Source of the DNA: a virus
DNA: 42,384 bases
Virus record (IMG/VR): IMGVR_UViG_3300050020_000295
Location: 1 to 42,384 of that record
Strand: one strand, 5' to 3'
Positions 1 to 42,384 of the stretch are shown piece by piece. The position numbers were made by a program, and so were the translations under genes. Position 1 is the stretch's first letter. Each line of letters starts with the position of its first letter. The notes beneath the pieces were generated by a model that worked only from the letters and a program-made list of their open reading frames with translations, was not told where the DNA came from and did no database searches.

Positions 1-313
1 CTTTGTGGCGGTGAACTGTTGAGATTGACCTGAGGCGTCCATGCTCGGACGGGCCTCGGCGCGGAACTTCAGGAAAAACGCCAGGACTAGAGCTGGACGC
101 TCTAAGCCTCAGTCACCTCACGTACCGTTTTGCAACTATTACTGTCAATTTTCATAGGCTGGACCATCCTCCTTTCCCGTGTCCGGTAAGAATATCAATA
201 TTATGCCCATTTTCGCAAATCGCAGACCCCTCAGAAAGCCCAGAATGGTGGGTCTACCGTACACCAATCGTACACAGGGGGCGAACTATCAGCCCCTTCC
301 GGTGACCATGCCG
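1..313. other. Left-edge non-coding stretch
   Basis: I see no convincing gene here. A small hairpin (AGAGC/GCTCT, 89-103) and a purine-rich GGAGG-like stretch on the minus strand near 168-175 are present. The only ORF behind that stretch is 21 codons long and badly spaced from it. There is no tRNA sequence or copy of the right-hand attachment core, so the prophage left end is not inside this stretch. Confidence 0.5.
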
Positions 314-610
314 CTAAGGTTCGACAGACACCGCAACCTGCGTGTCGGCGATGAAGCGCCAGTGGGTGTGGCTGCGCTTGTGGTCGTCGTCCAATTCCGC
401 CTGCAGCAGAGCGATCTGCTTCGCGAACGCCGATGCGGTCTGGCTGTCAGGCATGAAGTTAATCCCGTCCGTTATCAGGGCCATCTTTTTGTCACAGTGG
501 CCGCAGGTGAGTCCTTCGGGCAAGGTGAAGGTCGAGAGATCGACCAGCTCTGTGTCAACAACTCGGAACGGATCGATCGCCTGCAGGTGAGCCTTGGATA
601 CCATAGCCAT
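314..610 (-). CDS. Small hypothetical protein with a CGHC motif
   Basis: This is a 98-residue acidic protein of unknown function. It carries one CxxC motif (CGHC, about residues 36-39) in its middle, as in small metal-binding or redox-active proteins, but there is no second Cys pair to complete a zinc ribbon. The minus-strand reading looks more protein-like than the overlapping plus-strand readings, which are rich in Arg and low-complexity stretches. The ribosome-binding site is weak (TAGTAGG before the ATG). It is the leftmost gene of the cargo region and is separated from the methyltransferase by a plus-strand gene, so it probably has its own promoter. Function is not assigned. Confidence 0.45.
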   Translation of the reverse strand: MAMVSKAHLQAIDPFRVVDTELVDLSTFTLPEGLTCGHCDKKMALITDGINFMPDSQTASAFAKQIALLQAELDDDHKRSHTHWRFIADTQVAVSVEP

Positions 611-684
611 CAGCCTACTACGACCGGCTACTGCCTGGCCTCGGGGAGACTCCGCCGCCGCCGAAGGCAGGCTAGAATTACGTC

Positions 685-759
685 ATGCTAAAGAACACGC
701 CCGTGCCTGCCCCGCCCGAGTTCGTCCAATACGAAGAGCTTAAGAAGCCGGGGAAGTAA
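685..759 (+). CDS. Possible 24-residue proline-rich peptide
   Basis: This short ORF begins MLKNTPVPAPPEF and ends 15 bases before the start of the two-helix membrane protein gene. A TAGAAT hexamer at 673-678 could be a -10 box, which would put transcription start at or next to the ATG, making a leaderless message. No Shine-Dalgarno sequence precedes it. The stop lies just before the purine-rich ribosome-binding site of the next gene, as in a small translationally coupled leader. It may be a real micro-gene or a chance ORF. Confidence 0.25.
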   Translation: MLKNTPVPAPPEFVQYEELKKPGK

Positions 760-774
760 GAGGGGAGCCTCGCG

Positions 775-1392
775 TTGAAGCGATTCGATGGTTTCTTCCG
801 CTACTACAAGACCCTCTTTCGAGAGCTCTTTACGCAGGTCTGGTCCGCTTGGCGTTCCGAGGTTTGGCCCGCCGTGGTCGTCGCACTGTTGGTGTTCGCC
901 CTGAGTTATCGCCGTGACCCGAACGCCAAGGCTGCGTTGGTCTACACCGTGAAGGCCTGTGCGCTCTACGTCGGCGCTTGGGCGGTCTACCACCTGGTCC
1001 GAACCCCTTGGAGACTATCACTGAGGGAGCCTGAACGCCCAGAGGTCCGCAGCCCCAAACAAGAAGTCCTCAGCGTCTCCTCTAGCGTTCTCGACTTCAT
1101 CTACGAACGGTCCAAGAGTCAGCCCACGACACAAAACAGTGTGTCGTCGGATTCGCTATTGAGGATGATGGAGACCCACGCTCGACACGCAAAGGTGAAG
1201 GGATACCACCAGGAAACTCTCGAAATCTATAAGTACAAGTTCTCCAGGTCTGTTCTGAGTGCAGTCCAGATACTGGAGAAGGCGGGGCTGCGCGACGAAG
1301 CGATGGCGACCGTCTGGAAAACCCCCGCCGACGTTAACGACGTCAAGCGGGTGGGGCAGCGTCTCGGAGATATGGCTGATCAGATGGTGTAG
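775..1392 (+). CDS. Two-helix membrane protein of unknown function
   Basis: This is a 205-residue protein with two hydrophobic segments (about residues 31-45 and 53-75), followed by a soluble C-terminal region of about 125 residues with a predicted helical tail. The start is TTG at 775, chosen because GAGGGGAG lies about eight bases upstream. It is the only clear plus-strand gene in the left 5 kb and lies between two minus-strand genes, so it is an independent unit typical of a prophage cargo gene. Two membrane helices plus a cytoplasmic domain is a layout shared by many membrane-acting defence or exclusion proteins. I recognise no family, so that role is only a possibility. Confidence 0.7.
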   Translation: MKRFDGFFRYYKTLFRELFTQVWSAWRSEVWPAVVVALLVFALSYRRDPNAKAALVYTVKACALYVGAWAVYHLVRTPWRLSLREPERPEVRSPKQEVLSVSSSVLDFIYERSKSQPTTQNSVSSDSLLRMMETHARHAKVKGYHQETLEIYKYKFSRSVLSAVQILEKAGLRDEAMATVWKTPADVNDVKRVGQRLGDMADQMV

Positions 1393-1400
1393 CTGAGAGG

Positions 1401-3038
1401 TCACTCCCCCAGATTGAGCGTGAGGTTCTCAGCGGCATCCGGACGCGAGCGCGGTGCCTTCTTGAATGTCACTTCCCGGACGTGCAGAGGCCGCTGCACC
1501 CGCTTGGTGCCTTCCAGGAGGTCCTTGACGGTCAGGAGTTGAACGCGGGGATACCGGCTTCCGTCGCCTGAGGTGTAGAACCCCGCCTCGGCGGCTTCCT
1601 TCTGCATCGGCTTCGTGGGCTCCTCGAAGGAGATGTAGACGCCGATTTCGGCCTTCTCGCGCTGGAGGACGCCGATGAGGTCACGCACCTCGGAGACGCT
1701 GATGTTGTGACCACCCTTGACGGAGAAGATGATCTGCTTCGAGTCGCCGGAGCGGTCGTCGTGGAAGAACAGACGGCCATCAATACCACGGTCCGCGCCC
1801 TTCTTGATTCCTTCGGTGGGTCGGGCACCACATAGGCCCAGCGCCCAATACTGGAACTGGTACTTGTTCTCTTCGGCGAGTTGCTCAGCCCCGGCGGCGT
1901 CGGTGGGTTCGCCAATCACCTGGTACGTGTTGCGGATGTCGATGCCGAAGGCGTCGTCCAGACGAGTCTTTATGAGGCCGATTGCCAGGTGGGTGACATC
2001 GATGCCTATCCAGCGTCGGTTGAGCCTCTGGGCCACCTGGACGGTCGTGCCACAGCCGCAGAAGGGATCGAGAACTACGTCGCCTTCGTTGGAGGAGGCG
2101 TTGAGGATGCGTTCGAGGAGAGCCTCTGGCTTTTGGGTCGGGTAACCTAGACGCTCCTGCGCCTGGGAGTTGATTGGGAAAATATCGGTCCAAACATTCC
2201 CCATGAGTACGCCCGACATTTCGTCGAGGTATCTCTTCAGCCTAGGCCGCTTCGCCTTGTCGGCGGGGTACCAGATTCGCCCTTCGGCATCGAGCTTGGC
2301 CATCGTCTCCATGGAGTAGCGCCAGCCAAGAGGTGGGGATGCGTGCCCTTTCCACTCATACATCATGTTTGGGCGAGGGCTGGGACTTGTCATGTTGTCG
2401 AGCGTGTAGGCTCGCCCGTTCTCGTCTTTCTTTGAATACTTGTCGGCGATGTACTCATCCGTGTGGGCCGTGTACAGCGGATTCCATGTGACGTTGCCGG
2501 TTTTTCCGTAGTAGAGGATCGAATCAGACACATCGCTCCAGCGTTTCGAATCGCTGTGCGTGTTCGTTCGCTTCCAAATGATCTCGCTCTTGAAGAACTG
2601 CGGTCCGAATATGCTGTCCATGAGCAGCTTCAGGTAGTGGCTGGCGGTGGGGTCGCAGTGGAGGTAGATAGAACCGGTGTCCTTAAGAACTCGGCGAAGT
2701 TCGACCAGGCGCGGAGCCATCATGGCCAGGTACGCCAGCATGTCGGAGCCGCCTAGCAGGGTACGGAACGCCCGCATAGCGTCGGCGACACGGCCACCTT
2801 GCTCGATGACCTCTTCGTAGGCGCGAGCGGCCTCCTCGTTCCACTCCCACGAGTCCTTGAACGCAGTGATCTGGGAAGCGGAGCGAGTGCCATCCTTCTC
2901 CGCGAAGAGGACGTTGTAGTCCTGCCTGGAGTTGAAGGGCGGGTCGAGGTAGATCAGGTCAACGGACTGGTCCGCGACGTACTCACGCAGGACTTGGAGG
3001 TTGTCGCCGTAGTAGAGCTTGTTCTTGGGGTCGGACAT
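1401..3038 (-). CDS. DNA adenine/cytosine-N4 methyltransferase fused to a restriction-nuclease-like domain
   Basis: This 545-residue protein has an amino-methyltransferase core. The catalytic motif DPPF (residues 32-35) comes before the SAM-binding motif DPFCGCGTT (about 324-332), the order of beta-class enzymes, with the conserved GYPTQKPEALLERI stretch just ahead of the latter. After about residue 400 comes a different domain with GIDG (about 418-421) and SVKGG (about 439-443), resembling the D...(E/Q/S)xK active site of Mrr-like PD-(D/E)XK nucleases. This two-domain family is common in bacteria. The start at 3038 (MSDPKNKLYYGD) fits the family better than the upstream GTG at 3059. It probably modifies phage or host DNA, and whether the nuclease-like part cuts is unknown. 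Confidence 0.9.
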   Translation of the reverse strand: MSDPKNKLYYGDNLQVLREYVADQSVDLIYLDPPFNSRQDYNVLFAEKDGTRSASQITAFKDSWEWNEEAARAYEEVIEQGGRVADAMRAFRTLLGGSDMLAYLAMMAPRLVELRRVLKDTGSIYLHCDPTASHYLKLLMDSIFGPQFFKSEIIWKRTNTHSDSKRWSDVSDSILYYGKTGNVTWNPLYTAHTDEYIADKYSKKDENGRAYTLDNMTSPSPRPNMMYEWKGHASPPLGWRYSMETMAKLDAEGRIWYPADKAKRPRLKRYLDEMSGVLMGNVWTDIFPINSQAQERLGYPTQKPEALLERILNASSNEGDVVLDPFCGCGTTVQVAQRLNRRWIGIDVTHLAIGLIKTRLDDAFGIDIRNTYQVIGEPTDAAGAEQLAEENKYQFQYWALGLCGARPTEGIKKGADRGIDGRLFFHDDRSGDSKQIIFSVKGGHNISVSEVRDLIGVLQREKAEIGVYISFEEPTKPMQKEAAEAGFYTSGDGSRYPRVQLLTVKDLLEGTKRVQRPLHVREVTFKKAPRSRPDAAENLTLNLGE

Positions 3039-3157
3039 GGTCTGCTGAAACGGTAGCACGACCGGCGACGCGACAGATTGGGGACGTCTAAAGTCAGTCA
3101 GTGGGGGTTCGCCTACTTGCAGTGGCTTCGCTCTCGGCCTACCGTGCTCTGGCGGCC

Positions 3158-3871
3158 CTAGTCGAGCGGGCTCGGTGCGGCAGCCTTTGCCTTCACAAGT
3201 GCGTCATAGAGAGACCGACTGGTAACGTACAGCATAAGACTCGGCTTTACGGGGTTGTGATCCTCTTCTAGCATGGCTGAGAGTTCCGGCGACAACCAGT
3301 GGGCTACCTCGTTGCGCCAGGTTGCCCCATATCCGTTGGAATAGGGTGGGCTGGTTTCAACGGGCTGGACGCCGATGCGCTTTGTGAGATCGGCTTCAAC
3401 CTCCGCGAAACTGCCGGTAGAAAGGCTGACTGACATCGACGATAACCGCCCGTCTGTGAAACTCCACATTGGGGTGCTCGAATAGGGCGTCTGTGTGATC
3501 GGTCCCGCGATCCCTTTCTCGAAGACGGCAACGGCGAACTTGCAGAAATTCAGGACCGCAAAACTTCGCTCATCTTTAGTGAAGAGCTTTCCGTCTCTCG
3601 CCATCTGCTCAAGCTGCTTGCGGTTGAGGCCTGCCTGATGATCGAGACTCAGCACGTAGACCTGATCGTTTGATAGGGCGTGTACCTGTTCCGGCGTGAT
3701 CGGCTTGGGCTCGCCAGCATGACAGGTAGCAATTTGGTCTTTCATGTCCGGCGAGGCTTGTAGGAACTCCTGCACGGTTTCCCCGACATGGTGGCCCTTG
3801 ATGACGGTTTGCGAGGCTGCGTGGGCCACCGTAAATGCAAGGACCATAGACACAAGCACCGGCTTATACAT
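3158..3871 (-). CDS. Secreted hypothetical protein
   Basis: The product has 237 residues and a typical signal peptide: MYKP, a hydrophobic stretch to about residue 15, then AHA-A as a likely signal peptidase I site near residue 18. The mature protein has two Cys residues that could form a disulphide. The start at 3871 is preferred over an in-frame upstream Met at 3913 because it opens the signal peptide and is preceded by a G-rich stretch (GGGGGGT) at ribosome-binding distance. No family is recognised. An exported protein in prophage cargo may alter the cell envelope, for example in superinfection exclusion, but nothing in the sequence proves this. Confidence 0.75.
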   Translation of the reverse strand: MYKPVLVSMVLAFTVAHAASQTVIKGHHVGETVQEFLQASPDMKDQIATCHAGEPKPITPEQVHALSNDQVYVLSLDHQAGLNRKQLEQMARDGKLFTKDERSFAVLNFCKFAVAVFEKGIAGPITQTPYSSTPMWSFTDGRLSSMSVSLSTGSFAEVEADLTKRIGVQPVETSPPYSNGYGATWRNEVAHWLSPELSAMLEEDHNPVKPSLMLYVTSRSLYDALVKAKAAAPSPLD

Positions 3872-3970
3872 TCGGACCCCCCGGTCGAAAAGAAGGATGC
3901 TGTGCGCCAGCATAGCATCCTACGCGGCCCATACTAAGTTAGCTGTCTGCCGCTCGCCGCGTGACCCTGT

Positions 3971-4228
3971 TCATTGACGGACCCGTCGCAAATAACCCAG
4001 CCGCGTCAAAGCATCCTTAGTCCGTACCCTGATCACCATGTTTGGGTCCTTCTTCGACCTGGGCGGACGATAGATTCGAATCAGGAGACGAATCAAATTG
4101 CGCAGCACAATGGGCTTGGCCGCCCTCTTCTGAACCAAATGGAAGAAATCGCCCGGCCTGGTCATCTTATTGGTGGCGACCACCTTTTCATCGTAGAGAT
4201 GGCTACTTAGTATTCCAGACTCTGGCAT
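3971..4228 (-). CDS. Small basic hypothetical protein
   Basis: This 85-residue protein has a very basic C-terminal half, with many Arg and Lys and the stretch RLLIRIYRPPRSKK. That composition would suit nucleic-acid or membrane-surface binding. The start at 4228 (MPESGIL) is chosen because AAAGGAG lies eight bases upstream. An ATG three codons earlier is too close to that site. It is followed by the secreted protein gene after about 100 bases. No family is recognised, and it could be a chance ORF, although the ribosome-binding site is good. Confidence 0.5.
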   Translation of the reverse strand: MPESGILSSHLYDEKVVATNKMTRPGDFFHLVQKRAAKPIVLRNLIRLLIRIYRPPRSKKDPNMVIRVRTKDALTRLGYLRRVRQ

Positions 4229-4312
4229 ATTTTCCATGCTCCTTTGAGCCGATTTCCTTGGTGACAACATAAGCCAATCCCCGACCCCCGTGGCGCAGGC
4301 TCACAGAGAATA

Positions 4313-4657
4313 CTACAGAAAATGCTTTATAACCGCACCGACTGCCGTCAGCACGCCTCCGACGAATATGATCGTGCCCATGCACCCGCTAGAAGCGGGC
4401 TGATAGCTAGGGGCGGGCTGATATTTCGCGTACTCGTGGGTGATCTTGATTATTCGATCGTCGGCCCCGAAGAGCAACGCCATATGGCACCCTGGTGCCT
4501 GCCACTGCAACAGGGTCTGGCCGAGGGCCATTCGACTGATCGACGTGGGGCCACACCCGACTCCCGCAATGATCTCAGCGGAGGTCTTTCCATTCAGGTC
4601 ACCCAAAGCGATGAATCGCCGATGAAGCTCCCTGCCAGGAGCGGTAACATCTGTCAT
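4313..4657 (-). CDS. Small protein with conserved hypothetical domain and C-terminal membrane helix
   Basis: This 114-residue protein has a soluble domain (about residues 12-78) followed by one membrane helix (about 91-112). The soluble part runs LGDLNGKTSAEII ... PTSISRMALGQTLLQWQ ... HMALLFGADDRIIKITHEYA. It resembles a widespread small bacterial domain that I know only as hypothetical, with the same HMALLF and ITHEYA signatures. It would be a tail-anchored protein with its domain in the cytoplasm. Its start is three bases after the stop of the upstream membrane-protein gene (4661-4927), so the two are almost certainly co-transcribed and may act together at the membrane. Confidence 0.75.
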   Translation of the reverse strand: MTDVTAPGRELHRRFIALGDLNGKTSAEIIAGVGCGPTSISRMALGQTLLQWQAPGCHMALLFGADDRIIKITHEYAKYQPAPSYQPASSGCMGTIIFVGGVLTAVGAVIKHFL

Positions 4658-4660
4658 GGT

Positions 4661-4927
4661 TCAAAACCCCGGACGCGGCGGAGGCGGCGGTGATTGAGGG
4701 GCCATCTGCCGCCACTCGTCCTCAACCTGTGATTTTGTCTGGAACGATATTAATAGAAGAATGGCGAACACTGGGCTGAGGAATAAGCCAGCGCAGAGCC
4801 ACGCTCCCCCACTATACCCACGTCTGGTTGCTGCGGTCATGACCGCGAGCGAAGCCGCGATCCACCAAACAGCTCCTCCAAAAAGCGCCAAGGCAACGTA
4901 GTCCCAATCTAGCAAACGGGGCCTCAC
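4661..4927 (-). CDS. Small two-helix membrane protein
   Basis: This 88-residue protein has two clear membrane helices (about residues 10-32 and 42-61) and a short Pro-rich tail ending PPPPPRPGF. It opens the leftward cargo transcription unit and abuts the tail-anchored protein gene with a three-base gap. It is separated from the lysis genes by more than 200 bases and a terminator, so it is not an obvious holin. A role in envelope modification or superinfection exclusion is possible. No family is recognised. Confidence 0.7.
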   Translation of the reverse strand: MRPRLLDWDYVALALFGGAVWWIAASLAVMTAATRRGYSGGAWLCAGLFLSPVFAILLLISFQTKSQVEDEWRQMAPQSPPPPPRPGF

Positions 4928-5043
4928 AGTGTTTCTCGAATGGAGGAAGCATATCAGACGGCCCGGGGGATGAGGCTCTCGGCTACCAAGCCGCCGAGAA
5001 GGCTATCTGCACGCTGCCGATACACCTACATCTTAGTGCACGG

Positions 5044-5080
5044 AAAAGACCCCGCCACCTGGTAGGGGTCGCGGGGCCAA
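5044..5080 (-). terminator. Rho-independent terminator of the late operon
   Basis: On the minus strand a GACCCC ... GGGGTC hairpin (5065-5070 with 5048-5053) is followed at once by TTTT (5047-5044). A competing CCCCGC/GCGGGG pairing overlaps it. It lies about 85 bases past the last lysis gene and closes the long leftward late transcript before the cargo region. Confidence 0.7.
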
Positions 5081-5163
5081 AAGCGATGCATGAGCTTTAC
5101 GTTGAGTCGACCGTATCCTGCTAACTAGCTGAAGTCAAATAACTTTTCGTCACCTGAAGAAGG

Positions 5164-5427
5164 TTACTTCGGCGGCTGCGGAGTCAATGGTGACTTGGTA
5201 AACAGGCCGATCACGGACACGAGCGCACCACCCAAAAAGGTGTGAGCCAGCAGGATGTGCCCCTCGGCGGTGAATAGAATCTCATGACCACCGCGAAGGA
5301 GTTGCATCACGTCAGCGGAGGCACCGGTGACGATGGCTACGGTGGCGGTCTTGACGTAGGTCTCGACCTTCATGAAGTCGGCCTTGAGGGTGGGGAGGGC
5401 TGCGGTGATGCGTTCTACGATCTTCAT
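5164..5427 (-). CDS. Putative holin or lysis-associated small membrane protein
   Basis: This 87-residue protein has an N-terminal amphipathic stretch and one strong membrane helix (about residues 57-76). It starts two bases after the endolysin stop. The ATG at 5427 is chosen because AGGAG lies eight bases upstream, inside the end of the endolysin gene. Position at the end of the late operon next to the endolysin, small size and a membrane segment fit a holin or accessory lysis protein. The XhlA-like protein on the other side of the endolysin is the alternative holin, so which one forms the pore is open. Confidence 0.65.
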   Translation of the reverse strand: MKIVERITAALPTLKADFMKVETYVKTATVAIVTGASADVMQLLRGGHEILFTAEGHILLAHTFLGGALVSVIGLFTKSPLTPQPPK

Positions 5428-5429
5428 AG

Positions 5430-5948
5430 CTACACTCCTGGTTTGGCCGCGCGGGTGAGCCACGATGCCAGTTCGTTAGGGGATGCGTGGTCGATGAGAG
5501 CAACCCGGCGGTAGTAGGCCTGGGCGAGGTCGATGAGCTTGGTGATGAGCGAGCTCTCGGGGATCTTGTTGATCGCTGCGACGGATGCTGGACCCATGTG
5601 ACCGTCGATCGCGATGGTGGCACCGAGCGACACCGCGACCTTCTGCGCGAGCTCCTGAGCCTCGTGGGCTCCGCAGTTCACGGATAGGTCAAGCAGCTTA
5701 TTGGCGAAGGCCTGGGAAGTGATGCTGCCGATGTAGAGCGGCTGCCCATACTCGGACTTGTAGAGTTGCTGCGCCTGCGCCAAAGCATAGAGCGCCGGGC
5801 AGGTGTAGTACGAAGGGTCGAGGTTCGGGTGATACTTCTGCGCGATGCCGTAGCGGGTCATGCCACCACGGTCGGTGGTGACCTTCCCCGTCATCTTCTC
5901 GTCTTCATTGCGCAGGACGTACAGTGTCGCCTTGTTGATGTCAGCCAT
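5430..5948 (-). CDS. Endolysin (GH108-type muramidase)
   Basis: This 172-residue enzyme should cleave the glycan strands of peptidoglycan. Near the N-terminus it has the GH108 pattern: an acidic NEDEKMTGKV stretch with the likely catalytic Glu at residue 15 or 17, followed by the DRGGMTRYGI motif (about residues 26-35). The C-terminal part matches the peptidoglycan-binding region usually paired with this catalytic domain, including a DGHMGPAS stretch. Length fits the family. No signal peptide is visible, so release through a holin is expected. It sits between two small membrane-protein genes, forming a normal lysis cassette. Confidence 0.88.
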   Translation of the reverse strand: MADINKATLYVLRNEDEKMTGKVTTDRGGMTRYGIAQKYHPNLDPSYYTCPALYALAQAQQLYKSEYGQPLYIGSITSQAFANKLLDLSVNCGAHEAQELAQKVAVSLGATIAIDGHMGPASVAAINKIPESSLITKLIDLAQAYYRRVALIDHASPNELASWLTRAAKPGV

Positions 5949-5960
5949 GATGAACCTCTC

Positions 5961-6236
5961 TTAGTTGGCGGTAATGTGGCCGCGCACGATCCAGCCGAGG
6001 AGTACACCCGCCACCGCGATCGCGCCTGCGAGCTTGTTCTTCGCGGACTCCAAAGCAGCGAGTCGGCGATCGATCTTCGACAACGCCCCCGGCTGCCCGT
6101 TGCCCATCAGTGTCTTGACAAGCACATCCAGCGACGTCTTCACTTCGGCGATGTCGGAGGTGATGGACATGCGCCAGTCGTCGAGCTGGGCGTTGGTGGG
6201 TGCAAAGGGTGAACTGGATTCGCGGTGCTCGGACAT
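5961..6236 (-). CDS. XhlA-like holin or haemolysin-type small protein
   Basis: This 91-residue protein has a helical N-terminal half (about residues 20-65, with SDIAEVKTSLDVLVKTL likely to form a coiled coil) and a C-terminal membrane helix (about 70-87). That is the layout of XhlA/holin-like phage proteins. It lies 12 bases before the endolysin gene on the same strand. It probably acts with the 87-residue membrane protein downstream to open the inner membrane at lysis. The assignment rests on layout and position rather than a diagnostic motif. Confidence 0.6.
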   Translation of the reverse strand: MSEHRESSSPFAPTNAQLDDWRMSITSDIAEVKTSLDVLVKTLMGNGQPGALSKIDRRLAALESAKNKLAGAIAVAGVLLGWIVRGHITAN

Positions 6237-6306
6237 GGTCGATCCTTCGTCGTGCGGTTATGAAGCGATGATGTTGCCTAAGCTCGCGACCTTCCGCGAC
6301 GCCGAA

Positions 6307-8514
6307 CTATGCGTACTCGTAGACCATGATGATGCCGGGAGCTCCTGCTCCACCGACGAACGCGCCGCTATTGGTGGTCTGGGCCGCGCCAGCACCGCCT
6401 GCGCCATAGCCTGTTCCTGCGTTGCCGCCGCTGTAAGTGGACGTCGTTGAGCCCTGGCCGCCGCCGCCGTTTACCGAAGACCCACCATTCCCACTGCCAC
6501 CTACAGCCGCCGATTGCCGCATACCGCGTTCCCCTGCGTCGCCCGACCCATTAACGGTGCCGTTCGAACCCGTGCCACCTGCGCCGCCCGCAACGAAAGC
6601 TACTGTCGTGCCCGCCGTCTGCCCGGCCCCTCCCGCGCCTCCCGCTGCCGCGACTGTGGTGCCACCGTTGAACTGGAACGTGGTCGAGGCTCCAGTCGTG
6701 CCGGTGCCTCCGGTGTTCGCGCCACCAGCACCGCCGGTGTTGCTGACGGTGTATGTTCCGGTATGCCCGGTGATGCCGCTTCCGATGAAGTACAGAACGC
6801 GTGCACCCGCGCCCCCACCCGCACCGAAAGCACCGGCGGACGTGATTGTACTGACGCCACCACCGCCACCGCCCGCTCCAACCATCTCCACCAGAATCTT
6901 CCCGGTGCCCGTGGTCGGCGTGTAGGTAGCTGCCGTGCCTGAGGTCAGGACCTGAATGTTCACGAGGCCACCGCCGCCGCCTGCACCAAACGCCGCGTAG
7001 ACGCTGCTACCGATCGCGGCCTGGACTTGAGCAGAGGTGGCCGCCGCGACCGTGCTGCCGTCACCTGCGAGCACACCGCTGATTGCGGTCGTCGTCGAGG
7101 TGGTGACCGTATTGGGGCCGGTCGCACCCGTTGACCCGTTGGTTCCTGTCGTGCCGGTTGGTCCGGTCGCGCCAGTGGGTCCAGGCACCGTCGAGGCTGC
7201 GCCCGTTGCGCCAGTCGGTCCGGTCGCACCCGTCGGACCCGCGACCATGGATGCAGATCCTGTTGCACCGGGGGGTCCTGTTGGCCCGGGCACTACGCTT
7301 GCTGCGCCCGTAGCTCCAGTGGGTCCCGTTGCTCCGGTCGCGCCGGTAGGCCCGGTAACACCCTGAATACCCTGTCCACCCGTCGGCCCAGTCGGACCGG
7401 CAACGATGGAGGCCGCGCCTGTCGGTCCAGTAGCGCCTGTCGGGCCGGGCACCGAGCTGGCTGCGCCGGTAGCGCCGGTAGCGCCCGCCGTTCCAGTTGC
7501 GCCGGTTGCTCCCGTGATGCCTTGAATGCCCTGTGGACCCGTGGGGCCAGTTGGTCCGGCGATGATGCTTGCAGCGCCCGTCGCGCCCGTGGGACCTGTA
7601 AGCCCGGTCGCTCCCGTGGCACCCGCTACGCCCGTGGCACCGGTTGGTCCCGTTATCCCGTTGGTGCCCGCCAGGCCTGTTGCTCCGGTGGCACCGGTGG
7701 CTCCGGTGTTGCCTTGAATACCTTGAGGTCCCGTTGCTCCAGTTGGTCCAGTTGGTCCGGTCGCGCCCGCAGCACCAGCGGTGCCGGTTGCACCTTCCTG
7801 CGCCAGCAGATTCCAGTAGGTCAGATTGGTGTCGGGCTCCTTGTTCGTTCCGCCGAGCAGCGCAATATAGGAGCTGCCGTTGTAGGCGATCGCGTCGTTG
7901 GCCGCATACAGCGTAATGCTGGACCAGTTGCCGCGCCAGTTGGTCGATCCACCCGCTGTGCCCTGGGCTCCGGTGGGACCGGTGAGTCCTTGTGGCCCGG
8001 TTGCTCCAGGTACAGTGCTCGCAGCGCCAGTCGCTCCGGTTGGTCCGGTAGCCCCGATTGGGCCGGTTGCTCCGGTTGGTCCCGCCGCGCCCGTCGTCCC
8101 TGCCGGTCCAGTGGGTCCAGACAAGCCCGGAACTCCACCCACGCAGAGGACGTTCCAGTACGCCGGGTTGTCATCCGGTTCGAAGTTCAGGGTGCCGTTG
8201 CGGATGCAAACGTAGGTCGAGTCGCCGTAGGAGACGCAGTCGTACGCGTTGTATGCGGTCAGGGTGGTGTAGGCCCCCCGCCAGTAAAATCCTTGGGGAA
8301 TCCCCGATCCGGACACACCGTTAAGCCCCGCGCCACCGGCGGGTCCGACTAAGCCAGCGGCGGCCAGAAGGTTCCAGGTGCCGGGGTCGCTGGCAGGGAT
8401 GACATTGGTGCTGCCCACCGCAGCGACGTAGGACGAGCCGAGGTATGACACCGCATCGCCTGCGTTGTAGGCGTTCGTGCCGCTCCAGACTCCGGCCCAA
8501 TTAATTGCACTCAT
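6307..8514 (-). CDS. Collagen-like tail fibre with carbohydrate-binding-like modules
   Basis: This 735-residue fibre is probably at the distal tip of the virion. Three repeats of about 48 residues (about 4-50, 75-125 and 190-240) share the order W-G-x-(Y/W) ... Y ... D-x(2)-(S/A)Y ... S(S/T)Y ... P ... (T/Y)WN(L/V)L, resembling CBM5/12-type carbohydrate-binding modules. Between and after them (about 128-188 and 240-460) lie long Gly-X-Y collagen-like tracts, mainly [10 protein letters not shown]. The C-terminal 200 residues are extremely Gly-rich, like other phage fibre tips. The start at 8514 (MSAINWAG) opens the first module, while the upstream extension to 8619 is unlike the rest. Collagen-like tracts form trimers, which fits a fibre shaft. 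Confidence 0.85.
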
Positions 8515-8569
8515 CCGTGACCCAACCCTCAAGTAAGGGTTAGAAAGTCGAATAGGCCCTGGACCGGGC

Positions 8570-11500
8570 TTACATGTACATGATGGTTCCGGTCCAGCCG
8601 ATCTGCGTTGTCGTCCCATTCAGCGGGGTGGCGACGTTGATCGCAATGCCAGCGGAGAAGTTGAGCAGCGCCAGAACCGACGGGGGAATGAAGACCGATC
8701 CGGAGGCAGCGATCGGGATCGCCCAGACGCATCCTGAGGTCGCCGTGGTCGCCGTGTTGAAGAACTGGATGAAGCCAGCAGTCGCGGTGGAGCTGGTAAT
8801 CGCGAGGCCGTAGAGGTTGCCAGCGCTGGCTTTGATGTTCACCGCCGTCGCCTGAGGTGTGCTGCCACCGAGAACCTTCGCACTCAGCGCCGCACCCGCT
8901 GCTGCCGAGGGGAGGTTGACAGCGTTGACGGCCATGACCTCCGTGCCGGTGGGGGCGGTTCCCAGAGCCGAGACCGCCGCCGCAACCGCCGTGGTCCCGT
9001 CCGTCAGCCGGTTGAACATCGCGTTGGTCGCCGTCTGGACACCGGTGTTGATGCTCACCGGCACGCAGTTCGATGCAGAGACCGGCGCGGTCCCAATATA
9101 GATCGGAGAGTTGCAGGTCAGTGCGTTGCCTGAGAGACCCCCCGTGCCTGCAGCCACCGGCGTGCCGATTGCGGTCGGAGTAGCACCAGCGTAGAGCACT
9201 GCCGCCACCGGCAACGAGTAGGTGGACGTAGAAGGTGCTGTGCCCGTAGCCGCCATCGTTGAGGCGTGTGTTCCGTCAGCAATCGCTGAATAGACGGGCG
9301 CGGTCGCTGTGTTCGAGACGTTCGAAACCGCCACATAAAGAGGATTGTTCGAAGCGTTGGCGGCGCTGGTGGCCGACACGGCCACAGGGTGCAGGGTCCC
9401 GTTCGCATTACCACCAACGTAGAGGTTCACGTTCTGGTTTCCCGATGCGTCCGTGCTCAAGGAACGAACGTCGGTGCCGTCCCAACCCATGGCCACGGTG
9501 CCGGTGGGGGTGGGGACGGCGGCCCCTGCCGCATACTGAGTTCCAGAGGTGCCTCCGCCCGTGATTCCCGTGACGTTCACGTTCAGGCTGCCGCTGGTGC
9601 TAGTCAGGGCGTTGCCCGAGCCATCCTGGGCTTTCGATGTGACTGTGGGAGTGCCGCTGATGCTGACTGTGGGAGTGCCGCTGACGCTGACCGTGGGAGT
9701 TCCGCTGATAGCAACGGTGCCGCTGACGGGGACAGCGGTGGTATTCGAGACGTTCACATACAAAGAGCCGCCCGTGCTCGTCAGGCTGTTGCCGTTGTAA
9801 TCCTGGAGCTTGGAGAAGACCGTGCCCTGCACCGTGGGCGTACCGCTGAGAGTGACGGTGCCGGTGATGGTGGGAGTTCCGCTGATGGCAACGGTGCCGC
9901 TGACGGGAACCGTGCCGCTGACGCCGACCGTGCCGCTGACCGGAACGGTGCCGCTGATCGCAACGGTGGGTGTCCCGGTGACGGCTACGTTTAATGCCCC
10001 TGCTGACGTTGTGCTCAGCGACCGAACATCGGTTCCATCCCAGCCGAGCGCCACAGTGCCCGTGGGCGTGCCGACGGCGGTGCCAGCCGCATACTGTGCG
10101 CCGGTGGTGCCTCCGCCCGTGACGTTCACGTTCAGCGACCCGCCGGTGCTGTTCAGGTTGTTCCCGGAGCCGTCCTGGATCTTAGAGGTGATGGTCCCTG
10201 CTACGGCTACCTTGAGGTTGTTGGAGCTGTCCACCTGAAGCGGCTGCAGCGTTCCGTCGGAAGCGCGGTTCGTAAGGGCCACGCTGCCGATAGGTCCGAT
10301 CGGAAAAGCGATCGTGAACAGGTCAGCTTCAAAACTGGAGCTGTAACCGGCAGGGGGGAAGACGGTCCAGCCCATGGTGTCGCTCGTGACCACACCCACG
10401 GCCTGGTCGCCGATCACTACATCCGTGGAGCTGCTGGTGCCGACCAACGAAGCGGAAGCTCCCTGGAACCGGGGCGCGGTGTAGATCGCCGAGTTGCCGT
10501 CCGTGTATTTGAGGGGACCGATGGATGTCGGGAAGGTGGACAGCATGACGCTGTACAGCATAGAGGGGACGGTGGTGGATACGGTGCCTCCGTTAACGAA
10601 GTGAGGAGAGCCGCTGGCCATGCCCTGCCCGATGTTCGAGCACCAAGGGAGTGTGCCGCTGAGGCTATAGGCACCGAGACCGGCGTATTCGCTGAGCACC
10701 GTGTAGAAGCTGCTGAACAAGCCGCCGGGGGTCACCGTCGCCGTGATGACGGGGGACGGGTCGTACAGATTGCGATGGATGGCCGCATACACCCACACGC
10801 TTCCGTTCGTTGTGGAGGGAAAATGCTGCGACCCCATGGGGAAGTTCGCCAGCATCGTGTACAGGTTTCCGGCATCGTCGGTGACGTGCGCAACGTCACC
10901 CGAACCGGCGGTCACCACGGTCACGATGATCGTGTTCTCCGGCTGAACGTCATGGTCGAAGGTTGCACCTGTACCGCTCGTTTGAGTGGTGGTGAACACC
11001 GGGCTCACCGAAGCCTGGCAGAACTGCGCCTGAGGGATGGTGCCGGAGCCGTACTGCGTCTGGTTCGAGGGCTGAACAGGGTCACCCGCCAGAGTGGTCT
11101 GAAGCGCATGAGAGAAGCTGACGTCATCCGACAGAGCCGTGGTGAGTGAGTAAAGAACATCGATAGTTCCGCTGAATGCGGTGACCGTGTAGATACGCAC
11201 GTAGGGGAATCCGGCGAGGTTGTACCGGGCGGAGACTTCGGCGAAGTCGTTGGTGCTGTACTCCGTCACCTGGGTCGGGGTAGCGTTCAGCAGCGCTCCC
11301 GTCATAGGCGTCCAGTTCGTGCCGTCTGGGGAGCCTTCAACCCGGAACACACCTCCAGCAGTCGGCAATCCCGACACCGGGACGTAGGTGAGCAGCAGAG
11401 TGCTCCACGTAAACAGATTGGAGATGATGCTCAGGTAGCCACCAGCGGATGTTGGAACCGCGCCACTCGCGGTCGTACCCGCCTGGTTGTTATAGACCGC

Positions 11501-12106
11501 TCCGACGGTCACCGTCAGGCTCTGGTCGCTGGCGATCGCGACCGGGATGGAGGCGGCCATGACACGCTGACCCATACCGGCACCGGCGACTTCATTGATA
11601 TTCACCCCGGCGTTACCGTTACCATCGACGGACAGTGTGTGAGTTCCGTCCCAGACTTTGACGGCTGAGTCATTGCTGACGGTCACGCGGGGGATGCCCG
11701 CGCCGCCAGCTCCCGTGCCGGTCGAAGGGGCCGTACCGCCGATGGTCTTGAGGTTGGAGTCCAGCGCACCCGATGTGGACGTGAGCGCATTCCCCGAGCC
11801 ATCCTGGGTGACTACCGTAGCCTTGAGGTTCGCGGCTGTGGGCTGCTCGGCGGTGACGTGCATGTTGGCCGCAGTCGGCTGCGTGGCTACGACCGTCCAG
11901 GTGCCCGATTCCGTAACAGCTACGGTACCGGACACGCCAGACACAGCGACCGTGCCGCTGACCGGCTGCGTTGTGGTGCCTGTGGGGTCGGTCTTCACGG
12001 GGTGTGTGGGCGTCCCGAGTACGTTGGTGCCGTCGGTGATCTCCACCGGCCATGCGTTGGCTGGGGTGTTGGCGTCGCCCTGCGCTACCTGTTCGAATAC
12101 AGACAT
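8570..12106 (-). CDS. Large repetitive tail fibre or tail-associated protein
   Basis: This 1178-residue protein follows the hub gene and precedes the collagen-like fibre. It contains many short beta-strand-like repeats of the type [10 protein letters not shown] and SGTPTV (notably about residues 715-800). A longer module of about 70 residues occurs twice (about 637-705 and 820-890), each running QDGSGN ... [10 protein letters not shown] ... [15 protein letters not shown]. The region about 190-470 looks globular and may hold a lectin- or jelly-roll-like fold. The C-terminal 200 residues are Ala/Thr-rich. The repeats suggest an extended shaft. I find no enzymatic motif. Host recognition is inferred from position and architecture. 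Confidence 0.75.
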
Positions 12107-12143
12107 GTGATTCTCCTACCTATACGTTCAAAAGTCGAAAAGT

Positions 12144-15100
12144 TTAGATCAGGTCCCAGCCGTCCACACCGTTGGAGATGAAGGTGCAGGACGAATACTG
12201 GTACTTGATCGTGAGGCTGGCCCCGTTGCGGATGGTGTCCGAGCCGCTGCCGACGATGGTGATGGTGTGGGCGTCGGACGAAACCTTGCAGACCGTGATC
12301 TCACCGTTGACGTTCGACGCCGCCGGGGGGAAGGTTGCCGTCAGTTTGCCACTCGCGGTGTTCACCAGATCGCAATCGCTTGCCGCCGGACTCCAGTTCG
12401 CAGAGATGTTGCGGACCACGAAGCCGCCACCGCCACCGACTCCTGGTACGGATGTGATGGGCACCCACGTGGGCGCTGCTGCGGACCCAGTGTTGTTTAC
12501 CAGCGCGTAACCCGGAGGGATTGAGTTGAGACCCGTCGAACCCTGGAGCACGTTAACGCTTCCATCGATGGTGGACACCGAGTGAGCCGGAGTTCCCGTC
12601 ATCAGCAGTCCGGTGGAAGCATCTACTGCGCCGCTGTTGGTCGAGCCGATGGTGAAGGACACCGCCGAGAGGTTGCTCAGCGGCTGAGGGTTGTTGCCGA
12701 AATTGTTCACGGCCTGGAACTTGAGGTAGATGGTCTTCCCCTGCCACAGCGGATCGTAGGTGTACTTGAAGATCGAGCCGTCCAGGCGCATGAACAATGA
12801 GCCAATCGCGTGAGAGCTGATCGTGGTGCCCAGTTGGCCGCGACGGATGTAGCTGTCCATCGTGTATGCGTTCTGGCCAGTCACGGCGGCTGCCGAGTAG
12901 CTGATGACTTCGCCGTCGACATAGGCCAGCATGGTGTCGTTGTCGGCAGCGGTAGTCGTTCCGGAGACCAGGGCGGCGGAGTTCTCCGCGAGCTGGACTA
13001 CCAAGCTGTTGGTCGCGTCGGGATCGCTGCCCACGGAGAAGGTGGAGGCCAGCTCCCCAAGCACGGCAGGCTGGGTGAGCTGAGTCACCTGTGCCCATCG
13101 AACGCCGTCCTCTGAGATCCACACGTTGGTCGCGCCATAGTTAGCGCCCGTTCCGCATGCACCGATCCATAGCTGGTTGCCTGCGAAGCCGGTCAGGCGG
13201 CCAGTGGCCTCGAACATGACAACTTCCGACGTGCCCGGCGATGCCAGCGGGTCCGAGATCACCTGAGCCGACGACAGGCCTTTGTTGAACAGGGTGGGCT
13301 GGCCCGCGCCATAGGGGTAATCCTCAGCTTCAATCTTGATGCCCTCGACAGGATCATCCACTACCTTGGTGATGCGGATGGGCAGGTTGACCACGCCGAG
13401 GTTGGTGTTGTTCAGCCCCTGCGCCCACACCGATGATGTGGTGATGGTCACGAGGTCCATTGCCTCCAGGTAGCTGTACGTGAAGGGCAGCGTGAACTCG
13501 TACGTATTTCTGATGTACGTGCCATGCTTGAGCCGGAGGTTCGCCGCGAAGGTGGCGGCGGCCAGTGTGTGGATGAAGGCCCAGTCCTGAGGATCTTCGA
13601 TCCGCGAGCCGAAGCGATCGATGAGGCTCTGGTCACTCTCAGCCGTGATCTCCTTGGCATACTGGTTGTTCCGGTTGTCCCACTGGACCTGGACCCCGTT
13701 GTACGCATCCTGCCACGCCGAGCGCTTGATGGTTACCGGGTCCACACCTTCCTTGGCAACGAAGCAGGTGTCGTCGAGGGCCACGACGTAGGAGGATGGG
13801 GCGAGCCAGGTGCATCCGTTCGCTGCTGTGGTTGTGTCGCCATACGGAACGAGTTTGAGCAGACCCTCGGAGACGAACGCCGCACACATGCCAGCTTCCA
13901 GCCACTTGCTCATGCAGGAGTCGGCGGTGTCCTGCGAGTCGAGCACGGGGGAGATGAAGAAGTTGTTTGCGGCGAACCAGTTCCATGCCGTAGCGCCCAC
14001 ACTCTGCACGGAAGGTGTACCCGGAGTGCCCCACGTTCCGCCCGGGCCGTTGTCGATGAAGCCTGGGGGAAATGGCTGAGCGCCCACACCGAGACCCCAC
14101 TGGCTGTCGGTAAGCACACGGATCATGCAGTGGACCACGTTGCAGTCAAGGATGGGTGTGCCATCGGCGTAGACCCCGCCCATGATGTCCGGCGTGATGA
14201 CTTCGAAGCTGTTCTGCTGGGGCTCTCCACCCATGCCGAAATCCATGGGCTCGAACAGCAGGATGGCCGCACCGCTGTAACCGAGAGCTGCGCCGGGGTA
14301 GCTGCCGGAGAGGAAGCTGAACGGAGCCTGACCGATGTATCCCTCGGCGAGGGTGAAGTCCAGCATGGTGGACTCGTTCTGCCCGACCGCGTTGGGGTTG
14401 TTGACCTGGAATGTGATGACCACCTCGGCTCCGATGTCAGCAGATGCGAAGTGGTAGGTGGCCGGAGCTGAGCCGGTGACGGAGTATTCTCCGGCTGCAG
14501 AGGGTGAGCCTACGCGTGTGAGGGCGGTGCCTGCGCTCAAACCGGTGCCGCCGTAGACCACACCGAGGTCGGCGTTGAAGGCAAAGGAGCCGCCAACAGA
14601 GATGTTGCAGCCAGCGGGGATGAGGTCGGTCTCTTGCTGATTGATCGTGGTGAGCAGGAAGCCATAGGCCACGGTCACAGTCTTGCCCGCGTCCGCAGAG
14701 GCGAAGTGGTAGATGCCGGTGGCGGGGTCGATGGAATACTGCCCAGCAGTGAGCACGGCCCCATAGACCGCCTGAAAGAGTGAAGTTGAGGTGGTGTTGC
14801 TCACCGTAGTGGAGGTCGGAGCCCCATAGCTGGTGTACGTTCCACTGTAGGTCGATACCGGGGTCACGCCGTAGTTGTTGGTCATGGCACCGGCGTTGGC
14901 CGGTGTGTACGTGTATGAAGGTCCGGCGATGGTGTAGTTCTCCGCCGCCTTAGGCGCACCCAACCATGACTGACCCGACCAGCAGTCACCAATGCCAGAG
15001 ATGGGTCCTGCGCAGAGGCCTGCCACGACATTCGCCGAGTACAGATACTGGCCGTTACCTTTGCCGCCGCCCTTGCCTCCGCCACCACCCTTCTTGCCGG

Positions 15101-15266
15101 AGTTGTCGGGGTTCGCGTCGAACCCGTCGATCCAGAAGATGAGCTGGTTGGTCTTCGCCGTCCCCATGATCGCCGTGAGGGGCTTGCCCAAGTCGGACGA
15201 GTTGATCTTGACTCCGAAGAGTTTCTCCGGAGTAGTCGTGCTGCCCGAACTAAAAATGCTTCCCAT
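12144..15266 (-). CDS. Tail hub / tip attachment protein (TipJ- or gp15-like)
   Basis: This 1040-residue protein is encoded after DUF2460, DUF2163 and NlpC/P60 proteins, the place taken by the tail hub in lambda-like phages and gene transfer agents. Near residues 58-72 there is a short Gly/Lys-rich linker (KKGGGGGKGGGKGNG), a feature common near the N-terminus of this family. Later parts read as beta-rich tail domains, with W- and D-rich stretches and NLGVVNLPIRITKVVDDP near residue 630, typical of the phage-tail-3 region. The start overlaps the stop of the NlpC/P60 gene by one base (TAATG), implying coupled translation. It probably forms the baseplate hub that contacts the receptor. Confidence 0.8.
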   Translation of the reverse strand: MGSIFSSGSTTTPEKLFGVKINSSDLGKPLTAIMGTAKTNQLIFWIDGFDANPDNSGKKGGGGGKGGGKGNGQYLYSANVVAGLCAGPISGIGDCWSGQSWLGAPKAAENYTIAGPSYTYTPANAGAMTNNYGVTPVSTYSGTYTSYGAPTSTTVSNTTSTSLFQAVYGAVLTAGQYSIDPATGIYHFASADAGKTVTVAYGFLLTTINQQETDLIPAGCNISVGGSFAFNADLGVVYGGTGLSAGTALTRVGSPSAAGEYSVTGSAPATYHFASADIGAEVVITFQVNNPNAVGQNESTMLDFTLAEGYIGQAPFSFLSGSYPGAALGYSGAAILLFEPMDFGMGGEPQQNSFEVITPDIMGGVYADGTPILDCNVVHCMIRVLTDSQWGLGVGAQPFPPGFIDNGPGGTWGTPGTPSVQSVGATAWNWFAANNFFISPVLDSQDTADSCMSKWLEAGMCAAFVSEGLLKLVPYGDTTTAANGCTWLAPSSYVVALDDTCFVAKEGVDPVTIKRSAWQDAYNGVQVQWDNRNNQYAKEITAESDQSLIDRFGSRIEDPQDWAFIHTLAAATFAANLRLKHGTYIRNTYEFTLPFTYSYLEAMDLVTITTSSVWAQGLNNTNLGVVNLPIRITKVVDDPVEGIKIEAEDYPYGAGQPTLFNKGLSSAQVISDPLASPGTSEVVMFEATGRLTGFAGNQLWIGACGTGANYGATNVWISEDGVRWAQVTQLTQPAVLGELASTFSVGSDPDATNSLVVQLAENSAALVSGTTTAADNDTMLAYVDGEVISYSAAAVTGQNAYTMDSYIRRGQLGTTISSHAIGSLFMRLDGSIFKYTYDPLWQGKTIYLKFQAVNNFGNNPQPLSNLSAVSFTIGSTNSGAVDASTGLLMTGTPAHSVSTIDGSVNVLQGSTGLNSIPPGYALVNNTGSAAAPTWVPITSVPGVGGGGGFVVRNISANWSPAASDCDLVNTASGKLTATFPPAASNVNGEITVCKVSSDAHTITIVGSGSDTIRNGASLTIKYQYSSCTFISNGVDGWDLI

Positions 15267-15721
15267 TATGCAGCCACATCTTTCAGCGTGAAGAAAAGCT
15301 TCTCGGATTTCAGGAACCGCAGGCGAGTCCGGGCGCTACCGGCTTTGACCGAGTCACCGAAGGCATGGATGTAGTAGTCCGGCCAGGTCTTGATGATGGC
15401 TCCGTGGCAGTACGACTTACTTCCCGTGAGCCGCCAGACCACCACATCGCCGGGCAGGACTTCGGACTCCGGGATCTCGCGGAAGAACTTGAGCACCAGG
15501 TCCACGTATTCGGTGGAGGCGCGGTGCAGGCCAATGAAGAGCGGGTAATCCTTGGGCAGGTCGGTGATCTCCGGGATGAGCCCACTGTTGTGGAAGACGC
15601 CGTAGAGGAGTTGGCCACAGTCCACACCGGCACCCTTGACGCAGGACCAGCCACGGTAGGGTGTGCCGATCCATGTCTCGGTCTCGGCGACTACAGCTTC
15701 GCGTTGTTCGACGGTCATCAT
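15266..15721 (-). CDS. NlpC/P60-family tail peptidoglycan hydrolase
   Basis: This 151-residue protein of the NlpC/P60 cysteine peptidase fold has the likely nucleophile Cys35 in GAGVDCGQL, His106 in YCHGAI and a second His near 119 in YIHAFGD. PYRGW near residue 21 and LPGDVVVW near residue 89 are further family features. In this tail-tip position such proteins cut cell-wall peptides during DNA entry or plug the tail tip. The start at 15721 follows the DUF2163 gene stop by two bases. Upstream in-frame codons read through the DUF2163 gene and are not used. Confidence 0.88.
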   Translation of the reverse strand: MMTVEQREAVVAETETWIGTPYRGWSCVKGAGVDCGQLLYGVFHNSGLIPEITDLPKDYPLFIGLHRASTEYVDLVLKFFREIPESEVLPGDVVVWRLTGSKSYCHGAIIKTWPDYYIHAFGDSVKAGSARTRLRFLKSEKLFFTLKDVAA

Positions 15722-15723
15722 AG

Positions 15724-16641
15724 TTACACCGCGCTCTGGGGTGGTGGCACGAACGGCATCCCGCCGAAGTGCACAAGGTTGGAAAACTTTTGCGTGCAGG
15801 TGCTGACCGACTTGTCGCATCCGGCGATGACGGAGAACGTGTCGCCGGGGGCGGGCGTGAACAGCCATGGATACATGACCTGCAACTTGCCGCTGCCGTC
15901 ATGCAGCTTCACGCACTGGCTGAGCCCGTTGTTGGCACCGGTGAGGCACTTGACCACACCCTGGGTGAAGTAACCCGCTGGCTGAGTGAACGCTACGGTC
16001 GGAGTTAGAGCCCAACCGGTGGTGCCGGTGGCTGCGGTGAAGTTGGTGGTGTAGGTCGAGGCTGTGAGGTTGCAGTTCGCGTCGGCGAAGCCCCACGGGC
16101 AGTTGGCCTGGATGATGCGGGTCGGAACCTTGATGTTGAGCAGGTAGAGGTAGTCCGCGCATTCGAAGACAACCTTGTTGCGGCTGATGGAGTTAATCTT
16201 GGTGACCTGCCCCATGAACTTGGTCTCGACACCGTTGCTGACGTTGCCGTACTCGCCGAATGGCATGTAGACCGTCTGGACCACAATCTGGCAGGCATCG
16301 AACAGCCCATTGAGCGCGGCGGCCAGGATGCCCGTCGGTGCACCGGGGTAGGTGGTGCCGAGCTGCGGGACGCAATTCAGTTCCATCGAGTTGCTGTGCA
16401 GGTCGAAGCTCGCGTCCGAAGTGATAGCTCCACGGCTCCATGCGCCCCACAGCGATGCGGAGAAGGTCGTGGTGGGGTTAGGCCACCCGGGGGTGCCCGA
16501 GGGCACGGTGATGTCGAACTGGCCGTCTGTCGCCAACAGGTACTCGCCGTTCGGCAGCACGATGGTGAAGATGTCTGCGCGTACGCAGTTGGGGTTAGCC
16601 ATCAGGAAGGCGATCAGTCCACTCGGCATGAGTCTCTTCAC
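15724..16641 (-). CDS. Tail-tip protein with DUF2163 and BR0599-type C-terminal domains
   Basis: This 305-residue protein corresponds to gp13 of the Rhodobacter gene transfer agent by order and motifs. The C-terminal part carries the BR0599-type signature: GVVKCLTGANNG, then GDTFSVIAGCDKS, CTQKFSN and FGGMPFVP (about residues 225-300). Several Cys residues in that part may bind metal. The start is GTG at 16641, directly after the TAA of the DUF2460 gene. It lies between the distal tail protein and the NlpC/P60 protein, a conserved block that builds the tail tip. Confidence 0.85.
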   Translation of the reverse strand: MKRLMPSGLIAFLMANPNCVRADIFTIVLPNGEYLLATDGQFDITVPSGTPGWPNPTTTFSASLWGAWSRGAITSDASFDLHSNSMELNCVPQLGTTYPGAPTGILAAALNGLFDACQIVVQTVYMPFGEYGNVSNGVETKFMGQVTKINSISRNKVVFECADYLYLLNIKVPTRIIQANCPWGFADANCNLTASTYTTNFTAATGTTGWALTPTVAFTQPAGYFTQGVVKCLTGANNGLSQCVKLHDGSGKLQVMYPWLFTPAPGDTFSVIAGCDKSVSTCTQKFSNLVHFGGMPFVPPPQSAV

Positions 16642-17301
16642 TTACACGCCTCCTGGTGCGGCGATGATGCCGTAGGTCGAGACGCCGGGTACGAACTCGC
16701 TGGAGAACTTCACGCCCTGAATCATCCAGTGATCGATCCCGGAGTTGATGGTGAAGCTGCGGGTCGAATCGATTGTGTCCTCGGCGAAGCGGCACAGGTA
16801 GTAGAAGCTGCCTGACCATGTGAGGACGGCTGCGGCGGCGGGCGGGGTGGTGAAGGTGACCACGCCGGTGCTGGAGATCGAAGCCGGAGTGGTGAGGGTT
16901 CCGCCAACGTAGATGAGCGGTGTGCCGTTCAGGTTCTGGATCACGTCGACAGAACCGAAAATGTTGCGGCTGAGCTGAAACTTGGTCGCGATGCCGTTGC
17001 CCGTACCGAACTGGCCACCGGTGATGGCGTGGTCCTGGGGGTCGGTGAAGAGGAAGAGATTCGCGCCACCGGCAGTTGCCATGAAGGTGCCCAGCATCTG
17101 AGCCACCACGGACGCGGCGGTGTGCTCATGGCCGGTGATGTGGTCAAGCGAGAACTCGAAGTCCCAGGTGGGATACGGCTTCAACGCGATGCCAGCGTTA
17201 ACGCCAGCCGGACCCTTCTGGCGGACCGTGTTGAAGTTCGGGAATTTCTTCAGCCCGGCGGCCATGCTGATCGGCATTGTGGGCATGATCGGAAATGACA
17301 T
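16642..17301 (-). CDS. Distal tail protein (DUF2460, gp12-like)
   Basis: This 219-residue protein has features of DUF2460: FPNFNTVRQKGPAG near the start, FLFTDPQDHAITGGQFGTGNG in the middle and a beta-rich second half ending DHWMIQGVKFSSEFV. In the gene transfer agent order this is the distal tail protein that joins the tail tube to the tip. The ATG at 17301 is preceded by AGAGGA. It is the first gene of the four-gene tip module and is separated from the tape measure gene by 33 bases that contain a weak copy of the late intergenic element. Confidence 0.82.
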   Translation of the reverse strand: MSFPIMPTMPISMAAGLKKFPNFNTVRQKGPAGVNAGIALKPYPTWDFEFSLDHITGHEHTAASVVAQMLGTFMATAGGANLFLFTDPQDHAITGGQFGTGNGIATKFQLSRNIFGSVDVIQNLNGTPLIYVGGTLTTPASISSTGVVTFTTPPAAAAVLTWSGSFYYLCRFAEDTIDSTRSFTINSGIDHWMIQGVKFSSEFVPGVSTYGIIAAPGGV

Positions 17302-17334
17302 TTGACATCGTCCTCTACTGATACATTTCGAAGT

Positions 17335-19344
17335 TCACTTGTTCATTCGCCGCATCGCTGCGGTGATGTGGCGCTGGAAGACGGAAGCATGCTTGGACAG
17401 CATCGCGTCTACGCCGGTGGCGTCTACCGCGTGGATCTGCGGAGCGAAGTTGATGCTGGGCATGCCACCGCCGCCGCCCCGATTGCGCTCGGATGACTCA
17501 ACTCGATCGGTAAGGGCCTTGATGACGACCGTCTCGCCCTGGTGCCCGATGATCGGGACAGCGCCTGCAGAGCCCACGGATGCGCCGGGAATCTTACCGC
17601 CCTCTTCGAAGCTCATAACGGCTGCGAAGGCTGCCGCACCGGCTGCGTATCCCCACATAGGGGCGGGAGGGATGGCGGACATCTGAGCGAAGGCGTTGCC
17701 GTAAGCTTTCTTCGCGTTGATGAGCTTCTCTTTGTTGCCGGTCAGCTCCATCATGATGACGTTCTTCAACATCGCCTCAGCCATCTGTTCGCCGGTCTGG
17801 CGGAACGATGCGGCGAGGCTCTTGTTCATCACGATGCTGCTGGCTACGCTGCTGGCGATGGACTCCTTCATCCGAGTCTCGGAGTTCTGAATATCCATCA
17901 ACTGCTGGTGCTGCGCCTCAGTGGCAAGAGACTTTCTGTCCGCAGCGCCCTTTGCCTTGGCCTTGGTGATAGCAGCTTCCAGCGTCACCACATGGGACAG
18001 GTAGTTCTTATCAAAGCGGTCGAGGTTTGTGAGTTCGGTGTTGAGTGCGGCTACCTCTGCGTCTTCCTGCGCCTGAGACGCGGTGATTTCAGCCGACAGA
18101 ATCTCGGCAGCCGAGGAGTGATGAAGAGCCAGCTTGTTCTTAGCTAGTTGCTCGTCGGACTTAAGCTGGAGCTGAGCGCCGTACATGGCTAATTCGGCGA
18201 CGGTCCTGTTGGTCGTCTGCGCCAGGTTCTTCTCGCTGTCCGCTCTCTCCTTCGCCAGCTTCTCGTCAGCCTTGTTCAGCTCTTCCCATGTCCGCTGGAT
18301 AGAAGCGGAGATTTCAGCATTCAACCGATCCGCCTCCTGGGCATCGCGGATCGTCTGCTTCATGAAGTCCGACTCGGGCTCCTTCTTCGGGGTGTTGTCT
18401 TTGTCCTCGGTGAGCTTGAGAATCTTCTCCTTCTTGCCACCGGCTTCGATGGCGAGGTTGAGGTCCTTAATCTCGTTGGCGGTGGACGCCGCCGCAGTGG
18501 TGAACTGGAGCAGCATTTCCTTGCTGTCCGCAAACTTGGTCTTGAGCGTGTCGAGTTCGGTGATCTGACCATGGAGAGCGGTGAGCAGCGCTTGCTGCGC
18601 CGCAGATTGGCCTTCCTTGGTCATCGGGGCTTCGGCCAGGGCGCGGCGCTTCTCCTCGACCACCGTCATCGCCGCTTGCATCTTGTTCAGTTCGTCGGTG
18701 CCGGTGCCGTAACCCTTACCCTGACCCACGCCGGAGAAGGCGTCCTCGATGCCACGACCGATACGCTTCCAGAACCCGAGGTGATCTTCCAGCACGGTGT
18801 TCATTTTTGCGAAGTCGGAGGCGAAGGATGCGGCCAGCTTGTCGATCTCCGCTGAGGTTTCGAGGATGGCCTCCTTCATATAGTTGTGGGAGGGCTTGTG
18901 CTCAAGCTTCGCGATCTGATCGTCCAGCTTAAGGTTGGTCAGCTCCAGAGCTTTGGTGTTGTCATCTTCCTTGATCGCCGCGTTGGTGTTCTCGTCCGCA
19001 GCCTTACGGATGGCGGCGGCAAGAGCCTGATGATGCTCGATGAGCTTGCCGATGATCTCGATCGCGAGGACCACACCGGCGATAGGGAGCATGGCGGAAA
19101 AGGCCGCACCTACGCCGGGAATTTTGGCGATGAGGGAGTTAAGGTGACGGGGTAAACGCACGCCCACCGACTCCTCCACGAGCATCAGGCCGCCACGAGC
19201 CTCACCGATGTTGGTGAACGATTCTCCAGTCTTGCCAGCCCCGCCCTGGAGGTCGTTGAGGTCGGACTTGACCTTACCCATATCCTCACGGAACTGGGCG
19301 GTCTCAGCCTGCAATCTGACAATCAGTGCGCCGACTTCGCTCAT
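17335..19344 (-). CDS. Tail tape measure protein
   Basis: This 669-residue, strongly helical protein begins SEVGALIVRLQAETAQFREDM, the usual opening of tape measure proteins. It has long Glu/Lys/Ala-rich coiled-coil stretches (about residues 200-480), a hydrophobic segment near residues 70-110 (IPGVGAAFSAMLPIAGVVLAIEIIG) and a second near 570-590. Tape measure length sets tail length at roughly 0.15 nm per residue, so a tail near 100 nm is expected. Its ATG overlaps the stop of the tail chaperone frame (ATGA). It follows the gpG/gpGT pair as in lambda- and HK97-like phages. Confidence 0.9.
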   Translation of the reverse strand: MSEVGALIVRLQAETAQFREDMGKVKSDLNDLQGGAGKTGESFTNIGEARGGLMLVEESVGVRLPRHLNSLIAKIPGVGAAFSAMLPIAGVVLAIEIIGKLIEHHQALAAAIRKAADENTNAAIKEDDNTKALELTNLKLDDQIAKLEHKPSHNYMKEAILETSAEIDKLAASFASDFAKMNTVLEDHLGFWKRIGRGIEDAFSGVGQGKGYGTGTDELNKMQAAMTVVEEKRRALAEAPMTKEGQSAAQQALLTALHGQITELDTLKTKFADSKEMLLQFTTAAASTANEIKDLNLAIEAGGKKEKILKLTEDKDNTPKKEPESDFMKQTIRDAQEADRLNAEISASIQRTWEELNKADEKLAKERADSEKNLAQTTNRTVAELAMYGAQLQLKSDEQLAKNKLALHHSSAAEILSAEITASQAQEDAEVAALNTELTNLDRFDKNYLSHVVTLEAAITKAKAKGAADRKSLATEAQHQQLMDIQNSETRMKESIASSVASSIVMNKSLAASFRQTGEQMAEAMLKNVIMMELTGNKEKLINAKKAYGNAFAQMSAIPPAPMWGYAAGAAAFAAVMSFEEGGKIPGASVGSAGAVPIIGHQGETVVIKALTDRVESSERNRGGGGGMPSINFAPQIHAVDATGVDAMLSKHASVFQRHITAAMRRMNK

Positions 19345-19829
19345 GCTTTGCTCTCTTCTTCGGTTGGCTTAAGGTGCGGCCACACGCTGTTGAACATCGC
19401 CTCGGGATCGGCATAGCCGCTGGTCTTCAAATCCTCGATGGCCTTACGTCGGACTTCGAGCAGCCTCGGGCGGGGAGTCATCATGGGGAGTCCACCGATG
19501 ACCTTCTTGATGTGGCGATGTCCCTCTCTCACCTTCTCCAACTTGAGAGCCTCGTCCTCGGGCCGAACGAAATCGAACGCGGTCACCGTCGCATCCTCCA
19601 CGCTGCCCCGATTCACGTTGTAGACGGCGGCGGCGGTCAGGGCGTTGGAGTAGCGGTCGTAGCGGATCGCCACGTTGCGGCGCTTGGCCAACTCATGGAA
19701 CTCGCCGGGTGTTAGCTCCTCGAACTCTTCCCACGTGAGCCGGAAGTCATACCGCGCCCAGGCCCACAGTTCGCCCCAGGTCTCCGGGGACTTCTCTATG
19801 CGGTCGTCATGACCGCTGGCACGTTTGGG
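19341..19829 (-). CDS. gpT-like part of the tail assembly chaperone, made by -1 frameshift
   Basis: This frame has no good start of its own but is open upstream into the end of the gpG gene. After a -1 slip at CCCAAAC it reads RASGHDDRIEKSPETWGEL, then WEEFEELTPGEFHELAKRRN, typical of the T part of gpGT, and ends overlapping the tape measure start. The fusion with gpG would be about 288 residues. In lambda and HK97 both the short and the fused chaperone are needed to load the tape measure for tail assembly. An internal Met at 19691 could in principle start it, but it would cut off the conserved EFEELTP region. Confidence 0.75.
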   Translation of the reverse strand, partial: PKRASGHDDRIEKSPETWGELWAWARYDFRLTWEEFEELTPGEFHELAKRRNVAIRYDRYSNALTAAAVYNVNRGSVEDATVTAFDFVRPEDEALKLEKVREGHRHIKKVIGGLPMMTPRPRLLEVRRKAIEDLKTSGYADPEAMFNSVWPHLKPTEEESKA

Positions 19830-20206
19830 TCGGCAGTTGCACCCGCGACCTTCTCGTCGGCCAGAATCTTCTGGTACGCGGCGGCAGCACCGGGGAACAT
19901 CAATTCGAAGATGATGTCGGACAGAGCCCGCTGCGCCTCGGGGTTGAGGATCTCGCGAACCTCATCGAGAGTGACTTCGGGGTTGAATTTCTCCAGGCCG
20001 CCCCAGACGATGACGGGGAACTCCTTGCCCGAGGACAAGCCGTTCCAGTCGGCAATTTTCTTGATGTCTTTGCCGATGGCCTCTTCGATCCGGGCGATGG
20101 CCTTGTACGTGTACGCGAGCTTCCATGACTTCGGCTCGGTGCCATCCTCGGCGTCGAGGACCAGGGTGAAGTGTGGAGTGACGCGCATCTTGAGCGGTTC
20201 GTTCAT
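19796..20206 (-). CDS. Tail assembly chaperone gpG-like
   Basis: This 136-residue acidic helical protein lies between the tail tube gene and the tape measure gene, where the gpG chaperone is found. The sequence has the usual N-terminal beta part (TPHFTLVLDAEDGTEPKSWKLAYTY) and a helical part with EAIGKDIKKIADWNG. It keeps the tape measure protein soluble during tail building. Its end holds the slippery heptamer CCCAAAC at codons 127-128, so some product continues into the gpT frame. A GC-rich hairpin lies in the 59-base gap upstream. Confidence 0.82.
   Translation of the reverse strand: MNEPLKMRVTPHFTLVLDAEDGTEPKSWKLAYTYKAIARIEEAIGKDIKKIADWNGLSSGKEFPVIVWGGLEKFNPEVTLDEVREILNPEAQRALSDIIFELMFPGAAAAYQKILADEKVAGATADPNVPAVMTTA
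19823..19829 (-). promoter_or_regulatory. -1 ribosomal frameshift slippery site CCCAAAC
   Basis: Read in the gpG frame as C CCA AAC, this is a full X XXY YYZ heptamer, ten codons before the gpG stop. The -1 frame is open from here through the gpT part. Only a small fraction of ribosomes is expected to slip, as in other phage tail chaperone genes. Confidence 0.75.
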
Positions 20207-20232
20207 TGATGATTCCTTCGCTGGTTACAGGA

Positions 20233-20248
20233 GGGGGCTTTCGCCCCC
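20233..20248 (-). terminator. GC-rich hairpin between tail tube and chaperone genes
   Basis: On the minus strand GGGGGC GAAA GCCCCC forms a six-pair stem closed by a GNRA tetraloop. It lies 18 bases after the tail tube stop. It has no T-run, so it may be a partial terminator or an RNA-stability element that keeps tail tube expression above that of the chaperones. Confidence 0.5.
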
Positions 20249-20265
20249 ACCATGTCCGGGTTGGC

Positions 20266-20682
20266 TTAGACGTACACCTTGGGTCCGCTGATCTTGATCT
20301 TGACGTCGAGACGCGCGGGCTTTTCCAGCGGGAAGCTCGGAGTCATCGACTCGATAATTCCCGTGAAAGCCACGCTGTTGGACGTGCCGTAGAGGCCCTT
20401 CATCGCGACCGTAGCGCCGGACAGACGGATGGCTTCCAAAGCAACCTGCGTTACGTCGCCGGGGAGAAAGAACGCCTTCACGTCGACGGAGCCGGGGTCC
20501 TGGGTGGATGAGATGAAGGTGTCCACGCCATTGACGGTTGCCATGACGGTGGTCTTCTCGGTCGCAACCTTGTCGCCGCTGATTGCGAAGGAATCAACAC
20601 CTGCGAGGGTGGTGAAGGTAGTGGGGCTGGCAACTGTCGCGAACTCAAAGCTGTCGCCGATGCCGGTGGTGGGAGTGGACAT
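20266..20682 (-). CDS. Major tail tube protein
   Basis: This 138-residue, beta-rich protein has the features of a siphovirus tail tube subunit: GIGDSFEFATVASPTTFTTLAGV near the start, GKVATEKTTVMATVNGVDTF-like and DPGSVDVKAFF stretches in the middle and FPLEKPARLDVKIKISGP at the end. It is followed by the gpG/gpGT chaperone pair and the tape measure gene, the standard order. The upstream neighbour is a glycosyltransferase, with only three bases between them. It forms the hexameric rings of the tail tube. Confidence 0.85.
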   Translation of the reverse strand: MSTPTTGIGDSFEFATVASPTTFTTLAGVDSFAISGDKVATEKTTVMATVNGVDTFISSTQDPGSVDVKAFFLPGDVTQVALEAIRLSGATVAMKGLYGTSNSVAFTGIIESMTPSFPLEKPARLDVKIKISGPKVYV

Positions 20683-20685
20683 GGG

Positions 20686-21426
20686 TTACTCTCCTGTAGC
20701 TTTCGTGCTTTTCTTTTGGGGTTTAGGTTTAGCGGCCACCTTGGGGGCGATCGCGGCATAGAACTCGGCGGGTAGTTCGTCCTTCGGTACAGCGGGAAAC
20801 TGTCGGTGGATACCAAGCTGGGTTGGGTGGCATACGCTGCTGTCATGCGCTCGGGCTACCAGCAGTTCGGCACCGTCAACGCTGTCCAGTTGGCCTCTGT
20901 GAAGCGCCTCCTGAGCGAAGCCCCAGTCTTCAATGCCGGTGGTCGGGAACTTGTGCTGCTCCCACCACGCCTTCGTGTAGCACTGGCTTGAGCCGCACGC
21001 GTAGGGGTGATGAGGCCGGTTCGGTTCGAACCAATACTTGAACGTGCCGCCGTTCGACATGTCGTAGTAGTAGAGAGCGTGGAAGCCGGTGACAGCTTTG
21101 CCGGAGCCGATGAGCCGCCCCACCTGTTCGCCTACCCGCTCGGGGTGGCTCCAGTCGTCTTCGTCGATCGTGATGCAGATGTCGCCGGTGGCATAGCTGG
21201 TGCCAAGATTGCGGAGAGCGCCAACCGGCATGCGGTCGCAGTGGTAATACTTCACGCGGGGGTCATCGGGGATCAGGCTCTCGATCGGCTCCTCGTTGTT
21301 GTCCAGGATGATGAGTTCGAGTTCGCCTTCGTAGGTCGAGGCCAGGAAGGCGGCAGCGGCGACACCGAAGTAGGTGGCTCCGTATCCGACTGGAAGTATC
21401 CCGCTGACCTTAGGTAGATCCGACAT
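20686..21426 (-). CDS. GT-A family glycosyltransferase in the tail module
   Basis: This 246-residue protein shows the GT2/GT-A pattern: a nucleotide-sugar half with LIILDNNEEP (about 39-47) and GALRNLGTSYATGDICITIDEDDWSHPER (about 69-97, given here only as a family feature), in which DEDD provides the metal-binding DxD. A later GIEDWGFAQEAL stretch fits the acceptor half, which usually carries an ED pair. The tail is Lys-rich. It is embedded between the gp10-like gene and the tail tube gene in the late operon, so it is made with the virion parts. It may glycosylate a virion protein or a cell-surface sugar. The acceptor cannot be read from the sequence. Confidence 0.85.
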   Translation of the reverse strand: MSDLPKVSGILPVGYGATYFGVAAAAFLASTYEGELELIILDNNEEPIESLIPDDPRVKYYHCDRMPVGALRNLGTSYATGDICITIDEDDWSHPERVGEQVGRLIGSGKAVTGFHALYYYDMSNGGTFKYWFEPNRPHHPYACGSSQCYTKAWWEQHKFPTTGIEDWGFAQEALHRGQLDSVDGAELLVARAHDSSVCHPTQLGIHRQFPAVPKDELPAEFYAAIAPKVAAKPKPQKKSTKATGE

Positions 21427-21429
21427 GCG

Positions 21430-21834
21430 TTAACCTTTCTTGTTTTCGAGGTCCATCAGGAGGCCGGTGCACTCCGTCACGAACACGTTCAAAACTTTGT
21501 CGCGGCAACCCATCCATGCGTTCCCAAACCAGTGAGTCGCGGGCTGCGTAGCAGTGCCGAACTCTTGCAGCGATCCCCAGAACGCTGGCTTCAGCGGGCC
21601 GATCTCGATCTCCATGGGGGTTTCGTCACCATCGGAGCCCCAGTGCTTCTGCCAGCCGAGCATTTCTTCGAGGATGCCGACGCCGACCGGTACCGTCTCA
21701 GCCATTGCGTCGAGCACAACTTGTGCGGCGGGCTCAGCACATCGGCTGAGGTAGCGCTTCGCGGCCTGGGGGGTGAGTTCTGTGAGCAGGTTGCTCAACT
21801 CTGCCAAACCATCGATGTGCACCGCATCACTCAT
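21430..21834 (-). CDS. HK97 gp10-like head-tail / tail completion protein
   Basis: This 134-residue protein has the gp10 family pattern: IDGLAELSNLLTEL at the N-terminus, then a run of helices, then PLKPAFWGSLQEFGTATQPATHWF, whose EFGT(A)xQPA segment is the strongest signature. AGAGGCG precedes the ATG at 21834. It joins the connector to the tail. Unlike its neighbours it is preceded by a gap of about 190 bases that carries a copy of the late intergenic element, which hints at a transcription start here. Confidence 0.8.
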   Translation of the reverse strand: MSDAVHIDGLAELSNLLTELTPQAAKRYLSRCAEPAAQVVLDAMAETVPVGVGILEEMLGWQKHWGSDGDETPMEIEIGPLKPAFWGSLQEFGTATQPATHWFGNAWMGCRDKVLNVFVTECTGLLMDLENKKG

Positions 21835-22023
21835 CGTTCGCCTCTAGCGAGACGCGAGCACAGCAGGCAAATACATGTAGGGGACAGGTAGACGGCATCA
21901 GGACGATGCGCTGGAGAGGACCGCAGAGGGTCTTCAATCCGGGATTACATAGCTGTCTTCGCCTTACGGGTATTCGCGGTGCTGTGTTCACGTGCGCTAC
22001 AAACAAGGGTTAGCTATGCGGAA
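21835..22023 (-). promoter_or_regulatory. Late intergenic gap with conserved element
   Basis: This 189-base gap has no gene. Directly after the upstream stop it holds TTCCGCATAGCTAACCCTT (22023-22005, minus strand), nearly identical to the element ahead of the capsid gene. The leader that follows is about 170 bases and contains no good ORF. Confidence 0.5.
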
Positions 22024-22452
22024 TCAGTCGAGGTACCAGATGCGGAATTGTAGGTAGGCGGTGAAGACGAATCCTTTGTCACCCTCTTCGTAGCGGGCGT
22101 CAAAATCCTTGTCGAGCATCACAGACTTGACCACGGTCGCATCCGCGTCCGGTAGGGTACCGCCTTTGGTGTAGCTCTCCAAGCACTTGATGACCGTCTT
22201 AGCCACCTCGCGGCTGCTGTAGTAGGAGGCGGCGTAGCACGCGATCTGGTAGAGAGCTTCACGCGTACCCAGCGGCCCCGCCATCGTGTAGGGGTTGGTG
22301 GTTCCAACGCGCGAGAAGACAAGGAACGGCACTGGAGTTCCCTGCTTCATGAGGACCCACGCCGCCCTGGTGACTCCGTTTGCGTCGATACCGACTGCGG
22401 CTTGGACTGCGGGGGCCTGCGTTACTAACTGGAAGATCCCTTGCTCGATCAT
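22024..22452 (-). CDS. Minor tail or tail-terminator protein (DUF3168-like)
   Basis: This 142-residue protein begins MIEQGIFQLV and contains FLVFSRVGTTNPYTMAGP and SYTKGGTLPDADATVVKSV, the pattern of DUF3168 tail components (lambda gpU-like, HK97 gp11-like). The ATG at 22452 overlaps the TGA of the head-tail joining gene (ATGA), so translation is coupled. Earlier in-frame codons read back through that gene and are not used. In this family the protein caps the tail tube and binds the head connector. Confidence 0.75.
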   Translation of the reverse strand: MIEQGIFQLVTQAPAVQAAVGIDANGVTRAAWVLMKQGTPVPFLVFSRVGTTNPYTMAGPLGTREALYQIACYAASYYSSREVAKTVIKCLESYTKGGTLPDADATVVKSVMLDKDFDARYEEGDKGFVFTAYLQFRIWYLD

Positions 22453-22820
22453 TTGTTCACCGTGTCGTCGCCAACCCATGTCCACATGTGCAGTTCCTGA
22501 CGGTTGCCATCGGGGTCGGAGAAGCTTTCGATGTTGTGGCGCTGGCCGCGCACGAGGATGTTCATGCCGGTGTCGATCGACCATGTCTGCGGATAGCGGA
22601 TGATGATCTTGTAGCTGCTGACGGCCTGTAGGGTCTGCTCTTTCTCGTTTTGCTTGCCACGCCATTGGGACACGTTCGCCCAGGGGTTCGCTACGGCGAC
22701 CTCAGGTAGTGGTGTGCCGTCCGCCGCGTTGCCGTTGTTGGGCTGTGTGACCGTGATCCGCGTGTTGTAATCCGTAGTCCCGAGGTATCGGGTGCCATAC
22801 GGCTGCTTGGGGAGCTTCAT
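22449..22820 (-). CDS. Head-tail joining protein (SPP1 gp16 / head-tail adaptor type)
   Basis: This 123-residue, beta-rich protein contains NVSQWRGKQNEKEQTLQAVSSYKIIIRY, DTGMNILVRGQRHNIESFSDPDG and LHMWTWV stretches typical of the small stopper or adaptor proteins of siphoviruses. The start at 22820 lies two bases after the stop of the connector gene. An upstream Met at 22868 lies inside that gene. It closes the portal channel after packaging and receives the tail. Confidence 0.75.
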   Translation of the reverse strand: MKLPKQPYGTRYLGTTDYNTRITVTQPNNGNAADGTPLPEVAVANPWANVSQWRGKQNEKEQTLQAVSSYKIIIRYPQTWSIDTGMNILVRGQRHNIESFSDPDGNRQELHMWTWVGDDTVNK

Positions 22821-22822
22821 AT

Positions 22823-23536
22823 TTATCTCGGGATTCTCATGCTGCGGAACGTGCGAAGCATCCGGCACAACGTCATGCCGACTTCGCTGGTGGGCTCGAC
22901 GGTGATGATCTGGCGCACGTTAAACATGTGATTGGCGAGGTAGTAGATTGCCATGATGAGGCGGGCCGGAACCTGCGTGGCGTCGGTGGCGTCGTAGCCT
23001 GCCGAATAGGTGATCTGCACGCAGTCCTGTCTACGGTCGGTTAGGGGCCACCGTAGCCCCACGTTCAGGGTGATCTTGTCGGCGAACACCTTGTAGGTGG
23101 ACGGGTCGAGCGTCTGCGTGGCTCCCGTGACGTCGTTGTAGGTGACCGTCACGGCATTAGTGAGTGGCGAGCCGGAGGGCACAACTACCGGGCGGCGGAC
23201 CAGCTCGATCGAGTCGGGCGTGGGAAAGCCGTACCACCACAGGTTAGTCGCGTAGGCGTAATTAAGCGCGAGCATTTCCTGACGCGGATCGGCTTGACCT
23301 GGGAAGAAGTCGAAGGTGAGCAGTACCTGCTCGTTGAGGCAGGCCTGGGCGCACATGGACTCCACCTCATCGGTCGCGGCCTCGATCATGGTCAGGAGCA
23401 TCTGGTAGTCGTCGGTGAGGACCGACGGAGATGCGCCGTAGACGTACTTCTGCGGAACGTCAAATCGACCGAACGATGCGAGCTGCTCGGGGGTGACGAC
23501 CGGTTGTGTGCGCTCGGCTAGGATCTTCTCGTACAT
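22823..23536 (-). CDS. Head-tail connector protein (phiE125 gp8 / gp6-like)
   Basis: This 237-residue protein has LLTMIEAATDEVESMCAQACLNEQVLLTFDFF (about residues 47-78 as a family feature), an immunoglobulin-like middle part and a C-terminal helical part PARLIMAIYYLANHMF. This arrangement matches the phiE125 gp8-type connector that binds under the portal ring. It is followed in tight succession by the adaptor, the DUF3168-like and gp10-like genes, forming a complete connector block. Confidence 0.78.
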   Translation of the reverse strand: MYEKILAERTQPVVTPEQLASFGRFDVPQKYVYGASPSVLTDDYQMLLTMIEAATDEVESMCAQACLNEQVLLTFDFFPGQADPRQEMLALNYAYATNLWWYGFPTPDSIELVRRPVVVPSGSPLTNAVTVTYNDVTGATQTLDPSTYKVFADKITLNVGLRWPLTDRRQDCVQITYSAGYDATDATQVPARLIMAIYYLANHMFNVRQIITVEPTSEVGMTLCRMLRTFRSMRIPR

Positions 23537-23548
23537 CGGGACTCCGGG

Positions 23549-24331
23549 TTACTTGCGCTTGTTCACTTCAAGCTGGTGGGTGTAGAGGCTGATGAGGTCC
23601 TTCGCTGCGACGGTGATGAACTGAGGCTCCTCGTCGGCGACGGTCGTCACGTCAATGACCACCGGCTTTTCCTCGACGGGTTCCTCCACCGGCTCGGATA
23701 CTTCCTCGGCCTTCGCTTGAGGCTTGAGTGACGCGGGGGCGTTGCGGAATGCCTTCAGGTCGAACGAGTTCTCCACGGCGGCCTGGTCTGCGCTCACCGA
23801 GGTGGCAAAGCCCTTGGCTACGGCGTCTTCCGCCGTCATCCAGGTCTCGACGTTCTGCATCTTGAGGACGTCCTTCTTCGCCAGCCCGGTTTTGGCGACA
23901 TAGATGTCCGCGATACCGGAGGTGACCGTGGTCAGCGTCTCTGCCATCTTGGTCATCGCATCCGAATTGCCGAACGCCATGGCCATGGCTTCGTGGATCA
24001 TCATCACGCTGCCGGTAGCCATGACGATGGTGTCACCGGCCATGGCCACGATCGACGCGGCGGAAGCGGCCATGCCGTCGATGATGACGTTGACGGGCTT
24101 GTTGGAGTTTTTGAGGAGGTTATAGATCGCGATACCGGCGAAGGCGTCGCCGCCGGGGGAGTTGATGTGGATCTCGATGTTCTGGCACTGAGTCTTCAGC
24201 GCTTCGGCCACCAAGGCGGGCGTGGCTCCGGAATCGTCCCACATGGACGCGCCAATCATGTCGTAGAAGGACATGGTGAGCGTATCGTTCTCGGTTGCAG
24301 AGTTGAAGAACTTGTTCTTAAGTTTAGGCAT
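23549..24331 (-). CDS. ClpP-like prohead maturation protease
   Basis: This 260-residue serine protease has the ClpP/S14 fold. HINSPGGDAFAGIAIYN (about 55-71) forms the substrate-binding strand. The likely nucleophile is Ser90 in GMAASAAS and the general base is His113 in MMIHEAM. TWMTAEDAVAKGFA (about 163-176) is the usual C-terminal family motif. A charged tail (about 195-230, EEVSEPVEEPVEEKP) follows. It should process capsid scaffold parts. The start MPKLKNKF at 24331 overlaps the end of the portal gene by eight bases. An upstream Met at 24358 lies inside the portal gene. Confidence 0.88.
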   Translation of the reverse strand: MPKLKNKFFNSATENDTLTMSFYDMIGASMWDDSGATPALVAEALKTQCQNIEIHINSPGGDAFAGIAIYNLLKNSNKPVNVIIDGMAASAASIVAMAGDTIVMATGSVMMIHEAMAMAFGNSDAMTKMAETLTTVTSGIADIYVAKTGLAKKDVLKMQNVETWMTAEDAVAKGFATSVSADQAAVENSFDLKAFRNAPASLKPQAKAEEVSEPVEEPVEEKPVVIDVTTVADEEPQFITVAAKDLISLYTHQLEVNKRK

Positions 24332-26003
24332 CGTTGTCTCCTGCGGCCAGCAGCGCAAGGGCTGTACGGGCCTGGTCCTCGGTCAAATCTTTGCGTGATG
24401 CAACATACTCGTCAGCCTTCTCGATGGAGATGTTGAGCACCTCGGCGACGAACTTCGCATCGATCTTGCCCTTGGCTTCCTTGCGCAGGACCCGATCGGC
24501 CATGCTGTTTGCGAGGGCTTGCAGGCGGGCCGTAGCCTTCGAAGGCTTGGCCGGGGCTGGCTTGGTCACGGGCTTCTTAGCTGGCTTAGTCGGAGCCGGG
24601 TGCTTGAATGGGGGCGCGGTGTTGCCGTCCCCGCTCCCCGCTGTGTCGGGCTCGTCGGGATTGGTCGCGCCTGTGTCTTCGTTGGCGTCCTCGGGGTCGT
24701 CAGCATCGGGAACGAGCTGGCCGGGGATGAAGAACTCGCCGGTGACCGGGTTGTAGATCGCACCGTTTGCGGGGCCGGAGATGAAGTCGCCGCCTTCGAT
24801 GGAATCGCGATCTTCCAGCATTCGTGCTTCGTTGGGCGTCATCTGCCAGCTATTGATGAGCACCTGGTTGGTGAGCGCCCGTTCCTTCGGAGAGCCGCGC
24901 AGGATAATGTCGGCGGAGTGCTTCGCGTACAGCTTGCCCCACTTCTTCTTGGGGATCAGGTCGCGCGTAATGCTCTGCTCGATCGAGGTGGTGTACGGCA
25001 GCAGCGAGGTGTTAAAGTATTCGTCCAAGAAGGCTGAGCTCGATGCGTAGGTGCTGTTCTGCTCGCCGAGTCCCATTTTGACCATCAGCGGCGCACCACC
25101 GAGAAGCCGGACCACCTCCTGCTCAGACCATTTACGTGATTCGAGGAGCTGCGATTCCTGGGCGTTGAAGGTCATCTTCTCCCACTTACCGCCGCCGGGG
25201 ATGATGCTGAACTTGCCCGCGTTCTGCGAGCCGGAGAAATCTTTCTTCAGGCGATCGACGATGCCCTGCGCTTCTTTCTCGTCGGGGGCGTTGTCCATGT
25301 CGGGGAAGGTGATGAAGCCACCCATGCCTAACCCGTTGGCGAAGTTGCGCCCGGCTACTTCCTCGGCAGCCATGAGCAGCGATAGTGCTTCCTTGGCCAG
25401 GAGGATAAGCGGCGAACCTTCGAGGCCGAAGCCTTCGAAGTTAAGCGCGGAGACGTGCCAAATCTGATCTTTTGTGAACTCCACGGCACCAGCCTGACCT
25501 GCGTTGGTGTAGCGGTACTTCAAGGTCGGTGGGTTGGTGCTCCGGTCCCAGTGCGGTGCCATGTGCCAGGCGTTCAAGGGCATGAGTCCGATAGGATCAC
25601 CGGCCTGGTCTGTCAGGATCTGGCAGTAGCAGTTGCAGGCCATGATGAGCTGCGAGGCCAGGAACCAGCGCATCTGGTAGGAGGTCTGGTAGTCGTTCGG
25701 GCAGTCCTTAAGGAGCGAGTAGAGCGGGTTGTCGATCGCGGGCTGCGTGCGCACACGGCCATCGACCCGCTTGGTCTCGCGCAGGATGAGCGGCATCTTG
25801 GCGATGTCGTTGGACAGCATCTTCACGCCGCCCAAGAACGCGGATACGCGGAGCGCGGTCTCGCGAGTGACTACCTTACCGGCAGCGGCGGGCAGGCCAA
25901 CCAGGGCCTGTACTAGCTCAGAGCTGGGGGATGCAAAGGTGCTCTCCCCACTATTCAAGAAGGCCCTTGCCCAACCCGATTTGAAACGGCTTACGAGTCC
26001 CAT
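24324..26003 (-). CDS. Portal protein (HK97 family)
   Basis: This 559-residue protein forms the dodecameric vertex through which DNA is packaged. Family features are the N-terminal helical part with RVSAFLGGVKMLSNDIAKMPL, then FTKDQIWHVSALNFEGFGLEGSPLI, GQNAGKFSI-like and EVVRLLGGAPLMVKMG stretches up to about residue 400. The C-terminal 150 residues are an acidic, Pro/Thr/Lys-rich linker followed by a helical domain (about 490-555), longer than in a minimal portal. The gene overlaps the protease gene. The ATG at 26003 is preceded by AGAGAG and by a copy of the late intergenic element at 26018-26035. Confidence 0.9.
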   Translation of the reverse strand: MGLVSRFKSGWARAFLNSGESTFASPSSELVQALVGLPAAAGKVVTRETALRVSAFLGGVKMLSNDIAKMPLILRETKRVDGRVRTQPAIDNPLYSLLKDCPNDYQTSYQMRWFLASQLIMACNCYCQILTDQAGDPIGLMPLNAWHMAPHWDRSTNPPTLKYRYTNAGQAGAVEFTKDQIWHVSALNFEGFGLEGSPLILLAKEALSLLMAAEEVAGRNFANGLGMGGFITFPDMDNAPDEKEAQGIVDRLKKDFSGSQNAGKFSIIPGGGKWEKMTFNAQESQLLESRKWSEQEVVRLLGGAPLMVKMGLGEQNSTYASSSAFLDEYFNTSLLPYTTSIEQSITRDLIPKKKWGKLYAKHSADIILRGSPKERALTNQVLINSWQMTPNEARMLEDRDSIEGGDFISGPANGAIYNPVTGEFFIPGQLVPDADDPEDANEDTGATNPDEPDTAGSGDGNTAPPFKHPAPTKPAKKPVTKPAPAKPSKATARLQALANSMADRVLRKEAKGKIDAKFVAEVLNISIEKADEYVASRKDLTEDQARTALALLAAGDNDA

Positions 26004-26022
26004 GCGTGATCTCTCTTAAGGG

Positions 26023-26385
26023 TTAGACATTTGAATGGCGGGTGGCTGAGCCGTCGACGTTACGCTGCTTGAGCGGGTCGTAGCCATAGAGGATGCGCTG
26101 GTTGTGCAGGCGCAGACCGCGCTCCATGCCAAGGCCAGCGTCGTGGAGAATGGCCTCCCACTGTGCTTGCTCGCTGGTGTGACCCGGCTTTGTTTTGAGT
26201 GCCCTGCCACGATTCACGCCCCTCACTCCTCGTGCGGTGAGGATGTGACACACCCGGCATGGGGAGATCCCGAAGTGTGCTGCTACCTGGGCCTGATACA
26301 AGCTGGGGTTGGCGGCGGCATAGGCCACCACCTCGTCATAGTCGGCTTTACGCTTCCGACCCTTCGTCATCGTTATCGTGCTCAT
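26023..26385 (-). CDS. Small helix-turn-helix protein between terminase and portal genes
   Basis: This 120-residue protein opens with a basic stretch (MTKGRKRKADYDEV) and a homeodomain-like helix-turn-helix (about residues 15-50), with YQAQVAAHFGISPCRVCHIL as the likely turn and recognition helix. The rest is unassigned. Its ATG overlaps the TGA of the large terminase gene (ATGA). DNA-binding proteins are unusual at this point in the late operon. It may regulate late genes or assist packaging, but neither is shown by the sequence. Confidence 0.72.
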   Translation of the reverse strand: MSTITMTKGRKRKADYDEVVAYAAANPSLYQAQVAAHFGISPCRVCHILTARGVRGVNRGRALKTKPGHTSEQAQWEAILHDAGLGMERGLRLHNQRILYGYDPLKQRNVDGSATRHSNV

Positions 26386-28118
26386 GCGCTCACCACGTAA
26401 AAAGGCTTCTTCTTGATTTGGTTTTCTGGATCTGTTGCCCGGGCGAGCGACATGATCAGCGACGCGCAGCCGTCGATCTTCTCCCGCTTCCGATCTCGTG
26501 CAGGCTTCAGGAAGCCGGTGCCGTGCTGGGTGTTCCAGCGGAGGTTGCTCATCTGCCAGCGCATGCAAGGGTTGAGCGCGTGCGCGAACTCGGCGCGGAG
26601 GACCTTCCGCATGAGCTCTTGGCAGGGCGCGTTCATCTTGAGGTGGCTTTGCGGGTAGGAAACGAGCTTCGACATCTTGAAGCCGCCCTCGGCGAGCATG
26701 CGGATCAGCTCCGAAGACCACGCATCGTCATAAGCAACTTCACGCAGGTCGAACTGCTTGCTGATTTCGGTGATCTGGTCGGCGATGTAGCGGGTATCGG
26801 TGAGGTTCCCGGGGGTCGGAACGATGAACCCATCCTTCGCCCAGGTGTCGTAGGGCACCTTGTCGCGCTTCACGCGCTCGGCGATGTTCTCTGCGGGGCA
26901 CCAGAAATACTCCAAAATCGACCACTTTTCGCCTGTTTTCATGGGTGGAAAGAGCAAAACGAGGGCAGAAGTGTCGATTTTTGGCGCTAGATCGATGCCG
27001 CCGAAGCAGACACGGCCCCTGAGTGATTCCATGAGCTGTAGGCGGAGGCGCTTGGGGTCCGGGTGGGTGGCGATGTTCTCCGTGCTGCATGCGTCCCAGG
27101 TGTCGATGTCGAGAGCGGGATCAACAACCAGGTCGCTCCACAAATTCATTCGGAAGCGCTTGAACTCGCCCAACGCGGTGGGCTTGCCCTGGCTCTCTGC
27201 ATACTGGTTCTCCAGAGCTGAGAGAGGGAGGATGTAGCCCAGCGAGGGGTTGGGCTTCGCCCAGTTTTTCTTGTCCTTGTAGTCATCCTTGAGGTCAAGG
27301 CTGAAGATGAAGGCCGCAACTTCATCGTCGGCAACCATGCCGTCGAGAATGCGTTCGCAGTATTCGTGCTCTCCCCAGCACAGCGTGGACTTGTTAGCCG
27401 AAGCACCGGCGGTGGTGATGCACCACATGAGTGGCTGCCGCCGGGTGTCGCCGCCGTAGCGCAGGATCGACCAGAGGTTGTTGGTCAGTGACCAGCGATG
27501 GAGTTCGTCGAGGATGGCCGCTGAGACGATTGCACCGTCGGAGCTGTCGGCACCGCGTGCCATCGGCGAGAGCCGGGAATTGGTCTCCGAGTCATACAGA
27601 GAAATAACCGGGGAGTTGCCGTACTTGAAGATCCGCTCCGCCAGCTCGGGGTGCTTGTCGCGCATGGCGACGGCTTCGTTGAAGACCTCACGGGCTTGCT
27701 TCATGGCGGTCGCGGCGCAGTACACGCGGCCACTGAGTTCTCCGTCGGCGATCAGATGTAGCAGTGCAAGACCAGCGCACAGGCCGGTCTTACCGTTTTT
27801 CTTTGCGACTTCGAGATACACGCGGCGGAAGCGGCGGCTGCCATCGAGCCTCTTCCAGCCGTAAGCGATGTAGAGCAGCATCCTCTGCCATGGCATGAGC
27901 TGCATGGGCTCGGTCTGCGCTGAGGGGATGCAGTAGGAGCTGAGGAAGTCGATGGCATACTGGCCCGCTTCCGGATCGAAGCGGATGTCGGTGCGCTGCA
28001 GGTCCGCTCCGTGACGCAGGACTGCCTTCTTGATCCAGGAGCCGACGATGACGGTGCCGTCGAGGACACCGTCGATGTACTCCTGCGCCGTGGCAGTTAT
28101 CGGGAGCACTGTACGCAC
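26382..28118 (-). CDS. Terminase large subunit (Terminase_1 / YmfN type)
   Basis: This 578-residue motor and nuclease cuts and packages phage DNA. Walker A is AKKNGKT (about 105-111, a variant with two Lys) and Walker B AILDELH (about 201-207), with a coupling motif near CITTAGA (about 233-239). The nuclease half begins near residue 360 with FGGIDLAPKIDTSALVLL, where Asp residues bind metal, and ends with a conserved KIDGCASLIMSLARA. The start is the GTG at 28118. The gene lies after the capsid gene and a strong hairpin rather than directly after the small terminase gene. Confidence 0.9.
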   Translation of the reverse strand: MRTVLPITATAQEYIDGVLDGTVIVGSWIKKAVLRHGADLQRTDIRFDPEAGQYAIDFLSSYCIPSAQTEPMQLMPWQRMLLYIAYGWKRLDGSRRFRRVYLEVAKKNGKTGLCAGLALLHLIADGELSGRVYCAATAMKQAREVFNEAVAMRDKHPELAERIFKYGNSPVISLYDSETNSRLSPMARGADSSDGAIVSAAILDELHRWSLTNNLWSILRYGGDTRRQPLMWCITTAGASANKSTLCWGEHEYCERILDGMVADDEVAAFIFSLDLKDDYKDKKNWAKPNPSLGYILPLSALENQYAESQGKPTALGEFKRFRMNLWSDLVVDPALDIDTWDACSTENIATHPDPKRLRLQLMESLRGRVCFGGIDLAPKIDTSALVLLFPPMKTGEKWSILEYFWCPAENIAERVKRDKVPYDTWAKDGFIVPTPGNLTDTRYIADQITEISKQFDLREVAYDDAWSSELIRMLAEGGFKMSKLVSYPQSHLKMNAPCQELMRKVLRAEFAHALNPCMRWQMSNLRWNTQHGTGFLKPARDRKREKIDGCASLIMSLARATDPENQIKKKPFYVVSA

Positions 28119-28210
28119 CCCGCTTGCACCGGCTCGACACTCGTCTGGAAAGTCCGCATACCTATACGGGCCGTAGTCGGTTTTCCAAAATCAGTGTTTT
28201 TGCACGCACA

Positions 28211-28241
28211 ACGGACCCCACCTTGTGCAGGTGGGGTCCGT
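28211..28241 (-). terminator. Strong 13-bp hairpin after the capsid gene
   Basis: ACGGACCCCACCT and AGGTGGGGTCCGT pair perfectly around a five-base loop, 16 bases past the capsid stop. No T-run follows on the minus strand. It may be an inefficient terminator or a 3' stabiliser that gives the capsid message a high level while letting some polymerase reach the large terminase gene. Confidence 0.65.
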
Positions 28242-28256
28242 GGGTTTGGGCTTGGA

Positions 28257-29519
28257 TTAGCCGTTGGTGTTGAGCTGTGCAACGGCCTCGGCGAGCAGGA
28301 TGCGCTGGTCGGTACGGCGGTAGCCGAGGACCACGGTCTGGCCGTTGAGGGCCGCGACCTGGTCGAGGACCTTGATGCGGACGTTGCTGTCGCCACGGTC
28401 GCCGATGGTGGCGAACGACTTGAAGTCGCCGAACATCCACGCGCCGGAAGCTGCTGGAGAAGCAACGTACACCGGCATTTCGGCGGAGAACTGCACTTCG
28501 TAGCCGAACAGACGAGCGCTGCCATCCGGATCGAAGGTGATGAACGTCTGGAACTGCGACGCGGCGATCTGGGCCTTCAGCAAGCGGTTGAACTCTTGGC
28601 GGTTGACCAACCACTTCGCGCCGACGTAGTAGGCGCGGTTCAGGCTGCCCATGACGTCGATGATCGGGTTGATGCCGAGTACCGCAGCACCGGCAGTGAT
28701 GGAGGCTCCGGTTGCCGTGGTGCCGTTGCCAAGGTAGCCCTGCGGCTGGCCGGTGCCGGTGCCGCTGACGAAAAGGTTCTCTTCTTTCACGCGGATCGCA
28801 CGCTGCAGGTCAGCGGGCAGGAACTCCGAAGCAGCCTTGCTGTCCTGGAGAAGTTCCCACGAAGCGTAGATGCTGTCGCCGACGACGAACGCGCCGAGCA
28901 TCGTGGTCGCAAAGCCAGGTGCGCTGGTGCCGAAGGCGTTGGTGCCGGTGCTGTTCGATTCGGCCTTGACGGTCGCAACCGACTTGGCTGCCTGGTACGG
29001 CAGGTTGATGTTCATCTCCGTGGTGATGACGCGGGAGAGCGAACGGGCAACCGTCTCTTCGATCGCCATCGCAGGGATGGACGGATCGGTCTGGATCGGA
29101 ACCAGGGCTCCGCCAGCAGCCGAGGTACCGGCTTCGCCGAGGGCGGCGTTCTGGATGAGGAACTTCTGGTGATCTTCGACGGAGCGCAGCGAGGACCAGA
29201 AGCCCTTGACGTACTCTTCGGAGCAGTTGGTGAGCGGCGTCGCCTTGCGGTATCCGCCAGCGGCGTAGAACTTGACCGGGTTGGTCGAGTTGGAGATGAC
29301 GGCCTGCTCGCGGGGGGTTGCGACTTCGACGCGGCCCTTGTTGACGGCCTCGTAGCGAGCGATGTTGGCGTTGACCTGGTCGAGCTCCGTGGTGAGCGCG
29401 GTGAACGCGGTCTCATCGGATGCGGAGAGCTGAGTCTTGGTCTCGACGGCGTTCTTCAACATCTTTTCCTGCGCGTCGAGGATTTCTTTCTTGCGGGTGT
29501 TGAGGATCTTGATAGCCAT
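28257..29519 (-). CDS. Major capsid protein (HK97 fold)
   Basis: This 420-residue protein has an N-terminal coiled-coil delta domain (about residues 1-75), which serves as scaffold and is normally removed by the prohead protease. The HK97-fold part that follows includes AGGALVPIQTD, EETVARSLSRV, ASWELLQDS, FVSGTGTGQPQGYL and GYEVQFSAEMP. The C-terminal end LGYRRTDQRILLAEAVAQL is the conserved A-domain tail. It lies between the small and large terminase genes, away from its protease, which is an unusual order. A gap of about 190 bases with a late intergenic element lies upstream, and a 13-bp hairpin lies downstream. Confidence 0.92.
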   Translation of the reverse strand: MAIKILNTRKKEILDAQEKMLKNAVETKTQLSASDETAFTALTTELDQVNANIARYEAVNKGRVEVATPREQAVISNSTNPVKFYAAGGYRKATPLTNCSEEYVKGFWSSLRSVEDHQKFLIQNAALGEAGTSAAGGALVPIQTDPSIPAMAIEETVARSLSRVITTEMNINLPYQAAKSVATVKAESNSTGTNAFGTSAPGFATTMLGAFVVGDSIYASWELLQDSKAASEFLPADLQRAIRVKEENLFVSGTGTGQPQGYLGNGTTATGASITAGAAVLGINPIIDVMGSLNRAYYVGAKWLVNRQEFNRLLKAQIAASQFQTFITFDPDGSARLFGYEVQFSAEMPVYVASPAASGAWMFGDFKSFATIGDRGDSNVRIKVLDQVAALNGQTVVLGYRRTDQRILLAEAVAQLNTNG

Positions 29520-29711
29520 GGTGGGTATGTCCTGTGTTGGGTGTTACCCTCGGCGCTCATGGGAGCGGCATAGGTACGCGGCTCGTCGGTGTGGTCTCAT
29601 AGGAGCCATCCAACTGGGCATCTGCATAAGGGGTAGATATGCGGAATTACTTCTGAGGGGGACGAGGAGAAGCTTCATCCGGGTCCGGTGGTGGGTCGTA
29701 CCAATGCATGG
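29520..29711 (-). promoter_or_regulatory. Leader region of the capsid gene with conserved element
   Basis: This 192-base gap has no gene. It holds TTCCGCATATCTACCCCTT (29646-29628, minus strand), one of the best copies of the late intergenic element, about 110 bases before the capsid ATG. A transcription start here would give the capsid gene its own message. Confidence 0.5.
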
Positions 29712-30104
29712 TCACGCAGACTTCTTGGCGAGGAACAGCGACAAGCTCGACGCTTTGGGCTTCTCCACGTTCACCTTCGAGCGATCAGCCGGGTTCAGCG
29801 CGAACTTCGAAGAGAGCGTGATCATCTGCGCGGTCTCGATGCCCGGCATGGGCTCGCGAGAATAGAACTTCGCGGCGAGGCGGACCAGCACGGCGAACAT
29901 GAGCCGGTCGGACTCCTTGAGCACGCCGGGGCAGCACTGCTTCGCGAGTTCCTTCCACACCTTCTTCTCGGCCTTGGTCATGGACGGCGGCGGCGTGCCG
30001 ATCGCGCGGTCCATGGTTGGCTCATGCGGGCGCTGGCGATCCTTGTGCGTGAGGAAGCCGCCTTTGCCTTCGAGAATCGAGGTGGGTGTTCGGTTGCGTC
30101 CCAT
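29712..30104 (-). CDS. Terminase small subunit (P27 family)
   Basis: This 130-residue protein begins MGRNRTPTSILEGKGG, the usual opening of P27-type small terminases, followed by a Pro-rich stretch and helices around TKAEKKVWKELAKQCCPGVLKESDRLMFAVLVRLAAKFYS. It recognises the packaging start site and hands DNA to the large subunit. The start at 30104 is preferred over one at 30110 because of the family opening. The HNH protein gene lies about 170 bases upstream, an arrangement typical of cos-packaging phages. The capsid gene rather than the large terminase gene follows. Confidence 0.82.
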   Translation of the reverse strand: MGRNRTPTSILEGKGGFLTHKDRQRPHEPTMDRAIGTPPPSMTKAEKKVWKELAKQCCPGVLKESDRLMFAVLVRLAAKFYSREPMPGIETAQMITLSSKFALNPADRSKVNVEKPKASSLSLFLAKKSA

Positions 30105-30229
30105 ACTCAACGGTTAGCCATTCGTAAAACGCCGACTTAAATAGCGGTTATGTGTGAAAAAACCGGCGTCATCGGGCCTGGTGCCGACGAGGCGTAGAGA
30201 AACAGACCCCCACGGGGTAGGTGCCATGC

Positions 30230-30248
30230 GTGGTGGGGCGACCACCAC
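30230..30248 (-). terminator. Seven-pair hairpin after the HNH gene
   Basis: GTGGTGG and CCACCAC pair around a five-base loop, about 27 bases past the HNH-P-loop gene stop. No T-run follows on the minus strand, so it is a weak terminator at best. The rest of 30105-30274 is gene-free and ends with the late intergenic element at 30109-30127. Confidence 0.35.
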
Positions 30249-30274
30249 CCCCGGCGGGGCTAGAACGCTTGGTT

Positions 30275-31045
30275 TTACTGGGAATTTGGAGTGTTATTGG
30301 CTGTGAATCGAGCGCGTAGACGTTCCTGGCACACATCATCAGGTGTGTCCATGGTGATGATCTGTGCTCCTGCATCACGCATCATGCCGACGGCGGCAGC
30401 CTCAGGGTTGGTGATGATGAGCCAGCAATGGTTGGTGCTGTACTTGGTGGCTTCGATCCATGCATCCCGGTTGGCCAGCACGCTGCCTACAGCGCCGGGC
30501 AGCGGCTGATGCATCGGTAGGTCAGTGATGTCGGACATAACAACGTCGTAGTCCCACACCAGGTCGGTCGCCGCCTTATGCTCGTCCACGTACGTTGACT
30601 TACCACTTGCTGCCGGGCCACATATGACTGTTGTGTTGCTGCGATCACCAAGGTCAGTGATCTTAGTGCCGCGCTTGCCAGTCCATCCGCATTCCACCGC
30701 AGTCTTCTTCGAGTGGCAGTCGTGGCACAGGCCTTGTAGACGATCAGGATCATAGAACGCGTCGATGCCGTAGTTGTCCACGATCAGGCGTGCTGACAGG
30801 ATGTGGTCGGCGGCGGTTGCTGCTTGATGACCACATGACTGGCACAGGATGTCGCGGCGCAGGACAACCAGGCGAACGCGCTGCCAGCGCTTGCACCGGT
30901 ACAACGCTCGAATGGGATCGTCTTCGCGGGACCGGTCGTACAGGCGCTTACGCTCCTGCTTGGCACGCTGGTGACGATCACAGTAACCATTCGCGGTTGC
31001 CCGGGAACTGCATGATCGGCAGATGCCGGTCGGTGAGCTAGGCAT
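30275..31045 (-). CDS. HNH endonuclease fused to a P-loop kinase-like domain
   Basis: This 256-residue, two-domain protein has a small Cys/His cluster at the N-terminus (C9, C12, C22, H25). The HNH domain has zinc Cys pairs at 68/71 and 107/110, the catalytic ADH motif (His81) and the LQGLCHDCHSKKT end. After a short linker comes a P-loop domain with GPAASGKST (143-151), then VWDYDVVMSDI (about 163-173) and a C-terminal helix with QERLRARF, like polynucleotide- or zeta-toxin-type kinases. Phage HNH proteins next to terminases nick DNA at cos sites during packaging. The kinase part may act on DNA ends. The start at 31045 omits an upstream extension lacking family features. Confidence 0.82.
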   Translation of the reverse strand: MPSSPTGICRSCSSRATANGYCDRHQRAKQERKRLYDRSREDDPIRALYRCKRWQRVRLVVLRRDILCQSCGHQAATAADHILSARLIVDNYGIDAFYDPDRLQGLCHDCHSKKTAVECGWTGKRGTKITDLGDRSNTTVICGPAASGKSTYVDEHKAATDLVWDYDVVMSDITDLPMHQPLPGAVGSVLANRDAWIEATKYSTNHCWLIITNPEAAAVGMMRDAGAQIITMDTPDDVCQERLRARFTANNTPNSQ

Positions 31046-31171
31046 CTGGATATGCCTTCGCTCGCGCGATCGCGTGGAGCACCTTGTGGTGAGGAACGTG
31101 CGCAAGCAGGCGGAAGACGTCGGATGATCGCCAGCCGCAACGATAAAGAAGTCGGCGAACAAGTCGGCACA

Positions 31172-31372
31172 TCAGACTGTTCCTCCGGCGCTGAACGGCT
31201 GCTGCATGCGGGCGACCTGCCGGTTGAAGGTGTCGGCGAAGGTGGGCTGGTTGGTGCCGTTGATGTAGTCACGCATGTTGGCGATGCTCGCGACGATGAT
31301 GTCGGCTGCTTCGGCAAGGTGGTCCAGGTTGCGGTTGATCTCGGCGACGAGCTCTGCTGATGCTGGGGTCAT
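31172..31372 (-). CDS. Small helical protein upstream of the HNH gene
   Basis: This 66-residue, Ala/Asn-rich protein with a likely coiled-coil stretch (LVAEINRNLDHLAEAADIIVASI) has a very good ribosome-binding site (AGGAGG, nine bases before the ATG). It is the first gene after the strong terminator at 31436-31477, so the late transcript may begin just upstream (31373-31428), where a TCACAAC/GTTGTGA inverted repeat lies. No family is recognised. Confidence 0.65.
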   Translation of the reverse strand: MTPASAELVAEINRNLDHLAEAADIIVASIANMRDYINGTNQPTFADTFNRQVARMQQPFSAGGTV

Positions 31373-31405
31373 GGTGTGTAGCCTCCTAATAAAGACATCC
31401 GCTAG

Positions 31406-31427
31406 TCACAACTTCTGCGCGTTGTGA
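31406..31427. promoter_or_regulatory. Inverted repeat TCACAAC/GTTGTGA, possible operator
   Basis: Seven-base arms (31406-31412 and 31421-31427) with an eight-base spacer lie about 35 bases upstream of the 66-residue gene start. Position between a strong terminator and the first late gene suits an operator or activator site for late transcription. No promoter hexamers with normal spacing are clear. Confidence 0.4.
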
Positions 31428-31500
31428 TTTAACTGAAAAAGTCCATCAGCCTGAATCGTGCTTGCAGGCTGATGGACATTGAGGTTTAGCGCGTTGTGAT
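31417..31500. repeat. 12-bp direct repeat flanking the terminator
   Basis: GCGCGTTGTGAT occurs at 31417-31428 and again at 31489-31500, bracketing the terminator hairpin. The left copy overlaps the inverted repeat at 31406-31427. Such a pair could be two protein-binding sites, or a footprint of a past duplication or insertion of the terminator. Confidence 0.6.
31436..31477 (-). terminator. Strong rho-independent terminator
   Basis: On the minus strand GTCCATCAGCCTG and CAGGCTGATGGAC form a perfect 13-pair stem (31477-31465 with 31453-31441) around an 11-base loop, followed at once by TTTTT (31440-31436). It ends the transcript of the 101-residue protein gene and insulates it from the late operon. 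Confidence 0.9.
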
Positions 31501-31506
31501 GCTGCC

Positions 31507-31812
31507 TTAGAGCAGCTTGGCGACTTCGGCGGGAACGGCTTCCACCACCTTGACGGCGTCGGCAATATGCAGCTCGGTCCAGGCAACGGCCTTGGTCTCG
31601 AACTGCGAGTAGGCGGCGATCGCTTTTTCGAAGTCACCCTGGAGAAGCTTGACGCGGCTGGACAACGTCTCCAACGACGCCAGTGCAGTGGTGGTGTCCA
31701 CGGCGACTGTGAAGGTGATGGCCTTGGCATCCTTCGCCGCGATCGCGACAGGAGTCTTGAAGGCGGTGATGATCCGGACGAGCAGGGCTTTGGTGCGGGT
31801 GAAGATGTTCAT
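31507..31812 (-). CDS. Small phage protein, separate transcription unit
   Basis: This 101-residue helical protein has a basic N-terminus (MNIFTRTKALLVRII) and two long amphipathic helices (about 40-65 and 75-100). GAGGA precedes the ATG. It is the first minus-strand gene left of the control region and is followed by a strong terminator, so it is transcribed alone, probably from a leftward promoter in the control region. That position is often used for lysogeny-maintenance genes, but no DNA-binding motif is visible and no family is recognised. Confidence 0.68.
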   Translation of the reverse strand: MNIFTRTKALLVRIITAFKTPVAIAAKDAKAITFTVAVDTTTALASLETLSSRVKLLQGDFEKAIAAYSQFETKAVAWTELHIADAVKVVEAVPAEVAKLL

Positions 31813-31940
31813 GGATGAGTCCTCTACATGAACGGTGGCGAAGTTCGTTCTTCCGTGGGTGTCGCACGGCTACAGACCTGGTTTACCGCTTTTGAGGGGT
31901 AGAAAACGGGTTTGAAACGGGTTTTTGGAGCGTAACTCAC

Positions 31941-32004
31941 TGATAACAAAGGAGGCAAAATGACCCGAAACGGGTAGGTAATCTTTGTATCGTCTTTGTT
32001 ATCA
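31941..32004. repeat. 11-bp inverted repeat around a five-codon ORF
   Basis: TGATAACAAAG (31941-31951) and CTTTGTTATCA (31994-32004) are perfect inverted copies about 42 bases apart. The loop contains the ACCCGAAACGGGT palindrome and the mini-ORF at 31960-31977. As RNA this would fold into a stem holding the ribosome-binding site in its left arm. Confidence 0.6.
31960..31977 (+). other. Five-codon mini-ORF (MTRNG) with strong Shine-Dalgarno
   Basis: AAAGGAGG (31948-31955) stands four bases before an ATG that opens a five-codon frame ending in TAG. Five residues is too short for a usual protein. The site could be a leader peptide or a place where ribosomes bind for regulation, or it could be chance purine richness. 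Confidence 0.35.
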
Positions 32005-32024
32005 ACAACATGCTCCTTATATAT
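31997..32024 (+). promoter_or_regulatory. Possible rightward promoter
   Basis: TTGTTA (31997-32002), a 16-17-base spacer and TATATA/ATATAT (from 32019) fit a sigma-70-type promoter reading right into the early region. The AT-rich stretch continues to 32063. Overlap with the inverted repeats suggests repressor control. The leader to the first gene at 32493 would be over 450 bases. Confidence 0.4.
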
Positions 32025-32219
32025 GTGATATTAATATAGTTATATAAAATGGGGGATTAAATACCTATTGGTCTGACCAATGTTCCTAATTCCCACGGGC
32101 ACCCTTAACAGAGAAGTCACCTACATCTCTGCTATCCCCTATGAATGGAGCAACATAGCCCCGTTTCAAACCCGTTCAAAACACGTTTTAGACCCCCTAA
32201 AACCGCTCATGTTGTTGAT
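32001..32219. repeat. 12-bp inverted repeat ATCAACAACATG
   Basis: ATCAACAACATG (32001-32012) recurs inverted as CATGTTGTTGAT (32208-32219). The pair is nested with the large inverted repeat, so two different repeat families are paired across the same AT-rich centre. This favours protein binding sites arranged in dyad over chance. Confidence 0.6.
32067..32081. promoter_or_regulatory. 15-bp perfect palindrome, probable operator
   Basis: ATTGGTC T GACCAAT is a perfect seven-base dyad with one central base, just right of the AT-rich promoter-like stretch. It resembles operators for dimeric helix-turn-helix regulators. No other copy was noticed in the window. Confidence 0.55.
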
Positions 32220-32492
32220 TCCACTCCTCCTAAACCCACACACCCACATCCGTCGCCACCACACATGCCCCAGGTCGCCTGGAATACCACCCACCCATGG
32301 CCGCCGCGCCGGTGGTGGGCCAAGGCCTGGTATCTCTTCCAGCGCACCAATCGCGCCTTCCTCAACACTGCAATCCCCAATGTTCATCGGCCTACAAGAC
32401 CTGTCCAGCGACGTGTTTTCTAGCTAAAAACTGACGCAGAAAATCAAAGTTAACGAGAAAACGTGATACCGGGCATAGGGCAGAGGTAGTAA
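32093..32492 (+). other. Leader or control region without a convincing gene
   Basis: About 400 bases between the palindrome and the first early gene. ORFs here are Pro/His-rich and lack ribosome-binding sites. The right arms of two inverted repeats lie at 32162-32219. The last 60 bases before 32493 are A-rich and could contain another promoter, but no hexamer pair with normal spacing stands out. Confidence 0.4.
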
Positions 32493-32858
32493 ATGATGAC
32501 GACTCCGAGCTACACACCTGCACCCAGCCCGTTCAACGATCGCGACATCGCCGATGCAGTCCTCGCCGACGTCACCGCCAACTTCACCACGGACTTCACA
32601 GCAGCCGCAGCCGAGATGCGCCGGAACGCCGCCACCGCGCCGGGTGCCATCATCGATCCGACCGAACCCACCTGCATCATCCACGGCGCTTATGCTGCCC
32701 AAGGTGTTCTTGCCACCGCGCGTGGTCTACGTCTTCACCCATGCCCCACCTGCGCCGCCGCGCTGGTGAAGTGGTCCGATGGCATCCGCGCCAACCTCCA
32801 GGCTACCTCTGCTACGGGCTTCGCCCTATCGTCACAATCGTCGGATCGTTGTCAGTAA
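32493..32858 (+). CDS. Small Cys/His-containing early protein
   Basis: This 121-residue protein is the first of the rightward early operon. Its second half has CIIHGAYAAQG and HPCPTCAAALVKW (about residues 61-92), where Cys61, His64, Cys83 and Cys86 could bind one zinc. The N-terminal half is helical. AGAGGTAG precedes two adjacent ATG codons at 32493 and 32496. Early position and a possible zinc site suggest DNA or protein binding, but no family is recognised. Confidence 0.62.
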   Translation: MMTTPSYTPAPSPFNDRDIADAVLADVTANFTTDFTAAAAEMRRNAATAPGAIIDPTEPTCIIHGAYAAQGVLATARGLRLHPCPTCAAALVKWSDGIRANLQATSATGFALSSQSSDRCQ

Positions 32859-32924
32859 TAAATGACGCCGGGGGTGTAACTAATCCCAGGCGCTCACATC
32901 CCAGTAAGCGTGAGGTTATAGAAA

Positions 32925-33446
32925 ATGACTACCGAAGCCCAGCCCGCCCAAGTCTCCGCCCCCACGAAGTTGTCGATGGCCGCCCGCCTCATCCTGCGTG
33001 TCCTCGCCAGCAGCCCAACCCGTCCCATGACCGTCACCGAGCTGACAGCCAAGACACCTTGCTCCCACGGCACCGCGTACCAGATCACGAAGAAGCTCAC
33101 CGAGGCAGGTTTGCTCACCCCTTATCCTGCCGAATATGGAGTACCGCGCACCTTCGTCATCTCCAACCTCAATCTGCTCACCTCACCGTCGAGCCCATTC
33201 CAGGACGAACCTCTCCAGCGCCTTCTCGCCGACCTGGAGCCCAAGACCTGGAAAGAGGTCTGCGCTCTCCTTCTCGCCATCGTCACCAACGAGTCAATCA
33301 CCGAGGGCGAGCTCATCCTGCGCAGCGGCTGCTCCCCCCGCACCGTCGCCGACTGGCTCGGCTATGCCGAGGAGCACCGCCTTATCACCGACACCGTCTA
33401 CCCGCCCAACAGCTTCAGCGCCCCCAAAATCTACACGATCCTCTAA
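32925..33446 (+). CDS. Double winged-helix protein, regulator or replication initiator candidate
   Basis: This 173-residue protein has two winged-helix-like units. The first (about residues 18-80) runs ARLILRVLASSPTRPMTVTEL ... GTAYQITKKLTEAGLLTPY, and the second (about 105-170) runs WKEVCALLLAIVTNESITEGELILRSG ... PRTVADWLGYAEEHRLI, ending in a short wing. Both resemble MarR/DprA-type winged helices. It lies directly before the replication genes and is the best candidate for a regulator or origin-binding protein in this prophage. A-rich sequence with GAGG precedes the ATG. Confidence 0.72.
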   Translation: MTTEAQPAQVSAPTKLSMAARLILRVLASSPTRPMTVTELTAKTPCSHGTAYQITKKLTEAGLLTPYPAEYGVPRTFVISNLNLLTSPSSPFQDEPLQRLLADLEPKTWKEVCALLLAIVTNESITEGELILRSGCSPRTVADWLGYAEEHRLITDTVYPPNSFSAPKIYTIL

Positions 33447-33611
33447 CCCGGCGAAGTTCGCCACTAACCCCCCGCGCCCGCATACGACCTTACGAACGTA
33501 AAGAACGTCAGCACGCCAAGTCCTTAAGTCCGACTTCTCCGCGCCCGAGTGTACTACGGCACCACCAAATTCACGACCACCGCCAACCAGCGGTCCGGAG
33601 AGTTGCGCTTT
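33447..33611 (+). other. Gap before the replication genes
   Basis: A 165-base gap with a GGCGAA/TTCGCC palindrome (33451-33463) just past the winged-helix gene stop. A GTG-initiated extension of the next gene reaches back to 33549 but lacks a ribosome-binding site. No other gene is seen. Confidence 0.35.
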
Positions 33612-34913
33612 ATGGCTAACATCGAACATGTCGAAGATGACCTGAGTGACCTGGAGATGCCCGGGCCGAAGGTGATGGAATGGGCCACCGAGCCGGTGGC
33701 CGTCCCACCCTTCGTTCAACCGGACTACTACCTGGCCCTGCCCGAGGCGGCGCTCTACGGCAAGCTGGGCGAGCTCACGAAGACGCTCGATAGCCCATTT
33801 TCATGGAGCTGGCCGACCATGGTAACAGCCTTCGCAACTTTGGGCATACACACCATGGGGTCGTACAGCCAGGCGATCCGCCCCAATTTGTACACCGTCT
33901 TGATGGGCAAGGTCGCCTCCGGCAAGTCCACCGTTATGCGGCGCTCCCTGCGCTCGCTCGACATCCCCGAAAAGGCTATCAAGAAGGCGCACGTCGGCAG
34001 CGACCGTGGCCTGGAGCAGGTCCTGCGCGTCCCCAAGCCCGAGGGTTGGAAGAAGGGAGACCCCGAAGACCGGTTCGTTCACACGTCAACGCTGTGGATG
34101 GATGAGATGTCGGGGGTGATGACCAAGCTCGCCTACGAGGGCAGCACCCTGGCACAGAATCTTTGCGACCTCCACGGTGAGGATGAAGTCAGCTTCCCCA
34201 CACGCGACGGCCTGAACACCATCACCGCCAAGCTCAACCTGTTGGGTGCCGTACCTTGCTCCGATGGGCTTTCCTTCAGCTCCGTCTTCACCAGCGCGAC
34301 GACCGGGGGACTCTGGTCCAGGATGATTTTGGCCCCCGGTCCCACCGACTGGACCCCGGACCACACATGGCTCCCTAAGCGCCAGAGACTGACACCCAGC
34401 GTGATCGACATCCCGGTCGAGGCGATCACCACCGCCGCCGCCTGGGCAGCCGACACCAAGGCCCAGATCACCGCCGCAGCCGAGAAGGCGAAGAAGCCGG
34501 TCCCCAACCTAAGCCACATCGATCGCATTTCAGAATCGGCTTTGAGATGTGCCCTCATTCAGAGTTCGGCGAACCATGACGACACCATCACCGAGGCAAG
34601 TCTCCGCGCGGCTCTGGTGATGGCCGACTGGCAGGTGAAGGTAAAGAGCATCTACAAGGCCAGCGCCGCCACCACGCCGGAGGCCGTAGCCGGAAACATG
34701 ATCCTCGACGCACTCGCCAACGCACCGGCGGGTAAGTTCACCAACTTCCCCACCCTCCTCAAGCGCGAAGGCTGGCGCGACACCCTCGGCAGCGCCATCT
34801 TCAACAAGATGAAGCGGGTCATGATCGACAACGAGGAGATCCGCATCGCCATGACCAAGGGCGACGACGGTGAGATCGAAAAACACTGGAATCAGGTGCA
34901 ACTTGTCGACTAA
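33612..34913 (+). CDS. DUF3987-like replication ATPase
   Basis: This 433-residue P-loop protein has Walker A GKVASGKST (about 99-107) and Walker B TLWMDE (about 160-165), followed by a region with SFSSVFTSATTGGLWSRMI (about 215-233) where the arginine may act as sensor. The pattern matches the DUF3987 proteins of mobile elements, which are helicase-like replication or primase-associated ATPases. The ATG at 33612 (MANIEHVEDD) follows a GGAGAG stretch. Its stop overlaps the start of the primase gene, so the two are translated together and probably form a primase-helicase pair. Confidence 0.75.
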   Translation: MANIEHVEDDLSDLEMPGPKVMEWATEPVAVPPFVQPDYYLALPEAALYGKLGELTKTLDSPFSWSWPTMVTAFATLGIHTMGSYSQAIRPNLYTVLMGKVASGKSTVMRRSLRSLDIPEKAIKKAHVGSDRGLEQVLRVPKPEGWKKGDPEDRFVHTSTLWMDEMSGVMTKLAYEGSTLAQNLCDLHGEDEVSFPTRDGLNTITAKLNLLGAVPCSDGLSFSSVFTSATTGGLWSRMILAPGPTDWTPDHTWLPKRQRLTPSVIDIPVEAITTAAAWAADTKAQITAAAEKAKKPVPNLSHIDRISESALRCALIQSSANHDDTITEASLRAALVMADWQVKVKSIYKASAATTPEAVAGNMILDALANAPAGKFTNFPTLLKREGWRDTLGSAIFNKMKRVMIDNEEIRIAMTKGDDGEIEKHWNQVQLVD

Positions 34914-36681
34914 CGCCATCACCACCCAATTCGAGTACGAACAGAAGGTCAGCCGGATCTCGCGCTTCCTCTCCACACTGTTCGAGCGCGGCGACCTCAT
35001 TGAGCTGCGCACCTTGGCTGCACCCGATGGCAAGATCCGGCGCATCCTCACCGCCGATGTACACGTAGCCGCGCGGTGCGCCGTGCTGATGGAGAAGCAG
35101 GACTGCGACGTGTACTACTGCGTCAACCCCGCCGACCCGGACAGATGGTATGCAAAGAACACCCTTCGCGACTTCTACAACACCTGCCAGTACGGTGCTT
35201 GGCGGACCTTGCAGGATGAGGACGTGAAAATCAGGAACACATTCTTCATCGACATCGATGCCCGCCGCCCGGACACCAAGGTCGCAGCCACACCCGAGCA
35301 GGTCGCGGCCACGCTGGTGGCGGCGAAGGCGATCCAGAATTATCTCTGCATCGAGCTTGGTTGGGAAGAGCCCATCGTCGTCGGCAGCGGCAACGGCCAC
35401 CATTTGCTCTTCAAGTCCGAACGCTACGCCGTCAAGGGTGAGTCGTGGCCGAGAGCGCTCGGCTTCCTCGCCAAGACCTTCTCGAACCCCGACGCCGACA
35501 TCGACATCAAGGTGTGCAACCCATCCCGTCTCGCGCGGATGCCATATTGCTTGAACAAGAAATCTCAGCGCTTCGCTACCGTCCTCAGCTACCCCGTCAT
35601 GCTGAAGCCGACCGGCTACGGAACGATGTGGAGCCTGAGCGAGAAGGGAGAAGCAGCCGCGCAGTACAGCGGCGACCGCACCACCAGCGCTCTTCTCCAC
35701 GAAGACTTCGACGTTGAGGATTTCATCGAGGCCTTCCCCGACCAGTTCGGTGATCTGCTCAACGTCACCCCCGACGGCGATCTGACCTACTACAGCACGG
35801 AGATATGCCCGATCAAGGGTGCGCCCCACAGCAACCAACCCGGCAACGGTCATAACTGCCTCATCGTCGGCGGACCTTCCGGGCTCGGGTTCCAATGCTT
35901 CGGATGCGAGGGCACCATCGGCGATGTTCTCCGGCTCCTGCGTGAGCAAACCGGTCACGGATACGACAGACCGATCTGGGCCGACGACGACCTAGATCAC
36001 TCCGACCAGTGGTGGGACTCCCAGGCCAAGGTCTGGGTCGACTTCGATTGGGATGAACTGGGCAAGCGCTTCCCGGTCGAGCTCGCCGACGGTGGCATAC
36101 CAGTCTGGCTCTATGCGGGCATCGCCACCGCAGTCATCGGCGACGACGGAGAGTTCGTGGAGCCGAAGGCGGTGGATGAGGAGGTTGTCGAAGAAGTTGA
36201 GGCCGAGGAGATCGTGGCCGAGGAAAAGGTCGAGGAGGAGGCTGTCGAAGAAGTCATCCCCGAACCCGTGACCGCCCACATCCACAGCGCCCACGTCACC
36301 GCGATCTTCAAATACTGCGCCAACTACGCCGATGGTCTCATCGCCCGCGTCAACCCCGCTGGACAGGCCGCCTTCCGCAAGGAGATCGAGCGCATCCTAC
36401 GCGCGAACGACCGCAAGCGCATCTTCGAGCTCCTGGGTACGAGCATGATCACCGAGCTCTACACGAACTTCTTGACGTCACCCGAGCCGCTGGATTTTGA
36501 AACCGATTTCATGCTCACCGGCACCATCGAGTTCCACGGCCATGAGATGGCGATCGCGGCGAAGGCCTTCACCGAGGCGAAGTGGCAGGCAAGTATCAGC
36601 GGAGAATCCGCTCCGCATAAGGCGGAGATGGGGTATGGTGATCACCATGATCGACGCTCCCAAGCCCACCCAACCCGCTGA
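34903..36681 (+). CDS. Archaeo-eukaryotic-type primase with CHC2-like zinc site
   Basis: This protein of about 592 residues makes primers for phage replication. The primase core has FFIDIDARR (about 114-122, metal-binding Asp residues), SGNGHH (about 162-167, the sxH motif) and DIDIKVCNPSRLARMPY (about 199-215). A zinc-finger-like part has C302, H309, C332 and C335 in FQCFGCEGTIGD, as in CHC2 modules. A Glu/Val-rich acidic stretch (about 424-455) links to a helical C-terminus. A TTG at 34903 with CAGGTG upstream is the preferred start. A GTG at 34870 is an alternative. The end overlaps the next gene by 47 bases. Confidence 0.82.
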   Translation: MSTNAITTQFEYEQKVSRISRFLSTLFERGDLIELRTLAAPDGKIRRILTADVHVAARCAVLMEKQDCDVYYCVNPADPDRWYAKNTLRDFYNTCQYGAWRTLQDEDVKIRNTFFIDIDARRPDTKVAATPEQVAATLVAAKAIQNYLCIELGWEEPIVVGSGNGHHLLFKSERYAVKGESWPRALGFLAKTFSNPDADIDIKVCNPSRLARMPYCLNKKSQRFATVLSYPVMLKPTGYGTMWSLSEKGEAAAQYSGDRTTSALLHEDFDVEDFIEAFPDQFGDLLNVTPDGDLTYYSTEICPIKGAPHSNQPGNGHNCLIVGGPSGLGFQCFGCEGTIGDVLRLLREQTGHGYDRPIWADDDLDHSDQWWDSQAKVWVDFDWDELGKRFPVELADGGIPVWLYAGIATAVIGDDGEFVEPKAVDEEVVEEVEAEEIVAEEKVEEEAVEEVIPEPVTAHIHSAHVTAIFKYCANYADGLIARVNPAGQAAFRKEIERILRANDRKRIFELLGTSMITELYTNFLTSPEPLDFETDFMLTGTIEFHGHEMAIAAKAFTEAKWQASISGESAPHKAEMGYGDHHDRRSQAHPTR

Positions 36682-36904
36682 ACCCCGTCTACTCTACTCG
36701 CGCAAGGACGCCGCGTACCAGCTCTCAATCTCCACCCGGAGCCTGGACTACCTGATCCGCGAGGGCCGTCTCCACACCCGGAAGATCGGTGGCCGGATTC
36801 TTGTCCCCCATGAGGAGCTGGTCCGCTTCATCGCGCACGATCGCTCGCAGGTCATGACACCCACCCGTGTCGTTGAGCAGGTTCGAGAGGTCGCCCATGG
36901 CTGA
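36635..36904 (+). CDS. HTH_17 / excisionase-like DNA-binding protein 1
   Basis: This 89-residue protein of the MerR-like helix-turn-helix 17 type has YSRKDAAYQLSISTRSLDYLI (about 24-44, the recognition part), then REGRLHTRKIGGRILVP, the wing and following strand. The start at 36635 fits GGAG eight bases upstream. A Met four codons later (36647) is an alternative. It is the first of three such genes in a row before the integrase and overlaps the next by eight bases. Confidence 0.78.
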   Translation: MVITMIDAPKPTQPAEPRLLYSRKDAAYQLSISTRSLDYLIREGRLHTRKIGGRILVPHEELVRFIAHDRSQVMTPTRVVEQVREVAHG

Positions 36905-37151
36905 CCAGAACCCCATCCCGCCCGCGCCAACTCGCCGCCTTCTTTACACGAAGAAGGAGGCCTGCTTCCAACTCTCCATCTCCCTGCGGAACCTGGACCG
37001 CCGCATCGCCGAGGGCACGGTGAAGACTAGACACCTGGGTGGACGGGTTCTGATACCGCACTCGGAACTCATACGGCTCTCCCGAGGTGACCAGCCACGA
37101 TTGGGAGGTAAGAGAGCGCCCGAGAAATTTAAACAGGAAATCGAAGGCTGA
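36897..37151 (+). CDS. HTH_17 / excisionase-like DNA-binding protein 2
   Basis: This 84-residue protein has the same architecture as the preceding one: YTKKEACFQLSISLRNLDRRI, then EGTVKTRHLGGRVLIPHSEL. The two share RRLLY/PRLLY openings and the QLSIS core, so they look like a tandem duplication that has since diverged. The tail is basic (GGKRAPEKFKQE). The start overlaps the end of protein 1. Roles as excisionase, repressor or Cox-like switch are all possible. Confidence 0.75.
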   Translation: MADQNPIPPAPTRRLLYTKKEACFQLSISLRNLDRRIAEGTVKTRHLGGRVLIPHSELIRLSRGDQPRLGGKRAPEKFKQEIEG

Positions 37152-37215
37152 TATTTGGAGCCGAGGCAACTTTCCCGGTATTACCTAAAGACACCCCGTA
37201 AGTGAGACCCGTTTT

Positions 37216-37506
37216 ATGTCCACCGCCACCATCCCCGACTTCTCCAACGCCGCCATGTCCTACATGGCCCAGGCGCTCGCCGGGCAGGTCGCTTCCCTGC
37301 TTAAGGATGAGCTGGCGCGTGTCGGCGGCACCAGCATCCAACCTATGCTCCTCGACGTGAAGCAGGCCGCCGTGTACCTCGGGCGCAGCGAGCAATCGGT
37401 CCAGCACATCATCGCGGACAAGGGCTTACCCGTTGTGCGCCATGGCCGCCGGGTTCACCTGCACCGTCCCGACCTGGATGACTGGATCGAGAAGAATAAG
37501 TTCTGA
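37216..37506 (+). CDS. HTH_17 / excisionase-like DNA-binding protein 3
   Basis: This 96-residue protein has an N-terminal helical extension (about 1-45) and an HTH_17 domain: LDVKQAAVYLGRSEQSVQHIIADKG (about 46-70 as a family feature), then LPVVRHGRRVHLHRPDLDDWI. Its core is closer to typical excisionases than proteins 1 and 2, and it lies 30 bases before the integrase ATG, making it the best excisionase candidate. A 64-base gap separates it from protein 2. Confidence 0.75.
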   Translation: MSTATIPDFSNAAMSYMAQALAGQVASLLKDELARVGGTSIQPMLLDVKQAAVYLGRSEQSVQHIIADKGLPVVRHGRRVHLHRPDLDDWIEKNKF

Positions 37507-37529
37507 CGCACTAGCGCTCGTGCTACAGT
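37501..37529 (+). promoter_or_regulatory. Integrase promoter
   Basis: TTCTGA (37501-37506), a 17-base spacer and TACAGT (37524-37529) form a sigma-70-like promoter. Transcription would begin at or just before the ATG at 37537, giving a leaderless or near-leaderless integrase message. The -35 box overlaps the stop codon of the third HTH gene. Confidence 0.5.
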
Positions 37530-37536
37530 CGACCCC

Positions 37537-38676
37537 ATGCCAAGACGAGTTGATGGTTCCGGTTCAATTTATAAGCGCGGCAACATCTGGTGGGTCCAAA
37601 TTCAGGTGAAGGGCAAGTCGGTCGCGCAGTCCAGCAAATCGAACAAGAAGGCCGACGCAATCACCCTTCGCGACAAGCTGCTCGCACGGCGGGTCCGGGG
37701 CGAGCTCTCCGGCGGAACTCCGGATCGCATCCTGATCGGCGAACTGCTCGACGACGTCCTGGAGAGCGACATCAAGGAGTCAACCCGTAAGGTGTGGAAG
37801 CTGGTGGTGGCGGCGAACGTCAGGCCCTTCTTTAGCCGGATCAAAGCCGTCAACCTCACCTCTGCAAAAATGAACGAGTACCGGAAGAAGCGCATCGGCG
37901 AAGGTGTGGTCGACTCCACCGTGAACCGGGAGCTCTCCATCCTACGCACCGCTTACCACAACGCCAGGAAGATCACGCCGCCGAAGGTTCACGTCGTTCC
38001 CTACTTCCCGATGATGAAGGAGACCACGGTGCGCCAGGGCTTCGTGGCCGACGATACCTACGCCCGGCTCCGCGACGAGCTGCCCCAGGAGCTCAAGGCC
38101 CTCTATCTCACCTACTTCATCTCCGGCGTGCGCAAGAGCGAGCTACTGGACATCGAGTGGCCCCAGGTTGACTTCGAGGCCGACGTCATCGTGCTAGAGA
38201 AGGGCAAGACCAAAACCGATGACCCACGCACCATCCCCATCCTCCCCGGCGACCACCGGAATCTCCTGCTCGCACTCTCGGAGGATCACAAGGCGAACTG
38301 GCCGGAATCACCGTGGGTGTTCTCGCGCTGCGGCGAGCAGATCAAAGACTTCCGGGGGGCATGGAAGGATGCCTGCATCCGCGCCGGAGTGCCCGGGCTT
38401 CTAGTTCACGATCTTCGCCGGACGGCTGTTCGCAACATGCGCCGCGCCGGTGTGCCCCAGGTGATTCGGATGAAGATCAGCGGGCACAAGACGGACTCGA
38501 TGGAGCGCCGGTACAATATCACTGGGGTCGAAGATGTTAAGATCGCGAAGGACCTCATGGGCACCTGGATACGGGACATCGAAAGCGCATCCGCGACTGT
38601 AGTAAAAACTGTAGCAACCGAGGGGGACAAGACGGTACTCAGCGATACACGCCCCCTCCGGAAATCAACAAGATGA
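37537..38676 (+). CDS. int: Tyrosine-type phage integrase
   Basis: This 379-residue site-specific recombinase integrates the prophage at the tRNA-Leu gene next to it. An N-terminal arm-binding part (about 1-55) begins RRVDGSGSIYKRGNIWWVQIQ. A SAM-like core-binding part follows (about 65-160). The catalytic domain has Arg199 (SGVRKSELL), Lys near 224-226, His291/Arg294 (HDLRRTAVRNMRR), His317 (SGHKT) and the nucleophile Tyr326 (RRYNI). All residues expected of the family are present. It reads toward the attachment site, 35 bases away. Confidence 0.95.
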   Translation: MPRRVDGSGSIYKRGNIWWVQIQVKGKSVAQSSKSNKKADAITLRDKLLARRVRGELSGGTPDRILIGELLDDVLESDIKESTRKVWKLVVAANVRPFFSRIKAVNLTSAKMNEYRKKRIGEGVVDSTVNRELSILRTAYHNARKITPPKVHVVPYFPMMKETTVRQGFVADDTYARLRDELPQELKALYLTYFISGVRKSELLDIEWPQVDFEADVIVLEKGKTKTDDPRTIPILPGDHRNLLLALSEDHKANWPESPWVFSRCGEQIKDFRGAWKDACIRAGVPGLLVHDLRRTAVRNMRRAGVPQVIRMKISGHKTDSMERRYNITGVEDVKIAKDLMGTWIRDIESASATVVKTVATEGDKTVLSDTRPLRKSTR

Positions 38677-38710
38677 TACCCCACAATGTTGGGTGATACA
38701 CTGTCAAGAG

Positions 38711-38765
38711 GCTTGAGGTGCTAGCGCCGCAAGGCATAGGGGTTCAAGTCCCCTCCTCCGCACCA
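38711..38765 (+). tRNA. 3' remnant of tRNA-Leu(GAG), attachment site (attR)
   Basis: The remnant holds the anticodon loop TTGAGGT with anticodon GAG, the 3' anticodon stem, the long variable arm, the T-arm (GGGGTTCAAGTCCCC) and the acceptor end with CCA. The sequence just before (38704-38710) does not pair with the anticodon stem, so identity to the tRNA begins near 38711. Upstream of this the D-arm and 5' acceptor strand are absent. An intact tRNA-Leu(GAG) is expected at the other end of the prophage. Confidence 0.85.
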
Positions 38766-38802
38766 AACATTCAATAAGAATCGCGAAATGAACCGGAAAA
38801 GT

Positions 38803-38830
38803 AAGCCCTTTAAGCATATGCAGGGCTTTT
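38803..38830 (+). terminator. Host tRNA terminator
   Basis: AAGCCCT and AGGGCTT pair around a short AT-rich loop containing GCATATGC, followed by TT and CTGTTTTC. It lies 38 bases past the tRNA CCA end, as expected for the original tRNA transcription unit now separated from its promoter by the prophage. Confidence 0.75.
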
Positions 38831-39088
38831 CTGTTTTCGGGTTTTGTCTCTCTAGTCTCATTGGGGGACTTTGGGGACTGGAACTCAATAAAATTTTCGT
38901 GCTAAGGTATACCGCCCCTAATCAATAACTTGCGTAAAATATTTCCTGAAATTGGGTCTGAATGCGTCGTCAGTCCAATACACCACCGCTGGAAAACATT
39001 TGCAAAAACATAACTAAGCTCGTGTACCGCTCCGTATCCGAATTGTCCCGTTGATTCGGCAATCACTGCCCCAGAAGGAACCACTGGA
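38831..39088. other. Host intergenic stretch
   Basis: About 260 bases with no convincing gene. The ORFs on the minus strand are short and without ribosome-binding sites. AGAAGGA before 39089 belongs to the next gene. Confidence 0.45.
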
Positions 39089-39349
39089 ATGACTCAGTTC
39101 GAACGCTACATCGGCATCGACTACTCGGGCGCGGAAACGCCGGACTCCAGTTGCAGGGGACTCCGCGTCTATGTTGCCGAGGACACCGGCTCACCCGAAC
39201 AGGTTCAGCCCCCGCCCAGTCCACGCCGTTACTGGACTCGCCGTGGTCTTGCCGAATGGCTCTGTGAGGAACTCGACCGGGACATCCCGACTCTGGTCGG
39301 CATCGACACGCCTTTCCTGCGCTACCTATATTGTCTGATGAAGTTGTGA
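39089..39349 (+). pseudogene. Truncated DUF429-like gene
   Basis: The first 75 or so codons read as a well-conserved start of a DUF429-type protein: FERYIGIDYSGAETPDSSCRGLRVYVAE, PPPSPRRYWTRRGLAEWL, then IPTLVGID. Where homologues I remember continue with a HGFSFPLRY-like stretch, this one reads VGIDTPFLRYLYCLMKL and stops. The rest of the gene is absent, and the next gene converges and overlaps by 24 bases. Small deletions just before the end fit a decayed remnant rather than a shorter functional protein. Confidence 0.6.
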
Positions 39350-39640
39350 TTTCGCAATTTCTGCCACTTCTCCAGCCCCCTTGGCATAGAGCGCCTCTTC
39401 ATCAGGAGCAAGCGCGTACAACAGCTTCAGAAACTCTCCTGCGTGTACAAGTTCCTCGTTCGCTATGTCCTTGAGCACTGCCACGGCGAGTTTGTTGCCG
39501 GTTGACTCGGCAAGCTGCAAATACATCTGAGTCGCTTCGTACTCTGCGGCTACCATGAACCGAATCGCTCTGATGAGTTCCTCATCCGTGAGCTTCCTGC
39601 TGTTCGCCAACTCTGAAAAAGGTGACCCGAACTGTGGCAT
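39326..39640 (-). CDS. Ferritin/rubrerythrin-like diiron protein
   Basis: This 104-residue, four-helix-type subunit has two iron-binding helices. AAEYEATQMYLQLAEST (about 31-47) provides Glu33, and IANEELVHAGEFLKLL (about 59-74) provides the ExxH motif (Glu63, His66) and Glu69. Half-length subunits of this kind pair to build a full diiron site, and some are cargo of encapsulin shells. No encapsulin gene is in the window. The start at 39640 (MPQFGSPFSEL) is supported by GGAGG eight bases upstream. It is transcribed toward the truncated DUF429 gene. Confidence 0.8.
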   Translation of the reverse strand: MPQFGSPFSELANSRKLTDEELIRAIRFMVAAEYEATQMYLQLAESTGNKLAVAVLKDIANEELVHAGEFLKLLYALAPDEEALYAKGAGEVAEIAKSQLHQTI

Positions 39641-39875
39641 ATCATTTTCCTCCGCCTCATGCACGTTGACACGTCAAAACTTGGATTGCGGCTTTGAGGG
39701 TTATCACGTTTATAGTCCCGTGGCTTGCTGAGGTCTGAGCGGGATTGACCATCGCCACAATGTTCGTTTGTTTCCGCCGAACAAACAGGGAAAATACCGT
39801 ACGAAGTACGCGGCTTATCTGGAGTCCAGAAGGCTTTGCCTTATGAGGCCGTAACGGGAGACTGGCTCTCGCTGG
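39641..39875. other. Hairpin-rich host intergenic stretch
   Basis: No gene is seen. Several compact dyads follow one another: TGTTCG/CGAACA (39761-39783), CGTAC/GTACG (39798-39810), TCTGGA/TCCAGA (39818-39830) and AAGGC/GCCTT (39830-39842). The density suggests a structured RNA or the end of a small mobile element. I cannot name a known family. Confidence 0.45.
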
Positions 39876-40043
39876 TCATCCCCTATTCGCGATGCTGCCG
39901 CCTTGGCAGGAGTGGGCAGTTTCATCCTCCTTCAGGTCGGTCTCCAGTTTCTGATTGGATATGGTCTGAAAGCATTTGGGGCAGATAGCGTCGAATGTAA
40001 GGTCGAGATTCTTCCGATGGGGAAAGTCAGTTTCGCTTGTCAT
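39876..40043 (-). CDS. Small Cys-containing protein, host family
   Basis: This 55-residue protein has FDAICPKCFQTI (about residues 19-30) and ends near DETAHSCQGG, so Cys23, Cys26, His49 and Cys51 could bind one zinc. I recall similar short proteins in Acidobacteriota as hypothetical. The start at 40043 fits AAAGG ten bases upstream. The long upstream extension to 40304 is Arg-rich and unlikely to be coding. A second, more degraded relative lies at 41796-42050. Confidence 0.6.
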   Translation of the reverse strand: MTSETDFPHRKNLDLTFDAICPKCFQTISNQKLETDLKEDETAHSCQGGSIANRG

Positions 40044-40446
40044 CGCACACAGCCTTTCGTTGTGCGTCACGTTTCTCTCGCTCAAAAATCCTAGCCGCCA
40101 ATGAGGCGGCTTAGGTCGGCGAAAGCCGCGAGAGAATCGGGTAGTACGCATTATTATGGGCGTTGTCCTATCCTGAGTCTGGTCAGGATTGCTCACCCTC
40201 CGCCGTACTCGCTCTCCCTGCCGACTTCGGACACTTGATTGAGGCTGAAGCGGTGCAGCGTTCCGTACTCTACTTCCCTTGAAGCCGTGACCTGTTCGTG
40301 CCATCCCCCCCGCCGCCTAAACCGTTTATCCGTTTGTCGCCTGTTCCAGTAACAAAGCTACGGTCACGGCAGACAATCTCACAATCCTAAACGTCGGTGC
40401 GGTGGTAACATACTGTCCGCTGGACTGGGGCCACAGGGGAGCATCC
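40044..40446. other. Host intergenic stretch with terminator-like hairpin
   Basis: No gene is seen. AGCCGCC/GGCGGCT (40093-40111) is followed on the minus strand by AGGATTTTT, like a rho-independent terminator pointing left, which would shield the small gene at 39876-40043 from upstream transcription. A second weak dyad (TCCT/AGGA) lies near 40175-40190. AGGGGAG before 40447 is the ribosome-binding site of the next gene. Confidence 0.45.
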
Positions 40447-41799
40447 ATGGAGCCGTTTCATCAGCACGTATTCGTCTGCACACAGAGTAAGCCCGAAGGA
40501 GTTGCGTCGTGCCCTAATCATGGCTCTCTGCGGATTTTGCAGACTCTGGAGCGCGAACTTGATTCCCAGGGGCTGGACGAACAAGTTCAGGTGACTACCT
40601 GCGGTTGCCTCGGCGTGTGCGAGAACGGGCCGGTCATGATCACCTATCCCGAGGGAATCTGGTATCGGGGAGTAAGAGAAGAGGATGTTCCGGAAATCGT
40701 TGACTCCCATTTACGATCCGGCAAGGTTGTGTCGCGCCTTGTGTGGAGTGATGCTCCGGCCATGAAAGCGGAGATTACAGAGAGTCGCAATTACTATCGG
40801 GCCGTGCTTCAGGCCAAAGATGAAGCTGGAACCCTTCCGGACGGTCTCAACGAGATGATCCGCTCGTTCATGCCGAGCCGGGCGGTGCTCACGGCGCTTG
40901 AGCTGGACGTATTCACGGCTGTTGCCAGCGGCGCTTCTGCTGAGCAAGTAGCCCAGACAATCCACGCCGATCCCCGGGCCACCGAGATGCTGTTGAATGC
41001 GCTGGTCAGCCTGAAGCTGCTCGACAAGAAGGAGGGAAGATTCTTCAACACGGTTGCGGCGGCTCGTTTCTTCTGCGAGGGCTCGCGCGACAATGCCCGT
41101 GGTGGCCTGATGCACACAGCTCATCTGTGGCGCCGATGGACCTCGCTGACGGAATGCGTGCGGGCTGGGACGTCGGTCGAGACCGGCAGCCGCGAAGAGC
41201 GCTCGGTGACCGATTTCATCGCAGCCATGGATCGCAATGCTCAGGAGCGGGCCGACGCCGTAGTCAGGGCGACCGGGATCCAGGGCATCACGCGCATGCT
41301 GGACCTGGGGGGAGGATCGGGAGCCTATTCCATTGCATTTGCGCGGGCTGTACCTGGGCTGATGGCAGAGATTCTGGACAGGAGCGATGTACTTCCTCTC
41401 ACGCAGGAATACATTCGGAAGGCCGGGCTCGCTGGCCGCATTGCCACTCGGGCAGGCGATATGCTGTGTGACCCGCTGGGCGAGGATTACGACCTCATTC
41501 TGGCCTCCGCAATCTGTCACATGTTTTCTCCGGAAGAAAACCGTGGTCTGTTCCGCCGGGTCCGTCAGGCACTTGGGCCGAAGGAAAAGTTCGTCGTGCA
41601 GGACTTTATTCTGGAGCCGGACAAGACCGTTCCCCTGTTTGCCGCGCTGTTCTCGCTGAATATGCTGGTGGGGACGCAAGCTGGCAGCAGCTACAGTGAA
41701 CCGGAATATGCGAGTTGGCTGCGGGACGCGGGTTTCTCGGACGTGCGGCGGGTGCGCCTGCCCGGACCGGTCGGGCTGATGATCGCCGCCGGTGCTTAG
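40447..41799 (+). CDS. 2Fe-2S ferredoxin fused to a SAM-dependent O-methyltransferase-like domain
   Basis: In this 450-residue fusion, residues 1-105 form a thioredoxin-like 2Fe-2S ferredoxin with Cys11, Cys22, Cys54 and Cys58 (CGCLGVC) as likely cluster ligands. Residues about 130-215 form the winged-helix dimerisation part of plant-type O-methyltransferases. Residues about 240-450 form the SAM domain, with LDLGGGSGAYS (about 284-294) as motif I and VVQDFIL later on. The start at 40447 is supported by AGGGGAG seven bases upstream. The ferredoxin may tie methyl transfer to redox state or deliver electrons. The substrate is unknown. Confidence 0.8.
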   Translation: MEPFHQHVFVCTQSKPEGVASCPNHGSLRILQTLERELDSQGLDEQVQVTTCGCLGVCENGPVMITYPEGIWYRGVREEDVPEIVDSHLRSGKVVSRLVWSDAPAMKAEITESRNYYRAVLQAKDEAGTLPDGLNEMIRSFMPSRAVLTALELDVFTAVASGASAEQVAQTIHADPRATEMLLNALVSLKLLDKKEGRFFNTVAAARFFCEGSRDNARGGLMHTAHLWRRWTSLTECVRAGTSVETGSREERSVTDFIAAMDRNAQERADAVVRATGIQGITRMLDLGGGSGAYSIAFARAVPGLMAEILDRSDVLPLTQEYIRKAGLAGRIATRAGDMLCDPLGEDYDLILASAICHMFSPEENRGLFRRVRQALGPKEKFVVQDFILEPDKTVPLFAALFSLNMLVGTQAGSSYSEPEYASWLRDAGFSDVRRVRLPGPVGLMIAAGA

Positions 41800-42050
41800 G
41801 CCGTCCTCTGACGTTGATCTGTCCGGGGATCGCGCTGGGACATAGGCCCGGGATGCCTCATGGACTCCACTCGACTCAGGCAACCACGTTCCGCCAGGAA
41901 AGCCGAATCGCGGACATGGGCCTTGTGCTTCTCTGCAAGTTCGGCCTGAGCCTCAGAGCGGGCGACGGTCGCAAAGCAGGCCAAGCTTATCGAGTCGTGT
42001 GACCCGTCTTTGTTTTGCCTATGTGGATAGAGTGTTACTGTGTCTGCCAT
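41796..42050 (-). CDS. Degenerate relative of the small Cys-containing protein
   Basis: This 84-residue protein begins MADTVTLYPH and contains KDGSHDSISLACFATV, matching the FDAICPKCFQTI region of the small protein at 39876-40043 but with the first Cys of the pair lost (SLAC instead of CPKC). The later H-x-C is also missing, and the C-terminal 35 residues look like read-through. GGAG six bases before the ATG suggests it was, or still is, translated. It converges with the methyltransferase gene, overlapping by four bases. It may be a decaying paralogue. Confidence 0.5.
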   Translation of the reverse strand: MADTVTLYPHRQNKDGSHDSISLACFATVARSEAQAELAEKHKAHVRDSAFLAERGCLSRVESMRHPGPMSQRDPRTDQRQRTA

Positions 42051-42130
42051 CGCGTCTCCAATGGGTGTCTGTAGCCGTAGGATAGGGGAAGTCTTGATCG
42101 GAAACATCCTCTGGACAGTTCAACCTAGCT

Positions 42131-42384
42131 ATGCCGCCCCGCAAGCGGAAGGCGGAAGAAAACTATCCGAGGCCGAACCCGAAGGATGCTCGTTCTCCGA
42201 AGGGCATCATGTGGCGCCAGGGTAGGCGTTTCATCGGACGAGCAACGAGACGGAGATCGCCGTCGGGATGGGGTGGTCGTGCGAGGTTGATGTCGCTTCG
42301 CGGTCTTACCGAGACGCGGCCGTTCGGATCGAGTTGTAAGTCGACCTTGGGAGCGCACGCGGAGCAGAGCCAGAAGAACTCTGT
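42131..42384 (+). CDS. Possible partial ORF at the right edge
   Basis: An open frame from an ATG at 42131 runs to the window edge without a stop (84 codons). It begins MPPRKRKAEENYPRP and is rich in Arg. No Shine-Dalgarno sequence is visible, and no family is recognised. It could be the start of a basic host protein or a chance frame. Confidence 0.2.
   Translation, partial: MPPRKRKAEENYPRPNPKDARSPKGIMWRQGRRFIGRATRRRSPSGWGGRARLMSLRGLTETRPFGSSCKSTLGAHAEQSQKNS

Follow-up and report, generated by a model that had tools for sequence, protein, structure and literature searches.

The window analysed here is an IMG/VR virus record of 42,384 nucleotides, in which leftward late genes (tail, HK97 capsid and terminase) extend up to position 31812 and a rightward module beyond them encodes a winged-helix protein, a putative helicase, a putative primase, two HTH_17 proteins and a tyrosine integrase. 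All assigned phage genes lie on the minus strand to the left of the region considered below (31885–32210) and on the plus strand to its right as far as the integrase, in agreement with the gene divergence noted here in the preliminary description. Among the tail genes, a collagen-like GPTGATG repeat protein is encoded at 6307–8619.

The region is bounded by two inverted arms of 38 nt, at 31887–31924 and 32168–32205, which are complementary at 30 of 38 positions (79%), are separated by 243 nt and lie 281 nt apart from start to start. Within them, an inner 17-nt pair (31905–31921 and 32160–32176) is 100% complementary; nowhere else in the whole window does an exact inverted pair reach 14 nt within 400 nt. 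Dinucleotide shuffles (n = 60) gave means of 0.1 such pairs for 14-mers and 0 for 17-mers, and the best 38-nt arms of local shuffles (n = 40) reached at most 23 of 38. The anatomy of the arms is thus far beyond chance. From its outer end inward, each arm consists of a CGnTTTTnnGGGG-like box (TTTTGAGGGG in the left arm) followed by units with an AAACGGG core at 11-bp steps, two in the left arm and three in the right arm. The left units are exact and lie on the plus strand (31904–31910 and 31915–31921), and those on the right lie on the minus strand, one exact (32160–32166) and two with one mismatch each (GAACGGG, 32171–32177; AAACGTG, 32182–32188); a lone exact copy on the plus strand (31968–31974) lies inside a ACCCGAAACGGGT hairpin. 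The earlier reading of two arms of about 40 bases, about 280 bases apart and carrying tandem iteron-like units, is borne out by these measurements.

Four of the six exact AAACGGG copies in the window fall in this region, a count that does not exceed that of local shuffles (maximum, 4), and seven matches with at most one mismatch within 330 bp represent the window maximum; the significance of the repeat region is accordingly owed to the long inverted arms, not to the exact 7-mer count alone. No second copy of the arm or unit sequences was found near either window end. An exact search of viral contigs with the 17-mer gave matches in four contigs, which are unrelated to the window and were judged to match by chance. 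A stray iteron-like AAACGGGTCT is found at 37205–37214, ending just upstream of the ATG of the second HTH_17 gene.

The centre between the arms is AT-rich, as had been proposed, and is extreme in this respect: the 80 bp at 31981–32060 (GC 0.2625; 26% vs 60%) are the lowest in GC of 8,461 such segments of the window. The middle region also holds two further inverted pairs. A nested inverted pair, TGATAACAAAG/CTTTGTTATCA, spans 31941–32004. A TTTGTTATCAACAACATG element on the plus strand (31995–32012) matches an element of the related record L043 at 15 of 16 bases and contains a DnaA-box-like TTATCAACA, one mismatch away from TTATCCACA; canonical DnaA boxes are absent from the region. Part of this element, ATCAACAACATG, recurs inverted at 32208–32219. 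A perfect 15-bp palindrome, ATTGGTCTGACCAAT (32067–32081), is unique in the window and operator-like, and may be an operator for a repressor, distinct from the iterons. At 31947–31977, a strong Shine–Dalgarno-like AAAGGAGG precedes a 5-codon ORF (MTRNG), and the ACCCGAAACGGGT hairpin is made up of the codons of this ORF, an arrangement that is possibly due to chance. The right arm overlaps two small ORFs, 32080–32427 and 32145–32423; no counterpart of either was observed in L043 or in a further related record, L019. A 121-aa ORF with a CxxH...CxxC pattern (32493–32858) lies between the region and the winged-helix gene; family searches gave it no match above noise, and tblastn gave none in L043.

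The winged-helix protein (32925–33446, plus strand), belonging to a family of three members here, shows 48% full-length identity to its homologue in L043 and 34% identity to that in L019 over the N domain. It is predicted with moderate confidence (pLDDT 64) to contain a tandem pair of winged helices. The N domain is similar to ordinary regulators, the Pfam matches are generic winged helices, and the matches listed in sequence and fold searches of the PDB are regulators; no plasmid Rep is among those listed by the fold searches, an absence that carries no weight. The stretch upstream of its gene, containing GGGGTGTAAC, is 75% conserved between the window (32849–32949) and L043 (4759–4855), although the iteron words of the two differ, and is probably the promoter or leader of the winged-helix gene. 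The helicase and primase assignments rest on weak profile matches plus the conserved neighbourhood: the putative replicative helicase (33549–34913, plus strand) has a weak DUF3987 match, a Walker A-like GKVASGKS and a PHROG helicase match at 6e-9, with a structure model too poor to use (pLDDT 35), and the putative primase (34870–36681, plus strand) has a weak PHROG match to DNA polymerase/primase. A DNA search of a phage collection with the region gave no match, nor did protein searches of phages and plasmids with the helicase; those with the primase returned two weak phage matches and one weak plasmid match, and nothing else. Single-protein scans with the helicase, winged-helix protein and primase found no relatives in viral and genome contigs, nor did the terminase in genome contigs, and alignments were needed.

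Related phages were gathered by searches with the terminase and HNH/ATPase genes, except for L043, which was found by primase alignment (L045, identical in DNA to L043, was left out of counts). The late genes of these relatives align with the window, homology ends near the junction and different replication genes follow beyond it; L019 and L043 have winged-helix, helicase and primase homologues. The preliminary description had named absence of the repeats from related phages as a refuting outcome. The AACGGGTTT word is indeed absent from all five related records tested, but at the same late/replication junction its place is taken by equivalent clusters built from other words: TGACATG in L043 (13 copies in the locus of 14), TGACTAT in L019 (all 7 copies in the locus), GTAACGC in L014 (11 copies) and TCAGGAC in L009 (8 copies, nearly all direct repeats with an exact 11-bp period), each well above shuffles, and a weaker TGGACCA cluster adjoining another winged-helix gene in L020. 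Absence from relatives is thus misleading as a refuting outcome. A location-blind scan of whole contigs placed the top 7-mer cluster at the junction in L009, L014, L015, L019, L020 and L043; no such cluster was present in the sequence examined of L022, L023 and L024. The picture is cleaner in L014, L019 and L043 than in L009 and L020. At the junction of L015 (4250–4560), we observed microsatellite-like GATAGA and GCAACA/GCAAAAG repeats and no compact iterons. A 9-mer common to the window and L019, ACCAATGTT, was dismissed as chance.

The clusters of the relatives comprise 7–13 copies, of mixed orientation except in L009, and extend over 300–500 bp about the lowest-GC point. In the window, L043 and L014, the 80 bp lowest in GC of the examined sequence are framed by the repeats; in L019 the second-lowest are, and the L009 array lies beside a low-GC stretch. 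The word also follows the replication module and not the packaging and late genes, because L009, with a terminase 88% identical to that of the window, differs from the window in both replication module and word. Conversely, the L043 terminase is just 35% identical, but the replication genes are homologous and the layout is the same.

On these grounds, the region at 31885–32210 is probably the replication origin of the phage, of the iteron type and bound by an initiator. An origin is favoured over an operator on three grounds: clusters are found also at junctions without gene divergence (L014 and L009), a change of replication module brings a change of word against a conserved packaging module, and phased units flanking an AT-rich minimum represent the anatomy of an iteron origin. 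Counting against this interpretation, the iterons are few (5–6) and degenerate on the right side. The cumulative GC skew peaks at the junction with a sign opposite to the usual origin rule, a signal confounded by gene direction. Further points against it are the small size of the winged-helix family, its moderate structure model and regulator-like N domain, the weak helicase and primase profiles, the lack of a cluster in the examined sequence of L022, L023 and L024, and the microsatellite-like and weak clusters of L015 and L020. In the predicted mechanism, for which we infer the identity of the binding protein, the melting and the initiation, the 11-bp-phased AAACGGG units, in their two opposed sets, would be bound by an initiator of the phage, for which the tandem winged-helix protein is the likeliest candidate; the bound sets would put strain on the AT-rich stretch that they enclose, a proposed unwinding element, and melt it, and the phage's own helicase and primase would then be loaded there. 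Initiators often repress themselves, and binding at the same sites may repress the initiator's own rightward promoter, making an additional operator function plausible. The original proposal of an operator, an origin or both is thereby narrowed by the comparison towards an origin, with which an operator role of the same sites may coexist.

It is rather unlikely that the region serves solely as a compound operator, at which the winged-helix protein or an HTH_17 repressor would control divergent promoters, late leftward and early rightward, while replication starts elsewhere. The position between divergent genes, the regulator-like N-terminal winged helix, the palindrome at 32067–32081 and the stray AAACGGGTCT before the second HTH_17 gene all agree with such a role, but the equivalent clusters of L014 and L009 lie where promoters do not diverge, the number and spread of copies around the lowest-GC point in relatives would be unusual for an operator, and the region yielded no sigma-70-like promoter. 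There is a slim chance that the arms instead pair as a long hairpin in a structured single-strand or RNA element, such as a leader RNA, an antitermination site or a single-strand origin: folded as DNA, the strand is far more stable than shuffles (z = −6.0), and the inverted pairs are nested. Inverted iterons, however, produce such a fold automatically, no Rfam family (nor any tRNA) was found in the region, and the relatives mix unit orientations, with almost all direct repeats in L009. A packaging (cos/pac) site, with the units as sites for the terminase small subunit like the R sites of lambda cosB, is very improbable; some small terminases use winged helices, and the HNH/ATPase gene and terminase lie 1–6 kb away, but L009 and L020 have other words despite terminases 79–88% identical to that of the window, and L043 shows the reverse combination. 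An attachment site or integrase arm-site region, suggested by the tyrosine integrase of the element, can hardly be entertained, with the integrase 5.5 kb away and the sequences lacking a second copy near either end.

The proposed origin is worth comparing with those of known replicons. In phage-inducible chromosomal islands (PICIs), two iteron sets flank an AT-rich region (PMC6092414), and PICI/SaPI origins resemble the window in having short iteron sets around such a region beside a helicase/primase module, with a word that varies between elements as it does in these phages (PMC6092414, PMC7581432). In those satellites, however, the origin lies immediately 3′ of the rep gene, a feature seen only in L014, where the repeats follow the Prim-Pol protein on its 3′ side as they do in PICIs; those of the window, L019 and L043 are located 5′ of the winged-helix gene. 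Moreover, the iterons of PICI/SaPI are bound by the C-terminal domain of the helicase, whereas the candidate initiator of the window, L019 and L043 is a separate protein with predicted tandem winged helices. Satellites also lack the full set of virion genes, whereas the window carries terminase, HK97 capsid and tail genes. We therefore consider that the region would work like a PICI origin but do not class it as one, because it has the two-sided iteron/AT layout and not the position 3′ of rep; L014 combines both features, but in a tailed phage.

In the lambda-type origin (O protein iterons; PMC7466680), sites for a phage initiator likewise adjoin an AT-rich tract, but there the iterons are a single direct array, within gene O and to one side of the tract. 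Unlike those of lambda, the window iterons lie outside recognisable replication genes, are inverted and occupy both sides of the AT tract. A cluster resembling the lambda-like in-gene origin was observed in L029 (reverse complement, 12250–12360), in which CTCGCAA repeats in both orientations lie inside a leftward 283-aa ORF. Plasmid iterons are usually on one side and in one direction. Winged helices are the building blocks of plasmid Rep initiators; these proteins bind iterons cooperatively, and cooperative binding is lost when the spacing changes by half a turn (PMC4980987), a requirement with which the 11-bp unit steps are in keeping. Iteron plasmids with a winged-helix Rep (RepE, pi and TrfA; PMC4980987) share with the window phased short repeats, an AT-rich region and, as a candidate here, a tandem winged-helix initiator. 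Among the matches listed, none in sequence linked the winged-helix protein to plasmid Reps, and, unlike these plasmids, the phage encodes a putative helicase and primase of its own.

As a tentative extension, which we regard as possible though doubtful, the junction might be a swap site for self-contained replication cassettes, each with its own initiator and iteron word; the two-sided layout would be that reported as unique to PICIs, satellite origins might be derived from or shared with those of full phages, and the subgroup of the window might use a new, tandem winged-helix type of initiator. If a PICI-like layout holds in full tailed phages, it would be relevant to the source of satellite origins, and the differing words matched to differing replication modules at one conserved junction would provide a natural series for tests of initiator–iteron specificity.
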